Source: Syntrophomonadaceae bacterium
GTDB taxonomy: Bacteria > Bacillota > Dethiobacteria > DTU022 > PWGO01
Length of the DNA: 46,411 nt
Direction: 5' to 3'
Assembly (NCBI GenBank): GCA_003554525.1
Contig: PWGO01000175.1
Location: 1 to 46,411, forward strand
Each line of letters opens with the position of its first letter. Positions within the stretch are counted from its first letter, which is position 1. Below the pieces are notes generated by a model. It did not search any database. It was not told the origin of the DNA and saw only the letters and a program-made list of their open reading frames with translations. Positions 1-46,411 of the stretch are shown here, piece by piece. Made by a program: the position numbers and the translations under genes.

Positions 1-56
1 ATTCTGTAGTATTCTTCATCTGTTCTTTTAACAAACTTTGGCAAGAAGTCTCCCAC
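1..56 (-). CDS. 5' end of an unidentified gene downstream of eno (runs off the window)
   Basis: A reading frame starts with GTG at 56-54 and stays open to the window edge, giving MGDFLPKFVKRTDEEYYR. A weak purine-rich AGGAAAGAG lies about 8-10 nt upstream. The frame is also open back into the end of eno, so the start is uncertain. It follows eno by about 20 nt and would be the next gene of the glycolytic operon. Too little is present to name it. Confidence 0.35.
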   Translation of the reverse strand, partial: MGDFLPKFVKRTDEEYYR

Positions 57-76
57 CTCTAGGCTCTTTCCTGCCT

Positions 77-1354
<1,278 letters not shown>

Positions 1355-1387
1355 CTATCTCACCTCCGTATGTATTTATCAGCCAGG

Positions 1388-2962
1388 TTATCCCTGAACA
1401 ATATTTCCTGCTCTGTTCTGGAGAAGGCTCTTTCCTGTCATTTCTCCGGGAATATCAAGACCGCATAGCTCCAGGAGTGTAGGAGCTATATCGGCAAGTT
1501 TCCCTCCCTGCTTTAATAAAAGATGGGCGTGTTCCCCTATCAGTAAAAAAGGCACTTTGTTGGTGGTATGTGCCGTGTGCGGCTCTCCTGTCTCTTTTTC
1601 TATCATTTTTTCCGCGTTCCCGTGGTCGCCCGTTATCAAAACGAAGTACCCTTCCTTAAGGGCTGTTTCCACCGTGAGGCCTACTTCCCGGTCTACCACT
1701 TCTACAGCTTTAACAGCCGCTTCCATAATACCGGAATGTCCTACCATGTCGGCATTGGCAAAGTTAACTACTACCAGGGGGTGCCTGCCCTGCTGTAGAA
1801 TTTCCCTGGCTTTTTCCCCAACTTCAGGGGCACTCATTTCTGGCTGCAAGTCGTAAGTAGCTACCCGGGGCGAGGGAATAAGGCAGCGTTCTTCTTTGGT
1901 AAAAGGTTCTTCCCTGCCACCATTCAAGAAAAAAGTAACGTGTGCATACTTTTCTGTTTCTGCCAGCCTCAACTGGGAATATCCCTTTTTTGCTGTCCAC
2001 TCCCCCAGGGTATTTTTTAAGTATTGAGGGGGAAAGGCTACCGGAACCGGGAATTCCACGTCGTATTCCGTAAAACTTACCATGTGCGGAAAAGCAGGTT
2101 TTTCCCCGCGGTTAAACTCTTCAAAGCTTTCTTCAAAGAAAGCCCGGGTTATCTGCCTCATTCTATCGGGACGGAAATTAAACATTACCAGGGAATCTTC
2201 GGAAGAAACCCTGATTATTTCATTTTCTTCTTCTCCTCCTTCAATTACCGTGGGAACAACGAATTCGTCGTTTTCCCCCCGTTCATAAGCCTGAAATACA
2301 GCAGAGATGGGATCCGGTGCTTTTAACCCTTCCCTGTAAACAAAAGCCTGGTACGCCAGGGAAGTGCGCTCCCACCGCTTATCCCGGTCCATGGCATAAT
2401 ATCTTCCGGAGACGGTGGCAATACTACCTGTTTTATTTTTTTCACAGTAGTCCATTAAATCCCGTATGTACTCTTCCGCACTGGTCGGGGGCACATCCCT
2501 GCCGTCCAGTATAGCATGAATATACACCCGGGGCAGGCCCTGTTCTTTAGCCCAGCAAAGAAGGGCTTTCAAATGGTTTAAATGGCTGTGTACACCCCCG
2601 TCCGATACCAGGCCCATTAGATGAAGCGAGGAATTGTTCCGGGCGGCATTCTTTATGGCTCCTTCCAGCACTTCGTTTTTATAAAATTCACCGGTCTCTA
2701 TAGATTTATCTATACGAGATATTTCCTGGTATACTATTTTCCCCGCTCCAATATTTAAATGGCCTACTTCGGAGTTGCCCATCTGGCCCGTGGGCAAACC
2801 TACGGATTCTCCTGAAGCCTCCAGCAGCGTGTCGGGGTAATGCTCCCGGTAATAGTCCATGGCCGGGGTAGCAGCCCGGGCTACGGCGTTACCTTCCGAA
2901 TCCGCTTGACAGCCCCATCCGTCCAGTATGATCAGCATAACAGGCTGCATCTGTTCACTCAA
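1388..2962 (-). CDS. gpmI: 2,3-bisphosphoglycerate-independent phosphoglycerate mutase
   Basis: Interconverts 3- and 2-phosphoglycerate without a bisphosphoglycerate cofactor, using two Mn ions and a phosphoserine intermediate. The 524-residue protein starts with the alkaline-phosphatase-superfamily metal motif ILDGWG (D14) and has the nucleophile Ser64 in MGNSEVGHLN. Further metal ligands are in NFANADMVGHSG and GDHGNAEKM near the C-terminus. The called start is TTG at 2962-2960, just after the tpiA stop, with a GGAGGCGGG-like site before it; the ATG four codons later is an alternative. The 1-nt gap to tpiA implies translational coupling. Confidence 0.96.
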   Translation of the reverse strand: MSEQMQPVMLIILDGWGCQADSEGNAVARAATPAMDYYREHYPDTLLEASGESVGLPTGQMGNSEVGHLNIGAGKIVYQEISRIDKSIETGEFYKNEVLEGAIKNAARNNSSLHLMGLVSDGGVHSHLNHLKALLCWAKEQGLPRVYIHAILDGRDVPPTSAEEYIRDLMDYCEKNKTGSIATVSGRYYAMDRDKRWERTSLAYQAFVYREGLKAPDPISAVFQAYERGENDEFVVPTVIEGGEEENEIIRVSSEDSLVMFNFRPDRMRQITRAFFEESFEEFNRGEKPAFPHMVSFTEYDVEFPVPVAFPPQYLKNTLGEWTAKKGYSQLRLAETEKYAHVTFFLNGGREEPFTKEERCLIPSPRVATYDLQPEMSAPEVGEKAREILQQGRHPLVVVNFANADMVGHSGIMEAAVKAVEVVDREVGLTVETALKEGYFVLITGDHGNAEKMIEKETGEPHTAHTTNKVPFLLIGEHAHLLLKQGGKLADIAPTLLELCGLDIPGEMTGKSLLQNRAGNIVQG

Positions 2963-2963
2963 T

Positions 2964-3719
2964 TTAACCCGCCTCCTGTGCCGCTTTAATCAGGCCTATA
3001 AAAGAATCCGGCTTGAGACTTGCGCCTCCAACCAGCGCTCCCTGAATTTGAGGCAGCGTGGTAAAACCGGCAATATTTCCTTCTTTTACGCTGCCGCCAT
3101 AAAGGATATTTGTTTTATCTCCCAGGTCGCTGTCAAATTCATCCAGGGTGCGACGTATAGTTTCTGCAGCCTCGCGGGCATCCTCGGGGTAAGCGGCCCT
3201 GCCGGTTCCTATCGCCCATACCGGCTCGTAAGCTATCACCATCTTCTGCAAAACATTCAAGTCTACCTCTTGAAGCCCCTGCCTGACCTGCCTTTTTAGC
3301 ACTTCGCCCGTTCTGCCTTCGTCCCTTTCCTGTTCCGTCTCCCCTACGCAAAAGATGGGTGCCAGGTTGTAGTCCGCCAGGACTTTCATCTTGCGATTAA
3401 TCACCTGGTCCGTTTCTCCCATCACATGCCGCCTTTCCGAGTGTCCCAGGACCACATAACGCACCCCGGCATCTTCCAGCATTATAGGGGAAACTTCCCC
3501 GGTAAAAGCTCCTTCTTTTTCCCAGTGCATGTTTTGTGCTCCCAGGCGGAAATTGCCTTCCGCCTGCTTTTCCCCCGCTTCGTAGAGGAAAGTAAACGGG
3601 GGGCAGATCACTGCCTGTATTCCTTCCCGGATTTCACCACTCCGCGATACAAACTCCTTCAGAAACTCCAGCGTTTCTTCCCGAGTTTTATGCATCTTCC
3701 AGTTTGCAGCAATAATCAT
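2964..3719 (-). CDS. tpiA: Triosephosphate isomerase
   Basis: Interconverts dihydroxyacetone phosphate and glyceraldehyde 3-phosphate. It is 251 residues, a standard TIM length. The catalytic residues are visible: N6 and K8 in AANWKMH, H93 in GHSERR, E165 in AYEPVWAIGTG, followed by the phosphate-gripping loop and the GGSV and GGASL phosphate loops. The ATG has GGAGGAGG about 13 nt upstream, a rather long spacing. A short tandem repeat lies 50 nt upstream, in the gap after pgk. It is tightly followed by gpmI. Confidence 0.97.
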   Translation of the reverse strand: MIIAANWKMHKTREETLEFLKEFVSRSGEIREGIQAVICPPFTFLYEAGEKQAEGNFRLGAQNMHWEKEGAFTGEVSPIMLEDAGVRYVVLGHSERRHVMGETDQVINRKMKVLADYNLAPIFCVGETEQERDEGRTGEVLKRQVRQGLQEVDLNVLQKMVIAYEPVWAIGTGRAAYPEDAREAAETIRRTLDEFDSDLGDKTNILYGGSVKEGNIAGFTTLPQIQGALVGGASLKPDSFIGLIKAAQEAG

Positions 3720-3770
3720 TTTATCTCTTCAACCTCCTCCCAAAAGTTTCTCCCGGCATACATATTCGCA

Positions 3771-3822
3771 AGGAAAGCAAAGGAAAGCAAAGGAAAGCAA
3801 AGGAAAAGAAAGCAAAGCAAAC
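3771..3822. repeat. Decamer tandem repeat in the pgk-tpiA gap
   Basis: AGGAAAGCAA is present three times exactly (3771-3800) and then decays into AGGAAAAGAAAGCAAAGCAA. It lies 51 bp upstream of the tpiA start. The rest of the 206-bp pgk-tpiA gap holds an imperfect stem-loop at about 3833-3874 with AAGCTT outer arms and CCCCTGGG/CCCTGGGG inner arms. A 66-codon frame crosses the array but has low-complexity composition and is not called. Confidence 0.85.
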
Positions 3823-3925
3823 TTCTCCATAAGCTTCGCAAATCCCCTGGGCCAGCTACCCTGGGGAAGCTTTCCTTTTCCCTCACTGCTCATTCTCCAG
3901 GCCAGAGCCCGGTGGCGTAACTTCA

Positions 3926-5113
3926 TCAAGAATACATGTCCTGCAGGGCTTTTATACCCGGCAGATCACCCTTCTCCCAAAACTCCAGGGTGGCTCCCCC
4001 TCCTGTAGAAACATAATCCACTCCCTGTATCAGGTTGAGATTTTCAAAAGCCGAAACAGTATCTCCTCCTCCCAGCAAAAGAAACGCCCTGCTGTCTACC
4101 GCAGCCCGGGCCAGTATCTCCGTGCCACGGTGAAAAGGTGGAACTTCAAAAACTCCAAGCGGACCATTCCAGACTATCATTTCACTTTTCCGGATTACCT
4201 CCTCATAGACCTCCATTGTACTGGAACCCACGTCCACAGCCCTGTCTTCACCGGAAAGGGAATTAACCGGGACTTCCCGTTGCGAAGCGCCTTCTTCTAC
4301 GGAGTCAGCTGCTACGAGATCACGGGGAAGATAAACCCGGGCCCGGCTTTGCTCAAAAAGCCCGAGCAATTCCCTGGCATCTTCCAGGCTGTCTTCTTCA
4401 TAAAATGAAGACCCTGGAGAATAGCCCTGTGCCACCAGGAAAGTATTGGCCATACCTCCCCCGATAAGCAGGTAGTCAGCCGTCTGCAGGAAGCGTTTTA
4501 TGACTCCTAATTTATCGGAAACTTTGGCACCTCCCATGACCACCGTAAGTGGCCGCCGCGGTTCTTCCAAACAGCCCTGCAGGGTATCCACTTCTTTTTC
4601 CAACAGAAGCCCGGCCACGGAAGGTAAAAAACCGGTAATTCCTTCCGTTGAAGCATGAGCCCGGTGCGCCGTTCCAAAGGCATCATTAACATAAATTTCC
4701 CCCAGCCGGGACAGCTGCTTCGCCAGCCCGGGATCGTTTTTTTCTTCCCCGGGTTCAAACCGCACATTTTCTAAAAGAAGCACTTCTCCCTGCGATAAGG
4801 AGTTTACTACCCCGGCAACCCTGTCACCCACAACTTCATCTACCTTGGTGACTTTTTTGCCCAGGAGCTCTTCCAGCTTTTCAGCCACCGGGTCCAGCTT
4901 CAGCTCTTCCTTCTTTTCTCCCTTGGGACGGCCCAGATGAGAAATCAAAACCAGGCTTGCGTTCCGTTCCAAAAGATAGCGTATGGTAGGCAGTGACAAC
5001 CTTATGCGCGTATCATCCTGGACTTTGCCATCCTTCAACGGCACGTTGTAATCCACCCTTACCAGCACTTTTTTATTTTCCACGGGAATATCCCGCACCG
5101 TCTTTTTGTTCAT
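3926..5113 (-). CDS. pgk: Phosphoglycerate kinase
   Basis: Transfers the acyl phosphate of 1,3-bisphosphoglycerate to ADP. It is 395 residues, a normal length. Visible features are the N-terminal substrate loop RVDYNVPLKDG (about 19-29), ISHLGRPKG (about 58-66), the hinge region, MGGAKVSDKLGV, the nucleotide-site motif VWNGPLGVFE and the C-terminal phosphate loop GGGDTVSA. The start is ATG with GGGGTG 7 nt upstream. In many Firmicutes gap directly precedes pgk; here the upstream neighbour is whiA, 68 nt away, with no gap gene between. Confidence 0.97.
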   Translation of the reverse strand: MNKKTVRDIPVENKKVLVRVDYNVPLKDGKVQDDTRIRLSLPTIRYLLERNASLVLISHLGRPKGEKKEELKLDPVAEKLEELLGKKVTKVDEVVGDRVAGVVNSLSQGEVLLLENVRFEPGEEKNDPGLAKQLSRLGEIYVNDAFGTAHRAHASTEGITGFLPSVAGLLLEKEVDTLQGCLEEPRRPLTVVMGGAKVSDKLGVIKRFLQTADYLLIGGGMANTFLVAQGYSPGSSFYEEDSLEDARELLGLFEQSRARVYLPRDLVAADSVEEGASQREVPVNSLSGEDRAVDVGSSTMEVYEEVIRKSEMIVWNGPLGVFEVPPFHRGTEILARAAVDSRAFLLLGGGDTVSAFENLNLIQGVDYVSTGGGATLEFWEKGDLPGIKALQDMYS

Positions 5114-5181
5114 TTTAATTCACCCCATATATAAAATTACCTTTACCCCGATATTTATTCGATAACATCTCCTAAAATCCT

Positions 5182-6135
5182 TTAAAGCTTCCTGGAGATC
5201 TGTTCCATTTTCCTGAAGCGGTGGTTCATCCCGGACTTCCCCAACGGGGGGTGCATCATTTCTCCCAGCTCTTTCAGGGACGCTTCCGGGTAATTGCGCC
5301 TTAGCCTGGCTACCTCCCGGAGGCTGCCGGGGAGATTTTCCAGACCCATGAGGCGTTCTATTTTGTCAATAACCTGCAGCTGGTACCGGGAAGCCTGCAA
5401 TGATTTATCCAGGTTGGCCGTTTCACAGTTAACCACGCGGTTTACCTGGTTGCGCATGCTTTTAAATACCCGCTGGTTTTCTACCTGCAGAAGGGAATGG
5501 TGTGCTTTAATAACCCGCAAAAATTCGGTGATGGAATCTGCATTTTTTACATACGTGTAATAACCGTTTTTACGCTTGCGAACCGCAGCTTCAATATTAA
5601 ATTTGTACATTATCATCTTTATCACCCGGGCGTATTCTTCATACTCTGAAAATATTTCCAGATGGTAACCAGAGCGGGGAGAGCTTAAATAGCCGGCAGC
5701 TATAAAAGCACCTCTTAAGTAGCTGCGCCTGCAACAACGCGATAAATTAAAGTTTTCCGAAGTAAACAGGCCCGGTTCCCGGGAAGATTCTTCTTTTATA
5801 TTAATTGAGGGCAGCAGGTTTTCTATCCGGGAAGCTTCCTGCACCCGGAGGATAAAATAAGAGGTTTCCATCCGGCTGCCCCGGTAATGAATCACCTGGG
5901 GAGGTGTACCACCGATCTCCTTGACCAAACTAAAAAAGTGCCTGGCCACAGGCGAACCTTCTACTACTACGTCAAGGGTAGGTTTTTTATTGCTAATAAT
6001 AATATAACCCCTGAAATGCACAAAAGCAGACAGTTCGGCTTGCCTGCAGCAGGAACGCTCCGGCCAGTTCCTGGTAAGTTCACTTTTTACCTGCCTGGAA
6101 AATGATTCCGTAGAAGCAGGAAACACGTTTATCAC
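5182..6135 (-). CDS. whiA: WhiA-family DNA-binding protein (YvcL)
   Basis: WhiA is a fused LAGLIDADG-like plus helix-turn-helix protein. It is a sporulation regulator in actinobacteria and is linked to cell division and chromosome segregation in Firmicutes. The 317-residue protein shows the family start FSRQVKSELTR at 12-22, CCRQAELSAF, LFTSENFNLSRCCRRSYLRGAF, and a C-terminal HTH region RNYPEASLKELGEMMHPPLGKSGMNHRFRK. The called start is GTG at 6135-6133, which gives about 11 residues more than usual before the conserved part; a second GTG at codon 4 is possible. It follows rapZ by 76 nt with no yvcK between, and a heptamer array abuts the start. Confidence 0.92.
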   Translation of the reverse strand: MINVFPASTESFSRQVKSELTRNWPERSCCRQAELSAFVHFRGYIIISNKKPTLDVVVEGSPVARHFFSLVKEIGGTPPQVIHYRGSRMETSYFILRVQEASRIENLLPSINIKEESSREPGLFTSENFNLSRCCRRSYLRGAFIAAGYLSSPRSGYHLEIFSEYEEYARVIKMIMYKFNIEAAVRKRKNGYYTYVKNADSITEFLRVIKAHHSLLQVENQRVFKSMRNQVNRVVNCETANLDKSLQASRYQLQVIDKIERLMGLENLPGSLREVARLRRNYPEASLKELGEMMHPPLGKSGMNHRFRKMEQISRKL

Positions 6136-6136
6136 C

Positions 6137-6164
6137 CGCTTTCCGCTTTCCGCTTTCCGCTTTC
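6137..6164 (-). repeat. Four GAAAGCG heptamers abutting the whiA start
   Basis: Read on the minus strand, GAAAGCG is repeated four times without interruption and ends one base before the whiA GTG. An ATG at 6166-6164 opens immediately before the array and reads through it in a frame different from whiA: the distance from this ATG to the GTG is 31 nt. Losing one 7-nt unit would bring the ATG into the whiA frame. No strong ribosome binding site precedes this ATG. Confidence 0.9.
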
Positions 6165-6211
6165 ATAAACTGCTGGTAACTACCCGGTCATTTACTGCTA
6201 CACCCGCAGAC

Positions 6212-7078
6212 CTAAACTTTCTGCAAATCACGGTGTTCCACACTCAACCGAAAACCTTTATCTTCCAGGAAGCGTGCCGTTTCCTCGGCAACTGCTACGG
6301 AGCGGTGCCTGCCCCCGGTACATCCTACAGCTATCACCAGGTGGCTTTTGCCTTCTTTTACATAATGAGGCAGCAAAAACTCCAGGAGATCCACCAGTTT
6401 TTGGAAAAATTTGTGGGTCACCGACCATTTCCACAGGTAATTATAAACCTCCTGGTCATGGCCCGGCAGGGAGCGTAAATGTTCAACATAATGGGGATTG
6501 GGCAGAAACCTGACGTCGAAAACCAGGTCGGCATCCATGGGCAGCGAATATTTATAGCCAAAAGAAATAATGGTCACGTATACATTTTTTTCCCGGCGTT
6601 CCGGGGAATAAAGGTCAAATATCCTCTCTTTAAGCTGAGCAGGGGTGAGTGCAGAAGTATTTATGACGTTGTCAGCTTTACCCCGTATTTCGCTAAGCAT
6701 TTCCCTTTCACGAGAGATGGAATCACTAATAGCCCCGCCTTCAGCCAGGGGATGCTTTCTCCTGGTTTCCTTAAACCGCCGGACCAGGGCATCATCATCC
6801 GCCTCCAGAAACAGTATTTCATATTCAAAACCCATATTTTCCAGCTGGTCCAAAGATTCAAATAGCTGGGAAAAAAATTCGCCACCCCGTATGTCGGATA
6901 CCAGGGCTACCCGGTTAATTTTACCTTCCGACTGCATGCACATTTCCGCAAACTTGGGGATAAAAGATGGGGGAAGATTGTCCACACAAAAATAGCCCAG
7001 ATCTTCCAAAAAACCTACAGCGTTACTTTTTCCTGCTCCGGAAAGCCCGGTAATCAAAAGAAACTGCACCTGTTGCAT
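6212..7078 (-). CDS. rapZ: RapZ/YvcJ-family P-loop nucleotide-binding protein
   Basis: This family binds nucleotides through a Walker A motif. In Enterobacteria it is the RNase adapter that controls glucosamine-6-phosphate synthase mRNA; in Bacillus (YvcJ) it affects competence. The 288-residue protein has GLSGAGKS at 11-18, FCVDNLPP, the LVSDIRGG segment, ISFGYKYSLPMDADLVFDVRFLPNP in the middle and the family-typical GCTGGRHRSVAVAE near the C-terminus. The ATG has GGAG 8 nt upstream. It lies between thiL (20 nt) and whiA (76 nt). The RNA-adapter role is proven only in a distant group, so the function here is inferred. Confidence 0.94.
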   Translation of the reverse strand: MQQVQFLLITGLSGAGKSNAVGFLEDLGYFCVDNLPPSFIPKFAEMCMQSEGKINRVALVSDIRGGEFFSQLFESLDQLENMGFEYEILFLEADDDALVRRFKETRRKHPLAEGGAISDSISREREMLSEIRGKADNVINTSALTPAQLKERIFDLYSPERREKNVYVTIISFGYKYSLPMDADLVFDVRFLPNPHYVEHLRSLPGHDQEVYNYLWKWSVTHKFFQKLVDLLEFLLPHYVKEGKSHLVIAVGCTGGRHRSVAVAEETARFLEDKGFRLSVEHRDLQKV

Positions 7079-7098
7079 TTTTATGGCTCCTTTTTACT

Positions 7099-8133
7099 TC
7101 AGGTAAAGTGGCGGTAGCAACGCCCCGGGTCTATAACGCTTTCCGCCCCGCTTTTATTTATAAGGATCATTCCCTTTTCGGGACCCGTTACTTCTCCTAT
7201 AACCACAGCAGGGGTGCCAGTTTCAACTTCAAGAGACTGCTTTAAGCTATCCACATACTGCTGCGGAACTGTAAACAAAAGCTCGTAGTCTTCTCCCCCG
7301 TACAGGAGCCAATCCTGCAAGGAATGGCCTGCCTTTTCTGCCAGCAATTCCGCTTCCGGGCGGTAAGGGAGAAGATTATAATCCACACGTGCTCCAGTAT
7401 TGCTGGCGGCACAGATACCTCTAAGACCGGCGGCCAGCCCGTCACTTAAATCTATCATGGCTCCCACCCGGGAGTTTCTTAAAACTGCAGCTTCCCGGTA
7501 CCTGGGAACCGGCCTCAAATGGGCCTGTATTAACGGATTTGCCCTGCTTTTTTCCATTATACCCCGCATGGAAGCTTCTTGAAACCAGTAAAGCCCTGCC
7601 GCAGAAGATCCCAGCTCCCCTGTTACCAGTATACAGTCTCCCTTAGAAGCCGAGAACCGGCAAATCAGTTGCTGAGGGAAAACTTCACCCATGACAAAAA
7701 CATCTACTACGATAGTGGAAGAAGAAGTGGTATCGCCGCCCACTACAGCCACCCCCGCCTCGCGGGCCAACTCCAGCATTCCCCGGTAAAAATCCTCCCA
7801 GAAATGCAGTGTGGTCTCGGCAGGGATCGCCAGTGAAACCATGGCCCACCGGGCCGTAGCGCCCATTGCCGCCATATCACTAAGGTTAATGGCCAGGGCC
7901 TTGTAGCCCAAATCCCGCGGGTGGGTATAAGACAGGTCAAAGTGCCTGCCCTCTATCATCATATCACATGAGCTTACCAGGTAGCGGTCCGGTCCGGTTT
8001 CCATCACTGCGGCATCATCTCCCACGCCGCAAACTACTTTTCCCTCGCTTCCCTGCTGCGGCATTGAGGTGCCCAGCATATCATGAAGTCGGCGTACCAG
8101 TTCTTCTTCGCTGCAGTCTTTAATTTTTACCAA
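7099..8133 (-). CDS. thiL: Thiamine-monophosphate kinase
   Basis: Phosphorylates thiamine monophosphate to thiamine diphosphate, the cofactor needed for example by the transketolase encoded at 26.4-28.2 kb. The 344-residue protein shows the AIR-synthase/ThiL fold motifs CGVGDDAAVM near residues 35-44, SCDMMIEGRHFD, INLSDMAAMGA, VVGGDTTSS and the later IDLSDGLAAGL and YGGEDYELLFTV. The start is TTG at 8133-8131, 8 nt after AAAGGAGA. It sits between a PHP hydrolase and rapZ and is likely co-transcribed with them. Confidence 0.95.
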   Translation of the reverse strand: MVKIKDCSEEELVRRLHDMLGTSMPQQGSEGKVVCGVGDDAAVMETGPDRYLVSSCDMMIEGRHFDLSYTHPRDLGYKALAINLSDMAAMGATARWAMVSLAIPAETTLHFWEDFYRGMLELAREAGVAVVGGDTTSSSTIVVDVFVMGEVFPQQLICRFSASKGDCILVTGELGSSAAGLYWFQEASMRGIMEKSRANPLIQAHLRPVPRYREAAVLRNSRVGAMIDLSDGLAAGLRGICAASNTGARVDYNLLPYRPEAELLAEKAGHSLQDWLLYGGEDYELLFTVPQQYVDSLKQSLEVETGTPAVVIGEVTGPEKGMILINKSGAESVIDPGRCYRHFT

Positions 8134-8171
8134 CCTGCAACTCTCCTTTACCCGCTCCCACAGTTTACAGT

Positions 8172-8915
8172 TTAATCCTGTCCCCTGCCTGTCCTTTCCC
8201 TGCGCCGATTCAAAAAGTTAATAATCTCCTCCTGGCGTGTGTTTATTACCAGGTTCTCAGGAACATTTAACTCCCCCAGAAGTGTAAGGGCTTTTTGCCA
8301 CTCTCCGACTGCATCGTGAAAGTGGGCATCGCTGTTTACCACCATTTTTACCCCTGCATCCCTGGACAGGCGGGCAATTTTTCGGCAGTTTTCTTCGCTG
8401 CCGCTCCTTACCTTAAACGAGCTGTTGTTTATTTCCAGCACCTTGCCTTCTTCCCAGGCTTTTTCCACCAGCTTTTCAGCCATTACCGGAAACTCCGGGT
8501 TGCCGGGATGAGCTATCCCATCCACAGAAGGCTTCTTAAGTGCACCAATCATGGCCTTAGTATTTACCGCCTCTTCTGCCGGCTCAAAACAGTAAGGATG
8601 CATGGAAGCCCACACCAGGTCCATATTCTGCAAGTAGTTTTCCGGCAAGTCAAGTTGCCCCGCTTCATCTATTATATTGGCTTCAACCCCGTACAAAAGT
8701 TTTACGCCGTAAAGCTGCCGGGGCAAGATCTCCAGGTTGCCAAAATGGTAACGGTGCGGACCTCCCGGCAGGGAAGGACCGTGGTCGGTTATAGCAACCA
8801 TAAGGAGTCCTTTTCGAGCCGCCGCCTGGGCAATCTCATCTATAGTGCTGTAGGCATGGCCACTGGCCACGGTATGGGTATGCAGATCAGCCACTGGCTT
8901 CCAACCGGTATCCAT
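8172..8915 (-). CDS. PHP-domain phosphatase, YcdX-like
   Basis: A stand-alone PHP-domain metal-dependent phosphoesterase of 247 residues. The metal-binding motifs are visible: DLHTHT at 10-15, TDHGPS, a Glu in YGVEANI, HPG at about 137 and the terminal NSDAHF. The layout matches the YcdX type rather than histidinol phosphatase. The substrate is unknown. The ATG has AGGAG 8 nt upstream. A TTGACA hexamer lies at 8956-8951 but lacks a convincing -10, so no promoter is called. The neighbours give no specific pathway. Confidence 0.85.
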   Translation of the reverse strand: MDTGWKPVADLHTHTVASGHAYSTIDEIAQAAARKGLLMVAITDHGPSLPGGPHRYHFGNLEILPRQLYGVKLLYGVEANIIDEAGQLDLPENYLQNMDLVWASMHPYCFEPAEEAVNTKAMIGALKKPSVDGIAHPGNPEFPVMAEKLVEKAWEEGKVLEINNSSFKVRSGSEENCRKIARLSRDAGVKMVVNSDAHFHDAVGEWQKALTLLGELNVPENLVINTRQEEIINFLNRRRERTGRGQD

Positions 8916-9077
8916 AAAAATAACTCCTGTTTACAAATTTAAATTGATGCTGTCAAGAACTCCGCTTGCAAACTTGTTGGCAAAGTCAGATCCAGTGGAA
9001 GCAAATACTCCCCTTCCACCACTGCCTGGTAAAAACTTGCAACCAGTATGCCTCCGCTTACAGGCCTTTTGCTTTAG

Positions 9078-9893
9078 CTAGAGGCGGTTGACCACGTATT
9101 TCTCTATTACTTCCGCCACCCCATCTTCCCCGTGAGAAAGGGTTACCAGGTCCGCAACCTCTTTCACTTCCGGCCTGGCATTGCCTACTGCCACCCCCAG
9201 CCCGGCATATTCCAACATGTCTATATCATTATAGCTGTCTCCGAAAGCAATAACTTGCTCGCGGCTGATTCCCAGCTTACTTGACAAAAATTCCAGGGCC
9301 TGCCCCTTGGTGGCTTCAGGATGAGTAATCTCCAGGAAATTTGGCAGCGAACCCATTACTTTCAACCTGCTGCCATACTTCTGCTGCAAATACTGCTGCA
9401 AATCATCCAGCCAGCCATCCCAGTTAATCACCGTCAATTTGGCAGGTTTCTGTCTACACTGTTTCAAGTAGCCTGTTAACTCGCCTACCGGTTCCATTTC
9501 CACCGAGGAAATGGTTTTATAATAGCGGGTATAAACGTTGTGTTCTTTTACGCAAATCCGGTCTTCCAGGTAAAGGTTTACATGATAGCCCTTCTCCTGG
9601 CAGTCGTTAATAACCTCTAAAGCCAGGTCCTTTTCCAGCGGGCGGTAGTAAAGGGGTTCTTCCTGTTGCAAGGTGCGAATAAGAGCCCCATGATAAACAA
9701 TAACAGGTATATCCGACAACCCCAATTCCCTGGCATAAGGAAGGCAGGAGCGGAACATCCTGCCCGTAGCTATAGTTACATGAACCCCCTTCTGCCTGGC
9801 TTTTTTTAAAGCCAAGCGATTCCTTTCGGATATGCTCTGATCCTCTCCCAGCAAAGTATCGTCCAGGTCGAGTGCAATTAAACAGTAATCCAA
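9078..9893 (-). CDS. Cof-type HAD-IIB family hydrolase
   Basis: A haloacid-dehalogenase-superfamily sugar-phosphate phosphatase of 271 residues. Motif I is LDLDDTLL with D9 and D11, motif II is the Thr in TIATGR, motif III is the Lys in EATKG and motif IV is FGDSYNDIDML; a C2B cap lies between motifs II and III. The start is TTG at 9893-9891 with GGGAGG 5 nt upstream. Members usually act on sugar phosphates or flavin or pyridoxal phosphate; the substrate cannot be read from the sequence. It is the first gene after the mobile-element region, with a likely promoter at 9936-9944. Confidence 0.9.
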   Translation of the reverse strand: MDYCLIALDLDDTLLGEDQSISERNRLALKKARQKGVHVTIATGRMFRSCLPYARELGLSDIPVIVYHGALIRTLQQEEPLYYRPLEKDLALEVINDCQEKGYHVNLYLEDRICVKEHNVYTRYYKTISSVEMEPVGELTGYLKQCRQKPAKLTVINWDGWLDDLQQYLQQKYGSRLKVMGSLPNFLEITHPEATKGQALEFLSSKLGISREQVIAFGDSYNDIDMLEYAGLGVAVGNARPEVKEVADLVTLSHGEDGVAEVIEKYVVNRL

Positions 9894-9935
9894 TTTTTCC
9901 TCCCGTTACTGAAGTTTAACTTGCCGCGTAGCTAC

Positions 9936-9944
9936 ATTATAACA
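9936..9944 (-). promoter_or_regulatory. Extended -10 promoter element for the HAD gene
   Basis: On the minus strand TGTTATAAT forms an extended -10 (TG-N-TATAAT) about 43 nt upstream of the TTG start. The matching -35 is poor (GGGGCA at 17-nt spacing), which is acceptable for extended -10 promoters. It may drive HAD, PHP, thiL, rapZ, whiA and the glycolytic genes. Confidence 0.4.
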
Positions 9945-10047
9945 TAAAATTTTGGTTATGCCCCATTTAGTTAGCAAGCTGATGTTTCCCTGGCGATCTT
10001 GACCCGACAGGCGCTCTCAATTTAAAGCCTTTTTTATTTTTCTACTT

Positions 10048-10139
10048 GATCGGCTTAAAACGGAATCGCTGATCGGTTTTCTCCGGAACAGGTGATCGAT
10101 TCATAGCGGAATAAGTGATCGGTTTCCAGCGGAATACGC
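10048..10139. repeat. Four 23-bp direct repeats resembling an IS21-family end
   Basis: Four contiguous 23-bp units start at 10048, 10071, 10094 and 10117. Each begins with GATCG and has a central CGGAA (unit 4 reads GATCGGTTTCCAGCGGAA). IS21-family ends carry several such repeats as transposase binding sites, and this GATCG...CGGAA style resembles ends of that family. No istA or istB gene is present, so this would be an orphan end. Identification is by resemblance only. Confidence 0.55.
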
Positions 10140-10142
10140 ACA

Positions 10143-10440
10143 TATCAAAACCCCGAAGACTTCAAAAGTTTGTGCGATAAGTGCTACCGCTTAGATTGGT
10201 ATATTTACGCACAAAAAACTTTTTCCGGGCCCCAAGCGGTAATTAAATACCTGGGTAGCTATACTCACCAGATTGCTGTCTCTAATCAAAGAATTGTTTC
10301 GGTAAATGAGAAAACGGTTACTATCTTGCTAAAGCATGGTGCTTAGCATTATCCTAAAAAAAGATTTGACGCTATGGCCTGTCTGTAAAAAAGATAAACT
10401 GTGCGAAGCATACTTTTATCATCCCGGAGGGGTTCCTTAA
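10143..10440 (+). pseudogene. IS91-like (Y2) transposase C-terminal remnant
   Basis: The plus-strand frame from 10143 reads through DWYIYAQKTFSG, VIKYLGSYTHQIAVSNQR and VSVNEKTVTILLKHGA before a stop at 10346-10348. This matches the conserved block of IS91/ISCR-type transposases (VYAKxPFxGPxxVLxYLxRYTHRVAISNxR, known from the family). A shifted frame then gives KKDLTLWPVCKKDKLCEAYF, like the terminal cysteine-containing tail, and ends at 10438-10440. The N-terminus, the tyrosine catalytic motif and an internal part are missing and there is a frameshift, so the gene is dead. Confidence 0.65.
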
Positions 10441-10443
10441 TTC

Positions 10444-10471
10444 TTTAGATAAATTGAATAGTTTATCTAAA
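10444..10471. repeat. Perfect 10-bp inverted repeat after the transposase remnant
   Basis: TTTAGATAAA (10444-10453) and TTTATCTAAA (10462-10471) form a perfect stem with an 8-nt loop. It starts 4 bp after the transposase remnant, where IS91-type elements carry their replication-origin end, so it could be part of that end. It lacks a clear T-run on either strand. Confidence 0.6.
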
Positions 10472-10511
10472 AAGCCGCTTCAGTGGGAAGGGGGGAAATG
10501 TGTCTAATTTT

Positions 10512-10587
10512 ACAGGGACAAGGGGACAGGTCCATCGTCCCAGTTCAGGGACAACAGGGACAAGGGGACAGGTCCATCGTCCCAGTT
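10512..10587. repeat. Two 34-bp copies of a GGGACA-type palindromic repeat
   Basis: An identical 34-bp sequence occurs at 10512-10545 and 10554-10587, separated by 8 bp that repeat part of the unit. Each copy can fold through GGGAC...GTCCC with an inner GGACAGGTCC palindrome. A related motif (GACACGGGGACGGTTC on the minus strand) occurs at the uvrC stop. The type resembles REP-like repeats seen in several Clostridia. Confidence 0.8.
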
Positions 10588-10656
10588 TAAAACCCCTCGA
10601 TAGATAAATGACAGTTGGAATTAGATTACTAAAATAACAAAAGTATTTTTCAAAAA

Positions 10657-10762
10657 ATAACTACTAAGGCTCTATGTGGATAATAGTAACTTGAGATCAG
10701 CTCCAACTCACCATGTGGAGGGCTTTTTATCTTGTCTCTTGCTTCTTGTTTCTGGCTTCTTG
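10657..10762 (+). repeat. Dispersed ~105-bp repeat, copy A
   Basis: Begins near TAACTACTAAGGCTCTATG and continues through a GTAACTTG block, a CTCACCATGTGGAG hairpin followed by GGCTTTTTATCTTG, and a tail of TCTTGTCTCTTGCTTCTTG type. The same order of blocks with scattered differences is found on the minus strand at 36783-36897 (copy B). The hairpin plus T-run looks like a rho-independent terminator. No coding frame is conserved between the two copies. Confidence 0.75.
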
Positions 10763-10799
10763 AATGGGGGCTTTTTTTCTCATCTTTTACTTCTGACTT

Positions 10800-11002
10800 C
10801 CGACCTTTAATACTGTCAGCTACCCCAAACAGACTTTTCGAAGCTTACATCCTTCAGCTATTTCTTCCGGCCTGCTACCTCCTTTGCCTACGCTTAACCG
10901 CATCTGTTACCAGAATGCACCCAAGGCTAAGTACTGGTGGTTGGCTAGTCCTTGCCAGACGGGTTTCTCAACCGCTCAACACGTTGCGCTTTCACGGCGC
11001 AC
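10800..11002 (-). mobile_element. Possible group II intron 5' fragment (domain I)
   Basis: Read on the minus strand from 11002, the sequence starts with GTGCGCC, agreeing with the GUGYG 5' end of group II introns. It continues with GTGTTGAGCGGTTGAGAAAC and CTGGCAAGGACTAGCC, and has a stem capped by a GNRA-type GTAA loop (GCATTCTG-GTAA-CAGATGC). This style is typical of domain I of bacterial group II introns. No reverse-transcriptase gene or domain V is present, so at most it is a truncated copy. The left limit is uncertain. Confidence 0.4.
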
Positions 11003-11030
11003 TACCCTTGCCCCTCTTGCGACAAAAGAA

Positions 11031-11053
11031 CCGTCCCCGTGTCTTACCGGTGG
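11031..11053 (-). repeat. Single GGGACA-type repeat unit overlapping the uvrC stop
   Basis: The minus strand reads GACACGGGGACGGTTCTTTT and then GTC. It resembles the tandem units at 10512-10587 and is bounded by short GAC/GTC arms. It overlaps the last codons and the stop of uvrC (11046-11044), so the uvrC C-terminus may have been set by insertion of this element. Confidence 0.5.
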
Positions 11054-12882
11054 AGGTGCCGGTATACTCGCTCAGCCAGTTCACGGCTGAATCCCGGTAC
11101 TTTCTCGATCTCTTCGGGAAGAGCTTCCATTAAATTTTCCATACCTCCAAAGCTTTGCAGGAGCCTGCTGCGCCTCTGCTTTCCTATACCAGGTATTTTT
11201 TCCAGCACAGACGAAGAAGCGCTCCGCTCTCTTAGTTTGCGGTGGTAGGAGGCGGCAAAACGGTGGGCTTCATCTCTTATCCTCTGCAAAAGCTGAAGAG
11301 CGGCGTGGTTGTTTGGCAGCAAAAGAGGCGCCTTCTGTGAAGGCAGGTAAATTTCTTCCTTCTGTTTGGCCAACGACAAAAGGGGGATTTCTAACTCTTT
11401 CTGCTTGATAACCCCGGCAGCAGCTTCCAGCTGGGTTGGGCCTCCATCCACCAGCACCAGGTCCGGAAGAGGCAATTCCCGGTGGTCCAGCCTTCTGGCC
11501 AGCACTTCCCGGAGAGAAGCAAGATCATCTCCGCCCCCGCTTCCCCGAATACGAAACCGGCGATAGCCGTCCTTGAACGGTTCTCCCTGTTGAAACACTA
11601 CCATGGAACCAACAGTTTCCCTACCTCCCAGGTGGGATATATCGTAGCCTTCAATTCTTTCCAACGGGGTTGCCCCGGTTAGTTTTTGCAGCTCCTCCAG
11701 GCCTGCAGCACCTGCTGCATAATTATCCCGGTTTTTCCTTTCTTGCAGCTGCAGCCTGCCGTTCCTGAGGCACAAATCCACCAGCTTTTTACGCTCCCCC
11801 CGGCGGGGAACCAGCATCTCTACTTTTTGCCCCCTTATACCTCCAAGCCATTCCGACAACAGCCCATCTTCATCGGTGGACATATTTAACAATACCAGGG
11901 AAGGCGGATACACGCCCCGGCTGTAGTAATTTTTTATAAACCCGGCCATTATTTCATTTTCCGGGGTGCCAGAGGAAACCCGCAGGGCAAAGAAATCCTG
12001 GCCCCGCAGCCGCCCTTCCCTGATACGCAACATTTGCACCCCACTGTCTGCTTCTTCGCATACCAGGGCAAAAACATCTACATCTTCAGCCGCAGGGGGG
12101 TGTACCTTTTGCGGCTCGTTTAAACTTTGTAAACTGTACAGGCGATCGCGATAGACGGCAGCTTTTTCATAATCCAGGTTTTCCGCAGCTTCCCGCATGC
12201 GGTTCTCCAGGTCCACAACCAGTTCCTGCTGCTTGCCCTGCAGGAAAAGTGTTGCCTGCTCCACCAGCCTGCCGTATTCCTCCGGGGATACAGCTTCTTT
12301 TCCCCGGCAAGGAGCCAGGCAGCGGTTCATCTGGTAATTAAGGCAGGGCTTGCCCTGGGGTGTGCCGTCTAAAAACCGGCGGCATTTTCGCAGGGGAAAT
12401 ATCCTGCCCATAAAGCGCAGAGTGTGGCGCACCGGGCGTACCCGGGTAAAAGGGCCAAAATATTGCGGCTCTTTATAGCCGGGCCCTTCACCTTTATCTT
12501 TTTTTTCCGGCAAGCGCACCAGCTCCAGGCGGGGATACATTTCCCCGGTTATTTTTATATAGGGATAATCCTTGTCATCTTTCAGGTTTACATTGTAGCG
12601 GGGTTGATAATCCTTTATTAACTGGGCTTCCAGAACCAGGGCTTCTACTTCGCTGTCTGTCACCATATATTCACATTCTTCCACGCGCGACATTAACGCT
12701 CCCAGGCGGGGGGGCAAACCGGACTGAAAATAAGAGGCGACCCGCGGGCGCAGGTTCACCGCCTTTCCCACATAGAGCACCCTCCCGGCCCGGTCCTTGA
12801 ACAAATAAACCCCGGGGGCGGCTGGAAATTCAGAAACTTTGGCCTGCAGCCGGGGTTTTTTATCGCTATTTTCCAAAGACAT
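11044..12882 (-). CDS. uvrC: UvrABC excinuclease subunit C
   Basis: Makes the 3' and 5' incisions in nucleotide excision repair. Domains in order are: GIY-YIG nuclease at the N-terminus (PGVYLFKDRAGRVLYVGKA), a cysteine cluster CRRFLDG...CLNYQMNRCLAPC, a UVR motif (LENRMREAAENLDYEKAA), the RNase H-like nuclease (EGYDISHLGGRETVGSMVVF; DLVLVDGGPTQ) and a C-terminal double helix-hairpin-helix (EKIPGIGKQRRSRLLQSFGG). The chosen ATG at 12882-12880 has AAGGAGGA 11 nt upstream and gives 612 residues; the longer frame to 12975 adds 31 residues with no family similarity. It lies 113 nt after uvrA. Confidence 0.96.
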   Translation of the reverse strand: MSLENSDKKPRLQAKVSEFPAAPGVYLFKDRAGRVLYVGKAVNLRPRVASYFQSGLPPRLGALMSRVEECEYMVTDSEVEALVLEAQLIKDYQPRYNVNLKDDKDYPYIKITGEMYPRLELVRLPEKKDKGEGPGYKEPQYFGPFTRVRPVRHTLRFMGRIFPLRKCRRFLDGTPQGKPCLNYQMNRCLAPCRGKEAVSPEEYGRLVEQATLFLQGKQQELVVDLENRMREAAENLDYEKAAVYRDRLYSLQSLNEPQKVHPPAAEDVDVFALVCEEADSGVQMLRIREGRLRGQDFFALRVSSGTPENEIMAGFIKNYYSRGVYPPSLVLLNMSTDEDGLLSEWLGGIRGQKVEMLVPRRGERKKLVDLCLRNGRLQLQERKNRDNYAAGAAGLEELQKLTGATPLERIEGYDISHLGGRETVGSMVVFQQGEPFKDGYRRFRIRGSGGGDDLASLREVLARRLDHRELPLPDLVLVDGGPTQLEAAAGVIKQKELEIPLLSLAKQKEEIYLPSQKAPLLLPNNHAALQLLQRIRDEAHRFAASYHRKLRERSASSSVLEKIPGIGKQRRSRLLQSFGGMENLMEALPEEIEKVPGFSRELAERVYRHLHR

Positions 12883-12995
12883 GGGAATCCAAATCCTCCT
12901 TCCGGCATTGCCGCCACACTGGCCTCTAACTCTGCATCCGGCGCTGCCTTTCACTGTCTCAGCATGGGTTGACACCTTTTTAAAAAAGGTAATGG

Positions 12996-15836
12996 TTAGC
13001 AGAACCGTTCTCGCGGCAGCACCTGAGGCAACACCGGTCGCAGGAAACGCCCGGTGTGGGAGGCTTCGTTTAAAGCAACTTCTTCGGGAGTTCCGCGGGC
13101 TACAACGCGGCCGCCGTTCTCTCCGCCTTCCGGTCCCAGATCAATTAAATAGTCGGCTTTTTTAATAACTTCCATGTTGTGTTCAATTACCACTACTGTA
13201 TTGCCGTTATTAACCAGCCTATCCAGCACTTGCAGCAGCTTCTTGATGTCCTCCAGGTGCAACCCGGTGGTGGGCTCATCCAGTATATACATGGTTCTGC
13301 CACCAGTGCGGCGGGAAAGTTCCGCGGCCAACTTGACCCTCTGGGCTTCGCCGCCGGAAAGGGTTGTAGCCGGCTGCCCCAGGCGTATATAACCCAATCC
13401 CACGTCGTAAAGGTACTGCAGCCTGCGCTGTACCCGGGGGATATTCGAAAAAAGCTCCAGGGCTTCCTCCACGGAAAGATCCAGTACTTCGGCAATATTC
13501 AGACCCTTGAAATATACTTCCAGGGTTTCCCGGTTGTACCTCCTGCCCCGGCATACTTCGCAGGGCACGTAAACATCGGGCAAAAAGTGCATCTCTATCC
13601 TCAGAATGCCGTCCCCGCGGCAGGCCTCACACCTTCCCCCTTTGACGTTAAAACTAAAGCGTCCCGGTTTATATCCCCTCATACGGGCTTCCTGTGTCTG
13701 AGCAAACAGTTCTCGGATACCGTCAAAAACTCCCGTGTAAGTAGCGGGGTTGGACCTGGGAGTCCTCCCGATGGGGGACTGATTTATTTCTACTACCTTG
13801 TCCAGGTACTCCAGTCCGGAAATAGAATCGTGGTCTCCACCTTTGTCATGTCCCCGGTGCAGCTTGCGCGAGAGCTCCCGGGCCAGGATACCGTTAACCA
13901 GGGTGCTTTTCCCGGATCCGGAAACGCCGGTTACACAGGTAAATACGCCCAGGGGAATTTCTACGTCGATATTTTTAAGGTTGTGCTCGCGGGCGCCGTG
14001 GACTATCAGCCACCGGCCTTCTACCGGGCGCCGCTCTGCGGGTATTTCTATACTCTGCCTGCCAGAGAGGTACTGCCCGGTTACCGAGGCGGGTTCTTCC
14101 ATTATTTCCGGAAGAGAGCCAGCAGCTACAATTTCGCCACCGGAAGCTCCGGCTCCCGGGCCTATATCCACTACGTGGTCGGCCCGCCGGATGGTTTCTT
14201 CGTCGTGTTCCACCACTATAACCGTATTACCCAGGTTGCGCAGCTCTTCGAGGGTATCCAGGAGCCGGCAGTGATCCCGCTGGTGCAACCCTATGCTGGG
14301 TTCATCAAGGATGTAGATTACCCCGGTAAGACCCGAACCTATCTGAGTAGCCAGGCGGATGCGTTGGGCCTCACCCCCGGAAAGGGTGGCTGCGGACCTG
14401 TTCACAGTGAGGTACTCCAGGCCCACGTTTTCCAGGAAACTCAAGCGGGAGTTAATTTCCTTCAGTACCTGTCTTGCTATATGGCGCTCTTTTTCGCTTA
14501 ACTCCAGGTTCAGGAAGAAATCCCTTGCCCTGGATACGGACATGGATACTACTTCTGCAATGTTTTTACCCTGCAGGGTTACCGCCAGGCTGGATTCCTT
14601 TAAGCGAGCGCCCCCGCAGGAGGGACAGGGCCGTGAAGTCATGTAGCGACTCATCTCCGCCTGGGCTTCTTCGGAAGAAGACTGCTGGTAGCGATCTTCC
14701 AGGATACGGATAACCCCGGGAAAGCGGCGCCGGTACTTTTTATTTTTGCCGTACATGTTGCGGTAGGAAAAATTTACGGCTTCCGGGGAACCGTACAGCA
14801 ATATTTCCTTTTCTTCTTCAGAAAGTTCCTTAAAAGATTTCTTCAAATCAATACGGTACTGTTCGGCAGTCGCTTCCAAAAACCTGGAAAAATAGCGCAT
14901 GCCCCAGCTCCAGGCATGTATGGCCCCTTCAGCCACGGAAAGTTCGGGGTTGGGAATTACCCGGTCAGGGTCCAGCTCCAGCCGCCGGCCCAACCCGCCA
15001 CAGTCCGGGCAGGCTCCGTAAGGGCTGTTGAAGGAAAAAACCCGTGGGCTAATTTCTTCAAAGCTAAAACCGCATTCCGGGCAAGCAAATTTGTCGCTAA
15101 ATAAAAGCTCACGGTCTTCCATTACCTCCACCAGTACCAGCCCTTCAGAAAGTTTTAAAGCCGTCTCCAGGGAATCAGCCAGGCGGGTGCGGGCTTCTTC
15201 TTTTAATACCAGGCGGTCTACTACCACTTCTATAGTGTGTTTTTTGTTTTTATCCAGGGCAATATCCTCTTCCAGCTCCCTGATTTCCCCGTCAACCCTT
15301 ACCCGGACGTATCCCTTACGCCTGATATCCTCCAGAAGGCGCACGTATTCTCCCTTCCTGCCCCGTACCATGGGAGACATGACCTGCAGGCGGCTTCTTT
15401 CCGGAAGCTGGTAAAGCCGGTCCACCATCTGCTGTACCGTCTGCCGGGAAATAGGAAGTACACACTTGGGGCAATGCGGCTTTCCTACGCGGGCAAACAA
15501 AAGTCTTATATAATCGTATATCTCCGTTACCGTCCCCACCGTGGAGCGCGGGTTCCGGGTAGTTGTTTTCTGGTCTATGGATATAGACGGGGAAAGACCT
15601 TCCAGCATATCTACGTCCGGTTTATCCATTTGCCCCAAAAACTGGCGGGCGTACGCCGAAAGTGATTCGATGTAGCGCCTCTGCCCTTCTGCATATATAG
15701 TATCAAAAGCCAGGGAGGATTTACCCGAGCCGCTGACCCCGGTAAACACAATCATACGATCCCGGGGCAAATCCAGGTCTACATCTTTTAAATTGTGTTC
15801 CCGCGCTCCCCGGATTACTATTTTTTCCCGTGCCAT
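12996..15836 (-). CDS. uvrA: UvrABC excinuclease subunit A (ABC-type ATPase)
   Basis: The damage sensor of nucleotide excision repair; it dimerises and loads UvrB. The 946-residue protein has the full double-ABC layout: Walker [11 protein letters not shown] at about 33-42, two CxxC pairs of the first zinc module ([19 protein letters not shown]...CPDCGG), signature [12 protein letters not shown], then the second Walker [11 protein letters not shown], the zinc finger CEACRGDG...CEVCRGRRY and the second signature [12 protein letters not shown] with [10 protein letters not shown]. The ATG is 65 nt after uvrB. A 440-codon frame runs antisense to it but is only a shadow of the biased codon use. Confidence 0.98.
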
Positions 15837-15901
15837 AATATTTGCTTTCTCCTTTCTTTAACACTCCCTGCTTTTTGTCCTGCTTCCTGCCAGGTTTTTG
15901 C

Positions 15902-17917
15902 TTACTTTGACTTTTCATAGTCGTAGGAATCATGCGAGGATTTGCCGGTTTCCAGCTCAAAAATCAAGTCCCGCAGCTGGGCTGCTTTTTCAAAATCCAG
16001 CTCCCGGGCCGCTTCCTTCATCTGCTTCTTGAGGTCCGCCAAAACTTCGCGCCTCTTGGCTGAGCTATAATTTTTCCACTTCTCCTGCAGGGGAGCATAG
16101 GTTTCTTCTTCCTCTTCGGCAACACGAGAAGCTTCAATAGCACCGCGCACTTCTTTGCGTATTGTCTGCGGAACAATACCGTGCTTACGGTTGTATTCTT
16201 TCTGGCGACGGCGGCGCCGGTTAGTTTCTTCAATGGCTGCACTCATGGCCGCAGTCACCTGGCGGGCGTACATTACCACCCGGCCTTCTACGTTCCTTGC
16301 GGCCCGGCCAAAAGTCTGGATAAGCGATCTTTCTGAGCGCAGGAATCCTTCCTTGTCCGCATCCATTATAGCCACCAGGGACACCTCGGGAAGATCCAGG
16401 CCTTCCCGGAGCAGGTTGATTCCTATAAGCACATCAAACTCTCCCAGCCGGAGTCCCCGGATTATACTCATACGCTCCAGGGCATCAATCTCGGAGTGCA
16501 TGTATTTAACCCTTAGCCCCATCTCCCGGTAATGGTCCGTTAAATCTTCCGCCATCCTCTTGGTCAGGGTAGTTACCAGCACCCGCTGGTCTTTATCCGC
16601 CCTCTTTCTTATCTCGCCGTAGAGATCATCCACCTGCCCTTCCACGGGGCGAACTTCTATCTCCGGGTCCACCAGGCCGGTGGGGCGGATTATCTGTTCT
16701 GCTACCCGGCCGCTGTTTTTCAGTTCAAAGGGGCCCGGGGTTGCCGAAACAAACACGGCCTGGTCTACCAGGGCTTCAAACTCGTTAAACCGCAGAGGAC
16801 GGTTATCCAGGGCGGAAGGCAGGCGAAAACCGTTTTCTACCAGGGTTCTTTTACGGGATATATCACCCGCGTACATGCCGCCTATCTGGGGAATCGCCAT
16901 GTGAGATTCATCAATAAAAAGAAGAAAATCTCCGGGAAAGTAATCCAACAAGGTGTTGGGCCTGCTACCCGGCGGCCTTCCGTCCAGGTGGCGGGAATAA
17001 TTTTCGATGCCGCTGCAGTAGCCCACTTCCAGCATCATCTCCAGGTCGTAAGAAGTGCGCTGTTCCAGGCGCTGGGCTTCCAGCAGGCGATCCTGTTCTT
17101 TTAACTCTTTTAACCTTTCTTCCAGCTCTTTCTCTATGGACTTAACTGCTTCTCCCAGCCTGTCCGGAGAAATAACAAAGTGGCTGGCCGGAAATATGGC
17201 CACGTGATCCCTTTCCGCGGTAACTTTTCCGGTAACCAGGTCTATTTCGCGGAGCCGCTCAATTTCCTCTCCAAAAAGCTCCACCCGAATAGCCGCATCC
17301 GTGTAAGAAGCGGGAAATATTTCTATTACATCACCCCTGACCCGGAAGGTATTGCGCTGAAAATCGGTGTCGTTGCGGTTGTAATGTATGGCCACCAGCT
17401 TCCTTAAAATCTCTTCCCGGCTCTTCTCCATCCCTCTTCTTAATGAAAGCACCTGCTTACGATACTGATCAGGGGAACCCAGTCCGTAAATACAGGACAC
17501 GCTGGCTACTACAATAACGTCCGTCCGCTCTAGCACGGCACTGGTGGCGGAATGGCGCAGCTTGTCAATTTCCTCGTTAATAGAGGAATCTTTCTCTATA
17601 TAGGTGTCTGTCTGCGGAATATACGCTTCCGGCTGGTAGTAGTCATAATAACTAATAAAATATTCCACCGCGTTTTCCGGGAAAAACTCTTTAAATTCGC
17701 TGCAGAGCTGGGCTGCCAGGGTCTTGTTGGGCGCCATAACCAGTGCAGGCCTCTGCACTTCCTGGATCATATTGGCCATGGTAAAAGTTTTACCCGAACC
17801 CGTAACCCCCAGCATGGTCTGATACCTTTCCCTGCTGCGGATTCCTTCCACCAGCCGGGAAATACATTCCGGCTGGTCGCCCTGCGGCTGGAAATCCGAG
17901 GCCAGCTTAAACTCCAT
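15902..17917 (-). CDS. uvrB: UvrABC excinuclease subunit B (helicase)
   Basis: A DNA helicase that verifies damage and recruits UvrC. The 671-residue protein has Walker [16 protein letters not shown] (about 38-52), the beta-hairpin region [11 protein letters not shown], the DESHM Walker [10 protein letters not shown], motif [14 protein letters not shown] and a C-terminal UVR domain [22 protein letters not shown] that pairs with UvrC. The ATG has AAGGAGAG upstream. It is the first gene of uvrB-uvrA-uvrC. A TATAAT hexamer lies 64 nt upstream (17986-17981) with no good -35, and a heptamer array begins just beyond. No LexA-type palindrome was found. Confidence 0.98.
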
Positions 17918-18010
17918 GAAGCTCTCCTTCCTTCCTGGGATAGCAAGTTCACATTCTTTCTTTTAGTTCTTTTAGTTTAGATTATACTTTTTGTTATCAA
18001 GTTACAAAGC

Positions 18011-18117
18011 ATCTCTCAATCTCTAATCTCTAATCTCTAATCTCTAATCTCTAATCTCTAATCTCTAATCTCTAATCTCTAATCTCTAATCTCTAATCTC
18101 TAATCTCTAATCTCTAA
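18011..18117. repeat. 14-copy heptamer array (AATCTCT) upstream of uvrB
   Basis: AATCTCT (AGAGATT on the uvrB strand) is repeated 14 times perfectly at 18018-18115, with one degenerate unit before and two bases after. It ends about 25 bp from the uvrB TATAAT hexamer, where a -35 and upstream activating element would lie. The neighbouring 18120-18240 is low-complexity and contains CACTTCTAACCTCTCAAAAA, almost identical to 25157-25177. Confidence 0.95.
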
Positions 18118-18284
18118 GAGTATTATAATATTATACCATACAAAAAAAAAGTGAAACCATACCTCGGCTCCCACTTCTATATCTGGCCTCTGGACTTCTA
18201 ACCTCTAATTTTCCACTTCTAACCTCTCAAAAAGATGTAGTTCACGCTGGGGGGAAGACAATGCCTGCAGCCTGGAACCAGGAA

Positions 18285-18337
18285 GAACAGGTGGAGACTT
18301 TCCTTCTATCCTCCACCCTGCCAGCCTCCAACTGTTC
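18285..18337 (-). terminator. Nested stem-loop after the Gdt1-type gene
   Basis: On the minus strand GAACAG...CTGTTC forms an outer stem enclosing GTGGAG...CTCCAC, with a 15-nt bulge on the 5' side. It begins about 30 nt after the stop of the upstream gene, so it is a candidate terminator, but the T-run after it is poor. It could instead be a structured RNA element. The rest of the uvrB-transporter gap holds only the low-complexity tract described above. Confidence 0.4.
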
Positions 18338-18366
18338 TTAAGTGTTAAGTGTCCTTTTCCGGTGTT

Positions 18367-18936
18367 CTATTCCCCGTTGGTAATGCCCAGGTAGAGCACC
18401 CCCAGCCCAACCATGAGAAAAATTGCTGTAGTTCCTATCCGGAGCAGGTGCGGAGGCACCAGCACCAGGAGCTTGCTTCCCAGGAAAGCCGCAAGAGTAT
18501 GGTTTGCCAGCATGGCCAGAATAGAACCCAGCAAGACCGCCCAAGGGGAACCAAAGCTGGCTGATAGCATTAGCACCGCCAGCTGAGTTTTATCACCCAT
18601 TTCAGCTATCAGGGTTACACCAAAAGCCTGGGCAAACCCCGAACCGGACAGCTTCTTTTGCCCTTCCCCGCCTTCTGGCTGGATGTAGTTCCAGATACCC
18701 ATCATTATAAAAAAAGCTCCCGATACTATGGTGATAACGGAAAAGGGCACAAAAGCATATATTACACTTCCCAGGGCTACAGCCAGGGAAACAAGTATAA
18801 CCAGTGCCAGCATGGCACCACCAAGCACGTGAGCCGGAGGATAGCGGGAAGACAAGCTAAGGGTTACCAGCTGGGTTTTATCACCCAGCTCCGCCATAAA
18901 AACACTACCGAAAGAAGTTAGTAATGCCGTTAACAT
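18367..18936 (-). CDS. Gdt1/TMEM165 (UPF0016) family cation transporter
   Basis: A 189-residue membrane protein with two homologous halves, each with the family motif E-x-G-D-K-T: AELGDKTQLVTLS at about 15-27 and AEMGDKTQLAVLM at about 112-124. About six hydrophobic segments are seen. Members export or exchange Mn2+ or Ca2+; in bacteria an Mn2+ efflux role is known. The ATG has GGGAG 7 nt upstream. Such genes often follow a yybP-ykoY Mn riboswitch, but the 100 bp upstream shows none. It lies 100 nt downstream of the MinJ-like gene. Confidence 0.88.
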   Translation of the reverse strand: MLTALLTSFGSVFMAELGDKTQLVTLSLSSRYPPAHVLGGAMLALVILVSLAVALGSVIYAFVPFSVITIVSGAFFIMMGIWNYIQPEGGEGQKKLSGSGFAQAFGVTLIAEMGDKTQLAVLMLSASFGSPWAVLLGSILAMLANHTLAAFLGSKLLVLVPPHLLRIGTTAIFLMVGLGVLYLGITNGE

Positions 18937-19036
18937 AGTATTCTCCCGCCATAATGATAATTATAAAACGGAACACCTTCTTCCTTATTAAAATTATTCA
19001 CCGGCAGGAGTTTTATTCAAGGAAACCATAACCTTT

Positions 19037-20359
19037 TTAGCGCCGTTTCAACCATTTTTTTAATTTGTTCCAGGGATTATAATTTACTGCCTCCAGGTAC
19101 ACCTTGGCCCGGGTATCGGGGACCAGTACCAGGCCCAGGTTATCGGGGGAAGAAGGTGAAACCCTGCCCTTACCCCACGGGAAAAAACCCCTCTTTTTTC
19201 TTTCCTGGTAAAGACGCTGCATAACCACAGATATTTGACTGCCATCTCTTTCAACCAGCAGGTAAGTCCAGAAACCGCCCCCCAGCACCAGTCGCCAAAA
19301 ATGCCCGGTATCATGCACTTTCTCCCTGTTAACCTCCCGTATAACATCCCCGCTCTGCAGACCGGCCTGCTCCGCGGAAGTGCGGGAATAAACCGCCAGT
19401 ACCTTAACCCCGCCATCCTCGGGTGCAGTGTAGATGGGGCTACATTCCATCTCCCTTTTATTGCCCAGGTACACTACAATTTCATGTCCCAGGGGAGCGA
19501 AAATTATCCCCAGAGGCACGGCAAGAAAATGAAAAACGGAAGCCAGGGATATTCCCAACAGGCAAAGGCTGTAAATAGCCAGGTAACAAGAAGAATAAAT
19601 GCTTTTTTCCCGCGGTGTAGAGCTAATGGCCATATCCGCGTACCCCATGGCTACGGGAGCAGCAACCAGGAGCAAGCCGGCCATTCCTCCGGCTAAATCC
19701 GGCTGTGATAAAGGCCACCATCCCGGACCTTCTATAGTTTCATACAAGGTCTCATGAAAATCTGCGGCTATCAGAAGCACCAGAGGTACCGGCCAGAATC
19801 TCTGCAACCTGAAACCTCCTACAATCTTGCCGCCGGGAGATTTATAAAACACGGGGCTGGCCCCCAGGTGCCCACTCAAATAAATCAACACGGCTTCCGT
19901 TAAATGAAGCGCCGCCACCAGGACCAGCATACCAGGAATATAAATTTCCGCCAGTGTACTTAAAAAGCCCGGCGCTTCACCCGGGAAATCATTCACCAGG
20001 AGCCGGGCAAGAAAAACCAGCACAGAAACTATCCCTACGGAATACGCAAAACACAGAAAACGAGGATGGATGGTAAGCAGCATTATAGCAATAATCAACA
20101 TCAAGTAGATACCCCAAATACTTAAATAAAAGCCCGGTAGCACCAGCACCAGGCTGGCTATAAAGCCGCCCGCGAAACCCGCCACCAGGGAAGGAATAAT
20201 TTGGCGTCTCCAGTCATTGTAGGGCCAACCCAGCAGTTTTACCTCTGTCTGCACCATCTTGTGGTAAAGGTAAGCAATTAAAAAAATCACCAGGTAAAAA
20301 AAGGGGTGGATAATAAAAAAGGCATAACTCTCCAGTATAGCCCAGATAATTTCCAGCAT
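19037..20359 (-). CDS. Polytopic membrane protein with C-terminal PDZ domain, MinJ-like
   Basis: A 440-residue protein with about eight to ten hydrophobic segments over residues 1-290 followed by a PDZ domain at about 325-385 (VYSRTSAEQAGLQSGDVIREVN). B. subtilis MinJ, which bridges DivIVA and MinD, has this architecture and lies next to ctpB near ftsEX, the same neighbourhood as here. It starts 4 nt after ctp, so the two are translationally coupled. A role in cell division positioning is inferred from architecture and context; sequence similarity to MinJ itself could not be tested. Confidence 0.65.
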   Translation of the reverse strand: MLEIIWAILESYAFFIIHPFFYLVIFLIAYLYHKMVQTEVKLLGWPYNDWRRQIIPSLVAGFAGGFIASLVLVLPGFYLSIWGIYLMLIIAIMLLTIHPRFLCFAYSVGIVSVLVFLARLLVNDFPGEAPGFLSTLAEIYIPGMLVLVAALHLTEAVLIYLSGHLGASPVFYKSPGGKIVGGFRLQRFWPVPLVLLIAADFHETLYETIEGPGWWPLSQPDLAGGMAGLLLVAAPVAMGYADMAISSTPREKSIYSSCYLAIYSLCLLGISLASVFHFLAVPLGIIFAPLGHEIVVYLGNKREMECSPIYTAPEDGGVKVLAVYSRTSAEQAGLQSGDVIREVNREKVHDTGHFWRLVLGGGFWTYLLVERDGSQISVVMQRLYQERKKRGFFPWGKGRVSPSSPDNLGLVLVPDTRAKVYLEAVNYNPWNKLKKWLKRR

Positions 20360-20363
20360 AGAA

Positions 20364-21740
20364 TTACCGCCCTGAATTAATTATTTCTACTGCTTTCTGC
20401 AGCTGGGGATCTTCTTCTTCCATCAATCTATCCAGCTCTTTACGCAGCTGGAGCCAGGTTAAATCGTCAAATGCTCCGGTTTGGGAAATATTGTTTTCCG
20501 ATTGAAATTCTTTTATTACCCGGCTGGTATTTTCATCAAACTTGCCCGTAGGGATAATCTCATATCCCAGTTTTTCCAGCATTTCTTGCAGTAGATATAC
20601 TGCTTCCCCGCGTTCACCTTCTTCCAACCTTTCGGGAATAAAATACTCGTAGTAGCGAAACACTTCCGGGAGCTCCACCTCGTGATCCGGTTCCAACCCT
20701 TCTTCGTGGATATCCCTGCCCTCAGGGGTTACGTATCTGGCCACGGTAAGACTTAACCCGCTACCATCATCCAGTTCATATATATTCTGCACCGTAGCTT
20801 TCCCAAAGGTTGTTTCCCCTACCAGCTCTGCAACACCGTGGTCCTGGAGCGCACCGGCTAGTATTTCGGCGCCGCTGGCTGAACCCTCGTTTACCAGCAC
20901 AGCAATTGGATAAGGCCTGACCCCGGATTTTGACTCAAAAACTTCTTTTACTTCGCCATCCCTTCCTATTTTTTTAACGATCTCCCCTTCCGGCACTATA
21001 AACTGGGAAACCTTGACCGTCTGTAAAAGAGAACCTCCCCGGTTGTTGCGCAGGTCCAGTACCAGCCCTTCCACCCCTTCTTCCTCTTTTTCCCGCAGCG
21101 CTTCATAAAACTCATCTCCCGTGCCTTTGTCAAAATTGCTTATACCTATACTGGCTATTCCTTCTTCTAACCACCGGCTTTCCACGGTGCGCACTTCAAT
21201 AATGTCTCTTTCCAGGTGCTTATCTATAGGCTCTTCCGCGCCAGGACGTTTTATGGTAACCTCTACCTCGGTCCCCTTCTTTCCCCTTAACCGGTCCGAG
21301 GCTTCTTCTACGCTAACAGGTGAAAGCTCTTCCTGATCCACCTTCCATATCCGATCCCCTTCTTTTAAACCCGCTTCCTCAGACGGAGTCCCCGGGAACA
21401 CTTCCAAAACAGTTACGTGCCGATCCGTTTCCGTTATAAGTATCCCTATGCCCCCAAAAGTTCCCCGCATCCGCTCATCAAATTCTTTCTTTTCTTCCCG
21501 AGTTAAAAAATAAGTCTGCGGATCCTCCAGGGTTTCCAGCATACCCTGCACCGTGCCTTCCATCAGTTCGGAAGCATCCACTTCTTCTATATATTCCTCT
21601 TGCAGTATATTTATTACTTCCATCACCTGACTAAATTGTTCCGTCTCCTTAGATTCGCGGGTAAAATAAAAAGTTACCAGGTTGGTGCCCGCCAATACTA
21701 CCATAAAAACCGCCAGAATAACTACTTTTTTTAGCCTCAT
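20364..21740 (-). CDS. ctpB: S41-family carboxy-terminal processing protease
   Basis: A secreted or membrane-anchored serine protease of 458 residues. An N-terminal membrane segment (VVILAVFMVVLAGTNLVTFYF) is followed by the S41 N-terminal helices, a PDZ domain (VFPGTPSEEAGLKEGDRIWKV), the catalytic domain with nucleophile Ser in NEGSASGAEILAGAL and the Lys in TTFGKATVQ, and a peptidoglycan-binding domain at about 378-440 (GEAVYLLQEMLEKLGY). The ATG has GGAGG 8 nt upstream. In spore formers CtpB cleaves SpoIVFA; other Ctp proteases process wall hydrolases, which fits the M23 neighbour. The symbol is by analogy. Confidence 0.9.
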   Translation of the reverse strand: MRLKKVVILAVFMVVLAGTNLVTFYFTRESKETEQFSQVMEVINILQEEYIEEVDASELMEGTVQGMLETLEDPQTYFLTREEKKEFDERMRGTFGGIGILITETDRHVTVLEVFPGTPSEEAGLKEGDRIWKVDQEELSPVSVEEASDRLRGKKGTEVEVTIKRPGAEEPIDKHLERDIIEVRTVESRWLEEGIASIGISNFDKGTGDEFYEALREKEEEGVEGLVLDLRNNRGGSLLQTVKVSQFIVPEGEIVKKIGRDGEVKEVFESKSGVRPYPIAVLVNEGSASGAEILAGALQDHGVAELVGETTFGKATVQNIYELDDGSGLSLTVARYVTPEGRDIHEEGLEPDHEVELPEVFRYYEYFIPERLEEGERGEAVYLLQEMLEKLGYEIIPTGKFDENTSRVIKEFQSENNISQTGAFDDLTWLQLRKELDRLMEEEDPQLQKAVEIINSGR

Positions 21741-21809
21741 AATAATTTACCTCCACCTTCCTCTCTGGTAACATGATGATACTGATTGCTTCACTTTTCC
21801 CAACGCCCT

Positions 21810-21859
21810 ATAAACAAAAACGGGCTACCTAACATTATAAAACCATCAGGGCCCGTTTT
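21810..21859 (-). terminator. Terminator after the M23 gene
   Basis: On the minus strand AAAACGGGC and GCCCGTTTT form a 9-bp stem around a 25-nt loop, followed by TTGTTTATAG. It lies 28 nt past the M23 stop. Confidence 0.65.
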
Positions 21860-21863
21860 CCAA
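21834..21863 (-). promoter_or_regulatory. Possible ctp promoter inside the terminator loop
   Basis: TTGGAA (21863-21858), an 18-nt spacer and a perfect TATAAT (21839-21834) on the minus strand. The -10 lies in the loop of the preceding terminator, about 95 nt upstream of ctp. It would let ctp and the PDZ gene be expressed separately from ftsEX and M23. Confidence 0.4.
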
Positions 21864-21887
21864 TAGTAATCTTAATATTTTACCGTT

Positions 21888-23174
21888 TTAGGGTAAATAA
21901 TTCATGGGATTTTTTCTGTCCCCGTCAATCCTGACCTCAAAGTGAACATGGGGACCGGTGCTGGCACCCGTAGAGCCGATTGCAGCAATATTCTGTCCCC
22001 GACTTACCACGTCCCCTTCTTCTACCAGGCGTGAATGGCAGTGCGCGTAAAGGGTGACAAAATCCCGACCCGCGCTGTCCTGTCCGTGATTAATCATTAC
22101 CAGGCTGCCATAACTTCCCAAACCATCATTTACGGAATACTCGTCCCGGCCCGCCGACCTGGTCTGGTAATTTCCAGATGCAGTATGTACCCCTGAAAAT
22201 ATTACCACTCCACTCGCTGCTGCTTCCAGGTAAGCCGGATTGCCATTGTAAGTGCCGGACAAAGGCCACCGGTGCCTGCCCGGGGCAATGTCTATGCCGC
22301 CGTGAAAACTTGTCCTGCCTGTAATGGGATGCTGCCGGGTCCCGAAACCGGAAGTAATATTGCTGCGCCCGCCCCAGGGCCACTGCAGGCTGTCCGGGGC
22401 AGTAAAATCTTCCGCAGTTTGATCCTGCAGCATTTCCTGTATAATGCTGTCCAGCTTTTCGGCTTCCCGTTCCAGCTCCGCTATGGCACGTTCTTTCTCT
22501 TCTATGGCTTCTCTTAATTCAGCCCTCTTTCGGTCCCTGGAAGCCATGGTGTTTTCCAGCTGTTCTCGCTGATCCATCGTTTCCCGGCGTGTTCTTTGCA
22601 GCTCTACTCTCTTGCCTTCCAGTTCGTTTTTCATTACCAGTATTTGGTCCCTTCTTTCCTCAACTTCAGCCATTAACATGGCATCGTTGTCGGCTATAGC
22701 CTGAATATCGTTAAAACGGGTTAAAAATTCCCCGAAAGAAGTGGAACTAAATAAAACTTCCATGTAGCTAGCATCACCTTTTTCATACATAACGCGGAGC
22801 CTTTTTTTCAAAAGGTCTTCCCGGTATTCCAGTTCCTCTTCCGCTTCCTGCAGCTCTTCTTCCGTTTCTTCTATTTCCCGCTCTTTTTCGCTTATCTGCC
22901 GGTTTAAATGGCTTATTTGGGCCCGAGTTTCGTCCAGCCGGTTATCCAGCCTGGATATTTCCGCCCTTAGCTGCTCTTCCCTGCTGCGGTACTGCCTCAG
23001 TTCTTCTTCTTCCTGTTCCAGCCTGTCTTCAACTTGACTGCGGTCTTCCATTACATCATCCAGGTTGGCAGCATAAACCCCGGGAACCAGTGCCGCCAAA
23101 AGCAGCACTACCAACAAGTAGGGCATCCATTCGTTTTCCTTTAGAAACAACACCCCACGTCGGAAGCAATTCAA
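21888..23174 (-). CDS. EnvC/PcsB-like M23 peptidase with coiled coil
   Basis: A secreted murein hydrolase or hydrolase activator of 428 residues. A signal peptide (PYLLVVLLLAALVPGVYA) is followed by a long charged coiled coil at about 40-250 (dense E, R, L heptads), then an M23/LytM domain with the metal motifs HGGIDIAPG and HVHFEV and the YAHCH segment. The active-site His and Asp residues are all present, so it could be catalytic. The start is TTG at 23174-23172, 8 nt after AAAGGAGG. It lies 37 nt after ftsX, and FtsEX is known to activate such coiled-coil hydrolases through FtsX. Confidence 0.92.
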   Translation of the reverse strand: MNCFRRGVLFLKENEWMPYLLVVLLLAALVPGVYAANLDDVMEDRSQVEDRLEQEEEELRQYRSREEQLRAEISRLDNRLDETRAQISHLNRQISEKEREIEETEEELQEAEEELEYREDLLKKRLRVMYEKGDASYMEVLFSSTSFGEFLTRFNDIQAIADNDAMLMAEVEERRDQILVMKNELEGKRVELQRTRRETMDQREQLENTMASRDRKRAELREAIEEKERAIAELEREAEKLDSIIQEMLQDQTAEDFTAPDSLQWPWGGRSNITSGFGTRQHPITGRTSFHGGIDIAPGRHRWPLSGTYNGNPAYLEAAASGVVIFSGVHTASGNYQTRSAGRDEYSVNDGLGSYGSLVMINHGQDSAGRDFVTLYAHCHSRLVEEGDVVSRGQNIAAIGSTGASTGPHVHFEVRIDGDRKNPMNYLP

Positions 23175-23211
23175 TTTACTAACCTCCTTTACCAGAAACT
23201 CTGGTCTTACC

Positions 23212-24108
23212 TCATACCTTTAAATACCTGCCCATTGAAATTAAACTTCCTATAATACCCAGGGCCATTCCCAGCGGAACTACTAAAATTATTACCTGCC
23301 CCATGGCTGTTTCCAGCGGTATCAAGGATGGGAAAAATTTGAGATTGGCATCTATCCACTGCAAAACGGATTCATAACCGAAGTATATCCCCACCAGGGG
23401 AATAACTGTTCCCAGCAGTCCCAGATTGAACCCCTCAAAGAGGAACGGCCACCTGATAAACCAGTTAGTAGCGCCAACATATTTCATTATCGTGATCTCT
23501 CTTTTTCTGAGCATTACCGTTAACCGGATAGTATGCGAAATCAAGAAAGTAGCGGTTAAAGCCAGCGCCACCATTAAACCCATTACTGTTACCTGCAATA
23601 CACCGGTGAAGTCAAACAGGTTTTCTACTACATCTTCACCGAACTCCACCCCTCCCACGGCTGGATAGGTTTCTATTTCCCGTGCCACACTGGATACCGC
23701 TTCCGGGTCGTGCATGCTTATTTCGTAAGCATCACGCAGGGGATTGTCCTCGGGGTTCTCGTATCCCTCCAGGAGACCGTTTTCCTCGCCCAGCTGATCC
23801 CTTAATCGCTCCAACCCTTCTTCCTTGGAGACAAAGTCCGCCTTCTTTATTTCGGGGTGGTTCCTTAAATTTTCAACCAGCTGCTCCCTCTCATCTGAAG
23901 TAGCTTCTTCATCTATATACAGTGCAATTTCCACATCTTGCTCAATTACCTCTGTAAGGTGATGGACATTCATGTTAATGAGGACAAAAACACTGAGAAT
24001 AAAAAGCGTTACCGCAACTACTCCAATTGAAGCAAGGCTCATCCAGCCGTTTCGAAAAAGGTTCTTCCAGGATTCCCCCATAAAGAATAATATGTTTCTA
24101 AAGAGCAC
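23212..24108 (-). CDS. ftsX: Cell division protein FtsX
   Basis: The membrane subunit of the FtsEX complex, which transmits ATP hydrolysis to wall hydrolases outside. It has four membrane segments: WMSLASIGVVAVTLFILSVF near the N-terminus, an external domain with DVEIALYID and KADFVSKEEGLERL, then TM2-TM4 from VTVMGLMVALALTATFLI onward. I prefer GTG at 24108-24106, preceded by AAAAGGGG and overlapping the ftsE stop by 11 nt; it gives the usual short N-terminus. A longer frame starts at GTG 24135. The M23 hydrolase directly downstream is the expected partner. Confidence 0.95.
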   Translation of the reverse strand: MLFRNILFFMGESWKNLFRNGWMSLASIGVVAVTLFILSVFVLINMNVHHLTEVIEQDVEIALYIDEEATSDEREQLVENLRNHPEIKKADFVSKEEGLERLRDQLGEENGLLEGYENPEDNPLRDAYEISMHDPEAVSSVAREIETYPAVGGVEFGEDVVENLFDFTGVLQVTVMGLMVALALTATFLISHTIRLTVMLRKREITIMKYVGATNWFIRWPFLFEGFNLGLLGTVIPLVGIYFGYESVLQWIDANLKFFPSLIPLETAMGQVIILVVPLGMALGIIGSLISMGRYLKV

Positions 24109-24784
24109 GGACGTAGGCCCCCTTTTCCTGGTCACCCACTATCCTGCCTTCTTCCAGGTATATTACCCTCTTTTTTAACTCGTCCACTATCTGCTGGTCG
24201 TGAGTAGCTACCAAAACCGTAGTTCCCTTAACATTTATGTTCCGCAAAAGCTTTATTATATCCATGGAAGTTTGCGGGTCCAGGTTGCCCGTGGGCTCGT
24301 CCGCTACAATCATGGCGGGACGGTTGGATATAGCCCTGGCAATACCCGCCCTCTGCAGCTCGCCCCCGGAAAGCTCGTTAACCCGGGAGTAAACTTTCTT
24401 TTTTAGCCCTACCTGCTCCAGCACCTGAGGTATCCTCTTTCTCATCTCCCGGGGCGATGCACCGGACGCCCTCATGGCAAAAGCAATATTATCGTAAACC
24501 GTTTTTTCTTCCAAAAGACGGAAATCTTGAAACACAATTCCTATATTTCGCCGTAAAACGGAAACTTCTTTCCCGCGCAAGCGGGACACATCCCTTCCAA
24601 AAACCTTTAGCGTTCCTGAAGTAGGTACCAGTTCTTTTATTATCATTTTAAATAACGTAGACTTACCGGCCCCGCTTTGGCCTACCAGGAAAACAAATTC
24701 TCCCCGGTCTATTAAAAAGCTGACTTTTTTTAATGCCTGGTTACCGTCATTATACTTTTTGGTAACATTTACTGCTTCTATCAT
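24098..24784 (-). CDS. ftsE: Cell division ATP-binding protein FtsE
   Basis: The ABC ATPase of FtsEX. Motifs in order: Walker A GQSGAGKST at about 35-43, Q-loop VFQDFRLL, signature LSGGELQRAGIARAI, Walker B MIVADEPTGNLD and the H-loop VATHDQQ. I place the start at ATG 24784-24782 (MIEAVNVTKKY), which matches other FtsE proteins and has AGGGTGG 5 nt upstream; a GTG three codons earlier is possible. It overlaps ftsX, so the two are coupled. The upstream region is AT-rich with TATAGT-like hexamers in a duplicated 13-mer. Confidence 0.96.
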   Translation of the reverse strand: MIEAVNVTKKYNDGNQALKKVSFLIDRGEFVFLVGQSGAGKSTLFKMIIKELVPTSGTLKVFGRDVSRLRGKEVSVLRRNIGIVFQDFRLLEEKTVYDNIAFAMRASGASPREMRKRIPQVLEQVGLKKKVYSRVNELSGGELQRAGIARAISNRPAMIVADEPTGNLDPQTSMDIIKLLRNINVKGTTVLVATHDQQIVDELKKRVIYLEEGRIVGDQEKGAYVRAL

Positions 24785-25184
24785 CAAAACCACCCTGGGA
24801 TATCCTTAATTTGTTTTTTGGCTTCAATTTAACTATCTACTTAACTATACTATTTAACTATACTATCTGCTCAGCTTTTTACTTAACATAACTATTCGGG
24901 TTAATTCTACTTCGACAAAAAGCCCGATGAATCCTTCAACCAGGGTATATTTTTTTGGGTTTTTGCTAGAATTTTTTTCTTAATTTTTCTTTTCTGTATA
25001 AAACCTTCTTATTAAACCGAAATCAGGCGAAACTCTACATATCAATTGTTTTGGTTTTGTTCCAGGTGTGTAACCCGGGCCAGGGACAAAGGTAAAGATC
25101 TCCTGTAATATAATTGCTCTATATTATGTACACAATTTTTCTCACCTCTAACCTCACACTTCTCACCTCTCAAAAAGGTAGGGG
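24785..25184. other. AT-rich intergenic stretch between ftsE and ilvC
   Basis: No gene is supported in about 400 bp. TTAACTATACTAT is repeated in tandem at 24841-24853 and 24854-24866, about 60-80 bp upstream of ftsE, and supplies several TATAGT-like -10 candidates. 24915-24965 has a weak inverted repeat AAAAAGCCC...GGGTTTTT. 25141-25180 is pyrimidine-rich low-complexity sequence related to 18200-18235. Confidence 0.7.
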
Positions 25185-25248
25185 GAAGAAAAGAGCCCGC
25201 GGCAGGAAAGTATAAAATAACCCAAAGGTATTCCTGCAGCGGGCTCTT
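25185..25248 (-). terminator. Long terminator hairpin after ilvC
   Basis: Arms 25191-25208 and 25231-25248 pair over 18 bp with one mismatch, around a 22-nt loop. On the minus strand the second arm is followed by TTCTT. It begins 50 nt after the ilvC stop. Confidence 0.8.
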
Positions 25249-25297
25249 TATGCCGCCGGGGAAGGAAAAATAGCGTTACCCCTCCCCTTTAGTTTAA

Positions 25298-26287
25298 CTA
25301 CTTTATCCAGGGCATCATCCGGCGGAGTTTCTGCCCTACTTCTTCTATCAGGTGCTTTTTCTCTTTTTGTCGCAGGGAATGGAACGACGGCTGACCGGCC
25401 TGGTTTTCGAGAATCCATTCACGGGCAAATTCGCCGCTCTGTACTTCTTCCAAGATCCGCCTCATTTCTTCTTTTACCCTTTCATCCACTACTCGAGGAC
25501 CGCGAGTAAGGTCACCGTATTCGGCGGTGTCACTAACCGAGTACCTCATACCCGCCAGGCCGTTTTCGTAAATAAGGTCTACAATTAATTTAAGTTCGTG
25601 CAAGCATTCAAAATAAGCCACCTCAGGTTGATAACCCGCCTCCACCAGGGTTTCAAAAGAAGACTTGATTAGTTTGGAAGCTCCCCCGCAGAGAACTACC
25701 TGCTCTCCAAATAAATCCGTTTCCGTCTCCTCCTGGAACGTGGTTTCCAGGACCCCGGCACGGGTGCTGCCGATACCCATAGCATAAGCCAGGGCCAGGG
25801 AAGCAGTATTTTTGGTGTAGTCCTGGTGTATAGCCATTAAAGCCGGCACACCTTTGTCTTCTTTGTACATTCTTCTTACCAGGTGACCCGGGCTCTTGGG
25901 CGCAATCATGAACACATCCACGTTTTCCGGGGGAACTACCTGGCGGTAAATTACATTAAATCCATGGGAAAATCCCAGTGCCTTGCCTTCATCCAGGTAG
26001 GGAAGAATTTCTTTTTCATAAACTTCCTTTTGGATGGTATCCGGGAGCAGTAGCATAATAACCTCTGCCTGCCGGGATGCTTCCGCTACTGTCGCCACTT
26101 CCAGGCCGTCCTCACGGGCCTGGCTGCGTCGTGTGCTGTCCTCTCTCAGTCCTACTACCACCTGTAATCCGCTGTCTTTAAGGTTTTGAGCCTGGGCATG
26201 CCCCTGGCTACCATAGCCAAGTACGGCAATCTTTTTCCCTTTCAGGTTTTTTAAATCCGCATCTTCATTGTAATACGCTTTTACCAT
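25298..26287 (-). CDS. ilvC: Ketol-acid reductoisomerase
   Basis: Catalyses the isomeroreduction step of valine and isoleucine synthesis with NADPH and Mg2+. Class I length, 329 residues from the chosen ATG. It shows [13 protein letters not shown] with the dinucleotide fold, [13 protein letters not shown] with the active-site His region, [32 protein letters not shown] with the metal-binding acids, and [19 protein letters not shown]. The ATG at 26287-26285 has GGGAG 8 nt upstream and, across a small hairpin, a perfect AAGGAGGTGA. A frame starting at GTG 26326 would add 13 unrelated residues. No other ilv or leu gene is adjacent. Confidence 0.97.
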
Positions 26288-26294
26288 TTTTACC

Positions 26295-26332
26295 GCTCCC
26301 GTTAAACTGCACCGGGAGCTGTTCACCTCCTT
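26295..26332 (-). promoter_or_regulatory. Hairpin between a perfect Shine-Dalgarno site and the ilvC start
   Basis: On the minus strand AAGGAGGTGA (26332-26323) is followed by GCTCCCG (26319-26313), an 11-nt loop and CGGGAGC (26301-26295), then seven bases to the ATG. Folding the 7-bp stem would bring the strong ribosome binding site to about 13 nt from the ATG and bury the weaker GGGAG site. Confidence 0.5.
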
Positions 26333-26385
26333 GTTACCTGTAGTCTTTCATTAATGTAAACTTTCTTAGAACCTGGCCCGCATCT

Positions 26386-27324
26386 CTATGCATGTTTTAC
26401 TTCACCGGCCAGCTGCTTTACTTTTTTGCTTACTTTTTCGACAGATAAACCGTATTTATCCAGCAATTCTTCCGGGGAGCCCGATTCCCCAAAACAATCG
26501 GGCATACCCAGGCGCCTGACAACTGCTGGAGAGTTTTCCGATACCACTTCGGCAACCGCACTGCCCAGGCCGCCGATGATACTGTGTTCTTCCAGGGTAA
26601 CCAGCAGCCCGGTTTCTTTTGCCGCTTTAATAATCAGTTCTTCATCCAGGGGCTTTAAGGTATGCAGGTGCACTACACGGGCCCGTACACCCTCCCTAAC
26701 CAGCTCTTCAACCGCTTCCAGGGCAATACCCGTCATAAAACCGGTGCTTACCAGCGTAAGGTCTTCACCCTGATTCAACTCCATTCCTTTTCCTATTTTA
26801 AAGGAAGTATCCGCAGGAATTACTTCGGGAACCTTGGGGCGCCCCAGGCGTAAATAAACTGGTCCTTCCCACTTGGCCGCCTCCAGGGTAGCCCGGTAAG
26901 CTTCTCCTCCATCAGCGGGGCAAATTACTACCATGTTGGGAAGAACACGAGCCAGGGCCAGGTCTTCCAGCCCCTGGTGAGAAGCACCGTCTTCTCCTAC
27001 GGTTATCCCCCCGTGGCTTCCCGCTATTTTTACGTTAAGCCGGGGATAAGCTACCGAGTTGCGTATCTGATCGTATACCCGTCCCACGGCAAAAACCGCA
27101 AATGTGCTGGCAAAAGGAATTTTTCCCGCCGTAGCCAGTCCTGCTGCAGTTCCTATCATGTCCGCTTCGGATATTCCCATGTTAAAAAAACGGGAAGGAT
27201 AATGCTCTGCAAACTTGGCCGACTTGGTAGATTTAGACAGGTCCGCATCGAGCACCATCACCTCTTTATTTTTTTCACCCAGCTCCAGCAGCGCTTCTCC
27301 GTATGCATCCCTGGTGGCTTTCAT
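26386..27324 (-). CDS. Transketolase, C-terminal subunit (split form)
   Basis: The pyrimidine-binding and C-terminal half of a two-gene transketolase, 312 residues. It has DADLSKSTKSAKF, FFNMGISEADMIGTAAGLA (with the Glu that activates thiamine diphosphate), AGSHGGITVGEDGASHQGLEDLA and a C-terminal domain ending in KQLAGEVKHA. Its ATG overlaps the stop of the N-terminal subunit by 4 nt. With its partner it moves two-carbon units in the non-oxidative pentose phosphate pathway. A dihydroxyacetone synthase or 1-deoxyxylulose synthase role is less likely. It ends about 100 nt before ilvC. Confidence 0.93.
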   Translation of the reverse strand: MKATRDAYGEALLELGEKNKEVMVLDADLSKSTKSAKFAEHYPSRFFNMGISEADMIGTAAGLATAGKIPFASTFAVFAVGRVYDQIRNSVAYPRLNVKIAGSHGGITVGEDGASHQGLEDLALARVLPNMVVICPADGGEAYRATLEAAKWEGPVYLRLGRPKVPEVIPADTSFKIGKGMELNQGEDLTLVSTGFMTGIALEAVEELVREGVRARVVHLHTLKPLDEELIIKAAKETGLLVTLEEHSIIGGLGSAVAEVVSENSPAVVRRLGMPDCFGESGSPEELLDKYGLSVEKVSKKVKQLAGEVKHA

Positions 27325-28166
27325 GTAACCTCCTCCTTCTGTTGGTATCCAAGGTCCTTTAATCCCTGTTCAAGTTCTTCCGCGGAAGGGGCTTTGCCGT
27401 GCCAGTCCACCTGCTCTTCCATAAAAGAAATGCCTTTACCTTTAACGGTTGCAGCAATTATCATGGTGGGGCGTTCCGTATCACGCCGGGATTTTTCCAC
27501 TGCATCAATTATGGCGTTGTAGTCATGCCCCTCTATCTCTATCACTTCCCACCCGAAGGCTTTCCATTTTTCCGCAACCGGGAGTGGAGACATTACTTCT
27601 TCTATACGCCCGTCAATCTGCATGGAATTGTAATCCAAAAAAGCCGTCAGGTTGCCCAGGCGGTAATGTGCAGAGGTCATGGCCGCTTCCCATATTTGTC
27701 CTTCCTGTATTTCCCCGTCGCCAAGCACAGCGTAAGTTCTCCAGTCTGCCCCGTCTGTACGTGCCGCCAGGGCCATACCGTTGGCCACGGATAACCCCTG
27801 CCCCAACGAACCCGTAGAAATCTCCACACCGGGAACCAGCTTCATATCAGGGTGTCCCTGCAGGATAGAGCCCAGTTTTCTTAAATTATAAAGCTCTTCT
27901 GCAGGGAAAAAACCCTTTTTAGCCAAAACCCCATAAAGAACAGGGGCGGCATGTCCCTTGGAAAGAACTAGCCTGTCTCTTTTTTCCCATGCCGGGTGGT
28001 GGGGATCAACATTTATTACATGGAAATACAGGGCAGTAAGTATCTCCACCAGGGATAGTGACCCACCCGGGTGACCCGAGCCGGCCCGGTTAAGCATTAT
28101 CATAATATTTTTGCGGATCTCCCTTGCTACCTGCTGCAGGTGCTCCTGCTCCTGGCTGGTTAGCAA
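27321..28166 (-). CDS. Transketolase, N-terminal subunit (split form)
   Basis: The pyrophosphate-binding half of a split transketolase, about 281 residues. It has AGSGHPGGSLS, DRLVLSKGHAAPVLY, the STGSLGQGLSVANGMA segment and the thiamine-diphosphate motif GDGEIQEGQIWEA...LDYNSMQIDG. I favour the TTG start at 28166-28164, 8 nt after AGGAGG; the GTG at 28175 overlaps the ribosome binding site itself. Split transketolases are common in Clostridia and archaea. Confidence 0.93.
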   Translation of the reverse strand: MLTSQEQEHLQQVAREIRKNIMIMLNRAGSGHPGGSLSLVEILTALYFHVINVDPHHPAWEKRDRLVLSKGHAAPVLYGVLAKKGFFPAEELYNLRKLGSILQGHPDMKLVPGVEISTGSLGQGLSVANGMALAARTDGADWRTYAVLGDGEIQEGQIWEAAMTSAHYRLGNLTAFLDYNSMQIDGRIEEVMSPLPVAEKWKAFGWEVIEIEGHDYNAIIDAVEKSRRDTERPTMIIAATVKGKGISFMEEQVDWHGKAPSAEELEQGLKDLGYQQKEEVT

Positions 28167-28227
28167 TTCCTTCACCTCCTGTTAAAAAATATGAGTAACT
28201 GCATATATATCTTTAATTATATCAAAT

Positions 28228-29094
28228 TTATTTCCGATAAACACCTTTAAAACCTTCCCCTAAAACTTCAGTAGCGCTGCCCAGTATTATAAAAGCCTGG
28301 GGATCGGTTTCGTAAACTATGTTCTTTAAGTAAGCAACCTGCAACCTGGTAACCGCACACAAAACTAGCTCACGGGATTTACCGGTATAACCGCCCCTGC
28401 CTTCCAGGTAAGTTACCCCCCGGTCCAGTTCATCAAATATTTTTCGGGTTAACTGCTCATGTTTTTCAGATACAATTAAAGCTACTTTTACCTGCCCCAA
28501 CCCCTCCTGGAAAACATCAACGATTCTGCTACTGATAAACAGGGAAAGTGCCGCATACATGGCCGGCTCCAATCCAAATACCAGCGCCCCGGAAGCTATA
28601 ATTAAAATGTCACTGCCTATAAGCCCCTGCCCGGTGCTGATACCGGTCAGGCGATGAAGTAAAAGGGAACTTAAAGCAGTACCGCCGGTGGATCCGCGCG
28701 AATAAAAAACCAGCCCCAACCCCGTTCCCATGGTCAAACCGCCGTAAACTGAAGCAAGTAAAATATCCTCTTCCACCAGGGAGGGCAAAAAAGAAAAAAC
28801 CTCCACTGCAATCGGCAAAAGCAGAGTCCCCAGCAGGCTGTTAATAACCACTTTTTTACCCAAAATAAAATACGCGGCCAAAAAAAGGGGCAGGTTGGCA
28901 ATCAGTATGGTTAATCCTACCGGCAATCCGATATAGTAATACAATACAATCCCCAGCCCGCTAATTCCACCTGCAGCAAGCTGGTGAGGAATCAAAAACA
29001 GGTTTAAACTTGCCGCCACTATAACTACCCCGGCTACAATCCCGGTTATTTCTTTTATAATTCTGGTCCATCTACTGCTGCCCGGGTGGCTCAT
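28228..29094 (-). CDS. YitT-family membrane protein (DUF161/DUF2179)
   Basis: A 288-residue protein with five to six hydrophobic segments in residues 15-200 (GIVAGVVIVAASLNLFLIP, GGTALSSLLLHRLTG and others). It ends with a soluble DUF2179 domain at about 225-288 with YLEGRGGYTGKSRELV. The family is widespread in Firmicutes with several copies per genome; the function is not established. The ATG has AGGAG 8 nt upstream. It lies between the split transketolase and prfB without an obvious link. Confidence 0.85.
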   Translation of the reverse strand: MSHPGSSRWTRIIKEITGIVAGVVIVAASLNLFLIPHQLAAGGISGLGIVLYYYIGLPVGLTILIANLPLFLAAYFILGKKVVINSLLGTLLLPIAVEVFSFLPSLVEEDILLASVYGGLTMGTGLGLVFYSRGSTGGTALSSLLLHRLTGISTGQGLIGSDILIIASGALVFGLEPAMYAALSLFISSRIVDVFQEGLGQVKVALIVSEKHEQLTRKIFDELDRGVTYLEGRGGYTGKSRELVLCAVTRLQVAYLKNIVYETDPQAFIILGSATEVLGEGFKGVYRK

Positions 29095-29132
29095 TATATT
29101 TTCTCCTGTTTTATTCTCCCCAGATCATGGCA

Positions 29133-30267
29133 CTAAGATTCCCCGGCCCCGGATTGAGATCCGGATATCAGCCGCAGGTAGCTTTCCTGGAAATGATCAA
29201 TATTGCCATCCATTACGCTCTCTACGTTTCCTGCTTCCACCCCGGTACGGTGATCTTTTACCAGAGTAAAAGGATGAAAAGTATAGGAACGTATCTGGTT
29301 TCCCCAGGCAATCTCCCTTTGCTCTCCCTTCAGTTCTTCCAGTTCTTCTTCTTTTTGTTTCCTGTAGTATTCCGCAACACGGGCCTGTAAAATTCTCATG
29401 GCATGGTAACGGTTGCTGTGCTGGCTGCGCTCGTTCTGGCACTGTGCGACTATTCCCGTAGGAAGGTGGGTCATACGGACGGCGGAATCCGTGGTGTTAA
29501 CGTGCTGTCCCCCGGCACCCTTGGCCCGGAAAGTATCTACTTTTACCTCCTCCTGGTCGATATGGAACTCTTCTTCTTCTACCTCGGGAACCACTTCCAC
29601 GGAGGCAAAAGAAGTGTGCCGGCGCCCCTGGCTGTCAAAGGGAGAAATGCGGACCATGCGGTGTACTCCTTTTTCGGATTTAAGTAATCCGTAAGCATTT
29701 TTACCCTTAATCAGCAGGGTTACACTTTTTATCCCCGCCTCTATATCCGCAAGATAGTCCAGAACTTCCACTTCCATACCTTTTCTTTCCGCCCAACGCA
29801 GGTACATGCGCATGAGCATTTCAGCCCAATCCTGGGATTCCAGCCCCCCGGCCCCGGGGTTAATGGAAAAAATAGCATTGTGGGCATCGTAGCTGCCGGA
29901 AAACATTAATTCCAGCTCTAGTTGTTCCAGCTTTTTCTCCAGCTTTTTAATTTTTTGCCCCGCTTCCTCCGTTAATTCCCGGGCTTCATCTTCATTTTCC
30001 TGCGTCTCTTCTGAAAGCTGCAATAGCAGCTCGATATCTTCCGCCAGATTTTGCAGCTCTTCCACCCGGTTGACTTCCTCCCGCAAATGGTTGAGCTCCT
30101 GCATGCGGGTAGCCGCCCTGGAAGCATCATCCCAAAAAGAAGGATGTGAAGCTTCTTTTTCTAACTCCGACAGCCTGCCTTTTTTGTTTTCCAGGTCAAA
30201 GAGAAACCCTCAAATCAGATAAGCGGCTCTGCTGGTTTTGCAACCAGTTATAATTTTCCTTCCCCAT
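29133..30267 (-). CDS. prfB: Peptide chain release factor 2, with programmed +1 frameshift
   Basis: Releases peptides at UGA and UAA codons. The gene starts at ATG 30267-30265 with GAGGTG upstream, reads 23 codons (ending VSL) to an in-frame TGA at 30198-30196, and continues in the +1 frame (DLENKKGRL) for 354 codons, about 377 residues in all. RF2 identity is shown by the SPF anticodon-like motif in RISPFDSQGRRHTS and GGQ in GAGGQHVNTTDSAVR. The N-terminal coiled coil is intact in the shifted frame. It follows secA by 39 nt. Confidence 0.97.
30195..30210 (-). promoter_or_regulatory. RF2 autoregulatory frameshift site
   Basis: Minus strand codons TTG AGG GTT TCT CTT TGA followed by C. CTT-TGA-C is the slippery stop and AGGG at 30210-30207 is the internal Shine-Dalgarno-like stimulator, as in the known RF2 mechanism: low RF2 favours slipping past the stop. 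Confidence 0.93.
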
Positions 30268-30306
30268 GTCTACACACCTCTACTTTTCACACTAATTTAA
30301 AAAGAC

Positions 30307-33300
30307 TTATGCCCCACAGCATTTCTTGTATTTTTTCCCACTTCCACAAGGGCAAGGTTCATTCCTGCCTACTTTCGTAGACCTGGCGGGTTCGTTCTTT
30401 TGTCCTTCTTCCGCCTGCTCGCCCCGGGCTGTTGCTGTGCCCGAAGAGGCATGGGCCTGGCCGGTGGTGCCCTCGGGTTTTAGCTCGGTAGGCCTGGAAA
30501 CCACCGACTTCCTCTCCGGTGGCGCTGTTACCTTGACCCGGTAAACCCTGCGTACCACTTCGGACTCGATTTGCTGGATCATGGACTCAAACATGTTGGA
30601 AGCTTCCCGCCGGTATACCACCAGCGGATCCTGCTGGCCAAAAGCCTGCGTGTTGACTTCCTGCCGCAGCTCTTGCATGGCGTCTATATGCTCCACCCAG
30701 TATTCATCTACCGTGCGGAGCAGCACCACCCTTTCCAGCTCCCGCATTACCTCTTCTCCCATTTCTTCTTCCCGGACCTGGTAAAATGCACGTGCTTCTT
30801 CCTGCAGCACCTTCTCCATGCCCTCCGGCTCATACTCCAGCAAATCTTCCGGCTTTACTTTACCCGGGCGCAGAAAATACCTTTCGCCGTATTTAATTAA
30901 GCTCTTTAACTCTTTTTCTTCCCAGTAACTCTTATCCCCCAGGTAATACTGCAGGGACCTCTGGATCACCCTGTCCACCATGGTCATTACCGACTCTTTT
31001 ATATTCTCTCCTTCCAGGACTTTGCGGCGCTCTTCGTAGATTTTTTTTCTTTGGCGGTTGAGTACATCGTCGTACTGTAAAATATTCTTTCTTACCTCAA
31101 AATGGCGGGTTTCTACTTTTTTCTGAGCATTTTCTATAGAACGGCTTATCATGGGATGATCTATGGGCTGATCTTCGTCCACTCCCAGCTTATCCATCAC
31201 CGAAGAGATATTGCTGCCCCCAAACATCCGCATTAAATCGTCTTCCAGGGATATATAGAACTGGGAAGAGCCAGGATCTCCCTGCCTTCCCGACCTGCCG
31301 CGCAGCTGGTTGTCAATACGGCGGCTTTCGTGTCGCTCAGTGCCTATAACGTGGAGTCCCCCGAGCTCTACAACTTCCTGGTGTTCCCGGTCGGTTTGTT
31401 TCCTCATTTCCTCTATAAGGGTATTTAACCGTTCTTTGTTTTCTTCCCATATTTCCGGGGTTACTTCTGTCCCGTACTCCCTCTGAAGCTCCTTTTCAAG
31501 CTTCTCGCGGGCCATGTATTCCGGGTTGCCGCCCAAAACAATATCGGTACCCCGACCGGCCATATTGGTAGATATGGTCACCGCCCCTTTGCGGCCTGCC
31601 TGGGCAATAATTTCCGCTTCCCGCTCGTGGTTAACCGCGTTAAGAACATTGTGAGGGATATTCTGGCGCTTTAACATTTTGCTAAGCATCTCCGATTTTT
31701 CCACGGAAACCGTGCCCACCAGGAGGGGCTGCCCCCGCTGGTGCCTTTCTTTTATTTCTTCTACTACCGCCTTAAACTTGGCCCTTTCCGTTTTGTAAAT
31801 ACAGTCCGGAAGGTCCTCACGGATCATGGGTTCGTTGGTAGGGACCACCACCACGTCCATCTTGTAGATGTTTTGGAACTCTTCTTCTTCAGTGGCAGCG
31901 GTACCCGTCATACCCGAGGTCTTGTCGTACAGGCGGAAGTAGTTTTGGAAGGTTATGGTGGCCACCGTGCGGCTTTCCGGCTGCACCTTGACGTTTTCTT
32001 TGGCCTCGATGGCCTGGTGCAACCCGTCGGAATAGCGCCTTCCCCACATGAGCCTGCCAGTAAACTCATCCACGATTACTGCTTTACCATCCTGGACCAC
32101 GTAGTCGACATCTTTTTCAAAAAGAGAGTAGGCTTTTAACAGCTGGTGAATGGCATGCAGGTATTCTTCCGCAGAATGCCCTTCTTCCTGCTTCTTCCCT
32201 GTTTCTTCTTCTATCTCCTTTTCTTCGTCTTGCTCCTCCGGGAAGCCTTCTTCATGGTAATCTTCCTCGGAAAACTCCCCATCCTCTTCGCGGTCAAAAC
32301 CCAAAAACTTGACTAATTCCGGCTCTCCTTTTACCAGCTCATGATAACCCTGCTGGGAAATGTTCACCACCCTGGTAGCCTCGTCGATACTAAAATAAAG
32401 CTCCTCATCAAGCAAGTTTAACTGCTTTTCGTTCATCAGGCGGTGTTTGGTTCTTTCCACCTGTTTTTCTATGCCGGGCTCTTTAAGTAGCTTCAGCAAC
32501 TTTTTGTTCTTGGGATAGCCCCGGCGGGCCAAAAGAAGCAGCTCCCCGGCTTCTTCGATTTCTCCCTCTTCCCACTTTTTCTGCCCCTCTTCTATAACCT
32601 CGTTAACCTGGCGCCTTTGTTTACGGATAAGGTTTTCTACTGTATCCGTCCACCGGCTATAATCAAGGGAAGTTTCTACCTGGCTGCTTATTATTAAGGG
32701 GGTGCGGGCTTCGTCAATGAGGATACTGTCTACCTCGTCTATAATGGCGTAGTTGAGTTCCCCCTGGACCATTTCGCTTTTTTCCAATACCATCTTATCA
32801 CGAAGATAGTCAAAGCCGAATTCGTTGTTGGTGCCGTACACTATATCCGCCCGGTAATTTTTCCGCCTTTCTTTCTGACTCATTCCGTGCATAATTACCC
32901 CGACTTCCAGGCCCAAAGTGCTGTAAACCGGCCCCATCCATTCGCTGTCCCTTTTGGCCAGGTAATCGTTTACTGTAACTATATGCACGCCTTTCCCGCT
33001 CAGGGCGTTCAAGTAGGCAGGCATGGTAGCCGCAAGGGTCTTCCCTTCCCCTGTTTTCATCTCCGCCACTCTTCCCTGGTGCAGGACTACACCGCCCAGG
33101 ACCTGGACATCAAACGGGCGCATTCCCGTAGTTCGCCTGGCGGCTTCCCTGACCAGGGCAAAGGCTTCGTGTATTATGTCTTCCCAGGTAGCTCCATTCT
33201 GCAGCCTTTCCTTGAATTCTTCGGTTTTTTCCCTCATTTCTTCCAAAGTAAGCGACTGCATCTGTTCTTCCAGCTGATTTATTCTATCCACGTATTTTTT

Positions 33301-33366
33301 CCACAAGCGCTTGACGGTGCGCTCGTTAGAACCACCCATAATTTTTTTAAGGAGACTCAATGGCAT
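30307..33366 (-). CDS. secA: Preprotein translocase ATPase SecA, enlarged form
   Basis: The motor of the Sec pathway. Walker A MKTGEGKT is at 103-110, DEVDS at 210-214, followed by TPLIISS, DEFTGRLMWGRR, TGTAATEEEEF, NMAGRGTDI and the C-terminal zinc motif NEPCPCGSGKKYKKCC. At 1019 residues it is far longer than typical Firmicutes SecA (about 840). The extra length lies mainly at about 248-312 (helical, charged) and 358-400 (very acidic, E/D-rich), plus a Ser/Ala/Gly-rich linker before the zinc motif. The ATG has GGAGG only 3 nt upstream; TTG at codon 3 is an alternative start. It likely heads a secA-prfB operon. Confidence 0.96.
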   Translation of the reverse strand: MPLSLLKKIMGGSNERTVKRLWKKYVDRINQLEEQMQSLTLEEMREKTEEFKERLQNGATWEDIIHEAFALVREAARRTTGMRPFDVQVLGGVVLHQGRVAEMKTGEGKTLAATMPAYLNALSGKGVHIVTVNDYLAKRDSEWMGPVYSTLGLEVGVIMHGMSQKERRKNYRADIVYGTNNEFGFDYLRDKMVLEKSEMVQGELNYAIIDEVDSILIDEARTPLIISSQVETSLDYSRWTDTVENLIRKQRRQVNEVIEEGQKKWEEGEIEEAGELLLLARRGYPKNKKLLKLLKEPGIEKQVERTKHRLMNEKQLNLLDEELYFSIDEATRVVNISQQGYHELVKGEPELVKFLGFDREEDGEFSEEDYHEEGFPEEQDEEKEIEEETGKKQEEGHSAEEYLHAIHQLLKAYSLFEKDVDYVVQDGKAVIVDEFTGRLMWGRRYSDGLHQAIEAKENVKVQPESRTVATITFQNYFRLYDKTSGMTGTAATEEEEFQNIYKMDVVVVPTNEPMIREDLPDCIYKTERAKFKAVVEEIKERHQRGQPLLVGTVSVEKSEMLSKMLKRQNIPHNVLNAVNHEREAEIIAQAGRKGAVTISTNMAGRGTDIVLGGNPEYMAREKLEKELQREYGTEVTPEIWEENKERLNTLIEEMRKQTDREHQEVVELGGLHVIGTERHESRRIDNQLRGRSGRQGDPGSSQFYISLEDDLMRMFGGSNISSVMDKLGVDEDQPIDHPMISRSIENAQKKVETRHFEVRKNILQYDDVLNRQRKKIYEERRKVLEGENIKESVMTMVDRVIQRSLQYYLGDKSYWEEKELKSLIKYGERYFLRPGKVKPEDLLEYEPEGMEKVLQEEARAFYQVREEEMGEEVMRELERVVLLRTVDEYWVEHIDAMQELRQEVNTQAFGQQDPLVVYRREASNMFESMIQQIESEVVRRVYRVKVTAPPERKSVVSRPTELKPEGTTGQAHASSGTATARGEQAEEGQKNEPARSTKVGRNEPCPCGSGKKYKKCCGA

Positions 33367-33370
33367 TTCC

Positions 33371-33412
33371 CTCCATATATCTATCTATCTATATATATAT
33401 ATCTATATATAT
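33371..33412. repeat. TATC/TA microsatellite directly upstream of secA
   Basis: A tract of TATC tetranucleotides and alternating TA lies within 5 nt of the secA start region and ends at its ribosome binding site. The remaining gap to 33716 holds a likely secA promoter (33632-33660) and otherwise nothing recognisable; no leader peptide of useful length was found. Confidence 0.9.
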
Positions 33413-33631
33413 CCTGACTTCCTGCAAGCTACCGGTACATATTTATCCTGCGGATCGGTGCTGCTTTCTTATTTTACCACCTGACGGTTATGAACACAAG
33501 GAGCCCTCTAAAACAGCAGTTAGCTGGTTAGTAAAGAAGAGGTGAGGAGTTGAAATGGTGTAAAAGTACTCTTGTCAAACGGGTTAGTATATATACCTAC
33601 AATTTGGGACCGAAAATATCTTCCGTGTAAT

Positions 33632-33660
33632 ATTATAGTTGTTTTGTGATAATAGGGCAA
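33632..33660 (-). promoter_or_regulatory. Probable sigmaA promoter of secA
   Basis: TTGCCC (33660-33655), 17-nt spacer, TATAAT (33637-33632) on the minus strand. It would give a leader of about 260 nt before secA, unusually long. Confidence 0.5.
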
Positions 33661-33716
33661 TTTACTTGTTTATAAGAGATTAAAAAGAAGGGATTAAACC
33701 CCCGCCTGCTCCAGTA

Positions 33717-34841
33717 TTACAGGCTGCCTTCCACGCCACGCCCCGCCAGTTCATCAGTCAGGGCCCACAGGCCACCGGAAACCAGGGAATGCCCACCCAG
33801 TATGACCGGTATGTCGCATTCCGTAGAAAGCCTGGTGAATTCTTTAATCCAGGGATCTTTTATCTGTTCCCAGCGTCCCAGGTCAGAAAGGAATCTCTCT
33901 TCTACCGAAGGGTTTAATTTAAAATGGGCAAATAAAACGCGGCTGTCTATAAACGCCACCCGGGCTACCCGCTCCAGGTAGTTAAAAAAAGGGGCCAGAC
34001 CCGCGCTTTCCATGAGGTGACCCAGAAGCGATTCAACTTCACCCGCTTCCAGCCTCCCCAGGGCTTTCATTCCCCGCTCCTCCGAAAAAATACGTAGCCT
34101 CAGCTTGAGGTGGTTATTAATATGAGCAATAACGGGTGCTCCAACCCTGCCCACAAGGGCGGCTTCCAGGTAGTAACCCTCCAGTACTTCTATGGCTTTT
34201 TCCAGGGGAGAAAGGTCCAAACCGGAAGAACGCAGCGCCTCCCTGGTTCGGGGGCCTGAAGTGCTTAAACAGCCCAGCACCATGTAATCCGTGGGGGTAT
34301 CCAAATCGAATAAAACCCCGGAAGTAGGAGGAAGCAGTTCCATGGGAAGGTTGCCGTAATCCCTTAAATCCACCGCCAGGCTGTTATCCATGGCGGGCAA
34401 GGGTATCCTTCCCAGGGTTTCTCCCGGTGAAAAAGCTACCAGGTCAGAAGACTGCACGTTATTGGTACAAACCACGGCATCTTCGGAAAGAAGCAAATTA
34501 AATATATTATTTAATTCCTCCCGGCTTAACAAGGGGAAAACCGCACTTCCCAGGTAAAGCACTTTTTCCATGCGGTAATGTGCAACCATGCTGTAAAGCT
34601 CTTTTCCAAAGTGAAAGGGATAAGTAGAACGGTGAACTTCAACACCGGGAATAAATGAAGCCTCCCTTAGAAGTTCCTCGTAGTTGGTAACCAGCACTAC
34701 CCTCTCTACTGCCCGGGGAAACTGCAGTAACTGGTGGATATTATCCTGCAGTACCGCTTTCCTGACTTGCAGTAGCTCTTTTTCCACAGAAGAAAGGGAG
34801 GCACCCCCTTCAAAAATCACCACGTTTATTTTGTGGGACAT
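33717..34841 (-). CDS. Uncharacterised 374-residue protein, possible nucleotidyltransferase-like N-terminus
   Basis: I do not recognise this family. Residues 1-200 resemble in outline a MobA/CofC-type nucleotidyltransferase fold: a start NVVIFEGGASLSS, a strand VERVVLVTN, LYLGSAVFPLLSREEL where such enzymes have the metal-binding segment, AVVCTNN, and FDLDTPTDYMVLG matching the D-x-D-T-P-x-D motif of that superfamily. The usual glycine-rich LAGGxSxRMG loop is not present. The C-terminal half is helical with no known motif. It has no membrane segment or signal peptide. The ATG has AGGAG upstream; it lies 27 nt after hpf and may be co-transcribed with it. Confidence 0.8.
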   Translation of the reverse strand: MSHKINVVIFEGGASLSSVEKELLQVRKAVLQDNIHQLLQFPRAVERVVLVTNYEELLREASFIPGVEVHRSTYPFHFGKELYSMVAHYRMEKVLYLGSAVFPLLSREELNNIFNLLLSEDAVVCTNNVQSSDLVAFSPGETLGRIPLPAMDNSLAVDLRDYGNLPMELLPPTSGVLFDLDTPTDYMVLGCLSTSGPRTREALRSSGLDLSPLEKAIEVLEGYYLEAALVGRVGAPVIAHINNHLKLRLRIFSEERGMKALGRLEAGEVESLLGHLMESAGLAPFFNYLERVARVAFIDSRVLFAHFKLNPSVEERFLSDLGRWEQIKDPWIKEFTRLSTECDIPVILGGHSLVSGGLWALTDELAGRGVEGSL

Positions 34842-34868
34842 TTACTGCTCCTGTAAGAGTTTTTTGTA

Positions 34869-35402
34869 TTAGTATTCGGGCTCAATAAGGCCGTAGTTGC
34901 CGTCTTTGCGCCGGTAAAGTACGTTTATAGTCTCCGTTTCGGCGTTCATAAAAACAAAAAAGTTGTGCTCCAGCAGGTTCATCTGGAGTATTGCTTCTTC
35001 CACGTCCATAGGTTTTAATAAAAACCTCTTGGTCCTGACTACCCTGGGCTCTTCATCTTCTTCTTCCCCCGGGGTAAGAATTTCGTTTACCGAACGGATA
35101 CCGCCTTGCTGCAGCCGTTCCTGCAGCTTATCCTTGTACTTGCTTACCTGCTTTTCCAGTTTATCCACCATCATGTCTATGGAAGCGTACATATCCCCCG
35201 TTGCTTCTTCGCTCCTGAGAATCAAGCCATTGAAATGCACCGTAGCTTCCACGATATGAGCCCCACCGCCGGCTACATTCAAAACCACCTGCACCTGGGT
35301 GTCTTCGTCAAAAAACTTATCCAGCTTTTGCAGCCTTCCGTAAACGTGCTCCTCCAAAGCCGGGGTGACCTCAATATTTTTACCTCTTACATTAACAATC
35401 AT
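34869..35402 (-). CDS. hpf: Ribosome hibernation promoting factor, long form
   Basis: Dimerises and stores 70S ribosomes as 100S particles in stationary phase. The 177-residue length marks the long form. The N-terminal S30AE domain (about 1-100) has VRGKNIEVTPALEEHV and DMYASIDMMVDKLEKQVSKYKDKL; a linker is followed by the dimerisation domain VRTKRFLLKPMDVEEAILQMNLLEHNFFVFMN. The ATG is preceded by a GGGGGA stretch. A sigmaH-type promoter lies about 60 nt upstream, which fits the known stress and stationary-phase control of the Bacillus homologue. Confidence 0.96.
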   Translation of the reverse strand: MIVNVRGKNIEVTPALEEHVYGRLQKLDKFFDEDTQVQVVLNVAGGGAHIVEATVHFNGLILRSEEATGDMYASIDMMVDKLEKQVSKYKDKLQERLQQGGIRSVNEILTPGEEEDEEPRVVRTKRFLLKPMDVEEAILQMNLLEHNFFVFMNAETETINVLYRRKDGNYGLIEPEY

Positions 35403-35460
35403 CTAAGCATGTCCCCCTTTAGACCTTTGATGTTTTAAATTAGTGGTTTTAAAATATACT

Positions 35461-35485
35461 ATTCCCCAGTTTATTAAAAAATCCT
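35461..35485 (-). promoter_or_regulatory. SigmaH-type promoter of hpf
   Basis: AGGATTT (35485-35479), 14 nt, GAAT (35464-35461) on the minus strand. Sequence and spacing are those of the B. subtilis spoVG sigmaH promoter as I remember it. The predicted start gives a leader of about 50 nt before hpf. It would imply a spo0H-bearing, probably spore-forming host. Confidence 0.55.
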
Positions 35486-35519
35486 GTCTTACCAGTAATA
35501 AGTTTCAATATTATTGTAA

Positions 35520-35556
35520 CGAGAAAATGACCCCGTGTCACCACAGGATCATTTTT
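35520..35556 (-). terminator. Terminator after the cold-shock gene
   Basis: Minus strand AAAATGATCCTGTG, loop GTGA, CACGGGGTCATTTT: a long near-perfect stem ending in a T-run, 40 nt past the csp stop. Confidence 0.75.
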
Positions 35557-35593
35557 GCTTGCTAAATGGCTAAACCCAAACTCGCTCACGGAG

Positions 35594-35791
35594 CTATAAC
35601 TTAACCACATTAGCAGCTTGAGGGCCGCGGTTTCCTTCCACTATGTCAAATTCAACTTTTTGACCTTCCTGCAGGGTTTTAAAGCCTTCCTCCTGGATAG
35701 CGGTATAGTGGACAAAAACATCGTCACCGCCCTCTTGCTCGATAAACCCGTAACCTTTCTCCTTACTAAACCACTTTACTGTACCTAACAT
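35594..35791 (-). CDS. Cold-shock domain protein (CspA/CspB family)
   Basis: A single OB-fold RNA chaperone of 65 residues. RNP1 KGYGFIEQ and RNP2 VFVHYTAI are present, in the context [15 protein letters not shown] choose the ATG at 35791-35789 (MLGTVKW), 7 nt after AGGAGG; an ATG two codons earlier is too close to the ribosome binding site, and the longer frame to 35839 lies mostly in the mRNA leader. A strong promoter lies 60-90 nt upstream and a terminator follows, so it is a monocistronic unit. Confidence 0.96.
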
Positions 35792-35849
35792 GAACATTCC
35801 TCCTAAAATCTTTAATTCCGTGAGCTGAGTCTGACTCACTAGTAAAAAA

Positions 35850-35878
35850 AGATTACCACAATACTTTTTTTATGTCAA
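35850..35878 (-). promoter_or_regulatory. Strong sigmaA promoter of the cold-shock gene
   Basis: TTGACA (35878-35873), exactly 17 nt, TAATCT (35855-35850). The leader downstream contains the near-palindrome GTGAGTCAGACTCAGCTCAC at 35838-35819, a possible operator or cold-responsive leader structure. A second TTGACA on the plus strand (35885-35890) lies back to back with it. Confidence 0.8.
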
Positions 35879-35972
35879 TCAATCTTGACACTATTTTTAA
35901 CCGGTATACATATTTTAAATTTTAGCTGCTTTCAATTGCCCATTAAGCCTGAATAACTACTAAAGTATAAAA

Positions 35973-36695
35973 CTAATTGCTCCACCCCTGGACAGCTACT
36001 GCAGCTCCCAAAAACCGGGCAGCCCCGGCCTGCAGCAGCAAGTGGGAAACTTCTTCCATGGTAGCTCCGGTAGTCACTACATCGTCTATTACCAGGAGAG
36101 TCTTGCCTTCTACAGGGCTACCCTTTTTTAAGGAAAAAGCTTTATGTATATTTTCCCTTCTTTCCCGCCGGTTAAGGGTAGCCTGGGCTTCAGTAGGCCA
36201 CTTCCTGATCATGGTTTCCAGCAGGGGCAGGTTTAACACGGCAGCTGCTTCGCGGGCCAATAAAAAAGACTGATTGTATCCCCGGCTTTTTTCCTTCCAG
36301 TGGTGAAGGGGAACAAAAGTCACCAGGTGGGCCGGCGCTTCCTGGTATACAGGAAGGGAAAGTAAAAACCGCCCCAACATTTTCCCCAGCTCCCCGGAAA
36401 GCTGGGGCTGGCGGTAGTATTTTAAACGGAGTATGGATTTTTTCCACAGGCCCCGGTACCAAAACAGCCCGAGTAAGGGATGTGCTTTCATCTTTCCACA
36501 GCAACAATTGCTGTTTTCCCGGGATCTGTACCCGCACCAGGGGCAAAACAGACCTACTTTTTCCACCCTGCCGGAGCAAAAATAACACAGCCTCTCATCT
36601 TTTACGTTAGCAGGCAGCCTGCTGCTGCAAACAAAACAGCGGGGAGGAAACAGAATATCCAGCAGATGGTCATTTAAATACCGTTTAAGCAACAT
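35973..36695 (-). CDS. comF: ComF-family phosphoribosyltransferase-like protein
   Basis: A 240-residue protein with an N-terminal zinc-ribbon (CFVC, CYFC, CPWC, CCCGK in residues 17-65) and a phosphoribosyltransferase-type domain with VTFVPLHHWKEKSRGYNQS and the PRPP loop LLVIDDVVTTGAT. ComF family members take part in DNA uptake during natural transformation in Bacillus, but the family occurs widely where competence is not known. The ATG at 36695-36693 is chosen because AAAGGTGG lies 6 nt upstream; 13 extra codons of an upstream frame overlap the direct repeats. Confidence 0.92.
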   Translation of the reverse strand: MLLKRYLNDHLLDILFPPRCFVCSSRLPANVKDERLCYFCSGRVEKVGLFCPWCGYRSRENSNCCCGKMKAHPLLGLFWYRGLWKKSILRLKYYRQPQLSGELGKMLGRFLLSLPVYQEAPAHLVTFVPLHHWKEKSRGYNQSFLLAREAAAVLNLPLLETMIRKWPTEAQATLNRRERRENIHKAFSLKKGSPVEGKTLLVIDDVVTTGATMEEVSHLLLQAGAARFLGAAVAVQGWSN

Positions 36696-36725
36696 GCCGT
36701 TCCACCTTTCATAATAAACCCTCTT

Positions 36726-36765
36726 ATAAAGCAATTACTATACGTAAAGATAAAGCAATTACTAT
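36726..36765. repeat. 16-bp direct repeat upstream of comF
   Basis: ATAAAGCAATTACTAT occurs at 36726-36741 and 36750-36765, period 24 bp, starting 31 bp upstream of the comF start. Such spacing (about two helical turns) could suit a dimeric regulator. No clear promoter hexamer pair was found. Confidence 0.8.
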
Positions 36766-36782
36766 TATGGGAGGATACCATA

Positions 36783-36897
36783 CAAGAAGCCAGAAACAAG
36801 AAGCCAGAGACAAGAGACAAGATAAAAAATCCCCACATGGGGAGTAGGAACTGAAGCATCCAAGTTACCATTGCCCACATAGAACCTGAGTAGTTAC
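36783..36897 (-). repeat. Dispersed ~105-bp repeat, copy B
   Basis: Read on the minus strand it has the same blocks as copy A (10657-10762): TAACTACTCAGGTTCTATGT, a GGTAACTTG block, CCCCATGTGGGG followed by ATTTTTTATCTTG, then TCTTGTCTCTGGCTTCTTG. It lies between the metK terminator and comF, in comF orientation. The hairpin base pairs are stronger than in copy A while the T-run is kept. Confidence 0.8.
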
Positions 36898-36903
36898 TAC
36901 AAA

Positions 36904-36943
36904 ATAAAAATATAACGGTGCCCCCGGCTAAGCGGGGACACCA
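36904..36943 (-). terminator. metK terminator
   Basis: Minus strand GTGTCCCCGC, loop TTA, GCCGGGGGCAC, followed by CGTTATATTTTTATTTTG. It lies 26 nt after the metK stop. Confidence 0.85.
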
Positions 36944-36968
36944 GCTGTTAACCAAATTGAATTATAAA

Positions 36969-38165
36969 CTACAGGCCAGCTTTATCTTTAAGCTCGTCTT
37001 TTTTGTCCAGCCTTTCCCAGGGCAGATCCAGGTCGGGCCGTCCAAAATGCCCGTAGGCAGCCACTTGCTGATATATGGGCCTTCTTAAATCCAGCTTGTC
37101 TATCAAGGCAGCGGGCCGCAGATCGAATACCTCTCGGATCAAGTCTTCTATGTGTCGATCAGATATTTTGCCGGTGCCGAACGTTTCTACAAACAACGAT
37201 ACCGGGCGTGCCACGCCAATAGCATAGGCTACCTGCACTTCACATTTTTCCGCCAGCCCGGCTGCCACCACGTTTTTCGCTACGTGGCGTGCCGCATACG
37301 CTCCAGAACGGTCAACTTTAGTAGGATCTTTGCCGGAAAAAGCACCACCACCGTGGCGTCCGTAAGCACCGTAAGTGTCAACCATTATTTTTCTCCCCGT
37401 CAGGCCCGCGTCTCCCAGGGGACCGCCTACCACAAACCGTCCCGTAGGATTAACCAAAAGACTGGTATCTTCCGTAAGCAATTCTTTGGGAACTATTTCT
37501 TTTACTACCGTATCGTGCAAGTCATTTCGTATTTCCTCCAGGGTTACATCTTCACGGTGTTGGGCGGAAACCACTACCGTATTTAAACGCGCTGGCTTTC
37601 CTTCTTCGTATTCCACGGTTACCTGTGTTTTCCCATCGGGGCGCAGGTACGGCAGCATGTTCTCTTTGCGTACGTGAGACAGGCGCAAGGCCAGTCGCTG
37701 GGCCAGGGATATGGGCAAGGGCATAAGCTCGGGGGTTTCGTTGCAGGCAAATCCTACCATCATGCCCTGATCACCGGCACCTGTTTGATTGTACTCATCT
37801 TCTTTTTGTTCCACTGTTTTAGTTTCGTACGCTTCGTCTACTCCCATGGCTATATCGGGAGACTGCTCGTCAATAGAGCTAATAACCGCACAGGTATCCC
37901 CGTCAAAACCAAACTTGGCCCGGGTATATCCTATTTGTTTGACCTTATCCCGCACTATGCGGGGAAAGTCTACATAGCATTCCGTAGTAATTTCTCCACA
38001 GATAAGGACCAGGCCGGTAGTTACTGCGGTCTCCGCGGCTACCCTCCCCATGGGATCTTTTTCCAGGATAGCATCCAGGATTGCGTCCGAGATCTGATCG
38101 GCCAGCTTGTCGGGGTGTCCCTCCGTAACCGATTCTGAAGTAAACATAAAAGTACCTTTACTCAT
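36969..38165 (-). CDS. metK: S-adenosylmethionine synthetase
   Basis: Makes S-adenosylmethionine from methionine and ATP. The 398-residue protein has [18 protein letters not shown] at about 14-31, the ATP motif GAGDQGMM at about 119-126, and the P-loop-like signature [19 protein letters not shown]. The ATG has AAGGAGG 9 nt upstream and follows a SAM-I riboswitch, so it is expected to be repressed by its own product. Confidence 0.98.
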
Positions 38166-38206
38166 CGATAACTGCCTCCTTATAGATTGGTGTATGTTTA
38201 AAACAT

Positions 38207-38357
38207 AAAAAAACCTCTTTGGGAAAAGAGGCTAGTAAAACTACCTTATCTCCCAGGATAGCTTCGCTTCCTGCGGGAATTAGCACCACTGGCCAACTTG
38301 AGCTGGCCTGGTTGCCGGGATTCATAGGGCCCGTCCCTCCTCCACTCTGGATAAGAA
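38207..38357 (-). ncRNA. SAM-I riboswitch (S-box) controlling metK
   Basis: Minus strand order of conserved S-box blocks: TTCTTATCCAGAG, GGAGGGACGGGCCCTATGAA, CCCGGCAACC, GGTGCTAATTCC, GCAGG and CTGGGAGATAAGG. The expression platform ends in the terminator CCTCTTT-TCCC-AAAGAGG followed by seven T (38231-38207). High SAM should end transcription before metK. Confidence 0.96.
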
Positions 38358-38447
38358 CTATTTAATTTTGACCTGCAACACACTATTGTATTGTAAACCA
38401 GCTTGTTATCCTTGTCAAACTTTACCTGCCTGCCTGTATGCCTCTTA

Positions 38448-38894
38448 TTAATCCTCTGTCTCGCTCAGGGCAAACATAAGCTCTCCTGAAGCTACAACCT
38501 TGTCCTGTACCTTGATCTCTCCCTTTCCCTTGCCTGCCGCATCCCGGGTTTGAGTCATACCCACTTCTATAATAAGCTGATCACCCGGGCAAACCACCTC
38601 TCTAAAGCGAAATTTGCTGATACCGGCAAAAAGGACCAGCTTTCCCCTGTTTTTTTCCGCAGACAATATTGCCATTCCCCCTACCTGGGCCATAGATTCT
38701 ACCATCAAAACCCCGGGCATTACCGGTTGTCCGGGAAAATGGCCCTGGAAAAAAGGCTCGTTAATAGTAACATTCTTCAGGCCCACCGCCCTTTCCCCCG
38801 GTTCCAGTTCTAAAATACGGTCTACCATCAAAAAAGGGTAGCGGTGTGGCATAACTTCCATAATTTTTCTTACATCCGCCTGAAAATCTTCCAC
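38448..38894 (-). CDS. fabZ: 3-hydroxyacyl-ACP dehydratase FabZ
   Basis: Dehydrates 3-hydroxyacyl-ACP in fatty acid elongation. It is 148 residues with the hot-dog fold motif [13 protein letters not shown] and the active-site block [20 protein letters not shown] with catalytic His and Glu. The start is GTG at 38894-38892 with AAAGGAGG 11 nt upstream. It follows cooC by 18 nt. No other fab gene is adjacent. Confidence 0.95.
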
Positions 38895-38912
38895 TATTTT
38901 CTATGCCTCCTT

Positions 38913-39668
38913 TTAAATACCCAAAGCCCGGGCCAGTTTATCTGCAGACCGGACCGCTACCGCATCATCCGGCAGCTCCACCAGTGGTTTTCCTTTTAAA
39001 TCCATATCTACCACATTATCATCATAAGGTATTTCGCCCAACAATTCAATACCAGTTTTTTCAATCTCTTCCCGAAGCTTTTCTGTGTCGCCTTCCTGGC
39101 CACGGGTGACCACCAGGTACATTTTTTCCACTTCTATACCTACGTTTTCCACTATCTCCCTGATCCTCCCTGCAGAACGAACCCCGCGGGCACTGGCATC
39201 GCTGGTTACCAGCAGGTAATCCATGGCAGGCAGTATTTTGCGACTTAAATGTTCCAGGCCGGCCTCATTGTCCACTACCATACTATCGTAGTTTTTGCTC
39301 AGCTTATCCATGTACTTGCGCAGCAGGTCCATGGGATAACAGTAACAACCCGGTCCCTGGGGATTACCCATTACCAGCAGGTCCACCGCTTCGGTTTCTA
39401 CCATAGCCTGGCTTACCCGGTATTCTACAAACACATCTTTGGTCATACCGGTAGGAACCGCCTGCGGATCCTTAACCTGGGAAAGTATGCTGGTAACCGT
39501 ATCCTCTACCTCCAGGCCCAGCACCTCGTTAAAGTTGGCATTGGGGTCAGCATCTACCGCCAAAGAAGCCCTGTCACGCCGGTTGTTAATAAGGTGCCGC
39601 ACCAGCAGAGAAGCCAGGGTAGTCTTACCGGTACCTCCTTTTCCAGCCAGAGCAATTTTTACTGTCAT
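38913..39668 (-). CDS. cooC: CooC-type nickel-insertion ATPase (CODH/ACS maturation)
   Basis: A P-loop ATPase of the MinD/ParA type that helps insert Ni into carbon monoxide dehydrogenase or acetyl-CoA synthase. It has KGGTGKTTLASLLV (deviant Walker A) at about 10-23, DADPNANFNEVLG at about 40-52, the CYCYP segment (with the cysteines used for Ni2+ in this family) at about 130-134 and DNEAGLEHLSR at about 157-167. The 251-residue length fits. No CODH subunit is in the window. It follows the VWA gene by 94 nt and precedes fabZ by 18 nt. Confidence 0.93.
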   Translation of the reverse strand: MTVKIALAGKGGTGKTTLASLLVRHLINNRRDRASLAVDADPNANFNEVLGLEVEDTVTSILSQVKDPQAVPTGMTKDVFVEYRVSQAMVETEAVDLLVMGNPQGPGCYCYPMDLLRKYMDKLSKNYDSMVVDNEAGLEHLSRKILPAMDYLLVTSDASARGVRSAGRIREIVENVGIEVEKMYLVVTRGQEGDTEKLREEIEKTGIELLGEIPYDDNVVDMDLKGKPLVELPDDAVAVRSADKLARALGI

Positions 39669-39762
39669 TGGTTACCTTCCCTTCTTTAATAGATTTTATT
39701 ATAGATTAACTCTACAGCGAAACTTATTTTGCAAAAAATTTTTTAGGTAACTCCTGCATTCC

Positions 39763-41106
39763 CTATATTTTCATGTTATACCTGAATACCTCCTCCAGGT
39801 CAGCCAGGCAGCTGCACGGGTACATGAGCGCTGAATGCTGGAATTTTTCTACCGAAGAGAATTCCTCCCACTGGGAAGCAGGAAGGGGATTAAGCCAGAG
39901 CACATCTTTTACCCGCGATTTTATAAACTGGAGCTTTTGTAGAGAATCTTCAAGGTGGGTAGTCCTGGTGTCGCTTACAACTATAACCAGGGTCCTGGAA
40001 TTCAACCAGCCGGGATAATCCAAACATATACGCTCCAGGGCCTGGGCCAGGTTGGTTCCCTTCCCCCATTCTACCCTCTTCTGCATTACTCGATTCATTA
40101 CTTCTTCAAACGACAGCCCCTTCTTAAAACAAGAAGTCATGCGGGAAGTTCCCTCGGCAAAAACAAAACATTCCACTTCCTTTACCGCCCAGCTCAAACC
40201 GTAAATAAAGGTCATTACAAAACTGCTGTAGCGATCCATGGAGCCGGACACATCCCCCAACACCAGCAGGCGCAATTTTTTCTTTTTTTTGTGCCCGTAC
40301 TTCAGCTTTACCAGGTATCCCCCGTAGCTTATATTTTCCCGCAGGATCTTTCGCATATCAAGCTTTTTCTTTTTGTAAGTTAATTTATAGCGCCTGGACA
40401 GTATTTTAGCCAGTTTCATGGAAATTTTGCGGGATAGCTCCACTACACGGGGTATGTCTTTTTCCGCTATATCCTTAAAATCGGAATTTAACAGGCGGCT
40501 GGCGCTGCTATTGTTCCCTGGTTCTGGTGAAGAAAGCATCCAGTCCCAGCCCGGGTCCCCCGTTACCGGCTCGGGCCTGCGCTCTACATGCGAAACCCTT
40601 TCTTTCCGGTAGCGCAAGGTACTTTTTACCAGGCTTTCTATCAAGGGCTTAAAAGAAGCATCAACCTTTTTACCCTGCTCCGAATCCCTGATAAAGCTCT
40701 TTATTTTTTCCCTGTCCCGGGAAGCAAGCGAAGCGTATACCATTTTTTCTTCTTCTTTCAGGTTTAGCTGCTGTTCCTTGAATTTAAGCTCTTCTTCTGC
40801 CATTTTTTTCTTTTCCCGGTAATTTGCCTCTTTTTCCCACCCTTTTTCCAGCTGTTTTTCCTTTTCTGTGGCCGGAACAAAATAACGGTTAAAGGTTTTT
40901 TCAAATACCTCCAGTTCCGACGGTTTTTTAACCAGGGTGGCCTTCAAGGCCGATTTAAAGCTGGTTTTGCATAAAGGATCAATATACCGGAGGGCCAGCA
41001 GTGCCTCCTGAAGCTCGGAAGTGCCAGCTTTTACCCCTTGCTTTCTTAACATGTCCGTAAACCGCACCAGGTGATCTTCCAACCTGTCCTTTAGCTCCTC
41101 CAACAC
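39763..41106 (-). CDS. CoxE-type VWA-domain protein
   Basis: A 447-residue protein with a highly charged, partly coiled-coil middle (about 115-150, KEKQLEKGWEKEANYREKKK) and a C-terminal von Willebrand A domain from about 283 with MIDAS motif LGDVSGSMDRYS and the later GKGTNLAQAL and SDTRTTH. It pairs with the MoxR ATPase upstream (8 nt gap, GTG start). Such MoxR-VWA pairs act as chaperone modules that insert metals or activate large enzymes; in Mo-CODH systems they are CoxD and CoxE. The client here is unknown; the adjacent cooC suggests metalloenzyme maturation. Confidence 0.88.
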   Translation of the reverse strand: MLEELKDRLEDHLVRFTDMLRKQGVKAGTSELQEALLALRYIDPLCKTSFKSALKATLVKKPSELEVFEKTFNRYFVPATEKEKQLEKGWEKEANYREKKKMAEEELKFKEQQLNLKEEEKMVYASLASRDREKIKSFIRDSEQGKKVDASFKPLIESLVKSTLRYRKERVSHVERRPEPVTGDPGWDWMLSSPEPGNNSSASRLLNSDFKDIAEKDIPRVVELSRKISMKLAKILSRRYKLTYKKKKLDMRKILRENISYGGYLVKLKYGHKKKKKLRLLVLGDVSGSMDRYSSFVMTFIYGLSWAVKEVECFVFAEGTSRMTSCFKKGLSFEEVMNRVMQKRVEWGKGTNLAQALERICLDYPGWLNSRTLVIVVSDTRTTHLEDSLQKLQFIKSRVKDVLWLNPLPASQWEEFSSVEKFQHSALMYPCSCLADLEEVFRYNMKI

Positions 41107-41114
41107 ATTACCCC

Positions 41115-41993
41115 CTATACCTGTTCCAACAATTTGTGGGCACCTGTTTCCTGATGAAATACCTGCTGGTCGCGGTGTGATTTTAAAACCAGGTTCAGTG
41201 TGTTCTCTACCAGGGTAGGAGAAAGCTCGTTTCGGTTCAACTCTACCAGCGCATTAACCCAGTCCAGAGTTTCTGCAATTGAAGGCCTTTTCTGAATCTT
41301 TTCATCTCTTCTTAAAACTTCTACCGCCCGGGATACGCTTTCCGCCAGCTCTTCCCCTACCTGGGGGCACCTCTGCTTAATAATTTCGGCCTCCCTCTGC
41401 GGGGAAGGGTAATCCAGGTACAGGTAAATACACCTGCGGCGCAGCGCATCGGAAAGTTCCCTTTCACTGTTGCTGGTTAAAATAACTACAGGTATATTCC
41501 TGGCTTCCGTTGTACCCATTTCCGGGATGGAAACCTGGTAGTCGGAAAGCACTTCAAACAGGAAAGCCTCGAATTCATGATCACACTTGTCTACTTCATC
41601 AATCAAAAGAACCACTTTTTGATCCGCCCGAATGGCTTTCAAAAGCGGCCGCTCCATCAAGTACTCTTCGGTAAAAAGATCGTTTTCGCTAAGATGCTCC
41701 TTCTGTAACTCCCGGCTCAGCTGGATGCTTATCAGCTGTTTCTGATAGTTCCACTCGTAAAGGGCTTTATTTTCATCCAGCCCTTCGTAACACTGGAGCC
41801 GTATTAACTCCATGTTTAAAGCGCGGGAAAGAGCTTTTCCCATTTCTGTTTTCCCTACCCCGGGGGCGCCCTCAATTAAAAGCGGTTTTTGAAGCTGCAG
41901 GGCCAGGAAAACAGTTAAAACTGTCTCTTCACCGCATATATAACCAGTTTCTTTTAAACAACGCTGCAAGTCCGAAACATTTTCCGGAATCAA
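41115..41993 (-). CDS. MoxR-family AAA+ ATPase (CoxD-like)
   Basis: A 292-residue AAA+ ATPase with Walker A EGAPGVGKTEMGKAL at about 37-51, the insert LIRLQCYEGLDENKALYEWNY, Walker B VVLLIDEVDKCD at about 127-138, sensor 1 VVILTSNSERELSDALRRRC and a C-terminal lid. This sequence style is that of CoxD-like MoxR proteins, the partner of CoxE-type VWA proteins. The start is TTG at 41993-41991 with GGGGAGA upstream. A good promoter is 37-65 nt upstream, so moxR-VWA and possibly cooC-fabZ form one unit. Confidence 0.92.
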   Translation of the reverse strand: MIPENVSDLQRCLKETGYICGEETVLTVFLALQLQKPLLIEGAPGVGKTEMGKALSRALNMELIRLQCYEGLDENKALYEWNYQKQLISIQLSRELQKEHLSENDLFTEEYLMERPLLKAIRADQKVVLLIDEVDKCDHEFEAFLFEVLSDYQVSIPEMGTTEARNIPVVILTSNSERELSDALRRRCIYLYLDYPSPQREAEIIKQRCPQVGEELAESVSRAVEVLRRDEKIQKRPSIAETLDWVNALVELNRNELSPTLVENTLNLVLKSHRDQQVFHQETGAHKLLEQV

Positions 41994-42029
41994 AAAAATC
42001 TCCCCTTTTTAAAAAATAGAGCCTGGTAC

Positions 42030-42058
42030 ATCATACTATAAATCGCTTTTATACTCAA
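42030..42058 (-). promoter_or_regulatory. Probable promoter of the moxR-VWA operon
   Basis: TTGAGT (42058-42053), 17 nt, TATGAT (42035-42030) on the minus strand, followed by moxR. Confidence 0.55.
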
Positions 42059-42071
42059 ATCCTGGCGCCAA

Positions 42072-42095
42072 TGTCTCCCGAACCATCGGGAGACA
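42072..42095. repeat. 9-bp palindrome just upstream of the moxR -35
   Basis: TGTCTCCCG and CGGGAGACA are perfect inverted arms with a 6-bp centre. It begins 14 bp upstream of the -35 hexamer, an operator-like position; it also lies 106 bp after the small gene at 42201-42356, but has no T-run typical of a terminator. Confidence 0.6.
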
Positions 42096-42200
42096 GTATT
42101 TTCCATTCACCCTGATTAAAAAAACTTAAACAGGTTGTTCCCATACCGTACACGCAAGGGGATACGCGTTGAGTTTCTTGGCTTAGAATTTTTTAAAACT

Positions 42201-42356
42201 CTATTCTCTCTTTCTTTTTTCTTCTTCTTCTATCTGTTCATCCAGTTCCAGTATTTTTGCCAGAACTTCCGCTTTTTCGATACCCCTGGCAAGCATGTAT
42301 TCCCTCAATAAATCTTCCCGGTTCCGGTGCAGTGTGGTTAATATATCCGTGACCAA
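42201..42356 (-). CDS. Small 51-residue two-helix protein, Spo0E-like
   Basis: Too short for usual gene calling but supported by GGAGG 8 nt before a TTG start at 42356-42354. It encodes two charged helices: LHRNREDLLREYMLARGI and a second with ILELDEQIEEEE. The helix-turn-helix hairpin with a late L-D-x-x-I recalls Spo0E-type aspartyl phosphatases, whose signature is S-Q-x-L-D; the Ser-Gln is Ala-Lys here, so the catalytic identity is doubtful. The rest of 41994-42601 holds the moxR promoter, the palindrome and no further gene. Confidence 0.6.
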   Translation of the reverse strand: MVTDILTTLHRNREDLLREYMLARGIEKAEVLAKILELDEQIEEEEKRKRE

Positions 42357-42601
42357 ATTTCTATCCTCCTTCCTTAACTCAACTGTTTGTTACTATATTC
42401 TGAGCAAATTATTCTGAAAAAATACGCGTTTTTTTTTAAAAACCGGGGCAAAGGGCAGTAACAAAGTATTAATTTGGTCCAAGCTATATCAATCGTAGTT
42501 TTACGGAGAAAAAAGCTGGATTATTCACCCGTAGAACTGTTAAAATAACCTTGTGCAAGTTAAACAGGGAAAGATATTTATACCCAGGGAGGGGAAACAT
42601 T

Positions 42602-43387
42602 TTGGTTAATCCTTTGGAATTCGGGGAAACCGTGCTTTTAATAGAACCCCAAAAAAACCGGACTTATATGATCGACCTGTTAGAAGGCAGCAAACACCAT
42701 ACCCACCAGGGTTCAATTGAACATTCCGACATTGAGGGGCGCGAAGAGGGAGAAGAGGTTAAATCCAACACCGGTTGTTCTTTCCTGGTTTTTCGCCCCC
42801 GTGTAACCGACCGCATGCTGAAAGTGCGCCGGAAAACTCAAATTGTATATCCCAAAGATGCCGGCTGGTTAATCATGGCCCTGGATCTGTTTCCAGGCGC
42901 CAGGATAATAGAAATGGGTATAGGTTCAGGGGCTTTTACCATACTCATGGCCCAGCTGGTGGGAGAGGAAGGAAAAATATTCAGTTTCGACCGCCGGGAA
43001 GATTTTATGGACAACGCTCTTACAAACATATCGCGCTCCGGGTACGAAAACAGGGTTAAGGCAGAAATCCTGAATGCCGGTGAACCTTTCCCGGTAGACA
43101 ATGTTGACGCGGTTTTTCTGGATCTGCCCAACCCCTGGGCAGCCATTCCAGCCGCGTATTCTGCGCTGGCCCCCGGCAGACCCCTGGCTTTAATTGTCCC
43201 CAATGCAGAACAGTTAAAAGAAGCAGTCAAGTGTTTAAACGATAACGGGTTCTCTGCCGCAGAAAGTATAGAGCTCTTGGAAAGAAAAATGCTGGTGCGA
43301 CAAAAGGAGGGAGTGCGCCCCCTGGAACGCATGGTAGGTTTTACCGGATACCTGGTAACAGCCAGGAAAATGAAAGAAAACAAATAA
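42602..43387 (+). CDS. TrmI-like tRNA (adenine-N1)-methyltransferase
   Basis: The only plus-strand gene. It has an N-terminal beta domain (NPLEFGETVLLIEPQKNRTYMIDL) and a Rossmann methyltransferase domain with SAM loop IEMGIGSGAFTILMAQLVG, acidic loop FSFDRREDF and active-site VFLDLPNPWAAI. This is the TrmI/Gcd14 layout, which methylates A58 of tRNA. I choose the TTG at 42602-42604 (MVNPLEFGE), 7 nt after GGGAGGGG; a frame from ATG 42551 adds 17 unrelated residues. That gives 261 residues. It converges with the acyl-CoA synthetase. Confidence 0.9.
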   Translation: MVNPLEFGETVLLIEPQKNRTYMIDLLEGSKHHTHQGSIEHSDIEGREEGEEVKSNTGCSFLVFRPRVTDRMLKVRRKTQIVYPKDAGWLIMALDLFPGARIIEMGIGSGAFTILMAQLVGEEGKIFSFDRREDFMDNALTNISRSGYENRVKAEILNAGEPFPVDNVDAVFLDLPNPWAAIPAAYSALAPGRPLALIVPNAEQLKEAVKCLNDNGFSAAESIELLERKMLVRQKEGVRPLERMVGFTGYLVTARKMKENK

Positions 43388-43468
43388 AAATAAAAAAGAG
43401 TGGAAAGAAAGAGAGGAGGCAATCTGCCCGACAGGGCCTTTTAAGCCTCACCCTCCTTTTTCCACTCC
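43386..43468 (-). terminator. Large branched terminator of the acyl-CoA synthetase gene
   Basis: GAGTGGAAA (43398-43406) pairs with TTTCCACTC (43460-43468); inner arms GAGGAGG/CCCTCC and GCCC-GACA-GGGC fold within it. On the minus strand it is followed by TTTTTTATTTTTATTTG. Confidence 0.75.
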
Positions 43469-43484
43469 CGCATATTCCATTAGC

Positions 43485-43519
43485 AGTGCCAGTGCACTTC
43501 ATCAGGGCACTTTTATTTA
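43485..43519 (+). terminator. Terminator of the TrmI-like gene
   Basis: AGTGCC (43485-43490) pairs with GGCACT (43506-43511), followed by TTTTATTT on the plus strand. It ends one base before the stop codon of the convergent gene. Confidence 0.55.
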
Positions 43520-45319
43520 CTAAGCGTCTTCCGCGTAAAGACGCTCAATCTCTTCCTGGTAATGGTCTATAACCACCCTGCGCTTTACTTTTAAAGTCTG
43601 GGTTAACATCCCGTTTTCCACCGTAAAGTCATCTTTTAAAAACAGGAACTTTTTAGGTATTTCGTAGCCACCAAAAGTCTTTTTTAAATGGGAAGCCACC
43701 TCTTGCTTCAACATATCCGTAAAATCTTTATTCGCCACCAGATCTTCAGGTTTGCTGGAAACACCGTTGCTCTGTGCCCAGCGGGCAGAATATTCAAAGT
43801 CCGGGACCAACAAGCAGATGTTATAAGGTTTGCCGTCACCATAAATCATGGCATTTGCTACATAAGGCAGCAGCTTCATTTCTTCTTCTATAGCCGCAGG
43901 GAAAACGTACTTGCCGTTGGAAAGTTTGAACTGTTCTTTAATTCGACCGGTTATCCACAGAAAGCCATCTTTGTCAAACATCCCCCGGTCACCGGTGCGG
44001 AAGCCACCATCCGACATTAGCACTTTTGCCGTCTCTTCCGGTTTGTTGTGGTAACCCTTCATCACGTTGGGACCGTATACAATTATTTCTCCATCCCGGG
44101 CACCTTCTTCTACTTCCGATTGATCAATTACCACCTGCTGTCCTTCCAAGACCTTGCCCACACTTCCAAGTCTCCAGGCACCGGGCGAGTTCATGGTAAC
44201 CGCCGGTGCGGTTTCCGTCAGGCCATAGCAGTCGTAAATGGGAATCCCGATATCAAAGAAAAACTCTCCTATTTCCCGGTTCATGGCCGCGCTAGCCGTA
44301 AGCGCTCCCGTAACCCTTCCGCCCAGCGCTTCCCTGACCTTGTCAAAAACAATCTTATCCAAAAACTTAAACTGCATATTTAGCAGTGAACTTGATTTTC
44401 CTTCCTGTTCCAGCTCTCTTTTTTTCCTGGCCGTAGCACAAGCTTTATCAAACAGCTTCTTCTTTAGTCCGCCGGCATCACTCATCTTGGCCTGAATACC
44501 GTCATAAATTCTATTAAAAACGCGGGGCACGGAAATCAGGTAAGTAGGCTTTACTATCTGCAGGTCTTCCGGCAGAGTCTCCACATCCCGCATAAAGCCC
44601 AGTGAACCACCAAACTGGATCCAGTTGTTTAGCTCTGCGCTAAATGCATAAGAATGGGCCCAGGGGAGCATGGACAGGCCTACCTGCTCCTCGGTTAGTT
44701 CCGGGTAAAGCCGGTACCCGGCCCGGGAACAATAAGTGAGGTTGCCGTGAGACAGCAGCACTCCCTTGGGAGCCCCGGTAGTACCAGAGGTATAGATTAA
44801 AACAGCGATATCATCATGGTGAGGAGTTAACGGTTCTTCGGGGTTCTCTTCTCCCATTTTTTCCAGGGCAGCCAAACTGTTTTCTCCCTGAGAATCAATA
44901 ATGTATATATTCTCCAGGGTGGGGATCTCTTCCTGGAAATGTTTAACCTTTTCATAAATTTCCGGGGTAGAAACCATCAAAAATTTTATTTTGGCGTCCT
45001 GGACAATATACTTCCAGGTTTCCAGCAGCTCTTTTTCGTACATGGGAATAAACCGTGCGTTTCTCCCGTAAGCAGCAAAAGCCAATACCGCCCACTCAGG
45101 CCTGTTGGAAGATATTATCCCCACCGCATCGTGTTCCTGAACTCCCATCTGAGCCAGCCCCCCACGAGCATTTCTTATACGACGTCCAATTTCCCCATAA
45201 GTGATAGGATCCAGGGAGCCCTTGTTGTTGTGAACCCAAAACAATACATTATCCTTGAATTTCTTTTCACTTTCCTCCCACCATTCCATCAGGTTGTCAG
45301 GTTTTTCGTAGCTCCACAT
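43520..45319 (-). CDS. Long-chain acyl-CoA synthetase (AMP-forming)
   Basis: Activates fatty acids to acyl-CoA through acyl-AMP. The 599-residue protein has the AMP-binding motif YTSGTTGAPKGVLLSHGNL (about 172-190), the YGLTETAPAVTMNSPG motif, the hinge GFRTGDRGMFDKDGFLWITGR and the A10-type lysine region KLSNGKYVFPAAIE. The layout is that of eukaryotic-like long-chain (FadD15-type) synthetases. I start at ATG 45319-45317 (MWSYEKPDN) with GGGAGGG 7 nt upstream; a longer frame to 45442 adds 41 residues of no similarity. It may serve beta-oxidation or fatty acid uptake in a syntrophic anaerobe. Confidence 0.94.
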   Translation of the reverse strand: MWSYEKPDNLMEWWEESEKKFKDNVLFWVHNNKGSLDPITYGEIGRRIRNARGGLAQMGVQEHDAVGIISSNRPEWAVLAFAAYGRNARFIPMYEKELLETWKYIVQDAKIKFLMVSTPEIYEKVKHFQEEIPTLENIYIIDSQGENSLAALEKMGEENPEEPLTPHHDDIAVLIYTSGTTGAPKGVLLSHGNLTYCSRAGYRLYPELTEEQVGLSMLPWAHSYAFSAELNNWIQFGGSLGFMRDVETLPEDLQIVKPTYLISVPRVFNRIYDGIQAKMSDAGGLKKKLFDKACATARKKRELEQEGKSSSLLNMQFKFLDKIVFDKVREALGGRVTGALTASAAMNREIGEFFFDIGIPIYDCYGLTETAPAVTMNSPGAWRLGSVGKVLEGQQVVIDQSEVEEGARDGEIIVYGPNVMKGYHNKPEETAKVLMSDGGFRTGDRGMFDKDGFLWITGRIKEQFKLSNGKYVFPAAIEEEMKLLPYVANAMIYGDGKPYNICLLVPDFEYSARWAQSNGVSSKPEDLVANKDFTDMLKQEVASHLKKTFGGYEIPKKFLFLKDDFTVENGMLTQTLKVKRRVVIDHYQEEIERLYAEDA

Positions 45320-45557
45320 TTTAATCCCTCCCCTGTTTGCACAGTAATTTTTAAAAATTTGTATATTTCTAAATTCCGGACTTCTCCGGGTCACGGTATT
45401 ATTCTCCACAACCTTGCACGATCCTTCTTTTTTCGCGGGCATGGTAAAAATACAATATTGGAAAAAAATTTAGAATAGAACAAATAAAGTGCTCTTGTGA
45501 ATAATCGACCCACTACTTGAACATGAAGCACAGATGAAATTTGTATATAGATAAGCT

Positions 45558-45640
45558 GGCCAGTACAAGTAAGTTTCACCGAAGAGGAATACACCCACAG
45601 GGATAATGAAAACGACAGGGCACTACAGCTAAGTTTAACC
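45558..45640. repeat. Pair of 23-bp imperfect direct repeats
   Basis: 45558-45580 and 45618-45640 match at 18 of 23 positions (shared core TAAGTTT.ACC), spaced 60 bp apart. They lie in the gene-poor stretch 45320-45805; an 83-codon frame across them has no protein character. The arrangement recalls iterated sites at transposon or integron ends, but no mobile gene is nearby. Confidence 0.55.
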
Positions 45641-45689
45641 AAATACTTAATTCAAAATAGACCGCTGATGTTCACTTTGTTGTATAATT

Positions 45690-45711
45690 TTTGTCGTCAA
45701 TTTGTCGTCAA
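45690..45711. repeat. Tandem 11-bp repeat near the tRNA gene
   Basis: TTTGTCGTCAA occurs twice in direct tandem, 95 bp from the tRNA-Thr 3' end. Arm-type binding sites of tyrosine integrases at tRNA genes look like this. No integrase gene is present in the window. Confidence 0.7.
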
Positions 45712-45748
45712 CTGGATATTTTAAGGTTGGATCAAGGGAGAGTACAGA

Positions 45749-45794
45749 AGAAGGACCGCCTCTTATAAAAGCTAATGAAATAGACGGTCCTTCT
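45749..45794 (-). terminator. Stem-loop after tRNA-Thr
   Basis: AGAAGGACCG (45749-45758) and CGGTCCTTCT (45785-45794) are perfect 10-bp arms with a 26-nt loop. On the minus strand it starts 12 nt after the tRNA and is followed by a short pyrimidine-rich run, so termination is likely but not strong. Confidence 0.6.
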
Positions 45795-45805
45795 ACATTT
45801 CACAA

Positions 45806-45881
45806 TGGAGCCGGCAATCCGATTCGAACGGACAACCTGCGGATTACGATTCCGCTGCTCTGCCAGTTGAGCTATGCCGGC
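45806..45881 (-). tRNA. tRNA-Thr, anticodon CGU
   Basis: A 76-nt cloverleaf on the minus strand. The acceptor arm is GCCGGCA/TGCCGGC, the anticodon stem GCGGA/TCCGC with loop ATCGTAA (anticodon CGT, reading ACG), and the T arm contains GTTCGAATC. The terminal CCA is encoded. Confidence 0.95.
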
Positions 45882-45891
45882 TTGCATCCTT

Positions 45892-45930
45892 ATTTTAACC
45901 CATAAACCCCGTCATTTCAAGGGTTTATGG
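45892..45930 (-). promoter_or_regulatory. tRNA-Thr promoter overlapped by a perfect palindrome
   Basis: TTGAAA (45920-45915), 17 nt, TAAAAT (45897-45892) on the minus strand, ending 10 nt before the tRNA. CCATAAACCC (45900-45909) and GGGTTTATGG (45921-45930) are perfect 10-bp arms, 11 bp apart and flanking the -35 hexamer. The remaining 45931-46120 is AT-rich with nothing recognisable. Confidence 0.6.
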
Positions 45931-46120
45931 TTGTCACTTTATCTGAAAAATTATTCCCGGAACCAAAAAACATTAAATAAATCTTTTCATGTGCTCACCG
46001 CTCCCAGTAAAATTAAAATAAGCTCTCCTTTTTCTCCTTATCATCCCTCTCTTTGCTTGAATACAAGTTAGTCTATAGTTTAATATTCATTATTATAGTG
46101 GTATGTGAAAAACTCTCTAT

Positions 46121-46158
46121 AATAATCAAGCACCTGAAATATCAGGTGCTTGATTATT
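46121..46158. terminator. Perfect 17-bp stem-loop between the right-end gene and tRNA-Thr
   Basis: AATAATCAAGCACCTGA and its exact complement are separated by AATA. It lies about 170 nt after the stop of the right-end gene, which it probably terminates; AT-rich ends make it near-symmetric, so it may act in both directions. 46159-46326 shows no gene. Confidence 0.65.
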
Positions 46159-46326
46159 GGTTCAATCGGGTACTATTCTACTTACACATAATCACACGAT
46201 AATGTGTATAAAGTTTTTACATACAATATCAGCGGCTACTACAAGTACACTCGCATTTTTACCCTACAAACAGCCTTCTTGCTAAAACTGCTTCATCCCT
46301 GTTACAACCCACAAAAGCTCTCTTTA

Positions 46327-46411
46327 TTACTCCTCCCGTGCAGGGGATTCGGCTTCAGATGTGCTCTCCTCTGCTGAATTCGCCTCGTTTTTTTCTTCCG
46401 GCTTTTTCTTC
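46327..46411 (-). CDS. C-terminal tail of an unidentified protein (runs off the window)
   Basis: The last 27 codons read KKKPEEKNEANSAEESTSEA and end SPAREE before TAA. The tail is highly charged and disordered, of the type found at the ends of several secreted, membrane or translation proteins. It cannot be identified from this segment. Confidence 0.6.
   Translation of the reverse strand, partial: KKKPEEKNEANSAEESTSEAESPAREE

Follow-up and report, generated by a model that had tools for sequence, protein, structure and literature searches.

The locus and its two repeat copies

The window, by which we mean the whole analysed stretch of 46,411 nucleotides, carries two copies of a dispersed repeat. 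The gene uvrC, on the opposite strand, has its 3' end towards copy A, and copy B lies downstream of metK (S-adenosylmethionine synthetase, 36969-38165, assigned with Pfam). When the own genome was searched with copy A, copy B was recovered in an alignment that covers query positions 2-106 of 106 at 80% identity (E = 1.9e-22). The positions and strands given in the first-pass annotation for the two copies, and the block order it described as common to them, agree with our analysis. The features are as follows.

10657-10762, + strand: copy A, whole repeat
10657-10701, + strand: left end (H end) of copy A, conserved, opening with the terminal inverted repeat ATAACTACTAAGG; 90.7% to the consensus
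10701-10728, + strand: hairpin of copy A, CTCCA/TGGAG (weak), then GGC and a T-run at 10724-10728; -4.4 kcal/mol, from the sequence
10729-10762, + strand: tail of copy A, pyrimidine-rich with a 7-bp period; lag-7 identity 0.53 over 10729-10780
36783-36897, - strand: copy B, whole repeat
36853-36897, - strand: left end (H end) of copy B, conserved, opening with GTAACTACTCAGG; from comparison with the consensus
36824-36852, - strand: terminator-like hairpin and T-run of copy B; overlapping stems at 36852-36828 and 36843-36830
36783-36823, - strand: tail of copy B, pyrimidine-rich with a 7-bp period; lag-7 identity 0.60 over 36770-36823
36916-36943, - strand: terminator-like hairpin of 11 pairs just after metK, upstream of copy B and outside the repeat

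A sequence profile of the left end (R1), built from 14 sequences that include copies A and B themselves, matches copy A at 10658-10700 (E = 1.5e-13) and copy B at 36859-36897 (E = 1.9e-11). A hairpin with a T-run had been reported for both copies. This holds for copy B, where the two overlapping stems have energies of -9.1 and -7.7 kcal/mol and the latter, TCCCC-ATGT-GGGGA, is followed immediately by TTTTTT; in copy A, however, the stem is weak and GGC stands before the T-run. The terminator scanner skips this stem and calls another one in the tail, at 10754-10772.

Only the left end is left in copies A and B. A profile search found no match to the right end (R2) anywhere on the window's contig, there is no target duplication at either copy, and both elements are truncated in the tail, with the right end missing. 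A complete copy elsewhere in the family (L094, 164 bp) is 83% identical to copy A over 105 bp including the tail; it has the same layout of hairpin, T-run and tail, followed by a right end, and is flanked by a 7/8 duplication. Since the match includes the tail, copy A corresponds to the layout of L094 minus the right end; copy B shares this layout and likewise ends within the tail. With neither a right end nor a duplication in A and B, their membership of the family rests on the left end and the likeness to L094.

The left flank of copy A (10514-10665) recurs at two other places in the genome, with 91% identity in C40 and 92% in C84, where it is partial. In C84 a left-end copy comes after the recurring flank, while in C40 about 10 bases of the left end remain, fused to a group II intron-like piece. 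These recurrences make it probable that duplication and rearrangement have affected the copy A region after the insertion.

Several other features were observed nearby. A match to RF02005 (group II intron D1-D4-6) at 10813-10968 on the - strand lies just downstream of uvrC and adjoins copy A, and a piece similar to it adjoins the left-end remnant in C40 (L124). At 10512-10587 of the window a 34-bp unit, ACAGGGACAAGGGGACAGGTCCATCGTCCCAGTT, is repeated twice, and 15 of the 18 own-genome matches to 10500-10665 cover only the surroundings of this unit. A SAM riboswitch is found upstream of metK, at 38243-38357 on the - strand.

The repeat family within the genome

The own genome comprises 2.3 Mb in 190 contigs and its assembly is 96.6% complete. 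Copy A as query gave 43 matches in it at E <= 1, A itself counted, but 25 of these span only query positions 55-106, that is, the hairpin end, the T-run and the 7-bp-period tail. A search with copy B also gave matches at E <= 0.001 in 5 of 59 relatives, all of them from query position 71 onward, in the tail region. The informative portion of the repeat is the left 45 bp. We searched further with R1 and with a right-end profile, R2, built from 17 sequences. At a cut-off of E <= 0.01 the own genome has 32 matches to R1 and 45 to R2. The dispersed repeat proposed in the first-pass annotation thus has a high copy number and does not consist of two copies only.

Among the genomes searched, the family is restricted to its own. 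No match to R1 or R2 was found among 69 related genomes, two of them of the same family, in a profile search that applies stricter filters above 40 genomes and can lose weak matches. A search of the plasmid collection with copy A in distant mode gave no match, nor did the exact IUPAC pattern of the right end in the genome contigs collection or the viral contigs collection. Two matches to the right-end pattern in two other genomes of the order (L121 and L122, 2 mismatches each) were dropped as chance; they fall within open frames of 117 and 324 aa and have neither the left-end inner block nor the extended right end.

Complete copies have a second end without counterpart in A or B, TAACTACTCACGGTGTGAAAGCTTAGA, which is inverted relative to the left end. 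Its first 18 bases, with up to 3 mismatches allowed, have 40 matches in the own genome, and the reversed-pattern control has 0. In paired copies the inverted ends comprise about 11 bp, GTAACTACTCA...TGAGTAGTTAC; they are seen in this form in L092 and L093, and with small changes in L094. A complete copy consists of the left end GTAACTACTCAGGCTCTATGTGGATAATGGTAACTTGACACCAGG, often a hairpin with T residues, an optional inner part, which is either a pyrimidine tract with a 7-bp period or nested repeats of another kind, and the right end TTCTCTAAGCTTTCACACCGTGAGTAGTTAC. The 14 copies that pass one level of the duplication test described below measure 61-346 bp, except for a doubtful pairing of 816 bp (L111), and at such short lengths there is no transposase gene inside.

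Two right-ended copies of the own genome (L091 and L101) enclose another repeat of the type CCGGTGTCAAGTGTGTAACTGGGTTAGCC, which suggests nested or related repeat families. A near-perfect AATCTCT array at 18018-18122 of the window has the 7-bp period that the tails also have, and this genome may be generally rich in pyrimidine tracts built of heptamers.

Insertion scars

The 8 bp flanking each of 35 right ends were compared with the 8 bp flanking the best opposite end no more than 1 kb away, and the null distribution was obtained from 300 trials in which the flanks were shuffled among the copies. In 6 of the 35 right-ended copies (L093, L101, L096, L109, L107 and L110) the duplication is perfect (8/8) and the opposite end recognisable; the null averages 0.13 such copies and never exceeds 1. 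L096 and L110 have 3 mismatches in the opposite end. The second level calls for a duplication of 6/8 or better and no more than 2 mismatches in the opposite end, and 12/35 copies reach it (null mean 0.75, maximum 4). The test was passed at one level or the other by 14 copies, the 816-bp pairing of L111 among them being doubtful. The remaining 21 reach neither level, likely owing to worn or missing partner ends. The excess of 8-bp duplications is direct evidence of transposition.

Hairpin and gene context

The hairpin raises the alternative that the element is a mobile transcription terminator under selection, that is, a MITE that owes part of its spread to a left-to-right strand which stops transcription downstream of genes. 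We scanned 20 left-ended copies for stems with an energy of -6 kcal/mol or lower that run directly into a T-rich stretch, in a forward region of 62 bases and a reverse region of 100 bases per copy, and compared them with 60 sets of dinucleotide shuffles. Such a hairpin occurs on the left-to-right strand in 9/20 copies, against a mean of 1.8 and a maximum of 5 in the shuffled sets, and on the opposite strand in 2/20 (Fisher p 0.03); copy A is not one of the nine. A looser first scan, which gave 14/20 forward and 2/20 reverse, is superseded by this stricter one. The hairpin is therefore a real, mostly one-strand feature above chance, and its function is unproven.

Selection on pairing was tested by an arm swap, in which the 5' and 3' arms were exchanged between copies and the pairing energies compared. 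The true pairs have the better mean energy, but not significantly so in any of four selections (p 0.18 with 20 copies, 0.07 with 12, 0.11 with 10 and 0.10 with 11). Folds of the whole element are no better than those of dinucleotide shuffles (z 0.73 for A and -0.41 for B).

The gene context was counted for 43 copies, with L062 at 341, L100 at 2475 and the weaker later profile matches omitted; genes were called with a simple greedy ORF picker, and one-ended copies were given an assumed length of 120 or 105 bp. None of the 43 copies lies inside a called ORF. Genes were called on both sides of 35 copies, and these comprise 11 convergent, 22 tandem and 2 divergent pairs. Divergent sites are thus scarce (p 0.02 against convergent ones), which speaks for a mobile terminator and also fits a tolerance of insertions away from promoters. 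In the tandem pairs, however, the hairpin strand runs with the genes in 10 cases and against them in 12, an even split that counts against selection for termination. The flanking genes do not help the terminator alternative either: the left-flanking gene reads into the left end in 22/37 cases (p 0.32), and 27/41 right-flanking genes (p 0.06) read into the right end, a direction that runs counter to the hairpin strand. As for the two copies in the window, copy B sits behind the terminator-like hairpin that metK has of its own, and the gene that copy A faces is on the opposite strand.

It is suggestive only that stop codons lie nearer to right ends than to left ends: an open frame stops within 20 bp of 12/35 right ends and 2/20 left ends (p 0.06). 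In three of the 35 right-ended copies (L116, L109 and L098), the neighbouring open frame takes its stop codon, TAA, from the right inverted repeat.

Given the non-significant arm covariation and the lack of orientation bias in tandem pairs, we find no support for selection on the repeat, be it as a terminator or as a small RNA, nor for the suggestion of the first-pass annotation that RNA structure is under selection. The mobile terminator that it also proposed stands as far as the anatomy goes, with a mostly one-strand hairpin and T-run above chance, but not as regards selection for termination; we consider this alternative unlikely. A more elaborate form, in which an IS66-type MITE carries its own one-way terminator, re-creates the hairpin by changes that keep the pairing, and spreads as a transcription insulator near gene ends, is quite improbable.

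Ends in common with ISBst12-type IS66 elements

No match to the IS66 transposase (PF03050) was found at E <= 1 in the own genome (96.6% complete, 190 contigs), and two other genomes of the same family have none at E <= 1e-10, a level reached in 30 of the 149 genomes searched, the own genome counted. The best IS match is a 2444-bp element (L157) in an order-level relative (G033), which has GTAACTACTCAGCCTACCAGT at both ends and encodes a 535-aa protein identified as DDE_Tnp_IS66 with Pfam; GTAACTACTCAGCC too is found at both ends of this ISBst12-type IS66 element. No target duplication was found at L157. A second ORF there (2822-3691, - strand) matches DruA (PF14236) and overlaps the transposase ORF as called.

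Relatives of the L157 transposase were found at 35 loci, the nearest being L171, with a 100% identical protein, in a record labelled Syntrophomonadaceae bacterium isolate CSSed11_109. Paired ends were inspected at 18 of these 35 loci and at 17 of the 30 PF03050 loci. Ends of the type GTAACT(A/G)(C/T)TCAG occur in 9 of the 18 (L171, L175, L176, L179, L180, L181, L182, L183 and L184); the other nine, several of which are on short contigs, have no GTAA end pair matching at 13 of 18. Labels of the records with GTAACT-type TCAG ends include Chloroflexi, Saprospiraceae, Chitinophagales, Brocadia and Emcibacter. Among the 17 PF03050 loci, seven (L141, L143, L145, L146, L148, L149 and L152) have GTAAGC-type ends, which belong to another kind of IS66 element; L158 has a weak pair, L161 has GTAACTGC ends, and eight have none. 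The loci with GTAAGC ends were rejected as the parent type of the MITE. Perfect 8-bp duplications were found at L184 (AAACTATT on either side), L145, L146 and L148, but the pairing of ends at IS66 loci preferred pairs with a duplication, and so these are not independent evidence.

Because no partner gene was found, the driver is deduced from the MITE ends, and the family is filed by its ends and scars only. The absent partner transposase, which may have been lost or left unassembled, lowers the certainty of the driver and not of the MITE status. Duplications of 8 bp are made by several IS families, and this, together with the lack of an IS66 transposase in the own assembly, would allow a MITE driven by a transposase of a non-IS66 family. 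The MITE ends, however, match the ISBst12 group specifically, with GTAACT-type TCAG ends in the order-level relative and others and with GTAACTGCTCAG in ISDge4 (PMC12898284). A driver from outside IS66 is therefore very unlikely.

The weakest alternative is a family of small RNA genes. In its favour, the conserved block of 45 bp with the hairpin and T-run behind it resembles a small RNA with its own terminator; we regard this alternative as barely credible, since neither A nor B matches an Rfam family at the gathering score, their folds are no better than shuffles, the conserved blocks are transposon ends, promoter-like matches upstream of A are within chance (1 found, 0.6 expected), no promoter-like match was found in 36700-36980 around B, and nothing in our analysis indicates a small RNA gene.

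Interpretation

We conclude, with a probability of about 0.9, that A and B both belong to a non-autonomous MITE family of the ISBst12 type of the IS66 family and are truncated on the right. The MITE-like element suggested in the first-pass annotation is strongly supported by the inverted ends, the 8-bp duplications and the ends common to ISBst12-type IS66 elements. An ISBst12-type transposase, absent from the genome or merely from its assembly, would have recognised GTAACTACTCA and inserted the element, generating the 8-bp duplication. The hairpin would be element anatomy passed on by descent, and the siting near gene 3' ends would reflect what selection tolerated. The family gives the impression of being old and by now mostly quiet, as many of its copies have diverged or are truncated or nested.

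By tying it to the ISBst12 group, the analysis accounts for a dispersed repeat that had no name, and it adds a MITE family of IS66 type that is well supported and whose insertion scars are clear. Should the hairpins turn out to stop transcription, the copies would form a natural series of terminator insertions.

Comparison with known repeats

We found no paper that combines IS66, MITE, non-autonomous and Firmicutes, searched as whole words, and we make no wider claim on what is in print. In the main text of a review of prokaryotic MITEs, IS66 has 0 occurrences, and a terminator function is called conceivable (PMC10969869).

The closest autonomous elements are those of the ISBst12 group. In PMC12898284, the ends of ISDge4 are given as GTGACTACTCAGCA and GTAACTGCTCAGCA, together with a direct repeat of 8 bp, and active transposition in this group is, according to that paper, reported for the first time. 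The group (ISDge4 and L157) shares with our family GTAACTACTCAG-type ends and the 8-bp target duplication (PMC12898284). In contrast, the MITE encodes no transposase, and its paired copies are only 61-346 bp long (one doubtful at 816 bp). The first 11-13 bp of the ends are in common, whereas no match to the IS ends was seen beyond them.

BrickBuilt of Porphyromonas gingivalis, a MITE with an internal minisatellite according to PMC4596501, is likewise intergenic and encloses a short tandem-repeat tract. It differs in its 23-nt units and its ends; in our family the tract is optional and its period is 7 bp.

Of the terminator-like repeats seen, SPRITE of Streptococcus pneumoniae (PMC3049150) comes nearest. 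Both are short interspersed repeats with a terminator-like hairpin near gene 3' ends. SPRITE, as described in that paper, has an 18-bp stem and ends of AAAA/TTTT, and no target duplication is established for it, whereas the ends of our MITE are GTAACTACTCA, of the IS66 type, its insertions are marked by 8-bp duplications, and its stems are shorter and variable.
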